Source of the DNA: Agarilytica rhodophyticola
GTDB lineage: Bacteria; Pseudomonadota; Gammaproteobacteria; Pseudomonadales; Cellvibrionaceae
NCBI RefSeq assembly: GCF_002157225.2
Contig: NZ_CP020038.1
Span: forward strand, 1,387,001 to 1,451,000
Direction of reading: 5' to 3'
DNA: 64,000 nucleotides
This document shows positions 1-64,000 of the stretch, in pieces. Within the stretch, counting starts at the first letter, position 1, and each line of letters opens with the position of its first letter. The position numbers and the translations under genes are program-made. The notes beneath the pieces are model-generated. The model made no database searches. It had not been told where the DNA came from and was given only the letters and a program-made list of their open reading frames with translations.

Positions 1-1034
1 GTGAGCGCAAAGATAACTTTATGTTGCACTACAACTTCCCTCCATACTCGGTAGGTGAATGTGGACGTATGGGAGCAACCGGACGCCGTGAAATTGGTCA
101 TGGTCGTTTAGCTCGCCGTGGTGTTGCTGCAATGCTGCCAAAAGAAGAAGACTTCCCTTACACCATGCGTGTGGTCAGTGAAATTACTGAGTCTAATGGT
201 TCGAGCTCGATGGCTTCCGTGTGTGGCGCAAGCTTGGCATTGATGGATGCTGGCGTACCCATCAAAGCACCGGTTGCGGGTATTGCTATGGGCTTGGTTA
301 AAGAAGACGATGGCTTTGCTGTACTAACCGATATTCTTGGTGATGAAGACCACCTTGGCGATATGGACTTTAAAGTTGCTGGAACGTCTGATGGTATTAC
401 AGCCTTGCAAATGGATATCAAAATTGAAGGTATCACCGAGGAAATTATGGAGACAGCGCTTGAGCAAGCTTTAAATGCGCGTTTGCATATTCTGAGTGAA
501 ATGAACAAAGTTATTGCCAGCCCTCGTAAGGAGCTAAGCGATAGTGCACCTCAGTTCCATACGATGAAAGTTCACCCAGACAAGATTCGCGATATTATTG
601 GTAAAGGTGGTGCGACTATTCGTTCTATCACTGAAGAAACGGGAGCCTCAATTGACATCGACGACGATGGCACTGTTAAGATCTACGCCGATAACGGTGA
701 AGGTCTCAATCAGGCTATATATAAAGTTAATGAAATCACTGCTGAGGCCGAAATTGGTAAAGTTTATAAAGGTAAAGTAGTACGTATTGTCGATTTTGGT
801 GCATTCGTTAATTTCCTACCGGGTAAAGACGGCTTAGTGCATATCTCACAAATTGCACACGAACGTGTACAAAAAGTAGAAGATCACTTGGAAGTTGGTC
901 AAGAAATCGATGTAAAATGTATGGACATTGATCAGCGTGGTCGTATCAAGCTTTCGATTAAGGAGCTACTGGAAAAACCAGTCGAAGAAGCACAAGAGCA
1001 AGCTGCAGAATCTTCGGACGAATCTGAACAATAA
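1..1034 (+). CDS. pnp: Polynucleotide phosphorylase (PNPase), 3' part of gene
   Basis: 3'-5' phosphorolytic exoribonuclease and polymerase of the RNA degradosome. The gene enters the window already open: in-frame codons upstream of the first ATG read [10 protein letters not shown], typical PNPase core sequence, so the 5' half lies outside the window. Visible in order are the second RNase PH-like core domain (nt 1-540), a KH domain with the GxxG loop IIGKGG (about nt 560-720) and an S1 domain (about nt 755-960), followed by a short acidic tail. A strong intrinsic terminator follows. Usual neighbours rpsO, truB and rbfA would be upstream, off the window. Confidence 0.98.
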
Positions 1035-1066
1035 AGTTTTTGCAGTTGTACGGTTGTATTAAGCTT

Positions 1067-1095
1067 AAAAAGCTCGCTTTACGCGGGCTTTTTTT
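1067..1095 (+). terminator. Intrinsic terminator of pnp
   Basis: AGCTCGC and GCGGGCT pair (one G-U) around a short TTTAC loop and are followed by a run of seven T. It lies 33 nt after the pnp stop, so it should end the pnp transcript before the mipA-like gene. Confidence 0.85.
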
Positions 1096-1127
1096 GTGAT
1101 TGGGTTGAGGATCTATAAACGGGAAAA

Positions 1128-1931
1128 ATGAAGATATTCTGGTTAGTTATTGTTCTGTTATATATGGAATGCATTAATAAGGCTAGTGCTCAAGCACTTC
1201 CTAAATGGGAAGCAGGTCTTGGCTTAGGTGGTCAAGTTCTGCGTGACTATCGTGGTTCCAAGGAAGGGCAAGTAAACGCTTTCCCTTTTCCATTTGTGAT
1301 TTATCGCGGCGATTTTATAAAAGCTGATCGAGGTGGTGTGCGAGGAGAATTCCTGACCAATGATCGCATAGAATTTACTGTAAGCGGTGAGGCTGCGCTT
1401 AATGGGCAATCTGAAGATAATGAACTGAGAGAAGGAATGCCTGAGCTGGAATCAGCATTTGAGTTAGGGCCTTCGCTGAATATAAATCTTACTGGAGAGG
1501 ACTTCACACGGGGGTGGCAACTGCGTTTGCCTTTACGCGCTGTCACTACTGTTGGACGCACCGGCGTTCACTATGAAGGATATAATTTTAATCCGCGCTT
1601 TACTTACAATCAGCCGAAGTTATTTAATCGTTGGTTAGCGTCTTTTAATGTGGGCGTGTTATATGGATCTAACCGCTATCACGATTATTACTACACTGTA
1701 AGAGAAGAGTTTGTTACGCCTACTCGTCCCCGTTATGAAGCGGATGCGGGCTTTAGTGGATATTATTTTAAAGCAGGCTTAAGTGCGCGCAAACAAGACT
1801 TTTGGTATGGTTTGAGTTTACGATACGATAATCTAAGCGGTACAACATTTGAGGATAGCCCCTTGGTTGAAACTAACGACTATTTCTCTTTTAGCTTTGC
1901 TGTTGCCTGGATTGGCTGGAAAGCCAACTGA
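1128..1931 (+). CDS. MipA/OmpV family outer-membrane protein
   Basis: Predicted outer-membrane beta-barrel of 267 aa. An N-terminal signal peptide ends near ASA-QA (about residue 22), and the mature part starts with the family-typical WEAGLGLGG and a following YRGS. Alternating hydrophobic strands rich in Gly, Tyr and Phe run to a C-terminal strand ending in WIGWKAN. MipA was first described as a scaffold between MltA and PBP1B, but many homologues are simply porin-like or stress-inducible. The stop overlaps the ATG of the AraC-type gene (TGATG), so the two are probably co-translated, suggesting that the regulator controls this porin. The physiological substrate is unknown. Confidence 0.88.
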   Translation: MKIFWLVIVLLYMECINKASAQALPKWEAGLGLGGQVLRDYRGSKEGQVNAFPFPFVIYRGDFIKADRGGVRGEFLTNDRIEFTVSGEAALNGQSEDNELREGMPELESAFELGPSLNINLTGEDFTRGWQLRLPLRAVTTVGRTGVHYEGYNFNPRFTYNQPKLFNRWLASFNVGVLYGSNRYHDYYYTVREEFVTPTRPRYEADAGFSGYYFKAGLSARKQDFWYGLSLRYDNLSGTTFEDSPLVETNDYFSFSFAVAWIGWKAN

Positions 1932-2869
1932 TGGACGCTTTAGCCGATATTTTAAAATCCATTCACCTCACTGCTTCTACAGATTTTTGTTCGGAGTTTT
2001 GGGGGCCTTGGGGTATGGATATCGGTACCAGCAACACAGGTGTTTTTCATGCTGTGTTAGATGGACATTGTTATCTTAATGGGCCAGTTCTAGATGACAT
2101 GATAATCTTAGAAGCCGGCGATATTGTTGCTTTCCCTACTGGTGGTGCTCATTGGATTTCGGATCAACCAGAAACTAAGCGCCTCGCTGGTGGCCAAGTA
2201 GTGCAGGCGATTGCAAAAGGTAATAACCCATTTAACGCAAAAGGTTGTAAGGAAAAGAGTGGAATTAATAAAGACAGTAACGTCAATTTGCTCTGTGGCT
2301 CTTTTTCCTATGACTCAAAGTTTAAACATCCATTTTTAGTGGATTTACCTTGTTTTATTTTAGTCAAAGCCAAAGATCATCAAGACTTATCATGGCATTC
2401 TTCTTTAGTGCAAAAAATATCAGAAGAAACACGCTCGAATTTAGCGGGTGCCGATTTAGTGGTAAATAATCTATGTGAGACCCTATTTGTTTATTTGCTG
2501 CGTCAATATATCACACAGTCAAATAGTGACTTGAGCTATATGCGTGCGCTAAACGATCCACAAATAGGCAAGGCGCTAAACCTTATTCACAACGAAGTTG
2601 AAGCGAAGTGGAGTGTTGAAATACTTGCTGATCATATCGGCCTTTCGCGCGCAGCCTTCAGTGAGAAATTCACGCACCTTGTTAAGCTATCACCCAAGCA
2701 ATATTTAACTCAGTGGCGCATGCAAAAAGCCAAAGTCATGTTGAATGAAACCAATGAAGCCATGATAGATATTGCCCAAGCTGCGGGCTACGCTTCGGAA
2801 GCTTCATTTAGTAAAGCATTTAAAGCTTTTTTTGGTGACTCACCCGGTCGAGTGCGCAAGAGCAATTAA
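1931..2869 (+). CDS. AraC family transcriptional regulator with cupin sensor
   Basis: 312 aa. Residues ~10-190 form an AraC-type cupin ligand domain (the ILEAGDIVAFPTGGAHW segment is the cupin signature). Residues ~215-312 form the double helix-turn-helix, with the second-HTH signature IAQAAGYASEASFSKAFKAF. Members of this Cupin_6/HTH_18 group bind small molecules and activate neighbouring genes. It overlaps the upstream mipA-like stop by one base, so it is translationally coupled to its likely target. It converges with the glutaredoxin gene downstream. The ligand cannot be deduced. Confidence 0.92.
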   Translation: MDALADILKSIHLTASTDFCSEFWGPWGMDIGTSNTGVFHAVLDGHCYLNGPVLDDMIILEAGDIVAFPTGGAHWISDQPETKRLAGGQVVQAIAKGNNPFNAKGCKEKSGINKDSNVNLLCGSFSYDSKFKHPFLVDLPCFILVKAKDHQDLSWHSSLVQKISEETRSNLAGADLVVNNLCETLFVYLLRQYITQSNSDLSYMRALNDPQIGKALNLIHNEVEAKWSVEILADHIGLSRAAFSEKFTHLVKLSPKQYLTQWRMQKAKVMLNETNEAMIDIAQAAGYASEASFSKAFKAFFGDSPGRVRKSN

Positions 2870-2910
2870 GTAAATAATCACTACTTGCAAAAACACTCTA
2901 CATCCCATCA

Positions 2911-3183
2911 TTAAGCCGCTTGCATTTTTTTGGCGATTGCTGCGATTCTATCGACAATATCTTGCGACTCGTATAGCCACTCTACCTTTCCATTTTCGTG
3001 TTCGATGGTAATAGCGGGAACTTGCTGCTTACCTCCCTCCTTAACAAGCTTCTTCAAAGCGCTGCGGTCAGAGGAAATATTTCTCTCATTTACTGTGATA
3101 TCGTTTTTTAGTAAAAAACGTTTCACATACACACAAAATGGGCATTCGCGTCGATAATAAAATGTAATATGGTCAAGTTTCAT
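2911..3183 (-). CDS. Glutaredoxin-like thiol-disulphide protein
   Basis: 90-aa single-domain thioredoxin fold. A CPFC active site (C14, C17) sits after the first strand, and a cis-proline follows at QVPAI (P56). A dithiol motif of this kind reduces disulphides with glutathione. The C-terminal part (YESQDIVDRI) matches the usual helix of glutaredoxins. It lies downstream of ubiB on the same strand with 169 bp between, so it may have its own promoter. The specific partner is unknown. Confidence 0.88.
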   Translation of the reverse strand: MKLDHITFYYRRECPFCVYVKRFLLKNDITVNERNISSDRSALKKLVKEGGKQQVPAITIEHENGKVEWLYESQDIVDRIAAIAKKMQAA

Positions 3184-3352
3184 TGTCGTTTTCTCCTTAA
3201 GGGCTCCAGCTGTAATGTCTCGAGGCCCTTGCTGTAACTGTTAAAAATCAATAACAGTATTATCTATAACAGGGAAACGCCTTACCATGTGCGAATGTTA
3301 TGGAAACTTGTCATTTTGTAAGATCTGTCGTTTGTTAAGTCTGTATCAAAAG

Positions 3353-4963
3353 TTAAATAAGCAAAGCCATAAAAGCGATAGCCAGCAAGATTAAGCTTTC
3401 TACTTCTAAGCTTTGCAGCGTTGGCCATGATAAGTACGTGGCGCTGCTAATGGCGAGTAAAGCAATGAGCAAGCGAGCTTTTCGCTTACTGCGTTGTGAC
3501 CTCGCCAAGCTTTCACTAGCTTCTATAAGTAGAGGTGCATTTTCTGCTAGGGATTTGACTTCCTGCACGGTATTAAACATTAGATGCGGCATTTCTGGGA
3601 GCTTTTCCATCCATTCTGGTGCTTGATAGCGGAATTCCTTCCATAGGGTTTTGGGATGAAAGCGTTGTTTTATCCAGCGCTCTAGAAATGGATGTGCGGT
3701 ATCCCACAGGTTAAGTTCTGGATAAAGTTGACGGCCCAAGCCTTCGATATTGAGTAATGTTTTCTGTAGCAATACCAGTTGTGGCTGCACCGGCATATTG
3801 TAGCGGCCTGCGATTTTAAATATGGTAATAAGCGCTTCGCCGAAAGATATTTCCTTTAATGGTTTTTCGAAAATTGGTTCGCACACCGCACGTATGGCAG
3901 ATTCAAAACCGCTCACTGATGTGCCTTTAGGCACCCAGCCACTCATAACATGTAAGGTAGCTACTTGCCGATAATCCCGACGAAACATTGCCAGTAAATT
4001 ACGGGCAAGGTAATACTGGTCTTCCTTGGTGAGGGAGCCGACAATTGCCATATCCACTGCGATATAACTTGGATTTTCCGGACTATTGTAGGACACGAAG
4101 ACATTGCCCGGGTGCATATCAGCATGAAAGAAGTTATGCTCAAAAACCTGGGTAAAAAATATTTCTACTCCTTTTTCAGCCAATACTTTTAAATTGGTTT
4201 TTTGGGCAACAAGCTCTTCCACATTCGTTACTGGAATGCCATAAATACGTTCCATTACCATAACGTTAGAATTACTGTATTCCCAGTATACTTGGGGAAT
4301 ATAGAGGTCGCTTGAGCTTTCGAAATTGCGTCGCAATTGCGTCGCGTTTGAAGCTTCTAGTGATAAATTGAGTTCATCAAAAATAGTGTTACGGTAATCG
4401 TCCACCACTTCCACAGGCCGTAGCCGTTTTCCATCAGGGTTAATTCTTTCTACGGTTTGGGCAAAAAATGTAAGTAGATGAATATCCTGCGCAATTGTTT
4501 GTTCGATATTGGGGCGCACGACTTTTACAACAACATCATCACCGTTTTTTAGTTTTGCCGCATGTACCTGTGCAACCGAAGCTGAAGCCAAAGGAGAGTG
4601 TTCAAATGATGCAAAAATATTGTCTACGCTAGCACCAAGGGCGTTTTCAACAATGTTTTTAAATTCCCTGTTATCAAAAGGGGCGACATTATCTTGCAGG
4701 TGATCCAGTTCTTGAACAATATCTGCCGCGATTAAATCTGGCCTGGTAGACAGTAACTGGCCGAATTTAACAAAGATAGGGCCTAATTCTTCCAGTGCGT
4801 AACGTAAGCGCTGACCTCTGTTTTGCTGGGGCGTTGGATATAGTTTAAATGGTAAGAGTAGCAAAACAAATTTTTTGGGGATGTTGCTATTTTCCAATAG
4901 CAGATCCAGACGATAGCGGCCGATAGTGTGGATGATTTTGAGAAAGCGAAGTAGAGTAGACAC
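3353..4963 (-). CDS. ubiB: Ubiquinone biosynthesis regulatory protein kinase-like UbiB
   Basis: 536 aa, the usual UbiB length (~540). The ABC1/ADCK/AarF atypical kinase fold shows the KxGQ signature (KFGQLLSTRPDL), an Ala-rich loop replacing the P-loop (ASASVAQVHAAKL), HADMHPGN and a metal-binding DMA (in place of DFG). Two hydrophobic C-terminal helices (about residues 495-535) anchor it to the inner membrane. UbiB is needed for aerobic and anaerobic coenzyme Q synthesis, probably through its ATPase activity on lipid intermediates. It is the third gene of ubiE-ubiJ-ubiB, 12 bp after ubiJ. Confidence 0.97.
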   Translation of the reverse strand: MSTLLRFLKIIHTIGRYRLDLLLENSNIPKKFVLLLLPFKLYPTPQQNRGQRLRYALEELGPIFVKFGQLLSTRPDLIAADIVQELDHLQDNVAPFDNREFKNIVENALGASVDNIFASFEHSPLASASVAQVHAAKLKNGDDVVVKVVRPNIEQTIAQDIHLLTFFAQTVERINPDGKRLRPVEVVDDYRNTIFDELNLSLEASNATQLRRNFESSSDLYIPQVYWEYSNSNVMVMERIYGIPVTNVEELVAQKTNLKVLAEKGVEIFFTQVFEHNFFHADMHPGNVFVSYNSPENPSYIAVDMAIVGSLTKEDQYYLARNLLAMFRRDYRQVATLHVMSGWVPKGTSVSGFESAIRAVCEPIFEKPLKEISFGEALITIFKIAGRYNMPVQPQLVLLQKTLLNIEGLGRQLYPELNLWDTAHPFLERWIKQRFHPKTLWKEFRYQAPEWMEKLPEMPHLMFNTVQEVKSLAENAPLLIEASESLARSQRSKRKARLLIALLAISSATYLSWPTLQSLEVESLILLAIAFMALLI

Positions 4964-4975
4964 GTATATTCTATG

Positions 4976-5605
4976 TTAAGGGGCGTTAGTTGATAGCTGA
5001 TTCTTTAAGCGTTGTACGCGAGCTTCAAGGCGCTGGACGGCGGACTTTATCATATCGACATCCTGATTGTATTTGTTTATCTCGGCCTTGGCTGGAATCA
5101 ACCTTAGTTCTTCTGTTAAATATTCTGGTAGCACGCGCTTTACTTCTTGTTGCTGGCGCCTAGCCCAGTTAAACGACGCACGGATACTTTGTGCTAAGGC
5201 ATGGCCTGGTAATATGCCTATGATTTCCGTCAGTGGCTGTTCCCAGTCGATTTCTAGGTCGCTCAAAATCTCTTTCAGTTGGTTAAGTACATTAATCTTT
5301 CCCGATACTGTGATATTTGATTCGGCGAAGCTATGGGTTGACTGGCCTAGCATACTTATAAAATCTGAAGTATTACCCGAAATTTTCACGTCTGTCGCTT
5401 CGTCACTGTGAGCATTAACAATCACTTGAGTATCTTCTAAGAAAAAGAACAGCTGAATATCAGGTGATTGACACTCAATGCATATACTGCGTCCTGAGAG
5501 CGCTTGAAGTTGCAAGCGCGTTGCCGGATCGTACTTAAGAGCAAGGTTTATACTCTTTTCGATAATCGCAGCAACGGCAGTGCTTATTTCCGGTGTGTTT
5601 AGCAT
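4976..5605 (-). CDS. ubiJ: Ubiquinone biosynthesis accessory factor UbiJ (SCP2 domain)
   Basis: 209 aa with an N-terminal SCP2 sterol-carrier-like lipid-binding domain (~residues 20-115) and a C-terminal helix with heptad pattern (~175-205) likely to form a coiled coil. UbiJ with UbiK scaffolds the cytosolic Ubi complex that carries out the late steps of ubiquinone synthesis. It sits between ubiE and ubiB, as in Enterobacteria and Pseudomonas, with 12 bp on either side, so it is almost certainly co-transcribed. Sequence conservation of this family is low; the call rests on domain and context. Confidence 0.93.
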   Translation of the reverse strand: MLNTPEISTAVAAIIEKSINLALKYDPATRLQLQALSGRSICIECQSPDIQLFFFLEDTQVIVNAHSDEATDVKISGNTSDFISMLGQSTHSFAESNITVSGKINVLNQLKEILSDLEIDWEQPLTEIIGILPGHALAQSIRASFNWARRQQQEVKRVLPEYLTEELRLIPAKAEINKYNQDVDMIKSAVQRLEARVQRLKNQLSTNAP

Positions 5606-5617
5606 AGCAAGTATTGC

Positions 5618-6379
5618 CTAAGGCTTGATTCCTTTGTGAATGGCGACAATGCCGCCGGTCATATTATAGTATTTACACTGGCTAAAACCGGCATCTGACA
5701 TCATGTCCTTTAAGGTTTCTTGGTTAGGATGCATACGAATGCTTTCAGCTAGGTAACGGTAGCTATCGGAATCGTTGGTGACTATCTTGCCAATGGCTGG
5801 CAATAGCGAGAAAGAGTATGCGTCGTAGGCTTTTTCAAGTAAGGGGTTGGCTGGCTTTGAAAACTCTAATACCAGAAGTCTCCCTCCTGGCTTTAACACC
5901 CGTAACATGGAGCGCAAGGCCATATCTTTATCGGTCACATTACGCAAACCAAATGCTATGGTAATACAGTCGAAGCTGTTGTCGGGAAATGGCAGGTACT
6001 GAGCGTCTGCTTGAGTATAAAAGACATTGCCTGCAATCCCTTTATCTGTCAGCTTATCACGCCCTACATTGAGCATAGAGTCGTTAATATCGGCCAGTAC
6101 AACATGGCCTTTAGTACCAACAAGAGCGGAAAATTTGGCACTTAAGTCTCCAGTTCCGCCTGCGATATCAAGTACCTTATCGCCACTTCTAACACCGGAC
6201 AATTCAATTGTGAAGCGTTTCCAAACTCGGTGTATGCCAGCAGACATAAGGTCATTCATAATATCGTATTTTGCTGCTACAGAATGAAACACGCCGGCAA
6301 CGCGACTAGCTTTATCCGCAACATTGACCTGCTCATAACCGAAATGCGTTGTTTTGTTTTCAGACATGGAAACCCCCAT
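5618..6379 (-). CDS. ubiE: Ubiquinone/menaquinone C-methyltransferase UbiE
   Basis: SAM-dependent methyltransferase of the C2-methylation step in ubiquinone (and menaquinone) synthesis. The 253 aa show SAM motif [11 protein letters not shown], the acidic end of strand 2 (VLADIN) and the UbiE signatures [16 protein letters not shown] and [14 protein letters not shown]. Two starts are possible: the ATG at 6379 (MGVS...) or the in-frame ATG at 6367 (MSENK), which has a purine-rich stretch ahead of it and better matches family N termini. It is the first gene of ubiE-ubiJ-ubiB and its promoter must lie in the AT-rich divergent region at 6380-7185. Confidence 0.97.
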
Positions 6380-7065
6380 ACAAGAACTTGCTACTATTGT
6401 AACGTTTAATGGCGTCTGATTCTAATGGGATATTGGTGTTAAAAGGCACTAGGCACTGTTGGCACTTACTTACACTTATGGCAGCCCTTATCACTTGCTC
6501 TTACTGCTTTCGCCTGCATAGTGATAGGCCGAATTTACGGTCGGCTTATTGGTGTCTTCTTGCCCGCTCGAGGGCCCTTGTTTTTACACCGTCTTTAAAG
6601 GCTTTGTTATATGTTGTTGAGTGTTGTTTCTATTCTATTGCTCCAATATCTTATTTAAGGTTTAAGGCCTCATCTAAATACCCAAAAAATCCGTTTATTG
6701 AATCCGACATTTTCGATTCTTCTAAACGCTAATGCTTCTATCTAAGCCGTTCACTTTTTTACGTAATCTAATAACTTTTGCTATAGATTAAACTGCGCTG
6801 ATACATATGCAGGGATGGGTGACAAATTTACAGGGATTTGAAAAAACTTATGACCATTTTTCCCCTTGAGTCCACTTAGATATTAGTTCGAATTAAATGA
6901 GTATTTTTAGTTTAAAAAAATACCTATTTAACAGATTGTAGTAAAATATTGTTTTCTGGAGCACATACCAGAACTCAAAAAATTTAAAAGTATATGTCGC
7001 ATTTTTGTTCAATGTTTTTTTATACCTTAATTTTTATTGAGTGCACTGATAGCATTTAGATATTC

Positions 7066-7079
7066 GATAAATTTTTATC
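7066..7079. repeat. Small palindrome upstream of the peroxidase gene
   Basis: GATAAA-TT-TTTATC, a 6-bp inverted repeat with a 2-nt centre, about 105 bp before the peroxidase start. It could be part of an operator, but AT-rich palindromes arise easily by chance here. Confidence 0.3.
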
Positions 7080-7105
7080 AGTAGAGGAAAGTCATATTAA
7101 ATAAT

Positions 7106-7133
7106 TTCATTTGCTAAATAAAAGTCAAATGAA
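7106..7133. promoter_or_regulatory. Inverted repeat, candidate operator for peroxidase block
   Basis: TTCATTTG and CAAATGAA form a perfect 8-bp inverted repeat separated by 12 nt, ending 52 bp before the GTG start of the peroxidase gene. Its position suits a repressor or activator site. It does not match an FNR/ANR box (TTGAT-N4-ATCAA). The binding protein is unknown. Confidence 0.35.
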
Positions 7134-7185
7134 TTGCCAGTAATGTGATTTAAATTCTAATCATAACTAGTAGAGTTGTATATTC

Positions 7186-8154
7186 GTGTCACTTAAACAA
7201 TTTATTTTTTTGCCTAGAACTGTTGTTGCAATTTTTTTACTAACTTGTATGGATGGGGTATACGCATATGAACCTATTGAAGTGATTCCCCAGAAAGTTG
7301 AATATGATGATAAAAAAGCTGAGTTAGGAGAACTACTCTTTCACGATAAAAGACTTTCTGCTGATGATTCAGTTTCTTGTGCGACCTGCCATATGTTAAA
7401 TCAAGGTGGTGCCGATGCCAAAAAGGTTTCATTTGGTGTCGGTGGAAAAGCGGGAGATCGTAATTCCCCAACGGTATACAACAGTGTTTTTAATTTTCGT
7501 CAATTTTGGGATGGCCGTGCTATGGATTTAGCTGAGCAAGCTGCAGGACCTCTTACTAATCCTGTAGAAATGGCAATGAAGTCTGTAGATGATGTGGTAA
7601 CGAAATTAAATAAAATTCCGCAGTATAAAAAACAATTCTCTTCTGTTTATGGTAAGACAGGGATTAGTGAGTATTCGGTTTTGGATGCCATTGCAGAATA
7701 TGAAAAAACATTGATCAGCCCAAATTCACCTTTTGACAAATTTTTGCAAGGTGATAGTGAAGCGATTAGTGAGAAAGCCAAAGAAGGCTACAGTTTATTT
7801 AAAAGTTATGGCTGTACAAGTTGTCATCAAGGGAAAAACGTTGGTGGAAATATGTTCCAACGTTTTGGCGTCTTGAAGGATGGTGGCTTACGTAACACAG
7901 AAGATATTGACCTTGGCCGCTATAAAATTACCAAAAAAGAATGGGATAAACGTGTTTTTAAGGTGCCTAGCCTTCGCTTTGTAACTTTGACCGCACCTTA
8001 TTTTCACGATGGGTCAGTGGCAACCCTTGAAGGAGCTATAGATGTTATGGCTGAGTTTCAACTTGGTCGTACTCTCCCGGAAGATGAACGATCAGCGATA
8101 ATCGCTTTTTTAGAAACGCTTGTTGGTGACTTACATAAGAGCAAAAAATTATGA
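7186..8154 (+). CDS. Dihaem cytochrome c peroxidase (CcpA/MauG family)
   Basis: 322 aa, a typical length for periplasmic dihaem peroxidases, which reduce H2O2 to water with electrons from cytochrome c. A signal peptide (residues 1-27, ending VYA) is followed by two CxxCH haem c sites, CATCH (C65-H69) and CTSCH (C210-H214). The Trp of QFWDGR (W108) lies between the haems as in CcpA, and YFHDGS is the conserved C-terminal signature. The start is GTG with a weak ribosome-binding site; no better start precedes the signal peptide. Its stop overlaps the start of the next gene (ATGA), so it is translationally coupled to the DAHL-like genes. Other MauG-family roles (protein oxidation) cannot be excluded. 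Confidence 0.95.
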   Translation: MSLKQFIFLPRTVVAIFLLTCMDGVYAYEPIEVIPQKVEYDDKKAELGELLFHDKRLSADDSVSCATCHMLNQGGADAKKVSFGVGGKAGDRNSPTVYNSVFNFRQFWDGRAMDLAEQAAGPLTNPVEMAMKSVDDVVTKLNKIPQYKKQFSSVYGKTGISEYSVLDAIAEYEKTLISPNSPFDKFLQGDSEAISEKAKEGYSLFKSYGCTSCHQGKNVGGNMFQRFGVLKDGGLRNTEDIDLGRYKITKKEWDKRVFKVPSLRFVTLTAPYFHDGSVATLEGAIDVMAEFQLGRTLPEDERSAIIAFLETLVGDLHKSKKL

Positions 8155-8930
8155 AAAATAGTATATTAATGATGGTTGTAGTAGTAGTTTTCGGAGCAGC
8201 TATTGTTTTTCGCTCTACCAGCGAAGATCAAGTAGATGAGCATGGTTATCAATATATTGTCGATGTAATTGAGCAGTTATCTTTGAAAGATAAAGAAATT
8301 AATACATTGATTATCAAGTCTAGGTTTGGTCTAGATCAAAACTATGATGAACTGGCAAATATTTCTGCTCAAATTAGACGACAAGCTAAATCCTTAGAAC
8401 AAGTAATGAGAGAAAAAGAACTTTTCTCTTTAGGAATAGGTATTCAGAATTACTGGAGTACTTATGAAAGTTATTTGGTTGAAAAGCTAGATACAATTGA
8501 ATCGTTTAAAGGGAATAATTCTATCTTACGTAATTCTGTTAATTACGCACCTATAGCTGGAGAAAATGTTATCAAGGCCGTTAAGGGGCTTGAAGTTGAA
8601 GAGACTATCAGTAGTATAAATAGAACTTTGTACAAATATATCATCTCTGGTGATCGCGGATATCTGGCAGACCTGAAACTGTATGTATTGGATCTACCTG
8701 GAGTTATTAGCTCTATCGAAGATAGACGTTCAAAAATTATACTTAACGAGTATTTTAATCACTTAAAAGTTGTTGTTGAAAAGCAAGAAGATACAGATAA
8801 CTATATGATGAGAGCGATTAATAATCGCAACCTTATCACCTTAGATAGGATTAGAAATGTTTTAGACAATCACTATCGACGTCACTCCTATGGAGAAGAG
8901 GATTCATCTCAGCTACTTTCGCGCTTTTAA
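8151..8930 (+). CDS. Membrane-anchored DAHL-like helical protein, copy 1
   Basis: 259 aa. One N-terminal membrane segment (about residues 4-20) precedes an all-helical extracytoplasmic domain. Two stretches, INTLIIKSRFGLDQNYD (~residues 45-61) and FKGNNSILRNSV (~123-134), resemble the hallmark motifs of the DAHL (double all-alpha-helical ligand-binding) sensor domain, usually found in front of histidine kinases or GGDEF domains. No output domain follows. Compared with the next gene it lacks the C-terminal membrane helix and ends in a short hydrophilic tail. It overlaps the peroxidase stop by 4 bp. Assignment is by pattern recognition only; the function is unknown. Confidence 0.8.
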   Translation: MKNSILMMVVVVVFGAAIVFRSTSEDQVDEHGYQYIVDVIEQLSLKDKEINTLIIKSRFGLDQNYDELANISAQIRRQAKSLEQVMREKELFSLGIGIQNYWSTYESYLVEKLDTIESFKGNNSILRNSVNYAPIAGENVIKAVKGLEVEETISSINRTLYKYIISGDRGYLADLKLYVLDLPGVISSIEDRRSKIILNEYFNHLKVVVEKQEDTDNYMMRAINNRNLITLDRIRNVLDNHYRRHSYGEEDSSQLLSRF

Positions 8931-8975
8931 AACACCAACTTAGGATGTTAAGAAAAAGAAGGCTAAAAGGATACT

Positions 8976-9842
8976 ATGAAAACTTTCACACTAATAATTG
9001 TTGTATTAATTTTGTTAGGAGGAGCGATCGCTTATCAGCCAGCGAAAGATAACCAGCTTAATGAGCAGCGTTATCAATCGACAGTAAATATTATTGAGGA
9101 GCTTTCATTAAAAGATAAGGAAATCAATACATTAATTATTAGGTCTAGATTTGGTTTGGATCAGAACTATGATGGTTTGGTCACAGCTTCTAAACAAATT
9201 TTGGAAAAGGCTAGTGTCTTAGAGCGTGAAATGCGTTCGCAACAATTATTTTCTTCCGGTGTGGGTGTGCAAAATTACTGGGATACTTATGAGAAAGATT
9301 TGCGCGAAAAATTAGATGCTATAGAAGCTTTTAAAGGCAATAATTCTATTTTGCGAAACTCCGTAGCTTATGCCCCTGAAGCTGGAGAGCGTGCAATAAA
9401 AGCAATAGAGAGTTTTAATCTCGAAACAATTACCGGTGCTATTGATAACATAAATACAACTTTATACAAGTATATTGCATCCGGCAATCGCCGTTACTTA
9501 GATAGCATTAAGCTCGAAATGTTAGATTTGGCTTCAGCAACTAATGCTATTGAAGATCGTCATTCAAAACGTATTTTTAAGGAATACTTAAGTCATCTAA
9601 GAGTTGTGGTTGAGAAACAAAAAGATACCGCCAACTTTATGTTAGAAGCGGTTAGTAACCATAACGCCGAAACGCTTATGAGAATTAAAACTATTTATGA
9701 AGGGCATCACAGAGATAATTTATCTCAACAAAAGGAGCAACTAAGCCTTTTGAAAAATTACAACTTAGTGCTATGTTTTATTTTGGTGCTTCTAACTGGT
9801 TGGCTCTTTAATAGTCAACGTTCATCACAGGCGGTTGAATAA
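8976..9842 (+). CDS. Membrane-anchored DAHL-like helical protein, copy 2
   Basis: 288 aa, clearly paralogous along its whole length to the gene before it. It shares SLKDKEINTLII, SRFGLDQNYD, FKGNNSILRNSV and LYKYI almost unchanged. It has an N-terminal membrane segment (residues ~3-19) and a second one near the C terminus (~266-281), leaving a short tail. The topology is therefore a periplasmic helical domain held by two membrane helices, like the input half of a sensor kinase without the kinase. It starts 45 bp after copy 1 with a purine-rich ribosome-binding stretch (AAAAGG). It probably works with the peroxidase and copy 1; no ligand or partner is evident. Confidence 0.8.
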   Translation: MKTFTLIIVVLILLGGAIAYQPAKDNQLNEQRYQSTVNIIEELSLKDKEINTLIIRSRFGLDQNYDGLVTASKQILEKASVLEREMRSQQLFSSGVGVQNYWDTYEKDLREKLDAIEAFKGNNSILRNSVAYAPEAGERAIKAIESFNLETITGAIDNINTTLYKYIASGNRRYLDSIKLEMLDLASATNAIEDRHSKRIFKEYLSHLRVVVEKQKDTANFMLEAVSNHNAETLMRIKTIYEGHHRDNLSQQKEQLSLLKNYNLVLCFILVLLTGWLFNSQRSSQAVE

Positions 9843-9888
9843 CTTTGGTTAAAGCTAAAGTTGCTATTAGATAGTCTCTTATTAGATG

Positions 9889-10275
9889 TTATTGGGGGGG
9901 CTCTACCCATTTAACTGCAGCAACATCTTTGTTCTCGTTGTGATCGGCGACTTTAGCTAAATACTCTTGCCAGTTTGAACTAAAGTTTTCTCCCAAAGAT
10001 CTTAAATATGACCAAGTGTAAATGCCTGAGTCATGACCGTCACTGAAGATAAGCTTTACGGCATAGTTACCTTGTGGCTCGATGTGAGTAATTCCAACTT
10101 GTGATTTATTTAGCTGCAATACTTCTTGTCCTTCTCCATGACCTTTCACTTCGGCTGAAGGTGAAAACACCCGCAAATATTCAGCGCTTAATTGGTAAAC
10201 ATGCGAATCAAACTCCACCTCTAAAATTTGAGATCGACGATGGAGTTTGATATTAGTTGGTGTTTTAGTGGGCAT
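9889..10275 (-). CDS. DUF971 / GBBH-like N-terminal domain protein
   Basis: 128 aa. It matches the small zinc-binding-fold domain found at the N terminus of gamma-butyrobetaine hydroxylases and as stand-alone proteins: LHRRSQILEVEF near the start, LSAEYLRVFSPSAEV, then FSDGHDSGIYTWSYL. As in Pseudomonas it follows hslU (26 bp gap), so it is probably the third gene of the hslVU operon. No catalytic role is established for stand-alone members; some DUF971 proteins have been linked to Fe-S cluster or MRP-type proteins. Confidence 0.88.
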   Translation of the reverse strand: MPTKTPTNIKLHRRSQILEVEFDSHVYQLSAEYLRVFSPSAEVKGHGEGQEVLQLNKSQVGITHIEPQGNYAVKLIFSDGHDSGIYTWSYLRSLGENFSSNWQEYLAKVADHNENKDVAAVKWVEPPQ

Positions 10276-10301
10276 GAAGGCCTTTGTTTATAAGCTTGCC
10301 T

Positions 10302-11624
10302 TTACAAAATAAATCGGCTGAGGTCTTCATTTTGTGATAACTCACCCAACTGTTTTTCCACAAACTCAGCAGTAACAACCACCTCTTTGGTGGCTCCGTC
10401 TGTGTCGTACGAAACTTCTTCCAATAGCTTTTCCAACACTGTGTGCAAGCGTCTTGCACCAATATTCTCGGTACTTTCATTTACACGGTAAGCTGTCTCG
10501 GCAATCTTGCGTATTCCTTCATCGGTGAAACTCAGAGCAATATCTTCTGCTGATAATAGGGCCTGGTGCTGTTCTGTTAAGGATGCATCGGGCTCAGTAA
10601 GTATGCGCTCAAAATCAGCAGGCGTCAGGGCTTCAAGTTCTACTCGAATAGGTAAACGTCCTTGCAGTTCGGGAATAAGATCTGAAGGCTTGGAAAGATG
10701 GAATGCACCTGAAGCAATAAATAAAATATGATCAGTTTTAATCATACCGTGCTTAGTACTAACCGTGCAGCCTTCGATCAAGGGCAACAGGTCACGCTGC
10801 ACACCTTCGCGGGAAACATCTGCCCCCGAAGCTCCCTCGCGCTTACTTACTTTGTCTATCTCATCAAGGAAGACAATGCCATTCTGCTCCGCTGCTTCAA
10901 TTGCCCGAGCTTTAAGTTCTTCTTCGTTAATTAGCTTTGAGGCTTCCTCATCGACAATTTTTTTGAAGGCTTTTTTAACCGTCATTTTTGTCTTTTTGGT
11001 TTTACCGCTCGACATGGATGAAAACATGTTTTGTAATTGGCTGGTCATGTCTTCCATGCCTGGAGGCGCCATAATCTCAACACCTACCTGCGCAGCAGTG
11101 ACCTCAATTTCAATTTCTTTGTCGTCTAATTCGCCTTGCCTCAGTTTTTTTCGAAAGATTTGTCGCGTCGATGACTGCGCTGAGTTTTCGCTTGGCTCAA
11201 CATCTCTTGCTGGCGTTAGCAAGGCGTCGAGTATGCGCTCCTCGGCTGCATCTTGTGCGCTGTGATTTACTTTCGTCATCTCTTGTTCGCGATACAGTTT
11301 AATCGAGCGATCGACTAGATCGCGAATGATCGATTCCACATCACGGCCAACATAACCCACTTCGGTAAACTTTGTTGCTTCTACTTTTACAAAAGGTGCG
11401 TTGGCTAATCTCGCTAAGCGACGTGCAATTTCAGTTTTACCTACACCGGTAGGCCCGATCATTAAAATATTTTTTGGTGTGATTTCATTGCGCATGGATT
11501 CATCGAGTTGCATGCGCCGCCAACGGTTTCTCAAGGCAATTGCCACGGCTTTTTTGGCCGACTGTTGGCCGACAATATGCTTATCCAATTCGTGAACAAT
11601 TTCACGGGGAGTCATCTGTGACAT
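10302..11624 (-). CDS. hslU: ATP-dependent protease ATPase subunit HslU
   Basis: 440-aa AAA+ unfoldase of the HslVU protease. It carries Walker [10 protein letters not shown], pore loop GYVG (in VGYVGRDV), Walker B FLDEID, a sensor-1 region ILFIASGAF and the C-terminal SRFIL tail that inserts between HslV subunits to activate them. The inserted I domain lies at about residues 110-240. It is 29 bp downstream of hslV and shares its promoter. HslVU degrades misfolded proteins and SulA-like substrates, particularly after heat stress. Confidence 0.98.
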
Positions 11625-11653
11625 GAAGAGATTCTCTCTTACTTTAAAGTTAG

Positions 11654-12193
11654 TTAATAACTGAGTTCTTCTATGGTGAAGTTATGATTAGTATAAACGC
11701 AGACATCGCCGGCAATGGTAAGGCCTTTTTCAATAATGGTTTTCGCGTCTAATTCTGTGTTTTCTAATAAAGCTCGTGCAGCAGATTGGGCGAAGGCGCC
11801 GCCTGAGCCAATGGCGATAAGGTCATCCTCAGGTTGTATGACATCGCCATTACCAGTAACAATCAGTGATGCTTCGTGATTGGCCACAGCGAGTAAAGCT
11901 TCTAAGCGTCTTAACGCACGATCTGTTCTCCAGTCTTTGGCAAGCTCCACGGCTGCTCTCACTAGTTGGCCACCATGGGTTTCCAGTTTTGCTTCGAATC
12001 GCTCAAACAGTGTGAATGCATCTGCGGTGCCCCCGGCAAAGCCCGCAATTACTTTATCTTTATAAAGCCGTCTAACCTTACGCGCGTTTCCCTTCATAAT
12101 AGTATTGCCCAGAGACACTTGGCCGTCGCCACCGATGACAACTTTATTGCCTCTGCGCACAGATAAAATAGTGGTACCTCTGTATTGTTCCAC
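11654..12193 (-). CDS. hslV: ATP-dependent protease peptidase subunit HslV
   Basis: 179-aa proteasome beta-like Thr peptidase. The GTG start has AAGGA 6-7 nt ahead. The catalytic Thr sits in GTTILSVRR: residue 7 is expected to become the mature N terminus, so a six-residue propeptide (MEQYRG) must be removed, whereas in E. coli only the initiator Met precedes it. [10 protein letters not shown] and [11 protein letters not shown] are conserved family segments. It is the first gene of hslV-hslU-DUF971, preceded by a candidate sigma-32 promoter (12305-12332) and a leader hairpin (12270-12288). Confidence 0.98.
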
Positions 12194-12269
12194 GAATGTT
12201 CCTTAAATTTTGCTTGGATTGGTTATAGATTTTCCTGGGCCGCTCAAGATTAGTTTACAGGCCCTAGTG

Positions 12270-12288
12270 TCCTCTGTTTTTTAGAGGA
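12270..12288 (-). promoter_or_regulatory. 5'-leader hairpin of hslVU mRNA
   Basis: On the minus strand TCCTCT and AGAGGA form a 6-bp stem around an A-rich 7-nt loop. It falls close to the predicted 5' end of the hslV transcript. The E. coli hslVU leader carries an inverted repeat that stabilises the mRNA; this hairpin occupies an equivalent place but does not share its sequence. Confidence 0.45.
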
Positions 12289-12304
12289 TCTAATTCATAT
12301 ATGG

Positions 12305-12332
12305 AAGTGGGGGTGCAAATGATAAATTCAAG
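12305..12332 (-). promoter_or_regulatory. Candidate sigma-32 heat-shock promoter of hslVU
   Basis: Reading the minus strand, CTTGAA (12332-12327) is followed after 14 nt by CCCCACTT (12312-12305). The sigma-32 consensus is CTTGAA-N13-17-CCCCATnT, so the match is exact at -35 and misses one position at -10. The leader to the GTG start would be about 100 nt. The -35 hexamer lies inside an 18-bp palindrome (12324-12341). Confidence 0.65.
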
Positions 12333-12340
12333 CGTGAATT

Positions 12341-12517
12341 TAGAGCTAATTAACTGTAGGTGGCCATAGAGAAAAGAGAGGAATTTTGTTGTCTGTTTAG
12401 GTGCTTGCCGCCTCTCATAGTGGTACTAATAGCATTGCTACGAGCAAGGCAAGCAACGACAACGGGCGGCAAAATAACCGTTCTTAATTTATGCTAATTT
12501 GTATTTAATTAGCTCTA
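12341..12517. mobile_element. 177-bp MITE-like imperfect palindrome
   Basis: The ends are perfect 13-bp inverted repeats (TAGAGCTAATTAA at 12341-12353, its complement at 12505-12517); counting flanking T and A gives 14 bp. Further matching arms lie inside: ATTTTG/CAAAAT (12383/12470), GTTGTC/GACAAC (12388/12458), GCTTGCC/GGCAAGC (12403/12448) and a TTGCT-acg-AGCAA tip. No coding sequence is present. Ends beginning and finishing with TA would fit an IS630/mariner-type TA target duplication. It lies between the SPOR gene stop and the hslVU promoter. Only one copy is visible here, so mobility is inferred. Confidence 0.5.
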
Positions 12518-12531
12518 ACATTCAATGCTGC

Positions 12532-13059
12532 TTATCCTTGTGGACTGCGCTTTAATACTAGGGCTTCGTGGCGATTAGACAAGAGTATTGAGCGCGCTTT
12601 TGATAATTTTGATTTAGAGGTAAAAGGGCCGACGATAACACGATGCCAGGTTTCACCATTGCGAATTTTGGCCCTTTCTGTGTAGGCGTCTAGGTTAAGT
12701 AGGATTAATTCTGCACGCAGTTGATCCGCATCTTTCATCGATTGAAACGATGCAACCTGCAATAAAAACTCTTGTTTAGGGGATATTTTTTGTGGTTGAG
12801 ATGTTTTAGGCTTCGCTGCTTTTGGTGTCGGTACCTCGGTTTCTTTTAACAGGCTGTAAAAATCAAAGCGGGGCTTTTGAGATTCCTTAGCGCTCTCTTT
12901 TGGGGAGCTGTTGCTCTTTCCTTGGTCGGGTTGTATTTCTGACAGACGAGTTAAGAACATGATAAATGCACCTAACACGGCGCCAGTAAACAGCCATACC
13001 CACGCAGGTACGCGTGAAGGTTCGTGGTTTTTTCGGGTGTTTGAAGGACTGCGTGCCAT
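12532..13059 (-). CDS. SPOR-domain cell-division protein (FtsN-like)
   Basis: 175 aa. A cytoplasmic basic N terminus is followed by a membrane helix (residues ~19-38, VWLFTGAVLGAFIMFL), a Pro/Lys/Ser-rich linker and a C-terminal SPOR domain (~98-172; LLQVASFQSMKDADQLRAEL, then WHRVIVGPF). SPOR domains bind denuded peptidoglycan at the division septum. The same gene precedes hslVU in Pseudomonas, where argS lies immediately upstream; here argS is absent. It is FtsN-like in architecture, but orthology to FtsN is not proven. Confidence 0.9.
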   Translation of the reverse strand: MARSPSNTRKNHEPSRVPAWVWLFTGAVLGAFIMFLTRLSEIQPDQGKSNSSPKESAKESQKPRFDFYSLLKETEVPTPKAAKPKTSQPQKISPKQEFLLQVASFQSMKDADQLRAELILLNLDAYTERAKIRNGETWHRVIVGPFTSKSKLSKARSILLSNRHEALVLKRSPQG

Positions 13060-13389
13060 AATTTCGCGTGTATGTGGCCGGTGTTTTTAAGCGTTAATGT
13101 TACCGAAAGGTGTATGGTTTTTAATTTTATAAAAACAAAGTATATTTGATCACAAAAATATGCGGTGATGATAGCATAAAATCTTATGCTAAACGTAATT
13201 TCTTCATAAATTTTATTGGCTTAGCGATGTTTTCTAAGCTATTATCGAGGTTAACAGCAATACCCTTTCCAGAGCCTTTTCTGTGCTGTATGCTGGGTGG
13301 CAGGGGATTTCGATTAGATCAATTAGAATAGTAAGTGCGTTTCATTAAGTCTATTGAATCGCTACATTTCGTAATAGTCAGGTGAAATT
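13060..13389. other. 330-bp divergent intergenic region
   Basis: It separates the SPOR gene (minus) from the lipoprotein gene (plus). It contains an 8-bp perfect inverted repeat with a 4-nt loop at 13172-13191 (TAGCATAA/TTATGCTA), without a T-run, so more likely an operator or chance hairpin than a terminator. No convincing short gene is present; relatives have argS in this position. Confidence 0.5.
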
Positions 13390-14523
13390 ATGGGTTTCAA
13401 GTGCCGTTCTTGGCAACATATTGTTTTAATGGGTGCCTTCGTTGCATTGCTACAAGGGTGTGGAGGAGCGCCTGCAGGGCAATCGTCTTCGACAACTACG
13501 ACAACGCCTACTACAGGGACAGGCTCTAACGGCAGTGGTACGGCTACTCCTAATGATTCAACCGGCGAAGAAACGATAAGTTTTACTTCTAATTCTGCTG
13601 ACCAAATTGTTATTAGAGGTCAGGGGGGAAATGAGACTAGTGTTGTCAATTTTAGGGTTGCTACTATTGGCGGAACAGCTGTCGCAGATAGGAATATTAG
13701 CTTTGAAATCAGCAACACCCTTGGTGGTGCTAGGCTATTATCGGACACAGGCACTACTGACGCTTCTGGTAACGTATCGACTACGATACAAAGTGGCACA
13801 GTCGCAGCAGCAATTCGTGTTACAGCTACCTTAGCTGATGATAAGACGGCTGTTTCGAGCGAAGTACAGATATCAACCAGTACATTTATTGCCTCTTCTT
13901 TCCCGTTGACTGCAGACGGTGATGATGTTGTGGCGCCTTTTGCTGGTATTGATGCAATTGATCCAAGTATCACTGGGCCATATTTGCTGGTTGAAGAGGC
14001 TTCAAATGTTGCGGGTGTTGAAGTGGGGCTGCAAATGATTGCCACCGACCAATTTGGTCATAGGGTTCTAAATGGATCCGCAATAACGATTGTTTCACCA
14101 GAGACTGGTTTGGTTGAACCCGCTCGCTGTGTTTTCACTGCTGGCGTTTGCCGGGCGACCTTTTTTACCAACGCAGGTGTAAGCCCTTATAGTCTCGTAT
14201 CTCTAATGGCTTACGCTAATGGTGCTGAAGCGTTTACAGATCAGAACGGTAATAATATTTTTGATATGGGCGAGCCTTTTACTGATTTAGGCGAGCCCTT
14301 TGTCGATGAAAACGATAACGGCACATATGATTTGGGTGAGTTCTTTGTGGATGCTGATAGCGATGGGATGTACGATTCTGCAGGTAATGGTGAATGGGAC
14401 GGCCCATGTTTAACTGAGCCGAATTTATGTCCCGGTGAAGACTCAACCATAATATCTTCAACACTTACGCTTAGGTTGTTGCCAATAGAGGCTCCAACAC
14501 CCACCCCAACCCCAATGCCTTAG
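13390..14523 (+). CDS. Lipoprotein with bacterial Ig-like domain and Asp/Gly Ca-type repeats
   Basis: 377 aa. A lipobox (LLQGC, Cys24) predicts a lipoprotein. A Thr/Ser/Gly-rich linker (~30-60) follows, then a Big_1/invasin-like Ig domain (~70-160; FEISNTLGGARLL, TDASGNVSTTI). Residues ~284-338 contain three spaced blocks of the type DxNGxxDxGExF, resembling calcium-binding EF-hand/TSP3-like loops. The C terminus is a Pro-Thr repeat. It may be a surface adhesin or structural lipoprotein. AGGTGA precedes the ATG. It ends 2 bp before the convergent priA stop and occupies the site where related genomes have argS. Confidence 0.75.
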   Translation: MGFKCRSWQHIVLMGAFVALLQGCGGAPAGQSSSTTTTTPTTGTGSNGSGTATPNDSTGEETISFTSNSADQIVIRGQGGNETSVVNFRVATIGGTAVADRNISFEISNTLGGARLLSDTGTTDASGNVSTTIQSGTVAAAIRVTATLADDKTAVSSEVQISTSTFIASSFPLTADGDDVVAPFAGIDAIDPSITGPYLLVEEASNVAGVEVGLQMIATDQFGHRVLNGSAITIVSPETGLVEPARCVFTAGVCRATFFTNAGVSPYSLVSLMAYANGAEAFTDQNGNNIFDMGEPFTDLGEPFVDENDNGTYDLGEFFVDADSDGMYDSAGNGEWDGPCLTEPNLCPGEDSTIISSTLTLRLLPIEAPTPTPTPMP

Positions 14524-14525
14524 AT

Positions 14526-16784
14526 TTACATCTCTACCGGATTTACATCAATAGACCAACGAGCACGCTTACTCATTGCTAGTTGGTCTATTTCCTTCAC
14601 AGCTTCACTTAATACTCTTTGTAAATTATTTCTCGACGCCGACTTGATCTGCAAGACGAACCGGTAGCGTTCGTTAATTTTTTCTACTGCTGCGGCGTGG
14701 GGGCCTAGAATTGCGATATTATCTACTCCATGACTGAGGCGTTGCAATATCTGCGCAATTTGTTCAAGTAACCGTAGGCTGTTATCAGCTCGCTTGCTCT
14801 CTGAGCGAAAAGCGGCCATATGCCAAAATGGCGGTAGATTTGATTGGTAGCGCTGGGTCAATAATTCTCGTGCAAAAACGGCATAACCTTGCTCTATTAA
14901 GATTTGCAGCATGGGATGATCGGGCCTGTGTGTCTGCAGCAGTACTGTGCCCGCATTCTCGCCTCTGCCTGCACGGCCAGAAACTTGTGTAATTAATTGC
15001 CCCATATGTTCGAGTGTGCGAAAGTCGGGACTTAGCAGCCCTTGATCGGTATCGGCGACAATCACCAAAGTAAGATGGGGTAGATGATGTCCCTTGGCTA
15101 GCATTTGGGTGCCGACAAAAATACAGGCCTGCGCAGATTCTCCCACTAACAGTTTTTTCTCCATGCTTTGTTTTGTGCGAGTTGAGTCCCTATCAATCCT
15201 TACAACAGGAACGTTGGGAAACTGCGCTGCCAGTATTTGTTCTATCTGCTCTGTTCCATAGCCGGATGTTTGTAAGCTCTTACTTTTGCAGGAAGGACAT
15301 GATATAGGGACTCGAGTGCTGCGATCACAATAATGACAACGCAAATGTCTGGGGGAATTATGGAGAGTCATCCTCATGTCGCATGAAGAGCATTGTGCCG
15401 ACCAGCCGCAGTTGTGGCAAAGTAGGGCTGGCGCATATCCTCTGCGATTAACAAAAACTAAAACTTGTTGATGGTTTTCCAAGGTTTGCTTTAGTTGATG
15501 CAGACTATTCTGGCTGAGCCCCGCTACTAGATTCGCTTGTCGCAGGTCAGTGGTTTTTATTTCAGGCATCTTCGCGCCACCAGCTCTTAGACTGAGAACT
15601 AGCTTTTGGTAGCGCTGACTTTCGGCATTGTGCAGACTTTCAAGTGATGGTGTCGCCGAGCCTAGAATAATGGGAATCTTGAGCGTGTGTGCCCTAAAAA
15701 CTGACAAGTCTCTGGCTGAGTATTTAAAACCATCTTGTTGCTTGTATGATCTATCGTGCTCTTCATCGACAATGATCGCTCCGAGGTTTTTGAATGGTGT
15801 CAAAGAGGCGAGACGAGTACCAATAACAATTTGTGCCTGTCCGCTTTTTGCTTGCCACCAGTTCCGAGCTCTTGCTGCTTCGGAAACATTAGAGTGAAGT
15901 TCAACAATATTGACGTTAAAACGTGCCCGAAAACGCTTTACTGTTTGCGGGCTCAATCCTATTTCTGGAATTAATACCAATACTTGCTGTTTGGCTTGTA
16001 AGACACGAGCAACAATGTGCATATAGAGCTCTGTTTTACCACTGCCTGTTGCCCCTTCAACCAGGTAACAATTGTAAGTGTGGTAGCGAATCTGCTGCAG
16101 TGCTATGTTTTGCTCATCTGTCAGTGTCCTTGGTTCTTCCTTTAATAAGTCCTTGTTAGCCTCTATCTCAGTGGATGTTGTCAGCGCAGTTTGTTGTACA
16201 AGCCCCTTGTCGATAAGCCCTTTAATTGCATTGCTTGAGAAGTCTCTGGATTTCAGTTCTTGTGGGCTGATGTAGGTGTGCTCAAGTAGATATTGATGAA
16301 TCTCTTGCTGCTTTTTGGCACGTTTTAGAGCTTCGAATGGCAGGCCTTTGCCTTCTGGTGTGTGGGTGTAAACTTCGTCCGCTTCGTACTCCTTACCTTC
16401 TCTATAGCGCAGGGGAATAACGGCTTGAATAACTTCACCTAGTGGATGATGGTAGTATTTGGCTCCCCACTGACACAGGAGTAGTAATTCGCTGGGAATA
16501 AATGCTTCTTGGTCAAGCAATCGGATAATGGGTTTGATCTTTGAAGTGTCATATTGGCAGTGCTCTGACACACTAGTGACTATGCCGATTAGCTCTCGCG
16601 AACGAAATGGCACTACAACCCTGCTACCTATTTGCGGGGATTTTGCCCTTTGTTTCGCCTCTTGTTTTAGCTCTTCTTGCTGATCATCATGCATGATTAA
16701 AGACTCTGAGGCTTTGGCCTCAAAGGCGTAGGTATAGTGGTCTCGTAGTGGAACTGGGAGTGCTACTTCTAGAAATAATGACAT
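14526..16784 (-). CDS. priA: Primosomal replication-restart helicase PriA
   Basis: 752-aa superfamily 2 3'-5' DNA helicase that reloads DnaB at stalled forks. It has an N-terminal 3' DNA-binding domain (~1-110), Walker A GATGSGKTE, Walker B DEEHD, an insertion with eight zinc-binding Cys (CHNCGWSAQCSSC, then CHYCD and CPSCKSK) between helicase lobes, and motif VI QVSGRAGRG. Compared with E. coli there is an extra charged stretch near residues 30-50. It is divergent from rpmE, and priA beside rpmE is the Pseudomonas arrangement. Confidence 0.97.
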   Translation of the reverse strand: MSLFLEVALPVPLRDHYTYAFEAKASESLIMHDDQQEELKQEAKQRAKSPQIGSRVVVPFRSRELIGIVTSVSEHCQYDTSKIKPIIRLLDQEAFIPSELLLLCQWGAKYYHHPLGEVIQAVIPLRYREGKEYEADEVYTHTPEGKGLPFEALKRAKKQQEIHQYLLEHTYISPQELKSRDFSSNAIKGLIDKGLVQQTALTTSTEIEANKDLLKEEPRTLTDEQNIALQQIRYHTYNCYLVEGATGSGKTELYMHIVARVLQAKQQVLVLIPEIGLSPQTVKRFRARFNVNIVELHSNVSEAARARNWWQAKSGQAQIVIGTRLASLTPFKNLGAIIVDEEHDRSYKQQDGFKYSARDLSVFRAHTLKIPIILGSATPSLESLHNAESQRYQKLVLSLRAGGAKMPEIKTTDLRQANLVAGLSQNSLHQLKQTLENHQQVLVFVNRRGYAPALLCHNCGWSAQCSSCDMRMTLHNSPRHLRCHYCDRSTRVPISCPSCKSKSLQTSGYGTEQIEQILAAQFPNVPVVRIDRDSTRTKQSMEKKLLVGESAQACIFVGTQMLAKGHHLPHLTLVIVADTDQGLLSPDFRTLEHMGQLITQVSGRAGRGENAGTVLLQTHRPDHPMLQILIEQGYAVFARELLTQRYQSNLPPFWHMAAFRSESKRADNSLRLLEQIAQILQRLSHGVDNIAILGPHAAAVEKINERYRFVLQIKSASRNNLQRVLSEAVKEIDQLAMSKRARWSIDVNPVEM

Positions 16785-16847
16785 TCGAGATGCTTTTGAT
16801 TCATGCCCTTGATGGAAAAAACAGCTATGTTTGTTGTCAGAGCTTGC

Positions 16848-16870
16848 ACTAGTCAGTGTTTATGACTAGT
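16848..16870. promoter_or_regulatory. Inverted repeat in the priA-rpmE divergent promoter region
   Basis: ACTAGTCA and TGACTAGT make a perfect 8-bp inverted repeat around 7 nt, between the divergent starts of priA and rpmE. The site could be an operator for either gene. It does not look like a Zur box, the site one might expect near a zinc-binding L31 gene. Confidence 0.35.
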
Positions 16871-16993
16871 ATGCCGCCTCTGTTTTTACAGGCCGATACA
16901 TTAATGGTGTATGGTGCTCGGCACAACCTATTCTAACTAATAGGTTCTTACTAGATCGGGTGGCGATACACAAAGAGAAAATAAGGCAATATT

Positions 16994-17206
16994 ATGCAAG
17001 AAGATATCCAACCTAAATATAGCATGATCACAGCTCGCTGTAGTTGTGGTAATACCATTGAAACTCGTTCGACCTTGGCGAAAGATATTCATATCGACGT
17101 GTGTTCAAACTGCCATCCTTTCTACACTGGTAAGCAGAAAGTTTTAGATAGTGGTGGTCGTATCGATCGCTTCAATAAGCGTTTTACTCGTCGCGCTTCT
17201 AAGTAG
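16994..17206 (+). CDS. rpmE: 50S ribosomal protein L31, zinc-binding (C+) type
   Basis: 70 aa, full length. The four Cys of the C+ form are present (C16, C18, C37, C40), as is the conserved FYTGKQ...[11 protein letters not shown] segment. L31 bridges the large and small subunits at the central protuberance. Being the zinc-containing form, it can act as a zinc store, replaced by the YkgM-type paralogue under zinc limitation in many species. It is divergent from priA. Confidence 0.98.
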
Positions 17207-17392
17207 TATTGTGTTAACAGCGGCTTCAACGTCGTTGTTATTGGGTCGCCGTTAAAATACTTAGGGTAAACACAATTTTGCTAATATTTTAACGGCTGAC
17301 AGCAGCTTTCAGCCATTATATATAGGTATAAAAGACAAAACCCTTCCTAGAAATTCTTACTTTCTTTTCTCTTTTAAACTTGAATATTGTCC

Positions 17393-17410
17393 ACAGACAT
17401 CCATGTCTGT
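17393..17410. repeat. Perfect short palindrome between rpmE and mrcA
   Basis: ACAGACAT-CC-ATGTCTGT, an 8-bp stem with a 2-nt centre, in the convergent rpmE/mrcA spacer. There is no T-run, so it is not a clear terminator. A weaker hairpin (GGCTGA/TCAGCC) lies at 17294-17314. It shares the ACATCC core with a hairpin at 60424-60443, possibly a REP-like family. Confidence 0.4.
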
Positions 17411-17425
17411 CTTGAGCCTAAATTT

Positions 17426-20167
17426 CTAGAATAACTCTTCGTTAATATTCTCTTCTGATTTCCACGGATCCGATTCTTCTGCTGCACCCACTGCTGGTAC
17501 ATAATCCTTACGAAAGATTTCAAATATGGCATCAGGGTCGCCTGCTCTGGCTCTCTGCCCTGTCTCCGGGTCAATTCTCACAGATACAACACCATTAGGT
17601 TGCACTCGATTGACAATAGGCTCGTCAGCAAGGGCTAACTCCATAAAATCCATCCAAATCGGTAGTGCAGCAGTACCTCCAAATTCTGCATTGCCAAGAG
17701 GAAGGTTTTGATCAAATCCGACCCAAGCTGTAGTAACGATGTTCGGGTGATACCCAGAAAACCAAGCGTCTAAAGGACCGTTAGTTGTACCTGTCTTACC
17801 GGCAAGATCCGGGCGCTTAAACTTTTGCCCAGCTTTATATGCTGTGCCACGCTTGACCACATCTTTTAGCATTGAGTCGATGATGTAGACTATTTGATCA
17901 TCGATGATTTTGGGTGCTTTGGGGTAATCTTCAGGGGTTAAGATCCGGAGTAAGCGCTTAGTTTCAAAGCTTAAATCGAATATATCTTCGTCAATATCGT
18001 ATTCAGCTTCGGCCACTTCCATAACTTCTTCTTGTTCACTATCTGCTACTTGAACTTCAAGTTCTGACTTGATCAATGCTGCCATCAGAGGGTTATTAGA
18101 ACTTTCTATCCCATCTTCGGCTTCCTCAAGTTGAGATATAGGTTCGTCGCAGGTACGGCATACTGTTGCAGGTGCAGCCTCAAACACCACTTCGCCATCA
18201 GCGTCTTCTATGCTCTGGACAAGATAGGGGTCGACTTTATAGCCGCCATTGGCAAATGATGCGTAACCGCTAGCCACTTCAATAGGGGGTAAGGCATGAG
18301 TGCCCAGTGCTAACGATAGATCCTTAGGCAATTCATCAGGGTTAAAGCCGAAGCGTTCAAGGCTTTCGATAGCATTTTTAACTCCAATGCGCTGAAGGAC
18401 ACGTATGGATACTAGGTTGCGGGAGCGATACAACGCGGTACGCAAACGCGTCGGCCCATAAAATTTGCCACTGGAGTTTTCTGGTCGCCAGGTTGCTTCT
18501 AACTGATTATCATCAAATACGATGGGCGCATCATTTATTAATGTAGCTGCGGTAAGCCCGTTTTCTAGAGCTGCTGTGTAAATAAAGGGTTTGAAGTTGG
18601 AGCCAGGCTGTCTCTCCGCCTGTATCGCTCGGTTAAATTTACTGTAATTAAAATCAAAGCCCCCAACTAGCGCCAGAATGGCACCGTTCTCAGGTGATAA
18701 GGAGACCAGTGAGGCCTGCGCTGCCGGTAACTGACTTAATCTCCAGCTATGTTGCTCATCTTTATCTTGTACTTGTTGGAGCCGAATAACATCACCGACT
18801 TGTGCCACATCATTGGCTGTCTCGGGTTTTGCACCAAGGATATTTTCCGACACGTAAGGGCGTGCTTTGGCCAGACCCTGTTCCCATGTTAAGGTCAAAA
18901 ACTGTGCGTCTTTTAACAACACGGTAATAGTTTGATCGGCCACTTGAGTGACTACAGCGGGCACTAATCCACCATAATCTGGTATAGACTTTAGTGTTTT
19001 CAACCATGCTGTGTAATCCCGTTGTTCTTTTGGAATTGCGCTGCTTGCTTCTTGACTTTCAACACTCTCATCCTGATCTTCTCCTTGCTTAGGATTATTA
19101 CCTATTGCTGCAGCGATAAGTCTGTCACTATCTTCAGCTTCTTCGACAATCACATTGTCGTCCACAAGGGGGGCATCGGCGATATCAAATTGCCTTTCAG
19201 AGCCGCGATAGCCATGACGGTTATCGTAAGTTAGTAGACCGGAGACAATAGATGTTTGTGCTCGAGTCTGTAAATCACTTTTAACTGTTGTAAATACCTT
19301 GTAGCCGTTGGTGTATGCTTCAGGTCCAAACATCTCGAAAATCTTCTTGCGTGCCATCTCAGCGACATATGGTGCTTCCACTTCGATCTTATAGCTGTGA
19401 TGAGAAGCCGTAACTGGCTCGTCAACTGCGGCTTGGTAATCTTCTTGCGAGATATAGTCAAGCTTTCGCATACGTGAAAGTACATAATTGCGCCTTCGTA
19501 GCGCTTTTTCGGGATTGGCTATAGGGTTTTGTGTGGAAGGTCCCTTAAATACACCCACTAGCATGGCATGTTGAGCTAAACTTAGCTCGCGTACTGTTTT
19601 ACCGTAGTAAACTTCAGCGGCGGCTTCGATGCCGTATGCACGCTTACCTAAAAACATTAGGTTGACGTACATTTCTAGTATTTCTTCTTTGGTAAGTTCT
19701 TTCTCAAGGCGAAGCGCCAGAAGAATTTCGTTGAATTTTCGCGAGAATGTTTGCTTAAGTGATAGAAATATATGCCTTGTGAGCTGCATGGTTAGTGTGC
19801 TGCCGCCAGGGCCTTTGCGTCCCGTTGTAATTAAGTGGACGGCGGCTCTGAGTAACCCGCGTATTGACACTCCATTGTGTGTATAAAAATCGTCATCTTC
19901 TGCTGCAATGAGTGCGTTGATAAAATTTTGAGGTATATCGTGATATTGGATGGGATGGCGCCTTTTTTCGCCAAATTCTAGAATTAATTTTTTGTCGGCC
20001 GTATAAACTCGCAATGGCGTTTGTAGTCGGTAGTCACGAATCGATTCAACCGATGGTAAAGTTGGGCTCAAATATAGATAAAAGCCTGCAAGTACCATGA
20101 ATGCTGAACCTAAGCCGAATAATGATACTAAGAAAGTTACAATGAATAGCGTTTTTTTAAGTTTCAT
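17426..20167 (-). CDS. mrcA: Penicillin-binding protein 1A (bifunctional class A PBP)
   Basis: 913 aa; also called ponA. A membrane helix (~8-30) precedes a GT51 glycosyltransferase domain (~60-230; the EDDDFYTHNG segment contains the catalytic Glu). A PBP1A-specific OB insertion (~300-480) follows, then the transpeptidase domain with SNFK (active-site Ser in PGSNFKP), SRN and KTGTT motifs. A long acidic insertion of Glu/Asp-rich sequence sits before KTGTT (residues ~665-720). It polymerises and cross-links peptidoglycan in the periplasm. It is divergent from pilM, as in Pseudomonas, but the malic enzyme gene found nearby there is absent. Confidence 0.97.
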   Translation of the reverse strand: MKLKKTLFIVTFLVSLFGLGSAFMVLAGFYLYLSPTLPSVESIRDYRLQTPLRVYTADKKLILEFGEKRRHPIQYHDIPQNFINALIAAEDDDFYTHNGVSIRGLLRAAVHLITTGRKGPGGSTLTMQLTRHIFLSLKQTFSRKFNEILLALRLEKELTKEEILEMYVNLMFLGKRAYGIEAAAEVYYGKTVRELSLAQHAMLVGVFKGPSTQNPIANPEKALRRRNYVLSRMRKLDYISQEDYQAAVDEPVTASHHSYKIEVEAPYVAEMARKKIFEMFGPEAYTNGYKVFTTVKSDLQTRAQTSIVSGLLTYDNRHGYRGSERQFDIADAPLVDDNVIVEEAEDSDRLIAAAIGNNPKQGEDQDESVESQEASSAIPKEQRDYTAWLKTLKSIPDYGGLVPAVVTQVADQTITVLLKDAQFLTLTWEQGLAKARPYVSENILGAKPETANDVAQVGDVIRLQQVQDKDEQHSWRLSQLPAAQASLVSLSPENGAILALVGGFDFNYSKFNRAIQAERQPGSNFKPFIYTAALENGLTAATLINDAPIVFDDNQLEATWRPENSSGKFYGPTRLRTALYRSRNLVSIRVLQRIGVKNAIESLERFGFNPDELPKDLSLALGTHALPPIEVASGYASFANGGYKVDPYLVQSIEDADGEVVFEAAPATVCRTCDEPISQLEEAEDGIESSNNPLMAALIKSELEVQVADSEQEEVMEVAEAEYDIDEDIFDLSFETKRLLRILTPEDYPKAPKIIDDQIVYIIDSMLKDVVKRGTAYKAGQKFKRPDLAGKTGTTNGPLDAWFSGYHPNIVTTAWVGFDQNLPLGNAEFGGTAALPIWMDFMELALADEPIVNRVQPNGVVSVRIDPETGQRARAGDPDAIFEIFRKDYVPAVGAAEESDPWKSEENINEELF

Positions 20168-20296
20168 GTAGTACAGAAGAAATTAATAAAGTTTTTTTTA
20201 GTTACATTTCGAATATGCGAAATGTTCATTTAAGCGATTTAAAACAATAATCGCCATTATAAGATCTTTTTCACACTTTACATACGTGTAGATGTG

Positions 20297-20324
20297 TTGC
20301 AGGCTACACTTAAAGTGCTATAAC
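20297..20324 (+). promoter_or_regulatory. Candidate sigma-70 promoter of the pil operon
   Basis: TTGCAG (20297-20302), a 16-nt spacer and TATAAC (20319-20324), ending 36 nt before the preferred pilM ATG. It lies in the 170-bp divergent spacer with mrcA. No other equally good pair was seen on this strand. Confidence 0.45.
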
Positions 20325-20339
20325 ATAAACATAAGCTAA

Positions 20340-21428
<1,089 letters not shown>

Positions 21429-21429
21429 T

Positions 21430-21996
21430 ATGGCTCAAATTAACTTACTTCCCTGGCGGGAAGAACTCCGACAGGAAAAGAAGAAAGAATTTCTAACCCA
21501 TCTTGCAGGGGTGTGCATCCTAGCTTTGTTGATTGGTTATGTTTGGGTGAATTCTGTCGATAATGCTATAGCTTCGCAAAATTCCCGCAATAATATTTTG
21601 CAAAGTGAAATAGATATACTTGCCAAGCAAGTTGAAGAAATTAAGAACTTAAAAAAGGAAAGGCAAGAGCTACTGGATAGGATGAATGTTATTCAGGATC
21701 TGGAGGGTAAACGCTCTATCATTGTTCACTACTTTGATGAGTTTGCTAAAGCAGTTCCCGACGGTGTTTATATTACTGAAGTTGAAAGAAAAGGTGATGT
21801 GTTTTCGGTTGTCGGCGTTAGTGAATCCAATAATCGCTTATCAGCTTTTATGCGCCAGCTCGATGACTCTGATTGGTTTTCAAATACCAACTTATTGTCG
21901 ACATCTTCATCGCCTAATATCGGTGAGCAGGCACGAGTATTTTCTTTAGATCTAAAAGCCGTACTTCCTGAAACCTCGGAGGAAACTGATGGCTGA
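21430..21996 (+). CDS. pilN: Type IV pilus alignment protein PilN
   Basis: 188-aa bitopic inner-membrane protein. The first residues, MAQINLLPWRE, are the conserved PilM-binding peptide (INLLPWR). A membrane helix (~25-43), a coiled-coil stretch (~45-85) and a periplasmic ferredoxin-like domain follow. It forms heterodimers with PilO. Its end overlaps the start of pilO by 8 bp. Confidence 0.96.
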   Translation: MAQINLLPWREELRQEKKKEFLTHLAGVCILALLIGYVWVNSVDNAIASQNSRNNILQSEIDILAKQVEEIKNLKKERQELLDRMNVIQDLEGKRSIIVHYFDEFAKAVPDGVYITEVERKGDVFSVVGVSESNNRLSAFMRQLDDSDWFSNTNLLSTSSSPNIGEQARVFSLDLKAVLPETSEETDG

Positions 21997-22606
21997 TTTA
22001 AACAAGTATATTGAGCAACTTCAGAATTTTGATGTTAATGATATTGATTGGGAGCGCATCGGTGTTTGGCCGTTGCCTGCAAGAATTTTTGTCTGCTTAC
22101 TAGCTTGCGGTGCAATTTTATTCGCTTGTCATTTTTTTATCGTAAAAGATAAAAATACCGTGCTTGAAGCAGCTAAAAGTAAAGAAACTCAACTGCGACG
22201 CTCTTTCGAGTCTAAAGCTTATGAGGCGGCAAATTTAGACCGCTATCGCCAGCAAATGGAAGAAATGTCAGGCACGCTAAATGTGTTGGTATCAAGACTG
22301 CCAAGTAATATCGAGGTTCCTGGCCTGTTAGAAGATATCGATGATAAAGCAGTAGAAGCGCGCCTAGATATCGAAGGTATAAAGCCAGAAAAAGAGATTC
22401 AGACAGAGTTCCATATTGAGCTGCCTATTAAAATTAATGTCACCGGCGGTTATCACGAGTTCGGAGCATTTGTCAGTGGCATCGCCGGCATGCCTCGTAT
22501 TGTAACTCTACATGATTTTTCTATTAAACGAGATCGAGATCAAGGTAGTTCCCTAAACATGGAAATTATTGCCAAAACCTACAGATACAAATCGCAGGAG
22601 GAGTAA
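21989..22606 (+). CDS. pilO: Type IV pilus alignment protein PilO
   Basis: 205 aa. The N-terminal DVNDIDWERIGVWPLPAR motif is typical of PilO. One membrane helix (~30-50), a coiled coil (~55-95) and a periplasmic ferredoxin-like fold follow. It heterodimerises with PilN and binds PilP, spanning the inner-membrane side of the pilus machine. Its stop is 1 nt before the pilP ATG. Confidence 0.96.
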   Translation: MADLNKYIEQLQNFDVNDIDWERIGVWPLPARIFVCLLACGAILFACHFFIVKDKNTVLEAAKSKETQLRRSFESKAYEAANLDRYRQQMEEMSGTLNVLVSRLPSNIEVPGLLEDIDDKAVEARLDIEGIKPEKEIQTEFHIELPIKINVTGGYHEFGAFVSGIAGMPRIVTLHDFSIKRDRDQGSSLNMEIIAKTYRYKSQEE

Positions 22607-22607
22607 G

Positions 22608-23147
22608 ATGTCGCACATAACTATTAAGTCCTTTTGTGCAGCATCATTACTTGCATCTCTGGTTGCGTGCAGTTCTGGTGGTGAGCATTCTGATTTAACT
22701 GACTATATTGCTAAGACCAAGGCGCGGCCGGCTGGTAACATTGAGCCGCTACCTACCTTTCGTCCGTTTGAGGCTTTTATATACAGTGCAACAGCAAAAC
22801 GCAGTCCCTTCGATCGGCCTGTAGAAATTAAAAGACGTATTTTTGCGCAATCGTCATCTGACGTGAAACCTAATTTAAATCGCGTGCGCGAATATTTGGA
22901 AGGATTCGAATTGGGTGAAGTTAAGATGGTGGGGAATATAAAACGAAAAAATGTCCTTTGGGCGTTGTTATCAGATCCTAATGGAGTCATTCATTGGGTG
23001 AAAAATGGTAACTATGTTGGTAAAAATCATGGCAGGATCATTGAGACTGCTGAAAATAAAGTTGAGTTGTTGGAAATTGTTTCTGACGGCTTAGATGGTT
23101 GGGTCGAAAGGCCGAGAGTCATTGCATTATCCGAAGAGAAGGAATAA
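22608..23147 (+). CDS. pilP: Type IV pilus assembly lipoprotein PilP
   Basis: 179 aa from the ATG at 22608, chosen because AGGAGG lies 5 nt ahead and it gives a proper lipoprotein signal (LVAC, Cys21). A disordered linker containing RSPFDRP follows, then a small beta-sandwich HR domain (~95-170; NVLWALLSDPNGVIHWVKNG). It is anchored to the inner membrane and links PilNO to the PilQ secretin. The stop shares a base with a possible pilQ ATG. Confidence 0.96.
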   Translation: MSHITIKSFCAASLLASLVACSSGGEHSDLTDYIAKTKARPAGNIEPLPTFRPFEAFIYSATAKRSPFDRPVEIKRRIFAQSSSDVKPNLNRVREYLEGFELGEVKMVGNIKRKNVLWALLSDPNGVIHWVKNGNYVGKNHGRIIETAENKVELLEIVSDGLDGWVERPRVIALSEEKE

Positions 23148-23152
23148 TGGGC

Positions 23153-25429
23153 ATGTACAGTCTAAAACTAAAATATATAAGTGTATTGGCATTACTTCTC
23201 TGCACTGGCCTAGCAAGGGCGGCGACGTTGTCTAATATTAATTTCGCAGAACTTCCGGGAGAAAAAGCTGAGCTGCGCTTGGTTTTTGACTCTCCTCCAA
23301 GTGCCCCAACAGGCTACTCGATAGAACAACCTGCACGTATAGTGCTAGATTTTAGTGACGCTAGAAGTGGTCTAGATAAGAAAAAATACTCCATGAGCGT
23401 TGGTAAGGTGAATAGCGCGATTGTTGTTGAAGGTGGCGGTAGAACGAGACTTATCGTCAACTTAGATACTTCTGTTCCTTATAATTCATATGTTGAAGGC
23501 AATGAAGTGGTGGTTGAAATTGGTGTTGATGCCAGTGATGCTAACCCCAATTTTGTAGCCGGTGGTGCTCCTGCTCCCAGCTCGGCTTCCTCAGGTAGCA
23601 CCGCGCCCGCTACAGCTACAAATTCCGTTGCCGCTGCGCCATCGTCTCTCGTCACATCTGCGCCGACTAGAACCAGCAGTGCTGGTGGTTTTGCCGTTAA
23701 TAATATTGATTTTCGAAGAGGTGATGTGGGAGAAGGTAAGGTTATTATCTCTCTTAGTGATTCATCTATACGCGTTGATATCGAAGAGGTTTCTAGCGGT
23801 GTTGAAGTTAAATTCCACGATACCTCACTGCCTAAAGAGTTGCGTAGAAAATTGGATGTGGTCGATTTTGCGACACCGGTTTCTTTGATTGCCTCTTCTC
23901 AGGAAAGCGATGGTACTGTTATTGGTATTGAGACTAGTGGTGAATATGACTACCTTGCTTACCAGGCAAATAATGAATACGTGGTCAATATCAAACCTCT
24001 CACTGCGCAAGAAATTGAAGAGAAGAAAAAAGAGTTTGCCTATACCGGTGATCGTTTGTCTTTAAACTTTCAGAATATTCCTGTGCGAAATGTGTTACAG
24101 CTTATCGCTGATTTTACAGACCTTAACCTGGTGGCTAGTGATACAGTAGAAGGCAACATTACCTTGCGTCTCGACAGTGTGCCTTGGGATCAGGCCTTGG
24201 ATATTGTGCTTAAAACTAAAGGGCTGGATAAGAGGCAAATTGGCAATGTTCTTATGGTGGCTCCAGCAGCTGAAATTGCCGAGCGTGAACGTCAAGAAAT
24301 CGAGACTAAAAAACAGCTTGAAGAGCTTGCGCCTTTGCGCACCGAATACTTGCGAGTTCGCTATGCCAATGCTCGAGAATTGTTTAATTTATTCTTAGAA
24401 GCCGGCGGTGCTGGTGTTGGTGGCGGCGCTGGTGGTGGCGCTGGCGGATTCGGTGGTGGTGCTGGCGGAGCACAGCGCAATTCAACGGGAAGTCTTTTAT
24501 CTGAGCGTGGACAAGCGATCGTTGATGAGAGAACTAACTCGATTATTCTTACTGATACTGAAGAGAAAATCGAAGAGTTTAAACGTCTCATTGAGAAAGT
24601 TGATATCCCTGTTCGTCAGGTGATGATCGAAGCGCGTATTGTTGTTGCCAATAATGATTTTAGGAAGGAGCTAGGCGCTCGCATCGCCGGTGACGCTGTT
24701 GAATCATCCTCTAGTGGTCGCAATAAGTTCGAATTTACCGGCAGACTTGAAGGGTTAACAAGCGGGGATGGCAACGGACCGGAATCATTGTTCGTCGATG
24801 GTGATGGCGATGGTATTAGTGATGACGAACGTGATCTGGTGAACTCTAACTTAGTTGATTTAGGTGTGACAAATCCTGCTGGCGCTTTTACCTGGAATAT
24901 TATCAGCTCAAACTTCTTGCTTGGTATGGAATTGTCGGCTCTTGAAAATACTGGCCATGCTGAAGTTGTATCGCAGCCGAAAGTTATTACAGGGGACAAA
25001 CAACAGGCAAGAATTCAGTCTGGTACTGAGATTGCGTTCCAAGAGGAGTCGGCCAGTGGAGGAACTACTACTTCATTTAAAGAAGCTGTGTTACAACTTG
25101 ATGTAACGCCGCAGATAACTCCAAATAACAAGGTTATTATGACCTTGGAAATTACTGAAGACTCAATCGGAGGCGTTGACCCTGTTAGTCGTGTACCTAC
25201 TCTTGATATTACGCGCTTAAATACAGAAGTTTTAGTTGGCGATGGTGAAACCATTGTGTTAGGTGGTGTTTATCGTAATGAAACCAGAGAAGGGGTTACC
25301 AAGGTTCCACTTCTGGGAGATATTCCATATCTCGGTCGCTTGTTTAGGCGTGAGGAAAGGGAAGTCGATAAGCGAGAATTATTAATATTCATTACGCCGC
25401 GCATCATGGCAAATGAAATTATAGAATAG
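23153..25429 (+). CDS. pilQ: Type IV pilus secretin PilQ
   Basis: 758 aa from the ATG at 23153 (MYSLKLK...), which sits 9 nt after GAAGGA; an ATG at 23147 is only 3 nt from it. A signal peptide ends ARA. AMIN domains (~25-115 and ~180-275) bind peptidoglycan, a STN/N0 domain (~310-360) and an N1 domain follow, then the outer-membrane secretin (~500-750; VPLLGDIPYLGRLF). A Gly/Ala-rich low-complexity loop (~419-440) interrupts N1. Unusually, an Asp-rich Ca-type loop (DGDGDGISDDE, from D549) sits inside the secretin region. It forms the outer-membrane exit gate of the pilus. Confidence 0.97.
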   Translation: MYSLKLKYISVLALLLCTGLARAATLSNINFAELPGEKAELRLVFDSPPSAPTGYSIEQPARIVLDFSDARSGLDKKKYSMSVGKVNSAIVVEGGGRTRLIVNLDTSVPYNSYVEGNEVVVEIGVDASDANPNFVAGGAPAPSSASSGSTAPATATNSVAAAPSSLVTSAPTRTSSAGGFAVNNIDFRRGDVGEGKVIISLSDSSIRVDIEEVSSGVEVKFHDTSLPKELRRKLDVVDFATPVSLIASSQESDGTVIGIETSGEYDYLAYQANNEYVVNIKPLTAQEIEEKKKEFAYTGDRLSLNFQNIPVRNVLQLIADFTDLNLVASDTVEGNITLRLDSVPWDQALDIVLKTKGLDKRQIGNVLMVAPAAEIAERERQEIETKKQLEELAPLRTEYLRVRYANARELFNLFLEAGGAGVGGGAGGGAGGFGGGAGGAQRNSTGSLLSERGQAIVDERTNSIILTDTEEKIEEFKRLIEKVDIPVRQVMIEARIVVANNDFRKELGARIAGDAVESSSSGRNKFEFTGRLEGLTSGDGNGPESLFVDGDGDGISDDERDLVNSNLVDLGVTNPAGAFTWNIISSNFLLGMELSALENTGHAEVVSQPKVITGDKQQARIQSGTEIAFQEESASGGTTTSFKEAVLQLDVTPQITPNNKVIMTLEITEDSIGGVDPVSRVPTLDITRLNTEVLVGDGETIVLGGVYRNETREGVTKVPLLGDIPYLGRLFRREEREVDKRELLIFITPRIMANEIIE

Positions 25430-25436
25430 TCGCCAA

Positions 25437-25949
25437 GTGGCAAATAACATCGTGCTAGTTGGGCCAATGGGGGCAGGCAAGTCTACCATTGGCCGACAAC
25501 TTTCTAGTAAGCTCAATTACGAATTTCTAGACACCGACCATATTATTGAGAGTCGTTCTGGAGCCGATATCCCTTGGATCTTTGATGTTGAAGGGGAACA
25601 GGGCTTTCGTGATCGGGAAACCAGTGTGCTGGCTGAAATTATTGATCGTGATGCCGTGGTAATCGCAACCGGCGGTGGCATAGTGATGAGACCTGAAAAT
25701 CGAAAGTTGCTAGCGCAATCGGCTAAAGTTATTTATCTGATGGCAAGTATTGATCAATTGATTAAGCGCACTTTCAAAGATAAAAAGCGCCCCTTGCTGC
25801 AAGTAGAAAATCCACAACAAAAAATTCGTGAACTTTTTGAACATCGTGATCCAATATATCGTGAAGTTGCTGATGAGATCGTTATGACAGATGACGGCGG
25901 AACTCGATCCATCGTGCAGAAAATATCTGAAATCATTTCTAGATCGTAA
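25437..25949 (+). CDS. aroK: Shikimate kinase I
   Basis: 170 aa, GTG start 7 bp after pilQ. It phosphorylates shikimate with ATP in the chorismate pathway. P-loop GPMGAGKST, shikimate-binding Asp in FLDTDH, Arg in FRDRE and the GGG loop (IATGGGIV) are all present, with the LID segment KDKKRPLL. It is co-transcribed with the pil operon and with aroB downstream, the conserved gammaproteobacterial arrangement. Confidence 0.97.
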
Positions 25950-25953
25950 AATT

Positions 25954-27030
25954 ATGTCACAAATAAATGTTGAGTTAGGGGATCGCAGTTATCCTATTTT
26001 TATTGGTTCAGGCATTGCACATGATCCTGAAAATTACCGTTCTTTTATTGCTAGCAGTCAAGTTCTTCTAGTGACCAATACAACTATTGATCCAATATAT
26101 AGCAAGACTATTGAAAGTGCTTTGTCTTTTGTTGAAACCCTCGATAAAGTACTCTTACCCGATGGTGAGCAATATAAGAACCTCAATACCTTAAATGCAA
26201 TATTTGACGGTTTATTGAAAAAAGGTCATAACCGCAAAACTACGCTCATCGCATTAGGTGGCGGAGTTATTGGGGATATGGTTGGCTTTGCTGCAGCAAG
26301 TTACCAGCGGGGTGTGAATTTCATTCAAATCCCTACGACTTTGCTTTCTCAGGTGGATTCTTCCGTCGGCGGTAAAACCGGTGTTAATCATATTTTAGGT
26401 AAAAATATGATAGGAGCTTTCCACCAACCTAAGAGTGTCGTCATCGATACCGATATGCTTAAGACCTTACCTAGCCGCGAGTTATCTGCAGGTTTGGCTG
26501 AGGTCATTAAATATGGGCTTATTGCCGATCAAGAGTTTTTCTCATGGCTTGAGCAAAATATTGAAAAGCTGGTGGCTGTCGACGGCGAAGCCCTCGCTCA
26601 TGCGATTGAGCGCTCTTGCCAAATTAAGGCAGATGTCGTTGCCCAAGATGAAAAAGAAGGCGGTATAAGAGCGATTTTAAACTTCGGTCACACCTTTGGT
26701 CATGCCATCGAAGCGCATCAAGGCTACGGTGTCTGGTTACATGGTGAGGCTGTCGGCGCGGGTATGATTATGGCCTGTAAAATGTCGGCTAAACTCGGCT
26801 GGTTGGATGAATCCATTGTAGAACGCGCGATAGCCCTGATCACAAAAGCAGGCCTACCTATACTTCCACCAGAGGATATGACACCTGAAACTTTCCTGAA
26901 GTATATGTCTGTGGATAAAAAAGTACTGGATAAAACACTACGGCTAATATTACTAAAAGCATGTGGTGATGCTACAGTGACAAGCGATTTTTCTGACGAA
27001 GTTCTCCATGAGATACTGCAAGGCGTGTGA
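25954..27030 (+). CDS. aroB: 3-dehydroquinate synthase
   Basis: 358 aa from the ATG at 25954, 4 bp after the aroK stop; a longer reading frame exists upstream but overlaps aroK. It converts DAHP to 3-dehydroquinate using NAD+ and a divalent metal. The NAD-binding [11 protein letters not shown], the [12 protein letters not shown] loop, LAEVIKYG with the metal-binding Glu, and [11 protein letters not shown] with a metal-binding His are all visible. Confidence 0.97.
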
Positions 27031-27188
27031 TACTGTTACCTTGAATATTGATATAATCAGGCACGACAAGTGTGTTCTGCTTGATAATTTTCTATTCTGG
27101 GGCTTGTGAATGACGGATCAATAGATCCTCAACGCGGCATTAATCACTGGCAGTAACTGTCAGTCAGTAACCATTAACATTATTTGGG

Positions 27189-28736
27189 ATGGGTATGACC
27201 TCTGCGCCAGAGACAAACTCTGCACAAATATCAGATTCTCACGAGTATTTCAGCACGCCCTCATTGAAAGGGCTAGTACAGCAGTTATCGCATCTGGCTT
27301 TTTTTGGCGATGGCCTTTCTTTAGTATTGGGTGCAAAGGGGAGTGGTAAGACGGCCCTTTGCAGTGAGCTCACTCAAAACCTCAGTCAAGCCGATGATAC
27401 TATCGCCATAACACTCGATGCCGATTTTGAGTTGGCCGAATGCATGGCTGAAATACTCACTGCTCTTGGTTTACAAGGCTCCGATTCACTGAGTGTGGGG
27501 GAGATGCTGGCCGAGTTGCGCCATTTTGTGCAAGCGCTCGCACAGGATAAAAAACTCGTTACTTTAATTATTGATGATGCCCATTTTCTAGATGACCAAG
27601 CTATTGGCGCACTGATTAGTTTAATGCAAGGACGCACAGAAGCGAATGTGGGTTTACACTTGATACTATTGTCAAAGCCCGGTCTAGATCAGCGTATTGA
27701 TGCTCTGCAAATTATTGATGTGCCGGTCTATGATTTTGATATGCCGAATCTATCGCCCTCTGAGCTTTCCCGTTTTTTTGAGCATTTGCGACCTCAGCTG
27801 GAGCCTCTAGAATCCCCTCAATTGCAAAAAATTTGGGCCAGCTCCCATGGTATGCCAGGGCCAGCTTTGGCTTTATTGGACGAGTTAGATAGCGGAGAAG
27901 TTAAAGATCAGGCCGACGATTTTGTTAACAAAAATAGCGCAATCCCCTACGCTCATATAGCTGCAATCGTGTTGCTTGGCTTGGCGCTTATATGGTCTCT
28001 GTTGTTGACCAATGACGATGGTGACAAGCAGATATCTACACCTATTGCACCGGCTAAAGCTATAAACGGTGACCTTGACCAGCAAACTAAACAACTATAT
28101 CAGAAGAGCCAGGTGCCTACTTTGGAGCCAAAACCTTCTAAGATCGATAATTTAGCGCAGGCTTTGCCCGAGTCTGAGGCAGTGCAAGTGGCAACAGGCC
28201 AACAACAGAAGGATCAAGGCAGTGGAACTATACAGGGCTCTCCAGCAATAGATAACACTGAACCTGCTCTAACTGTGACAGAGCTTGACGAGGCAAAGAC
28301 ACGTTACCGTCTTCCTCCTAAAACCACTGAGCTAAAGACACCCGATTCTGCGCCAAGTAGGCCTGAGGTGATTTCCCCACCTACCATAAAACCACTTGCT
28401 AAAAAACAAGAGAAGGTTGCTAGCGATTTAACTATATCAGAAGCTTATTTGATGCAGCAAAACCCTAATGCCTATACTTTACAGGTAATTGCAGCTAGCG
28501 GAAAAGCCGCTTTAGAGGCATATATAGAACGACAAAGTAACCGTAAAACATTGCATATGTATCGTGGTGTTAGCAAAAGAAAAAACTGGTTTGTAGTGGT
28601 TCAAGGCGTATATTCTTCGAGGGAAGAGGCTCTAAAAGGGATAAAATCTTTGCCAAGTGAGCAGTCTAAAGCTGGTCCGTGGCCACGAAAAATTTCTGCA
28701 ATACAGCAGGAGATCGAAACATTTAGGCGCAAATAG
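27189..28736 (+). CDS. DamX-like AAA ATPase/SPOR-domain protein
   Basis: 515 aa. An N-terminal AAA/ExeA-like ATPase (~20-240) carries Walker A LGAKGSGKTAL and Walker B LIIDDAHFL. A membrane helix (~255-275, IAAIVLLGLALIWSLLL), a Pro/Gln-rich periplasmic linker and a C-terminal SPOR domain (~425-510; NAYTLQVIAASGKAALEAYI) follow. The DamX position between aroB and gltB is conserved in Pseudomonas. It is likely a septum-localised division protein using the SPOR domain to bind peptidoglycan. The start could be the ATG at 27189 or at 27195. Confidence 0.9.
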   Translation: MGMTSAPETNSAQISDSHEYFSTPSLKGLVQQLSHLAFFGDGLSLVLGAKGSGKTALCSELTQNLSQADDTIAITLDADFELAECMAEILTALGLQGSDSLSVGEMLAELRHFVQALAQDKKLVTLIIDDAHFLDDQAIGALISLMQGRTEANVGLHLILLSKPGLDQRIDALQIIDVPVYDFDMPNLSPSELSRFFEHLRPQLEPLESPQLQKIWASSHGMPGPALALLDELDSGEVKDQADDFVNKNSAIPYAHIAAIVLLGLALIWSLLLTNDDGDKQISTPIAPAKAINGDLDQQTKQLYQKSQVPTLEPKPSKIDNLAQALPESEAVQVATGQQQKDQGSGTIQGSPAIDNTEPALTVTELDEAKTRYRLPPKTTELKTPDSAPSRPEVISPPTIKPLAKKQEKVASDLTISEAYLMQQNPNAYTLQVIAASGKAALEAYIERQSNRKTLHMYRGVSKRKNWFVVVQGVYSSREEALKGIKSLPSEQSKAGPWPRKISAIQQEIETFRRK

Positions 28737-28843
28737 CATCTTTTTGCGTAAAATATCTATCAAAATCAAACACTTAAATATCCGAATGCTTGCCATAACG
28801 CACAGCAGCAGGTAACATTCTGCGCCCCATTACACAGAATTGT

Positions 28844-28874
28844 AAAAAAGCCCCTAATATAAAGGGGCTTTTTT
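28844..28874. terminator. Bidirectional intrinsic terminator after the damX-like gene
   Basis: AGCCCC and GGGGCT form a stem flanked by six A on one side and six T on the other, with a 9-nt AT loop. It should stop transcription of the aroKB-damX operon and also any antisense transcription from the gltB side. Confidence 0.9.
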
Positions 28875-29169
28875 GTCTTAACATGTTTTTTATACATGTA
28901 TTTTTGTGGATTGTTGCAGCTCAATTATGGTTTCAACAGCCCCATACCGATAGAGGAAAACGTCGGTAAAACCAAGCATTGGTAATTGGAGCAAATACTG
29001 ATAACTGGAGTAAGTCGCTTGGTTTTCATTGGTGAAAATAAGCCTTGTGCTTGTTTTGTGCGCTGTTTAAGAAAATGGATGCTTTTCTCAGTGGTGCACC
29101 TTGGGATGTGTTCTATGTGGAGTGATCTCCATGTCTGAATCATCAGAGTGTTGGATTGACGAGGTGAAT
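28875..29169. promoter_or_regulatory. Leader/promoter region of gltBD with a 10-bp inverted repeat
   Basis: 295 bp between the terminator and gltB. AAAACCAAGC (28968-28977) is repeated inverted as GCTTGGTTTT (29017-29026) around 39 nt, which would form a long-loop hairpin in the leader or a split binding site. An in-frame ATG at 29131 with GGAG ahead is an alternative gltB start. No promoter could be chosen confidently. Confidence 0.4.
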
Positions 29170-32100
29170 ATGCCTATGAATACTGGTCTTTACAGCTTAG
29201 ACGAGTTTAAAGATAACTGTGGGTTTGGATTGATCGCCCATCTTAAAGGCAAACCTAGCCATAAACTACTGCAAACCGCAATTGAGTCTCTCACTTGCAT
29301 GACCCATCGCGGAGGAATTGCTGCAGATGGCAAAACAGGTGATGGCTGTGGTCTTTTGATTCAAAAGCCAGATAGTTTTTTGCGCAAGATTGCCGCTGAC
29401 GATTTGGGATTTACTCTATCGGAAACCTACGGTGTGGGATCTGTTCAACTGAGTCAAGATCAAGAAAAGTGCCAGCGCGCGCAACAGGCTTTAGAAGAAG
29501 AACTCGCCAGAGAGGGGCTGAAGAACGTTAAGTGGCGTGAAGTTGCCACTGATGCTAGTTGCTTAGGGCCTATAGCTCTGGAGTCCCTGCCACAGTTTTA
29601 TCAAATCTTCGTCAATAGTGAAGATCTTACAGAGCAGCAGCTAAACGCCAAGTTGTTCTTTGCCCGCCGCCGAACTGAGCTGCGAATGGAGCAAGATGAA
29701 GAGTTTTATGTTGCAAGTCTCAGCTGCAAAGTGCTTTCCTACAAAGGTCTGATGATGCCGGTAGATATGCCAAGTTTTTATCTTGATTTGGCTAATCCTG
29801 ATCTGGAAACTGCGATCTGTGTATTTCACCAGCGGTTCTCCACCAATACTCTACCCAAGTGGCCATTAGCCCAGCCTTTTAGAATGCTCGCCCATAATGG
29901 CGAAATTAATACCATTATGGGTAACCGTAATTGGTCGGTTGCTCGCACCAATAAGTTTCAAAGTGACTTATTGCCTAACCTAAGAGAGATCGAACCTCTC
30001 GTTAATCGCGTTGGTTCAGATTCCTCCAGTCTGGACAATATGCTCGAATTGCTATTAACCGGTGGTATGGATCTTTACCGCGCGGCACGTATGTTGGTGC
30101 CACCCGCTTGGCAGAATGTTGAGCATATGGATGAAGACCTTAAAGCATTTTACGAATATAACTCTCAGCATATTGAGCCTTGGGATGGCCCCGCAGGCCT
30201 AGTTCTTACGGATGGCCGCTACGCGGTATGTACGCTCGATCGCAACGGTTTGCGACCCTCTCGTTGGGTGATTACGAAAGATGATGTTATTACCGTGGCC
30301 TCTGAGATTGGTGTTTACGACTATGAGCCTGAAGATGTAGTTGCCAAGGGGCGTTTAGGGCCAGGACAAATTCTTTCCGTAGATACTGAAAATGGTACGT
30401 TGCACCATACGAAAGATATCGATGAGATACTTAAGCACGGTCAGCCCTATCAGAAATGGTTGAAAAATGGCGCCGTCCGTATCGAACAAACCCTCCTTCG
30501 GGAAGTGGCAGAAAACAGCTTGAGCAAGGAAGAAGTTGAAGTTGCCATGAAGCTGTTTCAGATCACATTTGAAGAGAGTGATCAGGTTATACGCCCATTA
30601 GGTGAGAGTGGACAAGAAGCGGTTGGCTCCATGGGAGATGACACCCCCATGGCCGTGCTTTCCAAAAAGCAGCGCCCTCTTTACGATTATTTTCGTCAAC
30701 AGTTTGCTCAGGTAACGAATCCGCCAATAGACCCTCTGCGCGAATCTATTGTGATGTCGCTAGAGACCTGTTTGGGACGGGAGTTGTCAGTATTCACTGA
30801 GTCTGAAGCCCATGCTCACAGAATAGTTCTTCGCAGCCCTGTGTTATCGCCAGTTAAATACCGAGCCTTGATTGAGCTGGATAATAAAGCCTATGCCTCG
30901 CAGTCGTTTAGTCTGGTGTATGACCAAAATGCCAGCACTCTAAAACAGGCCCTGGAAAAACTCCTCGATGACGTCATTATTGCGGTAAAAGCTGGTATTA
31001 CTATCGTGGTGCTTAGCGACTTTAAGCTCGTGCAGGGCCAAGGTGTTATTCATGCACTGCTGGCCACTGGGGCTGTGCATCATCGTTTGACCAACGAAGG
31101 GTTGCGCTGCGATGCCAATATCGTGGTCGAAACTGGCACCGCTCGGGACTCCCATCAGGTGGCCACGCTTATCGGCTATGGTGCTACAGCCGTATACCCC
31201 TATCTGAGTTATTATGCTCTCAACCGCCTAATCGAATCTGATGAGTTATTACTCGACCATAACGACGCATATAAAAACTACCAGCGAGGCATGGATAAAG
31301 GCCTGCTCAAAATCCTGTCTAAGATGGGTATTTCCACAATCGCCTCATACCGGGGGGCGCAGCTTTTTGAAGCTGTTGGCTTATCTGATGAGGTAGTAGA
31401 TCTTTGCTTCAATGGTACGCCCAGTCGTATAAAAGGTGTGACGTTTGAGCAGCTGGAAGAAGATCATAAGCGCTTACTCAAAGAAGCCTGGAATCCTCGC
31501 AAGAAAATTTCTCCAGGAGGTTTACTGAAGTATGTGCACGGCCAGGAGTATCATGCATTTAATCCCGATGTGGTGCAGACCTTACAAGCAGCGGTGCAAT
31601 CAGGCGATTACGCCGTTTGGCGATCTTACAGTGAGTTAGTTAATAATCGACCTGTTGCTACCCTGCGTGATCTCCTGAGCTTGAAGACTGATATTACTCC
31701 ATTGCCGCTAAATAAAGTTGAACCAATAGAAGATATTATTCTTCGTTTTGACTCGGCCGGCATGTCTCTCGGTGCACTTAGTCCGGAAGCTCATGAAGCT
31801 TTAGCCCAGGCGATGAATACCTTGGGTGGTCGCTCAAACAGTGGTGAGGGTGGTGAAGACCCGGCCCGTTACAACACCAATCGCGTATCTAAAATTAAGC
31901 AAATTGCCTCCGGTCGTTTCGGTGTGACACCAGAATATTTAGTTAATGCAGAGGTACTGCAAATCAAAGTGGCGCAAGGAGCGAAGCCGGGTGAAGGTGG
32001 TCAGCTTCCAGGTGGCAAGGTCAACGAGCTAATTGCCCGTTTGCGTTTCTCTGTACCCGGTGTCACCCTCATTTCGCCGCCGCCTCACCATGATATTTAT

Positions 32101-33624
32101 TCTATTGAAGATCTCGCCCAGTTGATTTTTGACCTGAAACAGGTGAACCCTGATGCTCTCGTCTCGGTGAAGCTGGTATCCCGCCCAGGAGTGGGTACTA
32201 TTGCTGCTGGTGTCGCCAAAGCCTATGCAGACTTGATCACTATTTCTGGTTATGACGGTGGCACGGCCGCCAGTCCCCTTACCTCAATTCGTTATGCTGG
32301 CTCGCCGTGGGAGTTGGGCTTAGCAGAAACTCACCAGACCCTGCGTGCTAATGATTTGCGCGGTAAAGTTCGAGTGCAAACCGATGGCGGTTTGAAAACC
32401 GGTCTAGATGTAGTTAAAGCTGCTATTCTCGGAGCGGAGAGTTTTGGTTTTGGTACGGCCCCGATGGTAGCCTTAGGGTGTAAGTACTTGCGTATTTGTC
32501 ACTTGAATAACTGCGCCACTGGTGTTGCCACTCAACAAAAGAAGCTGCGTAAGAATCACTATATCGGTACTGTGGAAATGGCGATGAACTTCTTTAAGTT
32601 TGTTGCAGAAGAAACGCGCGAGTGGATGGCCAAGTTGGGGGTGAGCAAGCTCAGTGACCTGGTAGGTCGTGTTGATTTGCTGGAAACCATAGATGGTACC
32701 ACCAGCAAACACGGCGAACTTGATTTGCAGCCTTTACTTCACACTGATCCTCTGCTTGAAAGTAAGCCTCAGCTTTGCCAAAACTCTAAAAATGTTCCCT
32801 TCGACAAAGGGGTGCTGGCAGAGAAAATGGTGAAGACGGTCTTACCTGCTATTGAAAGTAAGAATGGTGGTATGTTTGAGTTTAATATCACCAATTGTGA
32901 TCGCTCGGTAGGGGCCCGTATCAGTGGTGAAATTGCCAAGCGCTATGGTAATCAGGGTATGGCTGATCACCCTATTGTCCTAAAGCTTAAAGGCGTAGCT
33001 GGCCAGAGCTTAGGGGTTTGGAATGCTGGTGGTCTGCACATGTATCTAGAGGGTGACGCCAACGATTATGTCGGCAAGGGTATGGCGGGCGGCAAGATTG
33101 TGATCCGTCCCCCGGAAGGTTCTAATTTTGCCACCAACACTACCAGCATTATGGGTAATACTTGTCTTTATGGTGCCACTGGAGGCAAGCTCTTCGCTTC
33201 TGGTATTGCCGGGGAGCGTTGCGGTGTTAGAAACTCTGGTGCTCATGTGGTGGTTGAAGGGGCTGGAGATCACTGTTGTGAATATATGACCGGCGGTATC
33301 GTCACCGTTCTTGGTAAGACCGGGGTTAACTTCGGTGCAGGTATGACTGGCGGCTTTGCCTATGTTCTTGATGAAGATCGTACTTTTGTTGACAAGTACA
33401 ACCATGAGTTGGTGGAGATCAGTCGCATTAATACCTACCCCTTAGAAGAATATCGCAACCATTTACGCGGCATTATTGAAGAGTATGTGGGAGAAACTGA
33501 CAGCGAATGGGGTAAAACCCTACTTGATGAGTTTAATCGATATCTCGGCAAATTCTGGTTAGTGAAGCCAAAGGCTTCGAACCTCAATACTTTGTTAAAC
33601 AGCGTTACCAAGCGAGGAGAATAA
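29170..33624 (+). CDS. gltB: Glutamate synthase (NADPH) large subunit
   Basis: 1484 aa from the ATG at 29170 (MPMNTGLY), chosen because GAGG lies 5 nt ahead and Pseudomonas GltB starts similarly. After removal of the N-terminal residues, the amidotransferase nucleophile Cys17 (in [10 protein letters not shown]) becomes the N terminus. Glutaminase domain (~17-440), central domain, FMN-binding synthase domain (~850-1220; [12 protein letters not shown]) and Gly-rich GXGXG beta-helix (~1250-1450) follow in order. The Cys cluster [12 protein letters not shown] supplies the 3Fe-4S ligands. It makes glutamate from glutamine and 2-oxoglutarate with GltD. The gltD gene starts 3 bp later. Confidence 0.98.
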
Positions 33625-35046
<1,422 letters not shown>

Positions 35047-35459
35047 AAACTTTTTTAGTTTTCCTGGCAAATAAGTAATGTGCCAAATAAGCAATTTAAA
35101 TATGTTGCTAATTTGTCAAACCTGACTGTGCCGTTACCTTTGAAAATCTCTTCGGTTTTTGAAAAAGGAAATAGTAAAAATGCTTAACACGATATGGCTA
35201 TTTGAACTGCGTTTTTGCTGCTCATACTGATTAAGCACACGGACTTAAAAAACGAACTTAGAAAATAGGCTAGCCATCAAAGGCTTGCACGTCGACTAGA
35301 AAAGCGTGTTAATGCCAACCACTTTAATTTTAATATGGAAATGATTGTAAGAGAGAGGTTGTCGTGAGGGGGTAATTCCCCATTTTATTGCTCAATTGGC
35401 CGAGTAATATATTTTTCTGGTTTGACTACCTAAAACAATTTAAAGAGGCATAAAGCTTT
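35047..35459. other. 413-bp gltD-hemE intergenic region
   Basis: No reading frame with coding character. It contains the long imperfect palindrome 35184-35312 listed separately. The remainder should hold the hemE promoter, but none was assigned. AGAGGC at 35444-35449 is a weak ribosome-binding sequence ahead of the hemE ATG at 35460. Confidence 0.5.
35184..35312. repeat. 129-bp imperfect palindrome between gltD and hemE
   Basis: Nested inverted arms: TTAACACG/CGTGTTAA (35184/35305), TGGCTA/TAGCCA (35195/35271), CTATTT/AAATAG (35198/35263) and CGTTTTT/AAAAACG (35210/35248), with a TGCT/AGCA tip. This much nested pairing in a non-coding spacer suggests a folded RNA, a MITE-like remnant or a recombination-type hairpin. 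It shares no obvious sequence with the element at 12341-12517. Confidence 0.45.
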
Positions 35460-36527
35460 ATGGCTGAGTTACAAAATGATGTATTTCTTCGAGCTCTTCA
35501 ACGTCAGCCTGTTGAACGCACACCGGTATGGATGATGCGCCAAGCGGGACGTTATCTCCCTGAGTATCGTGCCACGCGAGCACAAGCCGGTGACTTTATG
35601 TCGTTGTGTAAAAATCCTGAATTGGCCTGTGAAGTGACCTTGCAGCCCCTGGCTCGTTATCCAATTGATGCTGCAATTCTGTTTTCCGATATCTTAACTA
35701 TTCCTGATGCTATGGGATTGGGTTTGTATTTTGAAACAGGTGAGGGACCTCGTTTTAAGAAAACGGTGAGAACCGCCGAGGAAGTTGATGCCTTACCTAT
35801 TCCCAAGGCTGAGTCTGACTTGTCTTACGTTATGGATGCAGTAAAAACTATTCGTCGTGAGCTAAATGGCTCGGTGCCATTGATTGGTTTTTCTGGTAGC
35901 CCCTGGACCCTCGCCACTTACATGGTAGAAGGTGGTTCTAGTAAGGATTTTAGACAAGCGAAAGCGATGATATACGACCAGCCTGAGTTAGCTAAACGCT
36001 TACTGGACAAATTGGCCGACGCTGTCACTGACTATTTAAATGCTCAAATTAAAGCGGGGGCTCAGGCGGTACAAATTTTTGACTCTTGGGGCGGTTCATT
36101 AGCGCATGACGCTTATCGCGAATTTTCTCTGGCGCCCATGCACAAAATATTGAAAGGTTTGATTCGCGAGCACGAAGGGAGGCGAGTTCCTGTTATTATG
36201 TTTACCAAAGGTGGCGGGCAGTGGTTAGAAGCGATGGCGGCAACAGGCCCGGACTGTCTGGGGCTCGATTGGACGACTGATATTGGTGGCGCGCGTGCGC
36301 GCGTGGGTGCTCAAGTCGCCTTGCAAGGCAATATGGATCCTGCGGTGTTATATGCAAAACCACATCGTATCGCGCAAGAAGTAGAGACTATCCTGGAGCG
36401 TTTTGGTCATGGTACAGGCCATATTTTTAACCTCGGACACGGTATCACGCCTGAAGTAAAGCCTGATAATGCCAAGGCATTTTTTGAGGCAGTTAGAGAG
36501 TTATCACCAAAATATCATGTCGGATAA
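35460..36527 (+). CDS. hemE: Uroporphyrinogen decarboxylase
   Basis: 355 aa, full length. It removes four carboxyl groups from uroporphyrinogen III to make coproporphyrinogen III. The N-terminal signature [17 protein letters not shown], the active-site [18 protein letters not shown] and the C-terminal FNLGHGITP are all intact. It follows gltBD, as in Pseudomonas. Confidence 0.98.
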
Positions 36528-36550
36528 GGCGCATAATGAAGGTTTTTGTT

Positions 36551-36575
36551 AAACTTAGTTATCAAAACTAAGTTT
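36551..36575. repeat. Perfect 10-bp hairpin after hemE
   Basis: AAACTTAGTT and AACTAAGTTT around a 5-nt loop, 24 bp after the hemE stop. The stem is AT-rich and is not followed by a clean T-run, so it may be a weak terminator of hemE or a 3'-end stabilising hairpin. Confidence 0.45.
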
Positions 36576-36668
36576 CTTGTGCCTTGTGTGGTTACAAGGT
36601 TTAAGTACTATAGTTATAATCCCGATGAAAAAATAACAGGACAATTGCTCTAGCAAGAGGAAGTTTTT

Positions 36669-38075
36669 TTGGGAATTAAACAGGTCAAAGTCGCAGCGAA
36701 TGAACTTACGGTCGGAATGTTTGTTTCCGGTCTTGATCGCCCGTGGACGCAAACCCCGTTTCCCTTACAAGGATTTTATATTCGCGATGCAGATGAAATT
36801 CGTGAACTCAAAGTACACTGTAGTCACGTTTATATCGATGTTGTCAAAGGCTCGGGTCCTGTTAAGACCAACCTCAAAAATTTAACTGGCGCTGGTGTCG
36901 GCGGCACAAAAGAACGCAGAAAACTAGAGCGAAATAGTAAAAGCGCGAAAGTTACCGATGTTGCGCCGCTAAAAATTCGCCGAGATCTATACGAAGTCGA
37001 GCACGGCCTCGAGAAGGAAATAGGCCAGGCTAAGGAGCTACATCAACAAGTATATGGCGCGGTCAGCAGCGTTATGGAGCAAGTTGAAAGAGATCATAAT
37101 AATATTCCCATTGCTGAAACAAAGCGTGTTGCTAGCAATATGGTGGATAGTGTATTGCGCAGTCCTGACGCCTTCACTTGGTTGAGCCGAGTGCGCGAGA
37201 AAGATGAGTATACTTACAGCCATTCGGTGCGTTCAGCTGTGTGGGCTATTTTATTTGGCCGCCATATCGGTATGCCTAAATCCGAGCTAGATATTCTCGC
37301 AATGGGAGTGCTGTTAAAAGATATTGGCAAAACTCGTATTCCAGAGCACCTCATCTATAAAACTAATCGTTCGGAAGCAGAGCAGGATGCCTACGAGAAA
37401 TTTGTTGACTACGGGGTAGAAATATTAAGGAAGTTGCCTGATGTAAAACCGCGGGTGACATCTGTTGTTAAATCTCATTGCGAGCGAGTTAACGGTAGTG
37501 GCTTCCCAAGTCATTTGCGAGGTGACAAGATTCCTCTATTAGGGAAAATTGCTGGAATTGTTACTTTTTATGATGAGACGACCAATCCCCGAGGTTTAGA
37601 TAAGCCCCTGTCTCCCTCTAAAGCTGTAGCTAAGTTGTATGAGCAAAGAGGCGTTGAATTCCAGGAAGAAATGGTAGTTGAATTTATTCGCGCCATTGGC
37701 CTTTACCCTACAGGTACACAAGTAGAGTTGTCCACGGGCGAAGTTGCCGTGGTTGTGGAACAGAATTTTGAACGTCGTTTAAAGCCTATTGTGATGGTAG
37801 TCACCGACGCAGTAAAACAGACTTTATTTGATCCTTTTGTGTTAGATCTAGCTGAACATGACCGTATTAATCAAGCTAAGATTGATTCGGGCAAAGCCAC
37901 TCGTCATGAAATTGATCGTATTGAAATTGTCCAGGATCTTGAACCTGGTGAATACGATATTGATATTGCTACTATTCGTGATACTTACATCGAAAGTAAA
38001 GTAAAAGAAGGCAAAGGCCTTTTCTCTATCTTTAAGCGCAACCTGAAGAAGATTTCAGGTCGCTCTCGTAGCTAA
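36669..38075 (+). CDS. HD-GYP-related protein with DUF3391 domain, degenerate catalytic site
   Basis: 468 aa; TTG start supported by AGAGGAAG 5 nt ahead. An N-terminal DUF3391 domain (~1-130; VGMFVSGLDRPW) precedes an HD-GYP domain (~170-370). The canonical HD metal pair is Lys217-Asp218 (LLKDIGK), the HHE pair is His270-Cys271 (SHCER), the HP ligand is absent (FVDYG) and GYP is GFP. The first His (H185) and the Asp of FYDETT remain. With these ligands lost, c-di-GMP hydrolysis is unlikely; it may act as a c-di-GMP receptor or scaffold. It is separate from hemE (141-bp spacer). Confidence 0.9.
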   Translation: MGIKQVKVAANELTVGMFVSGLDRPWTQTPFPLQGFYIRDADEIRELKVHCSHVYIDVVKGSGPVKTNLKNLTGAGVGGTKERRKLERNSKSAKVTDVAPLKIRRDLYEVEHGLEKEIGQAKELHQQVYGAVSSVMEQVERDHNNIPIAETKRVASNMVDSVLRSPDAFTWLSRVREKDEYTYSHSVRSAVWAILFGRHIGMPKSELDILAMGVLLKDIGKTRIPEHLIYKTNRSEAEQDAYEKFVDYGVEILRKLPDVKPRVTSVVKSHCERVNGSGFPSHLRGDKIPLLGKIAGIVTFYDETTNPRGLDKPLSPSKAVAKLYEQRGVEFQEEMVVEFIRAIGLYPTGTQVELSTGEVAVVVEQNFERRLKPIVMVVTDAVKQTLFDPFVLDLAEHDRINQAKIDSGKATRHEIDRIEIVQDLEPGEYDIDIATIRDTYIESKVKEGKGLFSIFKRNLKKISGRSRS

Positions 38076-38099
38076 TTTCTAGTAATTTATGTCATGTAT

Positions 38100-38957
38100 T
38101 TAGCGTTTCTTGTATTGAGCAATAAGCTCTCCCATCTTAATTGAACTGTCAGCACTAATTTCTTCACTCCACTCTAAGCTATTTTCCGGAAACAGCATGA
38201 CGATGGTTGAACCTAATTTAAAACGACCCATCTCTTCGCCTTTTTGCAAAGTAATGTTTTCTTGCAGTCCATAATTAGTGGTATGAATTTTTCGTTCTAT
38301 AGGGGCGACTTGACCTGCCCATATAGTTTCAATCGAAGCCACAATCATTGCGCCTACCAAGACTAATGCTACAGGTCCTATCTCTGTTTTGAATACACAA
38401 ATAACCCGCTCATTTCTTGCAAATAGGCGAGGTACATTCTCTGTGGTGGTAGGATTAACAGAGAATAAATCACCTGGAACATAACACATAGATATTAATT
38501 CACCAGTAATAGGCATATGCAAACGGTGATAATCTTTCGGTGATAAGTATATTGTCGCGAACTCACCGTTGGTAAATTCTTTAGCGAGGTTGTGATCACC
38601 TCCTAGTAATTCGTAAGCACTAAAGTCATGCCCCTTGGCTTGAAATATTCTGCCATCATTAATAGGCCCTAGTTGACTAAAAGCACCATCTGCAGGGCTA
38701 ACAATACCGGACTCAGTGCTGTCTATCGGGCGAGCATCTGGTTTTAGTGGTCGGCAAAAGAAGTCGTTAAAACAAGCATAACTGTTAGGGTCACTATTTT
38801 CGGCTTCATTCATGTTGACCTTATAAGTAGCGACAAACTTATTAATGAACAAAGATTTAATCCAATGAATTTTAGTGGCTGCAAACCATCCTACACAGCG
38901 GGACAATAAATGTTGCGGTGTTAAATACTGTAATGTAATAAAAATAAAGCTTTTCAA
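38100..38957 (-). CDS. psd: Phosphatidylserine decarboxylase proenzyme
   Basis: 285 aa. The LGST motif (near residue 248) is the self-cleavage site that makes the pyruvoyl alpha chain, and the catalytic DYHRLHMP is visible. Psd makes phosphatidylethanolamine on the inner membrane. It converges with the HD-GYP gene (24 bp). It is followed upstream by the sulfurtransferase gene on the same strand, as in Pseudomonas. Confidence 0.97.
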   Translation of the reverse strand: MKSFIFITLQYLTPQHLLSRCVGWFAATKIHWIKSLFINKFVATYKVNMNEAENSDPNSYACFNDFFCRPLKPDARPIDSTESGIVSPADGAFSQLGPINDGRIFQAKGHDFSAYELLGGDHNLAKEFTNGEFATIYLSPKDYHRLHMPITGELISMCYVPGDLFSVNPTTTENVPRLFARNERVICVFKTEIGPVALVLVGAMIVASIETIWAGQVAPIERKIHTTNYGLQENITLQKGEEMGRFKLGSTIVMLFPENSLEWSEEISADSSIKMGELIAQYKKR

Positions 38958-39095
38958 TCGACAATTCTCTTTTGAGTAATGTGTTTAGAAGACATTTGAT
39001 AACCGCTGCACTTGTCGAGACGGCGTTCGCGAGTCATGAAACAGCTTCTAAGGTTTAAATACGCATCCTACACAATAATTTGTAAAGTCAGTTTT

Positions 39096-39935
39096 TTACT
39101 TTTCAACAGGAGTATCTGGATGGTTGCCCCACTCAGACCACGAGCCGTCGTAGGCACGAATATCAAAACCTAAAGTTTTGCCGACTAAGTAAGTGAAACC
39201 TGAACGATGATGTGTTTGACAATGAGTAATGACGGGCAGTGCTCCATCAAGTCCTAAGTGTTGTAAATATGCTTGCGCATCTTGTCGAATAATAAAGTTG
39301 TTTTCTCTATCCATTAAATCTGTCCATTGAGCATTAATAGCACCGGGAATATGGCCGCCTTTCGCTGCGACAACTTTGCTTCCGTCATATTCTTGTGGGC
39401 TGCGAGCGTCCCATACGATAAAGGTTTTATGCGGTAGCTCTTGTACTATTTCATCGAGATCAATGATAGGACTGCGATCAATATCTTTGATAATGATATC
39501 TGTTCTTGTGCGAAGGTTTTCCTGTTGGCCTGTTTCTATGGGAAGGCCCATTGCTTTCCAGGCGATCATTCCTCCGTCAATGTATGAATAGTGTTTATGG
39601 CCGATAACGTCTAGTGTCCAGATAAAGCGGCCAGCCCAACCACCGCCCTCGTCGTCGCAGACAATAAAGTGAGTCTCTGGAGTGAGCCCTAGATATTGGA
39701 AAATTTCTGTTAAACGCTCCTGGTTGGGTAATTTTCCTGGTGCAGGCGCTTCCCCCGCCACCAGCATGCGATAAGGTAAATAGATTGCGCCAGGGATGTG
39801 TCCAGCGATGAAGTTGGTTTCTTCAGAGAGGTCGACAATACAAATATCTTCAGGCAATGCTGAACTTGTTAACTTTTCTGCAAAGCTATTAGCTGAAATC
39901 ACAAGGGGTAAGCCGTTCTCAGTAATATCGGACAT
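39096..39935 (-). CDS. Two-domain rhodanese-type sulfurtransferase (RhdA-like)
   Basis: 279 aa with two rhodanese domains: an inactive N-terminal one (~15-130) and a catalytic C-terminal one (~150-275). The active-site loop is CQTHHRS, the same as in Azotobacter RhdA and unlike the CGSG-type SseA loop. It transfers sulfane sulfur from thiosulfate-like donors to thiols. It lies 16 bp downstream of rsgA and could share its transcript; psd comes next on the same strand. Confidence 0.92.
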   Translation of the reverse strand: MSDITENGLPLVISANSFAEKLTSSALPEDICIVDLSEETNFIAGHIPGAIYLPYRMLVAGEAPAPGKLPNQERLTEIFQYLGLTPETHFIVCDDEGGGWAGRFIWTLDVIGHKHYSYIDGGMIAWKAMGLPIETGQQENLRTRTDIIIKDIDRSPIIDLDEIVQELPHKTFIVWDARSPQEYDGSKVVAAKGGHIPGAINAQWTDLMDRENNFIIRQDAQAYLQHLGLDGALPVITHCQTHHRSGFTYLVGKTLGFDIRAYDGSWSEWGNHPDTPVEK

Positions 39936-39951
39936 AGTTTTTTCCTGCTGC

Positions 39952-41013
39952 TTAATCTAAATTATTCATTGTTTTCATTGCGACATCATTTAGGCTTGCG
40001 ATGATGCGTTTATAACTATCAAATCTCTGCTGCGTTATGGTTTGATCTTCTAGCGCTTGGCGAATAGCGCAGCCTGGCTCTACTTCGTGCAGACAATCGC
40101 GAAATTTACACATTTGGGCAATTTCCCGTAATTCGACAAAACCCTTGATGACATCTTCACTGTGCAAGTGCCAGAGCCCAAATTCACGAATACCCGGCGA
40201 GTCAATACACTCCCCACCTTGAGCAAAATGAAATAGTTGTGAGTGAGTCGTGGTATGTCGGCCCTTGGCAGTGGCTTCAGACAAGCTGCCAACCAGTATT
40301 TCCTGCTCGGGGACTAGGCGCTGAATAATAGAAGATTTGCCGACCCCTGATTGACCAACAAATATGCTGGTTTTGCCTTTAATCAATGCTGTCAATTGTG
40401 CGATATCTTGATGGCTATGAGCACTCATTGAAAGGACCCGATATCCCAGGTTGGTATAGAGCTTGGTGATGGCGGAGAAGTTAGCTCGGTTTTGCTCACT
40501 AATTAAATCCGCTTTATTGATAATGATTATGGGAGCAATATCATTTATTTCTGCTATTACTAGGTAACGATCGATAAGGTTAGTGTGTGCCTCTGGCTTC
40601 GGTGCGATGGTAATAATAATTTGGCTGACGTTAGCTGCCACAGGCTTTAGCTTACCAAAAGTATCGGGTCTGCTGAGCAGAGATTGCCTAGGCTGGCATG
40701 AAACCACAACCCCCAAATCATCCTTTTTACTGGCTCGCCAAATGACGTGGTCACCAGTGACAATACTGCCCAGGTTTGCACGTAAAAAGCAACGTATGGT
40801 GCCTTTTCTCCCGTTATCTGGATCAGCGTTGTGTGCTTCAATATCTACCTGTGTACCATAGTGGGCGACAACTCTACCATGTTGTTCTATGCCGAGAGAA
40901 TCTTCATCAAGGCCCAAGGGGGGGTTATCGCCTTTATTTGCATTTTCTCTTTGCTTTTGCTGTTTTTGTTTTATTCTTCGCGCCTGGGTTTGCGATAGTC
41001 TACGTTTGCTCAT
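39952..41013 (-). CDS. rsgA: Small-subunit ribosome biogenesis GTPase RsgA
   Basis: 353 aa. A basic N-terminal tail and OB fold precede a circularly permuted GTPase with G4 (NKADL) before G1 (GQSGVGKSS) and G3 (DSPGIREF). A C-terminal zinc knuckle follows (CKFRDCLHEVEPGC). RsgA checks late 30S assembly and releases RbfA. It is divergent from orn, the common gammaproteobacterial pairing. Confidence 0.97.
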   Translation of the reverse strand: MSKRRLSQTQARRIKQKQQKQRENANKGDNPPLGLDEDSLGIEQHGRVVAHYGTQVDIEAHNADPDNGRKGTIRCFLRANLGSIVTGDHVIWRASKKDDLGVVVSCQPRQSLLSRPDTFGKLKPVAANVSQIIITIAPKPEAHTNLIDRYLVIAEINDIAPIIIINKADLISEQNRANFSAITKLYTNLGYRVLSMSAHSHQDIAQLTALIKGKTSIFVGQSGVGKSSIIQRLVPEQEILVGSLSEATAKGRHTTTHSQLFHFAQGGECIDSPGIREFGLWHLHSEDVIKGFVELREIAQMCKFRDCLHEVEPGCAIRQALEDQTITQQRFDSYKRIIASLNDVAMKTMNNLD

Positions 41014-41124
41014 AACCTAGATAAAGTAAGCTGCTTATTAGTTTTTCTGGCTCAGCCAATTAGAACGCTACTCAGCAGCTCTAATATTTAACATATATAA
41101 ATTTAAAGGCTAACGCTTATTCTA

Positions 41125-41682
41125 ATGGAAAACCTAACTTCTAGCAGTGAAAACAATTTAATTTGGCTTGATCTTGAGATGACCGGATTAATTCCCGAAC
41201 GAGATGTCATTATCGAGATAGCGACGATTGTTACCGATCAAAATCTCAATATCCTAGCCGAGGGCCCGGTTATGGCCATTCATCAGCCTGAGGCTGTGCT
41301 AAATGCGATGGACGAATGGAATACCAACCAGCACGGGGGGTCTGGCTTGGTTGACCGAGTAACTAATAGCCAAATTAGTGTGGTTGAGGCCGAGCGCCGA
41401 ACGATGGCTTTCGTAGAACAGTGGGTTCCCAGTGGGAAGTCGCCTATGTGTGGTAACTCAATTGGACAAGATAGGCGCTTCTTGGCGCGCTATATGCCAA
41501 CGTTTGAAGCTTACTTTCACTATCGTAACCTTGATGTCAGCAGTGTGAAAGAACTTGCATCGCGCTGGAAGCCTGAAATCCTTGAACATGTAAAGAAGAA
41601 AGGGACACATCTTGCAATGGATGACATTAGAGACTCAATTGATGAGCTCAAATGTTATCGAGAGCATTTTTTTAAGGTGTAA
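41125..41682 (+). CDS. orn: Oligoribonuclease
   Basis: 185-aa DEDDh 3'-5' exonuclease that clears 2-5 nt RNAs and pGpG. LDLEMTGL supplies the first catalytic Asp/Glu pair, [11 protein letters not shown] the next Asp and the C-terminal [11 protein letters not shown] the His/Asp pair. Because Orn degrades pGpG, it also matters for c-di-GMP turnover. It is divergent from rsgA. Confidence 0.98.
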
Positions 41683-41977
41683 TACTGAGGCAGTAGTTGT
41701 AAAAAATACTTGATTATTCATGAAATGCTGATTAAAAACGTGAACGTCTTTAATTTTGATGAGAACGCTTAACCTTTTATTCTGTTTGAGAATGAATACA
41801 GCCTTATCTATGAAATGATATTTTTGACAAAGTGTCCGCAAACATGGAAGCTCTACCATTGCTGTTATTCGACGAGCCTGGGATGTAAAAACGCTCGAAA
41901 ACTAAATGCGCGCTAATCATGATCCAAGGAGAATACGTACTAACAAACTATGTGTTAGCGCATTAGTTGGAGGTTGT

Positions 41978-42262
41978 ATGTCTCAATACTATACCCCTTT
42001 GGAAAGGCCTAAGAAGATTAAGCTGACGGTGGATAAGCGCAGAGGCAAATCCCCTGTACCTTTAAATACACGTAGTCTGCTCAATTCTCAACAACAAAAA
42101 TCGCTGCGTCAGATGGAAAGCTTTGGATGGCAAATTGCCTTTGTTAGACGCGAGCATAGGGATAACCCATTGGTAGTTGTGCAAAACGTCAGTAAACAGA
42201 ATTTTGGTTTATTGCAAGACGATGGCTCCATCGATATATCATGCCATCTAAACATGCGTTAA
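41978..42262 (+). CDS. Small conserved-type hypothetical protein
   Basis: 94 aa from the ATG at 41978, which has GGAGG 4 nt ahead; a longer frame upstream lacks a ribosome-binding site. The basic N terminus (LERPKKIKLTVDKRRG) is followed by a compact domain (QMESFGWQIAFVRREH, VVVQN) with no cysteines other than one near the end. It is soluble, without signal or membrane segment. Its TAA stop lies in TTAA, shared with the queG stop on the other strand. I do not recognise a family or function. Confidence 0.65.
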   Translation: MSQYYTPLERPKKIKLTVDKRRGKSPVPLNTRSLLNSQQQKSLRQMESFGWQIAFVRREHRDNPLVVVQNVSKQNFGLLQDDGSIDISCHLNMR

Positions 42263-43368
42263 TTTCTTTTAAGTTTCCTCTTACGACGTTTGGGCGGTTG
42301 TTTTTGCCGCTCAAGCGCCCATAAGAAATGTTCTTGTAACCAACCTTCCTCATTTGCTTCTATTCGTCTATTTAGTGCGTGGACAATTTCTGTTGATGCT
42401 GGAGCGTTGCCTAAGCCGATGGCAAGGTTGCGCAGCCAGTTTTGGTAACCGATCCTACGAATAGCTGAGCCGGCAGTCCGATCTAAGAATTCCTGCTCAT
42501 TCCAATTAAACAGATCCACTAGCTCTGCTGAGTCCAGATGGTGCCTTGGGTGAAAATCCTTTTCTTTTGTAAAATCGGCGTATTTGTTCCAGGGGCATAT
42601 GGCCTGACAATCGTCGCACCCAAACACGCGGTTACCCATAACTTCTCTGAACTCTTCGGCAATCGGACCTTTGTTTTCAATGGTGAGATAAGAGATACAG
42701 CGGGTGGCGTCAAGAACATAGGGTTTGGGAAATGCGTCTGTTGGGCATACTTGCAGACAGGCCTGGCAATCGCCGCAGGCATTTTCAGGGATGTGTTGAT
42801 TAGTAGGCAAGGGCAAGTTGGTATAAATTTCACCTAGAAAAAACCAGCTGCCTGCAGACTTATTGATCAGCAATGTGTGCTTACCCACCCACCCGAGGCC
42901 GGCCTGTTGCGCTAAAGGCCTCTCTAAAACCGGCGCACTATCGACGAATGCCCTTTGATTTTCTGGCAGGGGGATATCGTGGCTTTGACAGAAGTCCTCA
43001 ATTTTTTGTGCAATAGTGGCCAAGCGTTTGCGGATGAGCTTGTGATAGTCGCGCCCTAGAGCATAACGAGAGACATAAGCTTTGGAGGGGGATTTAAGAA
43101 TTTTGATTTGCTCTGTTTCCGGGGGTAAGTAGTTCATCCGCACCGAAATAACCCGAGTTGTGCCAGGAATCAATTTTTGTGGCTGTGTTCGTTTTTCTCC
43201 ATGCTCCACCATCCACGCCATATCCCCGTGGTAGCCTTTATCAATCCAATTTTGAAAGTGCTGTTGCTGATCCGAGACATCGGCTGCGCTAATACCCACC
43301 TGCTGAAAGCCGAGTTCTCGCGTCCAATGGTGTATTTGTTCAGCAAGCGTCTGGTAAAGGGATGACAT
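42259..43368 (-). CDS. queG: Epoxyqueuosine reductase
   Basis: 369 aa. A cobalamin-dependent Fe-S enzyme that reduces epoxyqueuosine to queuosine in tRNA, the last step of the pathway. Two ferredoxin-like Cys motifs (CGDCQACLQVCP, then CDDCQAICP) bind two 4Fe-4S clusters. The N-terminal half carries the cobalamin site (VDSAPVLERPLA). The C-terminal basic tail (PKRRKRKLKRN) is probably for RNA contact. It is divergent from nnr-tsaE, the conserved arrangement. Confidence 0.97.
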   Translation of the reverse strand: MSSLYQTLAEQIHHWTRELGFQQVGISAADVSDQQQHFQNWIDKGYHGDMAWMVEHGEKRTQPQKLIPGTTRVISVRMNYLPPETEQIKILKSPSKAYVSRYALGRDYHKLIRKRLATIAQKIEDFCQSHDIPLPENQRAFVDSAPVLERPLAQQAGLGWVGKHTLLINKSAGSWFFLGEIYTNLPLPTNQHIPENACGDCQACLQVCPTDAFPKPYVLDATRCISYLTIENKGPIAEEFREVMGNRVFGCDDCQAICPWNKYADFTKEKDFHPRHHLDSAELVDLFNWNEQEFLDRTAGSAIRRIGYQNWLRNLAIGLGNAPASTEIVHALNRRIEANEEGWLQEHFLWALERQKQPPKRRKRKLKRN

Positions 43369-43414
43369 AGATCAAGCTAGCATGGGGGTTGGAGTTTAGT
43401 CACAATAAATTTGA

Positions 43415-43431
43415 CACCATATAATATGGTG
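43415..43431. promoter_or_regulatory. 17-bp perfect palindrome in the queG-nnr divergent spacer
   Basis: CACCATAT-A-ATATGGTG, with a consensus TTGACA beginning 4 bp before it and TATAAT in its centre. It is a plausible operator or promoter overlap controlling one or both divergent genes, although no complete -35/-10 pair with 16-18 bp spacing could be assembled from these hexamers. Confidence 0.4.
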
Positions 43432-43518
43432 AATTCTTTAGGGTAACTATTTGACTATGGGGGAAGATGTAAGTCACGTATAATTTGATGAAAAGTTAAA
43501 AGTAGTGTGATCATTTCT

Positions 43519-45063
43519 ATGACAAGTAAGCTTCCCCAGTACCTCTACACCTGTGAACAAACACGTTTACTCGATCAAGCAGCTATTGAGCAAACCAATA
43601 TCTCCGGTATTGTACTGATGAAAAATGCTGCAAGAGCCGCATTATCCGTCCTTATTGATACCTGGGGGCAAAGCCGCAGAATTGTTGTCTTTTGTGGCTC
43701 GGGGAATAACGGCGGAGACGGTTATTTATTAGCGGGCTTAGCCGCCCAGAAAAAAATACCGGTGTCTGTATTTTCATTGGCAACTCCTAGCTCCCTATCG
43801 GGGGATGTACAGAAAGCCTACTACTTCGCTATTGGCGAAGGGGCGGAGGTTTTGCCTGTGCAGAATATTGCAGCCGACACGCTTGATGATGCCATCGTTG
43901 TCGACGCCATGATCGGTAGCGGTTTCCATGGTGAGCTCAGAGATAATGTGCGTCAAACCTGTGCGTTAATTCGCCGCACTAACTCCCCCGTATTAGCTTT
44001 GGATATTCCCACTGGTGTTAACGGCGATACCGGTGTTGCTTGTGAAGGCGCGATCAAGGCTGATGTCACCGTGACATTTGTGGCGGTTAAACAGGGGCTA
44101 TTGACCGCATCAGGCCCGGAGTATTGTGGCAAGCTTTTCTTCGATAACTTGGCCATTCCAGATCATATTTATCAACACGTGGATCGGCCTGTTGAACGTA
44201 TTTCCCAGATTACCAAGCTGATGCCTCGCTCTGCTGATTCCCATAAAGGAGATTACGGACGGGTGCTTGTGGTTGGTGGTGATTTAGGCATGGGAGGCGC
44301 TGCGCTATTAGCTGCCGAGTCTGCTATGAGAGCTGGAGCAGGTGGCGTTATGCTCGCCACTCGGCCCGAACATGTTGCCGCAGCTTTAGCGCGCATCCCT
44401 GAAGTAATGAGTGTCGGTATTAACTCAGGGCCAGAGTTGGAAGATTACACTGCGAAAGCCGATGTGCTTATTGTGGGGCCGGGACTTGGGCAGAGTGCTT
44501 GGTCACAACAACTTTTGTATTTTGCTTTAAAAGCGCAGGTTGCCAAAATTATTGATGCCGACGCACTCAATTTAATTGCCCAAAGATTTGTATCTTGTGA
44601 TCAAGATACAACAACTACAGAAGAAGCGTGGGACAAAAACAGCTATCATAAAATAGGGTTTGTGATGACACCTCATCCAGGTGAGGCTGCCCGTTTACTT
44701 GGTTGTTCAACCGCTGAAATTGTTAACGATCGTTTTGCTGCAGTGACAGCCTTACACAAAAAGTATGGCGGTATCAGTGTTTTAAAAGGCGCGGGCACCT
44801 TAATCGCGGATGAGCAGGGTAGCACGCTGACTAATGTCGGCAATCCAGGTATGGCTGTCGCTGGGATGGGAGATGTTCTGACTGGAATTATCGCAGCCTT
44901 GGTCGCGCAAGGTATGACGTTGAAAGAGGCTGCTGTGGCTGGTGTCTGTATTCATGGCCATGCTGGAGATTGCGCTTCCCAAGATGGTCAAGTGGGTATT
45001 TTGGCAAGCGATTTAATGCCGTTTATTCGTCAATTAGTTAATCGTGGTATAGAGTCAAATTGA
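43519..45063 (+). CDS. nnr: Bifunctional NAD(P)H-hydrate epimerase / ADP-dependent dehydratase
   Basis: About 514 aa from the ATG at 43519; a GTG at 43507 adds four residues, and neither has a clear ribosome-binding site. The N-terminal YjeF epimerase domain (~1-220) has GSGNNGGDGYL and VDAMIGSGFHG. The C-terminal ribokinase-like dehydratase (~230-510) has HPGEAARLL and NPGMAVAGMGDVLTG. It repairs hydrated NADH and NADPH. The tsaE ATG overlaps its stop (TGATG). Confidence 0.96.
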   Translation: MTSKLPQYLYTCEQTRLLDQAAIEQTNISGIVLMKNAARAALSVLIDTWGQSRRIVVFCGSGNNGGDGYLLAGLAAQKKIPVSVFSLATPSSLSGDVQKAYYFAIGEGAEVLPVQNIAADTLDDAIVVDAMIGSGFHGELRDNVRQTCALIRRTNSPVLALDIPTGVNGDTGVACEGAIKADVTVTFVAVKQGLLTASGPEYCGKLFFDNLAIPDHIYQHVDRPVERISQITKLMPRSADSHKGDYGRVLVVGGDLGMGGAALLAAESAMRAGAGGVMLATRPEHVAAALARIPEVMSVGINSGPELEDYTAKADVLIVGPGLGQSAWSQQLLYFALKAQVAKIIDADALNLIAQRFVSCDQDTTTTEEAWDKNSYHKIGFVMTPHPGEAARLLGCSTAEIVNDRFAAVTALHKKYGGISVLKGAGTLIADEQGSTLTNVGNPGMAVAGMGDVLTGIIAALVAQGMTLKEAAVAGVCIHGHAGDCASQDGQVGILASDLMPFIRQLVNRGIESN

Positions 45064-45557
45064 TGCACAAGGAATTCTTTTTAGCTAATGAAAAGGCGAC
45101 TATTGCTTACGGCAGAGCCATTGGGGGATTAATAGGCGGCCTTTTAAAAGGTAGTAGGGTAAAAGACTCTATCGTAGTCTACCTCGAAGGCACACTCGGT
45201 GCTGGTAAAACCACTTTTTGCCAAGGTGTGTTAGCGGCGTATAATTATTCAGGTCAAGTTAAGAGTCCAACTTATACTCTTGTAGAGCCCTATGACCTCG
45301 ATGGCATACAAGTGTATCACTTTGATTTGTATCGTCTTGGTGATCCTGAAGAATTGGAGTTTATGGGAATCCGTGACTATTTTGGCGAAAATACAGTGGC
45401 GCTTATTGAATGGCCGCAAAAAGGTCACGGATATATTCCTAAGGCAGATATGATCGTGAGTTTAAACCCTATGGATGAGGGACGTAAGCTGACTATAACA
45501 AGTAAAACGGAACGTGGAGTGGCTGTATTATCGTTGCTAGAAACTCAAAACCTGTAG
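45063..45557 (+). CDS. tsaE: tRNA t6A-modification ATPase TsaE
   Basis: 164 aa from the ATG at 45063, overlapping the nnr stop. P-loop EGTLGAGKTTF, the switch-like SPTYTLVEPY and HFDLYRLGDPEELEFMG are typical. TsaE works with TsaB and TsaD to form N6-threonylcarbamoyladenosine at tRNA position 37. Its 3' end overlaps the predicted 5' end of the amidase gene if that begins at 45527. Confidence 0.96.
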   Translation: MHKEFFLANEKATIAYGRAIGGLIGGLLKGSRVKDSIVVYLEGTLGAGKTTFCQGVLAAYNYSGQVKSPTYTLVEPYDLDGIQVYHFDLYRLGDPEELEFMGIRDYFGENTVALIEWPQKGHGYIPKADMIVSLNPMDEGRKLTITSKTERGVAVLSLLETQNL

Positions 45558-46921
45558 AGAGCACTCTATTATCAAAGCTAGGGCTAAAGCTTTGTAGCTT
45601 AATTTGCTGTTTTGTGCTCTTTGTTGCAGATGTCAACAGCGCTAATGTCGAGGGTGTTCGGCTCTGGCGAGCGCCGGATCATACTCGTTTAGTGTTTGAC
45701 CTCTCAGGCCCTGTCGAACACAAAATCTTTTCTCTAAAGCAACCTGATCGTATTGTTATCGACATCGATAAAAGTCAATTTAAGGCCAGTTTAGCTAGCC
45801 TTGACTTTGATAAAACATCTATTAGCAAAATGCGTTATGGCAAACGTGATAAAGACGATCTACGTGTTGTTTTAGATATGGCTAAGACAACTCAGCCACG
45901 CAGTTTTGTTTTAAAGAAACATGCGGGTAAACCTGATCGTCTAGTGATTGATATCTATGGCGAAGGTACTAAAACCCAAAAAACGGTAGCGAAAGTTCAA
46001 CCCAGTGTCGGTAGTAAAAAAGATATTCTAATTGCTATTGATGCCGGACACGGTGGCGAGGATCCAGGCTCTATTGGTCCAGGTGGTATCTATGAAAAGA
46101 CCGTGGTGTTAAAAATTAGTAAGGCCCTCAAAAGTATCATCGATAAAGAGCCTGGATTTAAAGCAACGCTGATACGCAATGGTGATTACTATGTTGAAAA
46201 CACTTTGCGGCGGCAAAAAGCCAGAGAAATGAGGGCTGATCTTTTTGTCTCCATTCATTCGGATGGTTTTACCGACCCACGTGCAAAAGGCGCGTCTGTT
46301 TTTGCTTTATCGCGTCGAGGCGCTACCAGCCAGATGGCTCGTATTCTGGCATCAAAAGCGAATGAGTCAGATCTTATCGGCGGTGCTGGCAGCGTTAGCC
46401 TGAGTGATAAAGACGATGTTCTCGCAGGCGTGCTGGTTGATTTGTCGATGACAGCCACTTTGGCAAGTAGTTTAGATGTTGGCGGTCGAGTATTAAAAAA
46501 TATGGGCAGTTTTACCAGCTTGCATAAAAATCATGTTGAACAGGCTGCATTTATTGTATTGAAATCGCCCGATGTGCCCTCAATTTTGGTGGAGACAGGG
46601 TTTATTACCAATCCCAAAGAATCGAAAAAACTAAAGTCGCCGGCCCATCAACAGAAATTAGCAAAAGCTGTTTTTAAGGGGATTAAGGCTTATTTTTATG
46701 ACAATCCGCCCGAGGGCACTTACGTTGCGTGGAAAAAATATGGTGGTAAAGAAACCGCCGGCCGTGGAGCTGGAGGCCAATCTCACACCATAGCGGCGGG
46801 GGACACCTTATCTTCTATTGCTAAGAAATATAAAATTAGTGTGACTGAATTAAAAAACAAAAATAAGCTGACATCATCGACTATACGAATAGGCCAAGTG
46901 CTGACTATTCCTGCAAGTTAA
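45527..46921 (+). CDS. N-acetylmuramoyl-L-alanine amidase with AMIN and LysM domains (AmiB/AmiC type)
   Basis: Periplasmic zinc amidase splitting septal peptidoglycan. AMIN domain (VEGVRLWRAPDHTRLVFDLSG), Amidase_3 domain (IDAGHGGEDPG with zinc His, SIHSDGF, VPSILVETGFITN) and a C-terminal LysM (TIAAGDTLSSIAKKY) are clear. The first standard start is GTG 45614, which would leave only about 10 residues before the AMIN domain and no signal peptide. The open frame upstream encodes a good signal sequence (basic region, LCSLICCFVLFVA, ending NSA), and the best start there is ATT 45527, 7 nt after GGAG. If so, it overlaps tsaE by 31 bp. Gene identity is sure; the start is not. Confidence 0.93.
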   Translation: MIVARNSKPVESTLLSKLGLKLCSLICCFVLFVADVNSANVEGVRLWRAPDHTRLVFDLSGPVEHKIFSLKQPDRIVIDIDKSQFKASLASLDFDKTSISKMRYGKRDKDDLRVVLDMAKTTQPRSFVLKKHAGKPDRLVIDIYGEGTKTQKTVAKVQPSVGSKKDILIAIDAGHGGEDPGSIGPGGIYEKTVVLKISKALKSIIDKEPGFKATLIRNGDYYVENTLRRQKAREMRADLFVSIHSDGFTDPRAKGASVFALSRRGATSQMARILASKANESDLIGGAGSVSLSDKDDVLAGVLVDLSMTATLASSLDVGGRVLKNMGSFTSLHKNHVEQAAFIVLKSPDVPSILVETGFITNPKESKKLKSPAHQQKLAKAVFKGIKAYFYDNPPEGTYVAWKKYGGKETAGRGAGGQSHTIAAGDTLSSIAKKYKISVTELKNKNKLTSSTIRIGQVLTIPAS

Positions 46922-46939
46922 CTCACAAGCTGTATCACT

Positions 46940-48859
46940 ATGAATGCAATAAAAATACTTAGTCCGCGTTTGGCTAACCAGATCGCTGCCGGAGAGGTAG
47001 TAGAGCGCCCGGCATCGGTGATTAAAGAATTACTGGAAAATAGTGTCGATGCAGGAGCAACACAGTTAGATGTTGAAGTGGAGGCAGGCGGTGTTAAGCT
47101 GATTCGTGTGCGAGATAATGGCTGTGGTATTTCGCAAGAGGATTTGCCTCTAGCCTTAAGCCGCCATGCAACCAGCAAAATTCATCAACTTGATGATCTT
47201 GAAGCCGTTTTAACCCTTGGCTTTCGTGGTGAAGCGCTGGCAAGTATCAGCTCTGTTGCTCGTTTGAAGTTAACCAGTAACAACGGTGATGGCACTGCAG
47301 GTTGGTGCGCCCACGCAGAAGGGCGTGATATGGAAGCTCAGCTTTCACCAGCGGCACATCCTCAAGGGAGTACGGTCGAAGTTCGCGATCTATTTTTTAA
47401 TACACCTGCCAGGCGCAAGTTTTTACGTACTGAGAAAACAGAGTTTAATCGTATTGAAGATGTCTTAAAACGCATCGCATTATCTCGTTTTGAACTGGGT
47501 TTTAGTTTAAAAAATAATGGCCGTGTTATTCATAGTTGGCGACCTGCCATCACTCGTCCTGAACAAGAACGCCGTATCGCGCAAATATGCGGCCCTGCAT
47601 TTATTGAAAATGCTGTGCATATTGAAATTGAGCGCGCAAATTTGCGTCTCTGGGGGTGGGTCGCGCGGCCCACTTTCTCGCGCAGCCAAGCCGATTTACA
47701 ACATTTTTATGTTAATGGTCGAGCTATTAAAGACCGACTTGTGACCCATGCGATTAAGCAGGCATATCACGATGTGCTATACCATGGTCGCCATTCTGCT
47801 TTTGTTTTATACCTGGAAGTGAATCCTAGCAACGTGGATGTAAATGTTCATCCAACCAAACATGAAGTGCGTTTTCGTGATGGCCGCTTAGTACACGATT
47901 TTTTGTTTAGCAGCTTACATAAGGCTCTGGCCGATATTCGTCCCGATGCCGAGAGCGCTTCTCATGAGCGAACAAGCAGTCCGAGGCAGGAACCTGTAAC
48001 TGAAGCCGAGGGCTTTGGCCAAAGCCCTTCTCAATCTTCCCTTGGTTTGGGGGCGGGGTCATCAGCCTCAGCACAAAACTTTTCCTCATCAAACTTTGCT
48101 TCTTCAAACCATGCATCATCTGCGGCTTATTCATCCACGCCCACACCTTCACCGCTGAATGCTCGTGAGCAGGTAGCACATTATTCTGCCTTGGTGAATT
48201 CCTCATCTGTACCCCATTCTGCTGATGCACAGACATTACAAGGGGCACAGAATGTTATCGACCATGATGGCGAAATACCTATATTAGGTTTTGCTATTGC
48301 TCAGGTTAAAGGGGTATTTATTCTGGCGGAGAATAGTGCGGGCTTAGTGGTTGTTGATATGCATGCGGCTCATGAGCGTATTACTTATGAAAAACTGAAA
48401 CGACAATTCTCCGCCCAATCCTTACAATCCCAACCGTTACTTGTGCCCCAATCTATTGCTATTAGTGAGAAGGAAGCCAACTGTGCGGAAGATAACAACG
48501 AGTTATTTTCACGTATAGGTTTTATTGTCGAACGCGCAGGACCTGAAACGCTTTTGATAAGGCAAATTCCTATTATCTTAAAAGATGCCGATACCGAATT
48601 ATTAGTACGTGATGTACTTTCTGATCTCATTGAGTTTGGCACCAGTCAGCGTATCGAGCAGAATATTAATGCATTGCTGTCAACCATGGCTTGTCATGGC
48701 TCTGTGCGCGCCAACCGACGCCTTACTATTGCCGAAATGAATGCTTTACTGCGTGACATGGAGGAGACCGAGCGCAGCGGCCAGTGCAATCACGGTCGTC
48801 CAACCTGGACGCAGATGAGTATGTCTGAATTAGATAAATTGTTTATGCGAGGCCAGTAA
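46940..48859 (+). CDS. mutL: DNA mismatch repair protein MutL
   Basis: 639 aa. GHKL ATPase domain (~1-330) with [16 protein letters not shown] and [11 protein letters not shown] long Ser/Pro/Ala-rich linker (~335-430) is followed by the C-terminal dimerisation domain. That domain contains [12 protein letters not shown], which fits the endonuclease motif DQHA(x2)E(x4)E except for Met in place of Gln, and CNHGRPTW near the end. So it is probably a nicking MutL as in Pseudomonas, not the MutH-dependent E. coli type. It lies between the amidase and miaA genes. Confidence 0.97.
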
Positions 48860-48861
48860 TA

Positions 48862-49884
48862 TTGTCCACTGGAAATGCTGATGAGTTATCAGGTGATAAT
48901 GTCCTATCTGATACATTAAACCATGCATCGCGCCAGCGTATTATTACGATTATGGGGCCGACAGCATCAGGCAAGACTGACCTTGCTATTGCCTTGCGTG
49001 GGCATCTCAATGGCGAAATTATTAGTGTGGATTCCGCTTTGGTATACCGGGGTATGGATATTGGTACAGCCAAGCCTACGGCAGAAGAACTTGCCAAAGC
49101 ACCCCATCGTTTGATTAATATTCGCGAACCGAATGAGCCTTATTCTGCGGCTGATTTTTGTCGCGATGCTAAACATGAAATTGAAGCAATTTTAGCCTTG
49201 AATAAAACACCCATTTTGGTGGGTGGGACAATGATGTATTTTAAGTCGTTACTAGAAGGCTTGTCCGATATGCCTGTTGCCAATAGCAATATCCGCAATG
49301 CTATTGAGCAAGAGGCCAAACAATTTGGCTGGCCCCATATCCATAAGCTTTTACAAGAAGTAGATCCTATTTCAGCGGCTAAGATTCATCCTAATCATTC
49401 TCAACGTCTAAGTCGTGCATTAGAAGTTTGCCGTATTAGTGGTAAACCATTTTCCAGCTTTCAAAATCGTCTCAGCGGAGGGCTTTTGGAAAAATATGAC
49501 TGGTACCAAATTGCTATTTCCCCAAGAGACCGACATTGTCTACATGAGCGTATCGAATTGCGTTTTGATCAGATGCTAACAAATGGTTTGCTAGAAGAAG
49601 TAGCGGCTTTAATGACTCGTAAGGAACTGCACAAAGACTTACCTGCAATTCGAGCTGTTGGCTATCGGCAAGTATGGGAGCATCTGGAAGGCTTGTACGA
49701 TCGTCGTGAAATGCGTGACAAGGGTATTGCCGCCACACGTCAGCTGGCAAAAAGGCAACTTACGTGGTTGCGTTCGTGGCAAGGGGCACAGTGGCTATTT
49801 ACTCAACAAGAAAATGGAAATTTCATGACAGTTGAAGAATTAACGCAAATTGCCTTGAAAATTATAGCTAAAAGAGCCATATAA
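48862..49884 (+). CDS. miaA: tRNA dimethylallyltransferase MiaA
   Basis: 340 aa from a TTG start 2 bp after mutL, with GAGG 9 nt ahead; the next in-frame ATG lies inside the P-loop strand and is too late. P-loop [27 protein letters not shown] and [13 protein letters not shown] are typical. It adds the dimethylallyl group to A37 of tRNAs reading UNN codons. The mutL-miaA-hfq-hflX order is conserved in gammaproteobacteria. Confidence 0.97.
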
Positions 49885-50221
49885 TGTAGACTAAAATGAT
49901 ATATTCTTAGAGTACTACATAGATAAACTGACCTTTGACTATTCAGTTTTAATGTTTTGTCATACAAATTAACTCTGGTATAACACCGAGTATATATTTA
50001 AAGTTAAGCTCCTTAAATGCATATTTTGGTCAGCTACAGAATAAAAGAATTTGTCACGACAATTCCTGAATCGCGGGGGAACTTTTGTCCCTTTCACTTG
50101 TTATTTATTTTTGTATGCTTGCATCGCCACAGGCTCAAACAGCCTAAATGGTAGTCAGTACACCATTTTGTATTGAACATATGGCAGATGTTTTATTTAC
50201 TTTCCAATAAGGAGAACAACA
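49885..50221. promoter_or_regulatory. 337-bp hfq upstream region with tandem hairpins
   Basis: An AT-rich non-coding region upstream of hfq. Two adjacent hairpins lie close to the gene: AGGCT/AGCCT (50131-50145) and AAATGGT/ACCATTT (50146-50168). They could shape the hfq leader, where Hfq is known to autoregulate translation in E. coli. AAGGAG precedes the ATG. No confident promoter could be chosen. Confidence 0.4.
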
Positions 50222-50479
50222 ATGTCAAAAGGGCATAGCTTACAAGACCCTTACCTTAACGCTTTGCGTAAAGAACGTATCCCTGTTTCAATATATTTAG
50301 TAAACGGAATTAAGCTGCAGGGCCAAGTTGAATCTTTTGATCAGTTCGTCGTACTGTTGAAAAATACGGTTAGCCAAATGGTATATAAGCACGCCATATC
50401 CACAATTGTCCCATCGCGACCAGTGCGAGTTCCAATGCTGAACCCGGAGGCTGGTGAAGATTTGGATAGTACAGAGTAA
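50222..50479 (+). CDS. hfq: RNA chaperone Hfq
   Basis: 85-aa Sm-like hexameric RNA chaperone for small-RNA regulation. Sm1 ([24 protein letters not shown]) and Sm2 ([12 protein letters not shown]) are complete, with the proximal-face YKHA motif. The C-terminal tail is short and acidic (AGEDLDSTE), closer to Pseudomonas Hfq than to the long enterobacterial tail. The hflX gene begins 12 bp downstream. Confidence 0.98.
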
Positions 50480-50491
50480 GCGGAGCCTTTA

Positions 50492-51832
50492 TTGTTTTTT
50501 GAAAGGCCTGATTCTGGTGAGCTAGCAATCTTAGTTCACTTGAACATCACCCAAAAAGTAGATGCCAACGATCCCCGAGAGTTTGAAGAACTTGTTCTTT
50601 CGGCTGGCGGTGATCCTGTGGCATTTTTAACTGGGCAACGCACCGTGCCCGACTCACGTTATTTTATCGGCTCCGGTAAATTAGACGAGCTGCGTTCACT
50701 GGTTATGCACCACCAAGCAGGCTTGGTGATCTTTAATCATGAACTTTCTCCCAGCCAAGAGCGTAATATAGAGAAAGAGTTGCAGTGCCGAGTGCTCGAT
50801 CGCAATGGTTTGATTCTCGATATTTTTGCTCAACGCGCCCGTACCCACGAAGGTAAGTTACAAGTGGAATTGGCGCAGCTGGAGCATATGTCTACCCGTT
50901 TGATTCGCGGCTGGACTCACCTTGAGAGGCAAAAAGGCGGAATTGGATTGCGTGGCCCTGGTGAGACGCAGTTAGAAACTGATAGACGTTTGCTACGTGC
51001 CAGAATTAAATCTATTCACAAACGGCTGGAAAAAGTGAGAAAGCAACGGGAGCAAGGTCGTCGCTCCCGTTCTCGTGCTGAGATACCCACCTTGTCTTTG
51101 GTCGGTTATACCAACGCAGGGAAATCCACTTTATTTAATGTGGTCACTGATGCAGGTGTTTATGCCAAAGATCAGTTGTTTGCAACACTCGATCCCACAA
51201 TGAGACGTATTGAATTAGGGAATTCTGGACCCGCTGTCTTAGCCGATACAGTGGGTTTTATCAGCCATCTGCCACACCGATTAATCGAGGCATTTCGTGC
51301 TACTCTTGAAGAAGCAGCTAATGCTGATTTACTGCTGCATGTTATCGATGTTGCAGATGAGGAACGTGCGCGCAATATTTATCAAGTTAATGAAGTGCTT
51401 GAAGAAATCGGCGCGAATGAGATTCCCCAATTACTTGTCTACAACAAAATTGATCTGATGGAGGACTATTCTCCAAGAATTGACTATGATGAGCAGGGGA
51501 AGCCCTGTGCGGTATGGTTGTCTGCGCAAAATAACCTAGGGGTCGATCTGCTTTTTGAGGCGATTACTGCATTAGTAGCGGAGAAAATTTTTCAAGCGAG
51601 TATCCGTCTGGAAATGAGCGAAGGCAGCTTGCGGGCTCGTCTCTATCGACATAATGCCGTTTTGGATGAGCGTTACCAGGAAGATGGTTCTTGTGAGATG
51701 GATATATGCTTGCCCGAAGTAGACTTGATCAAATTACTAGCAGCAGAGAATCATTCGTTGGATTCATTGGTGTGCGTTGACAATCACCGTAACCACGATG
51801 AACCTGCAGTGAGGACTGCTAACAGGCATTAG
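50492..51832 (+). CDS. hflX: Ribosome-associated GTPase HflX
   Basis: 446 aa. TTG start (MFFERP) with GGAG 6 nt ahead; Pseudomonas HflX begins the same way. An N-terminal HflX domain (~20-195) precedes a G domain with GYTNAGKST (G1), DTVGFISHLP (G3) and NKIDL (G4). The acidic, Leu-rich C terminus is normal. HflX splits stalled 70S ribosomes after heat stress. It lies between hfq and hflKC, but 152 bp separates it from hflK. Confidence 0.97.
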   Translation: MFFERPDSGELAILVHLNITQKVDANDPREFEELVLSAGGDPVAFLTGQRTVPDSRYFIGSGKLDELRSLVMHHQAGLVIFNHELSPSQERNIEKELQCRVLDRNGLILDIFAQRARTHEGKLQVELAQLEHMSTRLIRGWTHLERQKGGIGLRGPGETQLETDRRLLRARIKSIHKRLEKVRKQREQGRRSRSRAEIPTLSLVGYTNAGKSTLFNVVTDAGVYAKDQLFATLDPTMRRIELGNSGPAVLADTVGFISHLPHRLIEAFRATLEEAANADLLLHVIDVADEERARNIYQVNEVLEEIGANEIPQLLVYNKIDLMEDYSPRIDYDEQGKPCAVWLSAQNNLGVDLLFEAITALVAEKIFQASIRLEMSEGSLRARLYRHNAVLDERYQEDGSCEMDICLPEVDLIKLLAAENHSLDSLVCVDNHRNHDEPAVRTANRH

Positions 51833-51984
51833 GGTAAGGTAGATTAAAAATAATACAGCCCAAGAAAATTAGTACGAGGTCGCTTATTTTATAGGTGATT
51901 TGCAGGCAGATTATCGTATCTTCCTTGAAAAATATTAATTCATCTTTATATCCTAAATTTAAACTTAAGTAAGCGGAGATTTCT

Positions 51985-53145
51985 ATGGCTTGGAACGAGC
52001 CGGGTGATAATAAAGACCCATGGGGTGGCGGCAATCGAGGTAATGATGGCCCTCCCGACCTAGACGAAGCATTAAAAAACTTGCAGAAAAAGCTCTCCGG
52101 TTTATTTGGTGGTAATGGCGGCGGCAGCTCGAATGATAACTCCGGGATTAATAAAACCCTTTTTATAGTTGCAGCTATTATCGTTGTTGTGGGCTACCTT
52201 TATTCTGGTATGGCAGTTGTCAATGAGCAAGAACGCGCTGTTGTCTTGCGTCTGGGCGTTTACCATGAAACTAAAACCCCAGGTTTTCGCTGGAATCCGC
52301 CACTTATTGACAGTGTTTATACTGAGAACGTAACTAAACTTAGGAACTGGTCAACCACAGAGCAAATGTTGACCCAAGACTTAAATATTGTCGATGTTAA
52401 GATTTCTGTTCAATATTCCATCGACGATGCTCGTGACTTTATTCTTAATGTACGCAATCCCGAAGCGAGCTTGCGCCAAGCGGCAAACAGTGCTCTGCGC
52501 CATGTTGCTGGTTCTACTGTGATGCACGATATCTTAACCCAAGGACGAGAGGAAGTTGCTGCCAATATCCAAGAGCGTTTGCAAGCCTACTTGAATAATT
52601 ACGAGACTGGGATCTCCATTGAAAAGGTGAATGTGGAAGATTCTAATCCTCCTATTGAAGTGCAAGATGCCTTCGATGATGTGATTAAAGCTCGTGAAGA
52701 TGAAGAGCGTTATAAAAACCGTGCTCAAGCTCATGCCAATGCTGTCATTCCCGAAGCAAGAGGTATTGCTCAGCGCATGGAAGAAGAAGCCAATGCCTAT
52801 AAAGAGCGAGTCATTGCGCAAGCTCAAGGTGAGGCTCAACGCTTTAGTTATTTGCTAGAAGAATACAAGAAATCACCAGAAGTAACGCGCCAACGTTTAT
52901 ACCTTGATGCAGTGCAGGAAGTTATGTCTAGTTCATCGAAGATTATGGTAGATGTTGAGGGTGGTAACAATATGTTGTACCTGCCTCTTGATAAGATCGT
53001 GTCTTCTGCGCCAGGAGGATCATCAATTCCGTCTATGGGTAAAAACATCTCACCTTCGGATCGAGATATGATTGTCAATCAAGTGGTTGAGCGCTTAAAA
53101 CGTGAATTAACTACTTCCAGTTCTCGTCGCCGGGAGGGTCGTTAA
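51985..53145 (+). CDS. hflK: FtsH protease modulator HflK
   Basis: 386 aa. A Gly/Asp-rich cytoplasmic N terminus (~1-55) precedes a membrane helix (~58-80) and a band-7/SPFH domain (~80-290), with a periplasmic coiled coil (EERYKNRAQAHANAVIPEA). HflK and HflC form a large membrane cage around FtsH hexamers and restrain degradation of membrane proteins. GGAG lies 8 nt before the ATG. The hflC gene starts 2 bp after the stop. Confidence 0.97.
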   Translation: MAWNEPGDNKDPWGGGNRGNDGPPDLDEALKNLQKKLSGLFGGNGGGSSNDNSGINKTLFIVAAIIVVVGYLYSGMAVVNEQERAVVLRLGVYHETKTPGFRWNPPLIDSVYTENVTKLRNWSTTEQMLTQDLNIVDVKISVQYSIDDARDFILNVRNPEASLRQAANSALRHVAGSTVMHDILTQGREEVAANIQERLQAYLNNYETGISIEKVNVEDSNPPIEVQDAFDDVIKAREDEERYKNRAQAHANAVIPEARGIAQRMEEEANAYKERVIAQAQGEAQRFSYLLEEYKKSPEVTRQRLYLDAVQEVMSSSSKIMVDVEGGNNMLYLPLDKIVSSAPGGSSIPSMGKNISPSDRDMIVNQVVERLKRELTTSSSRRREGR

Positions 53146-53147
53146 TC

Positions 53148-54029
53148 ATGACGCCAAAAACGATGCTTTATTCTGTACTAGTTATTGTTGCGATAATTAT
53201 CGGGGGCAACTCTGCCTATATCGTCAACGAATATGAGCGTGGTGTATTACTACGTTTGGGTAAAGTGCACATCGAAGACTTGCGTCCGGGTTTGCATTTT
53301 AAAATACCTCTTATTGATGTTATCCGGAAGTTTGATGCTCGTGTGTTGACGCTGGATGCTAGACCTGAGCGTTTTTTGACCGTCGAAAAGAAAAGTATGA
53401 TGGTCGACTCTTATGCTAAGTGGCGTATTATCGATGTTAGTAAATTCTATACCGCTACCAACGGTGAAGAAGATCGCGCTCAGCGCTTGCTGGCGCAGCG
53501 TATTAATGAAGGTTTGCGCAACCAGTTTGCTCGACGTTCTCTGCAGGAAGTTGTCAGCGGCGAGCGGGATCAATTGATCAACAGCATTACGGTGCAACTT
53601 AATGAATTTACCCAAGAGTCTCTTGGGGTGGAAATCGTCGATGTTCGTGTCAAAAAGATTGATCTTCCTGATGAAGTGAGTGAGCCTGTATACAACAGGA
53701 TGAGGGCCGAACGTGAGCGAGAAGCACGTGAGCATCGCGCTAAGGGTAAAGAGCAAGAAGTGATCATTATGGCTAATGCTGATAAGGAAAAGGTTATCAT
53801 TGAAGCTGACGCTTACCGCAAAGCCGAGTTATTACGTGGTGAGGGAGATGCGAAAGCTGCTGCCATATACGCTGAAGCTTACAACAAAGACCCTGAATTC
53901 TATGCCTTTGTTCGCAGCTTAAATGCCTATCGAGCTACCTTTAGTGGTAAGGAAGATATTCTTTTACTCGATCCTGAAAGTGACTTTTTCAAGTATCTGA
54001 ATAATTCCACAGGCAAGAAAGTTAAGTAA
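53148..54029 (+). CDS. hflC: FtsH protease modulator HflC
   Basis: 293 aa. An N-terminal membrane helix (~5-24) is followed by an SPFH domain (NEYERGVLLRLGKV; VDVRVKKIDLPDEV) and a charged helical segment (REREAREHRAKGKEQE). It pairs with HflK in the FtsH-HflKC complex. It is the last gene before a strong terminator. Confidence 0.97.
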   Translation: MTPKTMLYSVLVIVAIIIGGNSAYIVNEYERGVLLRLGKVHIEDLRPGLHFKIPLIDVIRKFDARVLTLDARPERFLTVEKKSMMVDSYAKWRIIDVSKFYTATNGEEDRAQRLLAQRINEGLRNQFARRSLQEVVSGERDQLINSITVQLNEFTQESLGVEIVDVRVKKIDLPDEVSEPVYNRMRAEREREAREHRAKGKEQEVIIMANADKEKVIIEADAYRKAELLRGEGDAKAAAIYAEAYNKDPEFYAFVRSLNAYRATFSGKEDILLLDPESDFFKYLNNSTGKKVK

Positions 54030-54077
54030 GATAATATTTATACTGTCTAAACTACACAATCTTCTGTAAAATAAATT

Positions 54078-54105
54078 AACCGGCCACCATTGAGCCGGTT
54101 TTTTT
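54078..54105 (+). terminator. Intrinsic terminator after hflC
   Basis: AACCGGC and GCCGGTT form a 7-bp stem with a 9-nt loop, followed by seven T. It separates the hfq-hflXKC group from hisZ-purA. Confidence 0.88.
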
Positions 54106-54181
54106 ATGCTTTAAATAATAGCAAGCCTCTGAGCAACGCTATTTTCTGACCAAGCAGTGACTCAAGTAATAATTTAGAGAC

Positions 54182-55372
54182 ATGATGAACAATAAAGTCG
54201 ATCGTTGGCTATTGCCTGATGGCATTGAAGAAGTATTACCTGAACAAGCATTGTATCTTGAGAGTTTGCGTAGGCGGTTTGTAGATTTGTTTATACGTTG
54301 GGGCTATGACTATGTCATTCCGCCAATGATCGAATTTACAGATTCTCTGCTAACTGGTTCAGGCCAGGATATCGAGCTATTAACATTCAAGCTGACGGAT
54401 CAACTATCTGGTCGTACCCTCGGATTGCGCGCCGATATTACGCCCCAGGCGGCGCGGATGGACGCTCACAGTCTTAAGCGTTCAGGTGTTAACCGGCTCT
54501 GTTATGCCGGCCATGTATTGCAGACCAAAGCCAAATCCCCTCTGGGATCTCGCTCGCCGATTAAGGTTGGAGTTGAAATGTTCGGCGTCTCTGCCTTAGA
54601 AGCAGAGGTTGAAGTTGTCAGCCTACTTCTTGAAGCCCTGACAGTAGCAAATTTAGATTGCCAATATATTGACCTGGGCCATGTGGGGATCTTTCGCTGT
54701 TTAGCACGAGCAGCTGAGTTAAATACTGAGCAAGAAAGTGCGCTATTTTCGTTGCTGCAAAGTAAGGCCTTCTCTGATATAGATCGTTGGCTTAATGAGA
54801 ATGTTAAAGATGAGCAGGCGCGACAATGGCTTTCCGCGCTATCGAAACTTTCAGGCAGTGACAAAATTATTGAGCTGGCCCGTGAAGCTTTTGCTGATGC
54901 ACCATCTGAAATACACGCAGCACTCGACGATCTTGCAACATTAGCGGATACCGTACTTGCTCGTTACCCTAATGTGCAGCTGTATTTTGATTTAAGCGAA
55001 TTACGTGGTTACCACTACCACACAGGTATTGTTTTTGGTGCTTTTGCCCCAGGTGTCGGCAATGCTATCGCCCGCGGTGGGCGCTATGATTCTGTTGGCG
55101 AAGCCTTTGGTCGCGCTCGTTCTGCGACGGGCTTTGATATTAACTTAAGTGCCATATGTCGTTTGCAAAGACATGAGTGCTCACCTCCGGATAAAGGTAT
55201 TTTTGCTTGCCATGAAGCCGGTGAAGCGCTTTGGCAAAAAGTTCAAGAATTGCGTGCTCAAGGTGAGCGTGTAGTTATGGGAGTTCCGGGGCAAGCTATG
55301 CCGGAAGACTATCAGCATTGCGATCGCATTCTGTGTGTGGAAAACGATCAAGTGCTATTGAAAAATATGTAA
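54182..55372 (+). CDS. hisZ: ATP phosphoribosyltransferase regulatory subunit HisZ
   Basis: 396-aa HisRS paralogue that activates the short form of HisG in histidine synthesis. Class II synthetase-like motif 2 (LRADITPQAARMDAH) and motif 3 region (ARGGRYD) are present, but the anticodon-binding domain of true HisRS is missing. It implies a short-form HisG elsewhere in the genome. It is linked to purA downstream (68 bp), as in Pseudomonas. Confidence 0.95.
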   Translation: MMNNKVDRWLLPDGIEEVLPEQALYLESLRRRFVDLFIRWGYDYVIPPMIEFTDSLLTGSGQDIELLTFKLTDQLSGRTLGLRADITPQAARMDAHSLKRSGVNRLCYAGHVLQTKAKSPLGSRSPIKVGVEMFGVSALEAEVEVVSLLLEALTVANLDCQYIDLGHVGIFRCLARAAELNTEQESALFSLLQSKAFSDIDRWLNENVKDEQARQWLSALSKLSGSDKIIELAREAFADAPSEIHAALDDLATLADTVLARYPNVQLYFDLSELRGYHYHTGIVFGAFAPGVGNAIARGGRYDSVGEAFGRARSATGFDINLSAICRLQRHECSPPDKGIFACHEAGEALWQKVQELRAQGERVVMGVPGQAMPEDYQHCDRILCVENDQVLLKNM

Positions 55373-55410
55373 TCAGACACATTAGGTACTCCCTAAATCC
55401 ATCAATTTAA

Positions 55411-56739
<1,329 letters not shown>

Positions 56740-56793
56740 CCCCTTTCATCTTTTTTAGTTCTCCATATTATGGCTCTTTAGCCTTTGTTTAAG

Positions 56794-56822
56794 AGCCCAT
56801 AATTTCTGTGCAATTATGGGCT
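56794..56822 (+). terminator. Hairpin, probable terminator of purA
   Basis: AGCCCATAATT and AATTATGGGCT form a perfect 11-bp stem with a 7-nt loop. The following T-run is short (TTTGAATTT), so efficiency is uncertain. Confidence 0.6.
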
Positions 56823-56975
56823 TTGAATTTCCTATTACATCCCACCCAATGTATTTTTGAAACTGCTCGCAGATTTCAAAATCTAAGGTCTGCTTACTTT
56901 TTGGTTATACTGTCTTTGGTATGATAAGAGCTTTCCTTCAAATCGAAGGTGACATGCCGTTATACTGGTGGCTCA

Positions 56976-57001
56976 TAGTTTCGATAGTTAGTTTCGATAG
57001 T
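56976..57001 (+). repeat. Tandem 13-bp direct repeat upstream of rnr
   Basis: TAGTTTCGATAGT occurs twice back to back with no mismatch. It may be replication slippage or a paired protein-binding site ahead of rnr. Confidence 0.6.
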
Positions 57002-57047
57002 GGCTCGCTTACTGTATTTTCCATGGGCATAAATAAAATAATGAAGG

Positions 57048-59576
57048 ATGAATCGTTTGAAAAAAAATAAACTTAAAGATCCCTTCGCTGAACGAGAAGC
57101 TTCCAATTACGCTAACCCTATTCCAAGTCGTGAATTAATATCTCAAGTGCTAGAAAAATCTTCTGGCCCAATGGACTACAAAAAACTATGTAAAGCACTA
57201 CAAATTAACGGTGACCAGGCGAAAGAAGCTTTGCGTAGGCGCTTAAATGCTATGGAGCGGGATGGGCAATTGGCCACCAACCGCCGACGGGAATATGGTT
57301 TAACCAATAAAATGGACTTAGTACGTGGCCGGGTACAAGGGCATCGCGACGGCTTTGGCTTTGTGATTCCTACTGATGGTTCTGCCGATATTCATTTAAG
57401 TAATCGGCAAATGCGCAAAGTCTTTGATGGTGATGAAGTTCTTGCCCGACCAAGCCCAGAAGATTTTAAAGGGCGTAGAGAGGGAAAAATTGTCGAGGTT
57501 TTAAGCCACAATACCCATCAACTGGTAGGGCGCTACCTTAACCAGGGAGGCAGTCATTTTGTGCGGCCAGACAATCCGCGCAATAGCCAAGATGTTATTA
57601 TTCCACCAGAAGATACGGCTAATGCCCAGGCGGGACAGTTTGTGGTGGTGGAGGTTACCCAACAACCAGATCGTTACCAAAAGCCCGTCGGCCGCATTAT
57701 GGAAGTGCTTGGTGACCATATGGCACCTGGGATGGAAATCGATGTTGCCATTCGCTCCCATGGTATTCCTCATACTTGGCCTGCGGACGTGCAACAGCAA
57801 ACCTCGTTTTTTACCGCTGAGGTAAAAGAAGAAGATAAATTAAACCGGATAGATTTACGTCACCTGCCGTTTGTCACTATCGATGGTGAAGACGCCAGAG
57901 ATTTCGACGATGCCGTCTATTGTGAACGTAAGCGCTCAGGTGGTTGGCGTTTATTTGTGGCCATTGCCGATGTTTCACACTATGTGCCTTCTGGCTCAGC
58001 TCTAGACCAGGAAGCCATGGTACGGGGCAACTCGGTGTATTTTCCCGACTATGTTGTGCCCATGCTGCCGCAGGTTTTATCTAATGGCTTATGCTCTTTG
58101 AACCCGAAGACAGATCGACTCTGTATGGTTTGTGAGATGACGATAAGTGCTGCTGGTAAAATTAGTGGCTATAAATTTTATGAGAGTGTTATGCACTCTC
58201 ATGCTCGTCTTACCTATACCCAAGTGGGAGCATTTCTGGCAAACCCTAAGCGGCAGCAAAAAGGAGATATTGCTGCTCTCACACAGCATATCGATGAGCT
58301 TTATCGTCTTTATCTCGCTTTGCGTTTAACACGGGAAGCGAGAGGGGCTATTGATTTCGAAACAAAAGAAACGCGCATCATCTTCGATGAAGAGCGCAAA
58401 ATACACAAAATCATACCTGTGGAAAGAAATGAAGCCCACAAACTGATTGAAGAGTGCATGTTGGCGGCCAATGTCTGTGCTGCAAAGTTATTAGAGAGTC
58501 TCAAAATTCCTACCCTTTATCGTGTGCATGAAGGCCCCAAAGCTGAGAAATTAGAAGGGCTTAATGAATTTTTAGGCGAGCTTGGGCTAAGTATGAAAGG
58601 CAGCGGCAAGGTCAGCCCACAGGATTATCGTGATGTATTGGCACAGGTTGGAGAGCGGCCAGATGCTCACTTAATTCAAACAGTTATGCTGCGAAGTATG
58701 AACCAAGCGCAATATCAGGCGGAAAACCTTGGGCATTTTGGATTGGCTTATAAAGCGTATGCACATTTTACTTCTCCCATTCGCCGTTATCCCGATTTGA
58801 TTGTTCACCGCGCTATTCGCGCACTTGTGCGTGCTGATATAGCTTCCAACAAAGTCCGTCGTCATCCGGAACGAGCTCTTGTGCCATTTTCGGAAAATTA
58901 CCCTTATGACACAGCAGATATGGTGAGCTTTGGCGAACAGTGCTCGACTACCGAGCGACGCGCAGATGAAGCGACACGCGATGTTATTAGCTGGTTGAAG
59001 TGTGAATTCTTGCAAGAACGTGTCGGCGAAGAGTTTGATGGAGTTATTAGTGCCGTCACAGCCTTTGGGTTGTTTGTAGAATTATCAGACTTATATGTAG
59101 AGGGGTTAATACATATAACCTCGCTGCCCCAGGATTACTATCACCACGAAGCCTCACAGCATCGCTTAGTAGGCGAGCGAAGCCGACGGGTTTTTCGTAT
59201 TGGTGATCAACTGCGGGTTCAGGTGGCAAGAGTCGATCTGGACGAGCGTAAAGTGGATTTTGAGCTGATAAAGATTAAGTCGAAAAAACGCAAAGGCACA
59301 AATACTCTTAGTGATGATATGGAGCCGGGTTACCGTAAGAACAGTGAAATAAAGCCAAAGTCTCGTCGACGAGTACGTAAAAGACCCATCTCAGATGCAG
59401 TCAGCGAAGGGGAAGTCGAAACTGTTAAACAAGATCAAGGTAAACCGCAGGCTGTGAAAGCAAAGGTAGCTGCTAAAGCTAAGAAAAAAACTAAAGCCAC
59501 CAGTTCGTCAAAAGCGAAAAAGAGCAAGAAAACTAAAAGAGAAAAGCGAAGAAAGACTAAGTCTAAGAATAACTAA
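57048..59576 (+). CDS. rnr: Ribonuclease R
   Basis: 842 aa. Processive 3'-5' hydrolytic exoribonuclease that degrades structured RNA. A winged-helix N terminus (~1-85), cold-shock domains (~90-240), the RNB catalytic domain (~265-600; DGEDARDFDDAV with catalytic Asp) and an S1 domain (~655-740) precede a long Lys/Arg-rich tail (~745-842). At the ATG at 57048 the GAAGG is too close; an in-frame TTG at 57057 has AAGGA 8 nt ahead and is an alternative. It is followed by rlmB. Confidence 0.97.
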   Translation: MNRLKKNKLKDPFAEREASNYANPIPSRELISQVLEKSSGPMDYKKLCKALQINGDQAKEALRRRLNAMERDGQLATNRRREYGLTNKMDLVRGRVQGHRDGFGFVIPTDGSADIHLSNRQMRKVFDGDEVLARPSPEDFKGRREGKIVEVLSHNTHQLVGRYLNQGGSHFVRPDNPRNSQDVIIPPEDTANAQAGQFVVVEVTQQPDRYQKPVGRIMEVLGDHMAPGMEIDVAIRSHGIPHTWPADVQQQTSFFTAEVKEEDKLNRIDLRHLPFVTIDGEDARDFDDAVYCERKRSGGWRLFVAIADVSHYVPSGSALDQEAMVRGNSVYFPDYVVPMLPQVLSNGLCSLNPKTDRLCMVCEMTISAAGKISGYKFYESVMHSHARLTYTQVGAFLANPKRQQKGDIAALTQHIDELYRLYLALRLTREARGAIDFETKETRIIFDEERKIHKIIPVERNEAHKLIEECMLAANVCAAKLLESLKIPTLYRVHEGPKAEKLEGLNEFLGELGLSMKGSGKVSPQDYRDVLAQVGERPDAHLIQTVMLRSMNQAQYQAENLGHFGLAYKAYAHFTSPIRRYPDLIVHRAIRALVRADIASNKVRRHPERALVPFSENYPYDTADMVSFGEQCSTTERRADEATRDVISWLKCEFLQERVGEEFDGVISAVTAFGLFVELSDLYVEGLIHITSLPQDYYHHEASQHRLVGERSRRVFRIGDQLRVQVARVDLDERKVDFELIKIKSKKRKGTNTLSDDMEPGYRKNSEIKPKSRRRVRKRPISDAVSEGEVETVKQDQGKPQAVKAKVAAKAKKKTKATSSSKAKKSKKTKREKRRKTKSKNN

Positions 59577-59650
59577 GTTCAAAAATAGCTAAAACGAAGA
59601 AAAACAAAAGTTACTAACATCGATTAGGGCAGGCTAGCTGCATACAAATT

Positions 59651-60403
59651 ATGAGCAATGATGAACAAGTTTTTGGTATACATGCAGTGCAGTCGCTGCT
59701 CAAGACTTCTGCACACAGACTCAAAGAGTTATATATCTACCGCGGTCGTCGAGACCAAAAAGTGCAGAAAATCTTAGATGCGGTAGCTGCTATTAATGGT
59801 GTTGTTAAATATGTTGAAAAGAAAGACTTAGATGCTTTATGTGATGGCAACCATCAGGGGGTCGTGGCGCTGGTAAAAGCGGGGAAAAACCTTATTGAAG
59901 CCGACTTGTACGAACTTGTGCAAACCCCTGATATTGTGCCCTTGGTATTAGTACTCGATGGTGTTACTGACCCCCATAATCTAGGCGCATGCCTACGAAG
60001 TGCTGATGCGGCGGGTGTGCATGCAGTGGTAATTCCCAAGGATAACTCTGTAGGTCTTAACGAAACAGCCCGTAAAGTGGCTTCGGGCGCTGCCGAAACG
60101 ACACCTCTTATTGCTGTTACCAATTTAGCCCGTTGCTTGAAAAAGCTGCAGGAACTCGGTTTATGGGTGACCGGGCTTGCTGGCGAAGCGACGGACTCCA
60201 CTTATGATTCGGATTTAACCGGCCCTAGAGTTATTGTCATGGGGGCTGAAGGTTCCGGCATGCGGCGTTTAACTAAAGAAACGTGCGATGTATTAGTGAA
60301 GATTCCCATGCATGGCAGTGTCTCCAGTCTTAATGTCTCGGTGGCGACCGGGGTTGTGTTATTTGAGACATTGCGTCAACGATCCCTTTCCTCTGAGGCC
60401 TAA
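59651..60403 (+). CDS. rlmB: 23S rRNA (guanosine-2'-O-)-methyltransferase RlmB
   Basis: 250-aa SPOUT methyltransferase modifying G2251 of 23S rRNA. An N-terminal L30e-like substrate domain (~1-75) precedes a knotted SpoU domain with motif 1 DPHNLGACLRSAD, motif 2 VMGAEGSGM and motif 3 IPMHGSVSSLNVSVA. It follows rnr, as in E. coli and Pseudomonas. Confidence 0.97.
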   Translation: MSNDEQVFGIHAVQSLLKTSAHRLKELYIYRGRRDQKVQKILDAVAAINGVVKYVEKKDLDALCDGNHQGVVALVKAGKNLIEADLYELVQTPDIVPLVLVLDGVTDPHNLGACLRSADAAGVHAVVIPKDNSVGLNETARKVASGAAETTPLIAVTNLARCLKKLQELGLWVTGLAGEATDSTYDSDLTGPRVIVMGAEGSGMRRLTKETCDVLVKIPMHGSVSSLNVSVATGVVLFETLRQRSLSSEA

Positions 60404-60423
60404 TCATTCCTCAAATTCGTATC

Positions 60424-60443
60424 GTAGGACATCCTCGTCCTAC
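60424..60443. repeat. Short hairpin after rlmB
   Basis: GTAGGAC and GTCCTAC form a perfect 7-bp stem around ATCCTC, 20 bp after the rlmB stop. No T-run follows. It could be a weak terminator or a REP-like dispersed palindrome; its ACATCC core resembles the palindrome at 17393-17410. Confidence 0.4.
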
Positions 60444-60524
60444 ATTTATCGACTCTAAAATAGTTTAATACGCAGCTAATCTCATTGCTCGGTTGCAATT
60501 TGATCGTCGGCCACATAGAATACG

Positions 60525-60606
60525 CCGCCCTTCAATTTATGAAGGGCTAACCACTCCTTGCTTCATCAGAATATCCTGAGAAGCTTTAACCCGTAGGGAG
60601 CATAAA
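60525..60606 (+). promoter_or_regulatory. rpsF leader with hairpin, candidate S6:S18 autoregulatory site
   Basis: A perfect 7-bp hairpin, GCCCTTC/GAAGGGC (60527-60547), is preceded by CCG (60525-60527) and lies 59 bp before the rpsF ATG. In many bacteria the rpsF leader folds into a CCG-containing motif bound by the S6:S18 complex for autoregulation. Position and CCG fit, but the full consensus was not checked. Confidence 0.35.
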
Positions 60607-61047
60607 ATGCGTCATTACGAAATTGTATTTCTGGTTCATCCGGATCAGAGTGAACAAGTGCCCGGTATGATCGAGCGCTATTCATCTAATGTCACCACTA
60701 AGGGTGGCGCGGTGCACCGTCTAGAAGACTGGGGTCGCCGTCAACTCGCTTATCCTATTAACAAAATTCACAAAGCTCACTACGTTCTTATGAACGTTGA
60801 GTGCACTGATGAAGCACTTGAAGAGCTGACGACTAACTTTCGCTACAACGATGCTGTTTTGCGAAACATGGTGATCCGCACTGACGAAGCTGTGACTGAA
60901 GAGTCACCTATCATGAAAGCGGAAAAAGAAAACCGTGAGCGCAAAAATCGCACTGACCGCCGTTCTAACGATACCGAAGCTGAAGCTCCAGCAGCGGTAG
61001 AAGAAAGTGCAGATGATCAACCAACAGCAGATAGTGAGGAGGCATAA
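60607..61047 (+). CDS. rpsF: 30S ribosomal protein S6
   Basis: 146 aa, slightly longer than the E. coli core because of an acidic, Ala/Glu-rich C-terminal tail (~110-146). The N-terminal [19 protein letters not shown] and the [14 protein letters not shown] loop are typical. S6 binds S18 on the platform of the 30S subunit. AGGGAG precedes the ATG. It starts the rpsF-rpsR-DUF2232-rplI cluster. Confidence 0.98.
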
Positions 61048-61049
61048 TC

Positions 61050-61277
61050 ATGGCTCGTTTTTTTCGTCGTCGTAAGTTTTGCCGTTTCACCGCTGAAGGT
61101 GTGAAGCAAATTGATTATAAAGACCTTGATACATTAAAAGCTTATATCTCTGAGACAGGTAAAATCGTACCTAGTCGTATCACTGGGACTAAAGCAAAGT
61201 ATCAGCGTCAATTGGCTACAGCAGTTAAGCGCGCACGTTATCTTGCGTTGTTGCCATACACTGATAGCCACGACTAA
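61050..61277 (+). CDS. rpsR: 30S ribosomal protein S18
   Basis: 75 aa. It has [10 protein letters not shown] near the N terminus, [10 protein letters not shown], and the basic motif [25 protein letters not shown]. It is 2 bp after rpsF, so translation is likely coupled to S6, its direct ribosomal partner. Confidence 0.98.
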
Positions 61278-61312
61278 TCGTTAGTTAACTAAATTGTAGA
61301 GAGCAAATCCTC

Positions 61313-62182
61313 ATGCGCTTGCTAGCTGAATTTATTATGCGCGGGCGTCTTGAAGCGATTGTAGTAGCCCTGATCGGCAGTTGGTTTCCAGTTGTACCTC
61401 AGGCTACGATTGCCCTAGTGACCTTGCGCAAAGGTTGGCAAGAAGGGCTGATTATCGCGGTAGCAACAACACTGCCCGCATTCTTCGGAGTTTACTCTGG
61501 TAATGTGGATGCAATACTCTTTTTGGCAACAATAGGCGTATTCGTGGTGTGTTACGGCATATCGTTGGTATTAAGGTGGTGTGTGATATGGCCCGCTGCC
61601 TTGGCGGCAACAGTAGCGTTAGCTTGCCTAATAGCAATTCTGATTCGCGCTGATGTTTTCAATTTAGCCCCAGATTTCTCTGGTTCTTTTATGGATCTTG
61701 CTGCAAATCTGGCACTTGAAAATGACGCGACAGATAGTGTTAGTGTTGTTAGTCAGCAAGATATCAGCGCAGTCAAAGCGACGGGTATCCTCGCATGCCT
61801 TATCGGTGTCAGTGCGATATTCGGCTTGCTTGTAGGGCGCTGGTGGCAGGCGATTTTATATAATCCAGGTGGATTTCAGACTGAATTTCATGCACTTCGT
61901 TTGAATACACCAATCGCTCTAAGCTCTGCATTGGCACTTGTTTATTGCCTGATGCGAGGGGATGAATACGTATACTGGACAGGCCTCTTTGGCATGCCCT
62001 TATTTTTTGCAGGTTTGGGCTTAGCACATTATGCAATTGCTAAGTCGAATATGGGGCCCAGCAGCGTGGTGGTGATGTATGTTGCCATTATTCTGTTTTT
62101 ACCATTGAGCATTATCTTAATGCTGGCTGGCCTTACCGATACTTGGCTCGACTACAGACAAAAAATTCAATTTAAGCAGTAA
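61313..62182 (+). CDS. DUF2232 family integral membrane protein
   Basis: 289 aa with about seven to eight hydrophobic helices and few charged residues. Stretches such as MRLLAEFIMRGRLEAIVVALIG at the start and WTGLFGMPLFFAGLGLAHYAI near the end are characteristic of the membrane protein found between rpsR and rplI in Pseudomonas and relatives. Its function is unknown. The conserved place within a ribosomal-protein cluster suggests coexpression, but a direct link to the ribosome is not established. Confidence 0.88.
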   Translation: MRLLAEFIMRGRLEAIVVALIGSWFPVVPQATIALVTLRKGWQEGLIIAVATTLPAFFGVYSGNVDAILFLATIGVFVVCYGISLVLRWCVIWPAALAATVALACLIAILIRADVFNLAPDFSGSFMDLAANLALENDATDSVSVVSQQDISAVKATGILACLIGVSAIFGLLVGRWWQAILYNPGGFQTEFHALRLNTPIALSSALALVYCLMRGDEYVYWTGLFGMPLFFAGLGLAHYAIAKSNMGPSSVVVMYVAIILFLPLSIILMLAGLTDTWLDYRQKIQFKQ

Positions 62183-62215
62183 TGATAATATTACTGAAAA
62201 ATAGAGGAAAGCGAG

Positions 62216-62662
62216 ATGGAAGTTATTCTACTCGAAAAAGTGGGTAAACTAGGTGGCGTTGGCGACAAAGTTAACGTTAAGTCAGGCTTTGGCCGCAACT
62301 ATCTTTTGCCACAAGGTAAAGCGATATCCGCCACTGCAGATAACCTAAAAGAATTTGAAGCGCGCAGAGCAGAGCTTGAGAAAGCTGCAGCAGATAAGAA
62401 AGAATCTGCTGAAATTCGCGCTCGTGAACTCGAAGAGCTTAGCGTTACTATCACTGCTAAAGCGGGTGATGAAGGCAAGTTGTTCGGTTCTGTTGGTGCA
62501 CGTGATATCGCCGAAGCAATCACTGCTGCAGGCGTTGCAGTTACTAAAGCCGAAGTTAAACTGCCAGAAGGTACTTTACGTGAAATAGGTGAATATGAAA
62601 TCACTTTGCAACTTCACGTAGACGTTGTACAAGCAGTTAAACTTCAAGTCGAAGCTGAGTAA
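62216..62662 (+). CDS. rplI: 50S ribosomal protein L9
   Basis: 148 aa, full length. The N-terminal RNA-binding domain ([19 protein letters not shown]...[13 protein letters not shown]), a long connecting helix and a C-terminal domain are all visible. L9 extends from the L1 stalk base and helps keep reading frame. GAGGAAAG precedes the ATG; a strong terminator follows. Confidence 0.98.
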
Positions 62663-62706
62663 TTGCAAATACGCTATACCCGTAGCGTTATTTCTGAGTA
62701 AAATCG

Positions 62707-62745
62707 AGCGCACTGCTGGAATAATGGCCGGCAGTGCGCTTTTTT
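62707..62745 (+). terminator. Intrinsic terminator after rplI
   Basis: AGCGCACTGC and GCAGTGCGCT form a 10-bp stem, extended inward by TGG/CCG, with six T directly after. It ends the rpsF-rplI transcript. Confidence 0.93.
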
Positions 62746-62970
62746 GCATCTTAAATATACATATCTAAGCAAAAAGTGCTTACTTTGAGGCCTACAGGCC
62801 CTAAGCTACTGAAAACCTTACTGCTGTTACCATAGAAAGTTACTTTAAGAAGGCTGCAAAATTTTTTCATCGCAACCTTTTCATCGCAACTATGTGAGGA
62901 AATATCCTCACAAGGCAGTACAATCAATAATACAATGCTTGCAAATATTTATACTTAAATAAAGATACGA
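62746..62970. other. dnaB upstream spacer
   Basis: 225 bp of AT-rich non-coding sequence between the rplI terminator and dnaB (with the terminator, a 308-bp gap). It has short repeats such as TTTTCATCGCAAC twice (near 62864 and 62878). A dnaB promoter is expected but no pair was assigned. Confidence 0.45.
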
Positions 62971-64000
62971 ATGTCTGAGTCTGAACCCTACGATTATCCT
63001 GAAATAGAGCGCGAGCTTCACAGTGATGAAATGCCTGCTGCGGGTGTTATGCCTCACTCATTAGAAGCCGAACAGTCAGTTTTAGGCGGCCTGCTGCGTG
63101 ACTCCAGTCAATATGACGCTGTCGCTGAAGTGGTATCAGATAGTGACTTCTTTAAGCTCGGTCACAGTAAGATTTTCAGTGTCATGGCTGAGCTTATTGA
63201 ACGTGAGCAACCGATTGATGTTATTACTGTCTCTGAAGAGCTGAGCCACCGAGATGAGCTAGAGAGTGCAGGCGGCTTAGACTATATTGCTGACCTTGCT
63301 ACCCAGGTTCCTAGTAGTGCCAATGTGGTCGCCTACGCAAAAATCGTACGCGAGCGGGCGACGTTAAGGCAGTTGATCTCTGCTGCTACCGAGATCAGCC
63401 GGGCTAGCTACAACCCTGGTGGACTGGCTTCTGATGATTTGCTACAGCTGGCTGAAAAACGTGTATTAGAAATTTCTGAAGAGCGTCCTAAAGAAGGGGG
63501 CTTTGCCGACGTTAATACGCTTTTGAAGGAGACGGTTGATAAAATTGATGAGCTTTTTCGCTCTGATAGTGATATCACGGGCCTTAAAACAGGTATTAAC
63601 GAACTCGATGAGAAAACGTCAGGCTGGCAAAATGGCGAACTTATCATTCTTGCTGCTCGTCCTTCTATGGGGAAAACGGCGCTAGCATTGAACTTTGTCG
63701 AGTCCGCTATTCTTACTCAAGATCGCCCGGCATTGATCTTCAGTATGGAGATGCCGTCAGGATCTTTAGTAATGCGGATGTTGTCGTCGATGGGGCGAAT
63801 CGACCAAGGGCGTTTGCGTAATGGTAAATTGACTGAAGAGGATTGGCCAAAGCTAGAGGTTGCTGCGCGCAAGCTAAAAGATAAAAAGTTATTTATCGAC
63901 GATACCGCGGGACTAACCCCTAATGAAGTTCGTGCCCGTGTACGAAGAATCGCCAGAGAACATGGTAACCCAGGCATGATCATGCTGGATTACCTACAGC
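62971..64000 (+). CDS. dnaB: Replicative DNA helicase DnaB, 5' part of gene
   Basis: 343 codons are visible; the gene runs off the window end. The N-terminal helical domain (~25-130; MPHSLEAEQSVLGGLL) is followed by a linker and the RecA-like ATPase domain, which begins near residue 200. Walker A is ARPSMGKTA, FSMEMPSGSL follows, and the last residues (MLDYLQ) are Walker B. DnaB is the hexameric fork helicase loaded by DnaC/DciA-type loaders or PriA. No conspicuous ribosome-binding site precedes the ATG. The rplI-dnaB order is the normal one. Confidence 0.98.
   Translation, partial: MSESEPYDYPEIERELHSDEMPAAGVMPHSLEAEQSVLGGLLRDSSQYDAVAEVVSDSDFFKLGHSKIFSVMAELIEREQPIDVITVSEELSHRDELESAGGLDYIADLATQVPSSANVVAYAKIVRERATLRQLISAATEISRASYNPGGLASDDLLQLAEKRVLEISEERPKEGGFADVNTLLKETVDKIDELFRSDSDITGLKTGINELDEKTSGWQNGELIILAARPSMGKTALALNFVESAILTQDRPALIFSMEMPSGSLVMRMLSSMGRIDQGRLRNGKLTEEDWPKLEVAARKLKDKKLFIDDTAGLTPNEVRARVRRIAREHGNPGMIMLDYLQ

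Follow-up and report, generated by a model that had tools for sequence, protein, structure and literature searches.

MITEs of the TA type have TA ends, are shorter than 200 bp and lie in intergenic regions, according to the accessible part of PMC2229807, and the element studied here fits all three. Among the described families, RUP of Streptococcus pneumoniae, whose movement is proposed to depend on IS630-Spn1, is likewise short and non-coding, with terminal inverted repeats and TA as ends and target (PMC2229807, same part). However, RUP measures 107 bp, is found in one host genus and has a known partner IS, whereas the present family measures 163-211 bp and its partner was not found in our searches; the two are likened by description only. 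Correia/NEMIS elements of Neisseria are also TA-ended MITEs with terminal repeats and a long hairpin (PMC2229807 and PMC10969869, in the portions available), but they have a 24-bp terminal inverted repeat and another host, and this likeness too is one of description only. According to PMC10969869, as far as its available text goes, transcript changes have been reported for Correia and ERIC elements, by way of promoters, IHF sites, RNase III or RNase E. The ERIC/IRU elements of enterobacteria, in the partial descriptions at hand, are intergenic palindromes with TA termini and a reported effect on mRNA, but are 127 bp long with a 7-bp terminal inverted repeat. E. coli genomes carry ERIC, and blastn of the window element against 5,426 E. 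coli genomes gave no match, hence no ERIC similarity.

The palindrome beside hslVU

The window is the whole stretch of Agarilytica rhodophyticola DNA that was analysed (64,000 nucleotides), and the coordinates of its features are collected in Table 1. The element, written TAGAGCTAATTAA...TTAATTAGCTCTA, is a 177-bp imperfect palindrome. Direct comparison showed that its terminal repeats are exact over 13/13 bp, and T 12340 and A 12518, just outside the element, stretch them to 14 bp, which agrees with the perfect 13-14 bp ends of the original prediction. As RNA, the + strand formed a single long hairpin whose arms are nested, and the arm coordinates were taken from this fold, at -68.5 kcal/mol (shuffle mean -42.5, z -6.5, 0/200 shuffles as low); the RNA of the - strand reached -52 kcal/mol (z -4.8, 0/200 shuffles as low). 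The inner inverted arms and hairpin tip that had been proposed are present in the + strand fold, and on both strands the hairpin beat all 200 shuffles. A repeat finder with seed 7 and minimum 10 reported zero inverted pairs in the element; lowering the seed to 6 and the minimum to 8 brought five, two of which are inner arms, and the terminal repeats were unreported at either setting. No ORF of at least 80 aa overlapped 12341-12517, as expected from the predicted absence of coding capacity. Rfam models run over 15 loci (E up to 1) gave no match to the element at 12341-12517.

Table 1. Features of the hslVU locus and of the palindromic element (window coordinates)
Feature	Position	Strand	Basis
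hslU, next after hslV	10302..11624	-	AAA domain (Pfam)
hslV (neighbour)	11654..12193	-	Pfam Proteasome
sigma32-like hslVU promoter motif, outside the element	12307..12332	-	CTTGAA 12327-12332, CCCCCAC 12307-12313
Very probable MITE copy	12341..12517	+ (orientation of model R1)	R1 167.5 bits on +, 54.4 on -; multi-copy
Left terminal inverted repeat TAGAGCTAATTAA	12341..12353	+	direct reverse-complement comparison
Second arm, left side, pairs with 12461-12475	12383..12397	+	fold
Third arm, left side, pairs within 12448-12457	12401..12409	+	fold
Hairpin tip, arms 12418-12424 with 12434-12440	12418..12440	+	fold
Third arm, right side	12448..12457	+	fold
Second arm, right side	12461..12475	+	fold
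Right terminal inverted repeat	12505..12517	-	direct reverse-complement comparison
SPOR-domain gene (neighbour)	12532..13059	-	Pfam SPOR 7.5e-15

The element sits between the stop of the SPOR gene (12532) and the start of hslV (12193), both genes being on the - strand. Read on that strand, it begins 14 bp past the SPOR stop, and 8 bp separate its end from the CTTGAA hexamer downstream, so the 8-bp distance claimed between the element and the -35 of the hslVU promoter is correct for this hexamer. The CTTGAA/CCCCCAC motif upstream of hslV, which we take to be of the sigma32 type, has its CTTGAA intact beside the element, and the pattern TTGAA-N(9-22)-CCCC was found in the SPOR-hslV spacers of 17 of the 28 relatives compared with 0.5% of mononucleotide shuffles. 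In pattern scans of the element region, no promoter of the sigma70 type turned up, and the single terminator-like site was on the + strand, with none found on the SPOR strand. The element would most likely have little or no effect on the expression of hslVU or the SPOR gene.

Copies in the genome and absence from hslV in relatives

Blastn of the element against its own genome (7.11 Mb, four contigs) gave 10 matches at E <=0.001, self included. The closest full copies were 70-73% identical to the window element over its whole length, and the family is therefore old in this genome. A covariance model, R1, was built from nine copies (alignment A1, in which row e9 is trimmed to 141/163 bases and e6 by 2, the tenth copy, L095, not being included). 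With 150 of 1338 first-look candidates scored, R1 found at least 10 full-length copies at E 5.3e-27 or better. Weaker R1 matches fell on a copy truncated at its left side (C1 6807499), on the 63-bp derivative L014 described below and on a fragment of one end (5252755); a further one, at 4610334, is doubtful. Queries with each single end brought further single ends and diverged copies. The multiple copies expected from BLASTN in the original prediction were found, as about ten full copies with related ends. Copy lengths in the family are 163-211 bp, the ten full copies show three end types, and 0/10 of them are spanned by an ORF of at least 70 codons. Two short remnants, L014 and L010, lie within ORFs, of 88 and 107 codons. 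L014 is a 63-bp deletion derivative (C1 2228957-2229019) that keeps the ends and little else, and the mini copy L013 (C1 1621646-1621679), at 34 bp, is hardly more than two ends.

Next to hslV, the comparison drew on 37 genomes with matches, of which 30 loci were taken, own included. R1 recovered the element in its own locus at 2.9e-39 and in 0/29 of the loci of relatives. The own SPOR-hslV spacer is 338 bp long, or 161 bp minus the element, and the spacers of 28 relatives are 60-451 bp long (median 108.5), with L173, which the start pattern missed, left out of the lengths and kept among the 29 loci searched with R1. The single relative with a spacer above 338 bp (L168, 451 bp) is nevertheless without the element. 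Among 58 genomes, its own and 57 from other genera, blastn matched the element in its own genome alone. These comparisons show that the element at hslV is an insertion relative to other genera; the expected empty-site string for the window copy, its flanks with one TA, is GTGAATTTAACATTC.

The alignment of the copies also bears on the hairpin. Double changes were found in 22 of the 48 pairs of A1 (shuffle mean 9.5, sd 2.3, 0/500 as many) and 93.5% of cells pair compared with 86.0% in shuffles, although relatedness alone can beat shuffles, A1 being aligned by sequence and its structure predicted from the same nine rows. Slid structures on A1 gave at most 7 double-change pairs, and the inner helices 2-4 hold 12 of the 22. 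The pattern suggests selection on hairpin shape, but self-correction of a palindrome would give the same picture. The tip is longer by roughly 45 bp in e2, e5 and e6, which have TAGAGC ends, and in e11 (L095), which has TATAGCTGAAGC-type ends; by locus, the long-tip copies are L095, L002, L090 and L094. Since this extension is common to two end types, tips have been exchanged between copies. Copy e11 is 88-97% identical to e9 in four arm regions and 23% in the tip, while its tip is 90% identical to that of e2; judged by these identities, e11 is a mosaic copy.

The same copy, L095 (C1 4049630-4049837; L095 1501-1831), lies inside a cobalamin riboswitch. RF00174 matched L095 at 38.6 bits, above its cut-off of 31.5; the match has its 5' part in the flanking sequence before it enters the element, and it represents the interrupted riboswitch and not the element as a known RNA. 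By reading of the sequence, the apparent remainder of the riboswitch, AAGCCCGATACCAGCCTGCCG, follows after the element. The gene downstream of the split riboswitch carries TonB-dependent receptor domains (Pfam).

Cousins in other Gammaproteobacteria and the mover

R1 was searched against 369 genomes of the class and matched 12, own included (11/368 others), at E <=0.001 per genome, where about 0.4 are expected by chance. A sequence-only model, R2, was run on 44 loci picked by R1, similarity or pattern. Matches at 6.1e-5 or better were obtained in 14 of the 44 loci, and at 0.002 in L109, values that flatter because the loci were preselected; 29 loci had no match, and one further match at E 9.6 falls in a locus already counted. 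Scaled to all searched sequence, the best E-values (L142, L106) are estimated to be near 1e-4, and the weakest do not stand alone. All 15 R2 matches lie between model positions 14 and 159 of 172; the outermost ends therefore take no part.

The cousins (L105-L111, L116-L121, L142-L147) resemble the window element in a length of about 160 bp, mostly TA ends and the core GGCGC...ATAG..CTAT...AGCAACG, but differ from it in their outer ends, e.g. TAGTGTCATGACTCGG and TAGAGTGACACCGATGC. The core of L142, from the MAG Candidatus Endobugula sp., is nearly identical, and its ends are of the TAGAGTGACACCGATGC type. AGCAACG is present in 15 of the 24 rows of the alignment of own copies and cousins, which omits L096 and the four own copies with a long tip. 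Blastn of the window element against plasmids and phages, and of cousin L108 against plasmids, gave no match; hslV had no match in viral contigs either, a result that carries no weight. A literature search of titles and abstract openings found neither the element nor the shared core named.

Palindromes with a similar core were also seen between gapA and pgk in three families (L112 1501-1633, L113 417-543, L114 1501-1622), and both genes beside L112 were confirmed by Pfam. These may be a conserved structure of the gapA-pgk spacer, perhaps an inherited terminator, and not independent mobile copies. Long palindromes of genus g76 (L122-L129, L131-L134, L136, L137, L139-L141) have different ends and a short GGGCAAGGCGCG-like inner stretch as in the TAGTG cousins; they were dropped as relatives, neither R1 nor R2 matching them.

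Empty sites were compared for cousin palindromes in genus g76 (family f44; genomes G225, G078 and G333). L117 in G225 reads TCGGC-TA-GTGTCACG...GGCAC-TA-TTGTACC, and the empty site in G333 reads TCGGC-TA-TTGTACC. L120 in G078 reads GTAGCA-TA-GTGCC...GGCAC-CC-GCGATG, with the right TA mutated, and the empty site in G225 reads GTAGCA-TA-GCGATG; the site is also empty in G333, where the junction is changed. At the third site, that of L106, both other genomes are empty, but the junctions are unclean and a neighbouring palindrome is missing too. Clean TA empty sites were obtained at 2/3 cousin loci, the window family having been compared with other genera only and not base-exact. Cousins of like plan were thus shown to insert at TA and to duplicate it. 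Two different palindromes, L195 1756-1902 (G078) and L117 1501-1664 (G225), lie within a few bases of each other at homologous intergenic sites, at which G333 is empty. Upstream of L106 (bases 807-930 of the query), a short palindrome of the GGGTGCGTCCCACGCACC type was found, with dozens of occurrences across the three g76 genomes.

The end sequences that would define an autonomous IS partner are TAGAGCTAATTAA or TATAGCTGAAGCACTATAAA. PF13358 was found in the own genome only as two pieces (L041, L042) of one broken gene with stops (C3 45942-46360), and this IS630-type gene was rejected as the partner IS, an inverted 16-mer scan around it giving no like ends. When one mismatch was allowed, the end pattern had 34 matches in the own genome compared with 25 for the reversed control, most of them probably chance, and no two of them faced each other at IS distance. 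For the TATAGC-type end, three mismatches were allowed and 10 matches were obtained, compared with 1 for the control; the facing pairs were known copies only. No partner end was found near the single ends at C1 4083579, 5252755, 1163038, 5769083 and 1702445. Pfam analysis of four ORFs beside single ends gave no transposase, one being a saccharopine dehydrogenase and three having no family. An autonomous IS630-type relative with like ends was not found in the own genome. The predicted IS630/mariner kinship therefore stands in part: the TA ends fit it, but an intact transposase with these ends was not found in the own genome. We infer that mobilisation of the IS630/Tc1-mariner type is likely because of the TA and the precedent of RUP and IS630-Spn1 in the available part of PMC2229807.

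Origin and meaning of the family

The window element is very probably a non-autonomous DNA element of the MITE kind, represented by an old, diverged copy. Its copies would have been moved in trans by an IS630/Tc1-mariner-type transposase recognising the TAGAGC... ends, and this transposase would since have been lost or broken in the own genome. After inserting between the SPOR gene and the promoter of hslVU, the window copy would have decayed and would now be mostly inert, apart from the long hairpin that it gives to any read-through transcript. The hairpin may have been kept during divergence either as something that a mover or host factor needs or through self-correction of the palindrome.

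A different mover, a single-strand one of the HUH/RAYT kind that recognises the hairpin core and involves no DDE transposase, would suit the placing of 12/22 double-change pairs in inner helices 2-4, not only at the ends, and the match of the cousins in the core but not in the outermost ends. We consider it quite improbable, with the TA duplication at 2/3 cousin empty sites speaking against it. Such duplication of TA is typical of IS630/Tc1-mariner elements and is not known to be typical of HUH movers. REP/REPIN elements, which belong with the HUH/RAYT kind, are marked by a RAYT (TnpAREP) gene and a GTAG/CGTC tag. A terminator or regulatory structure that is fixed in the SPOR-hslVU region and not mobile is suggested by the strong hairpin on both strands and by the position between two same-strand genes. 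About ten copies elsewhere in the genome, together with its absence from hslV in all 29 relatives, refute single-copy conservation, and a conserved regulator of that kind was rejected, with almost no probability left to it; the reading as a MITE therefore stands.

The MITE may also have been co-opted, either to shield hslVU from transcription reading through from SPOR or to determine where the SPOR mRNA has its 3' end or how stable it is. Its spacing from the SPOR stop and from an intact promoter-like site is consistent with such a role, as are the Correia and ERIC precedents for transcript change in the available part of PMC10969869. However, none of the 29 relatives has the element at hslV, the pattern scan gave the SPOR strand no terminator-like site, and the window copy has diverged like the other copies; we regard co-option as unlikely.

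Taken by itself, the window copy of this probable MITE is an ordinary old one. Tentatively, and with odds rather against it, the cousins could point to a superfamily of palindromes that insert at TA across the Gammaproteobacteria, in which an inner hairpin outlasts interchangeable ends and is selected via a host or transposition factor. If this is true, pairing persists in the core through double changes, as does part of its sequence, while ends differ by lineage and tips swap within a genome. A family with exchanged ends and tips, whose inner hairpin seems to be the conserved part, contrasts with the common picture of MITEs as IS ends with filler between them. The idea that the hairpin is the conserved part can be tested with existing genomes, and the copy in the cobalamin riboswitch is a natural test of the effect of the hairpin on a regulatory RNA.
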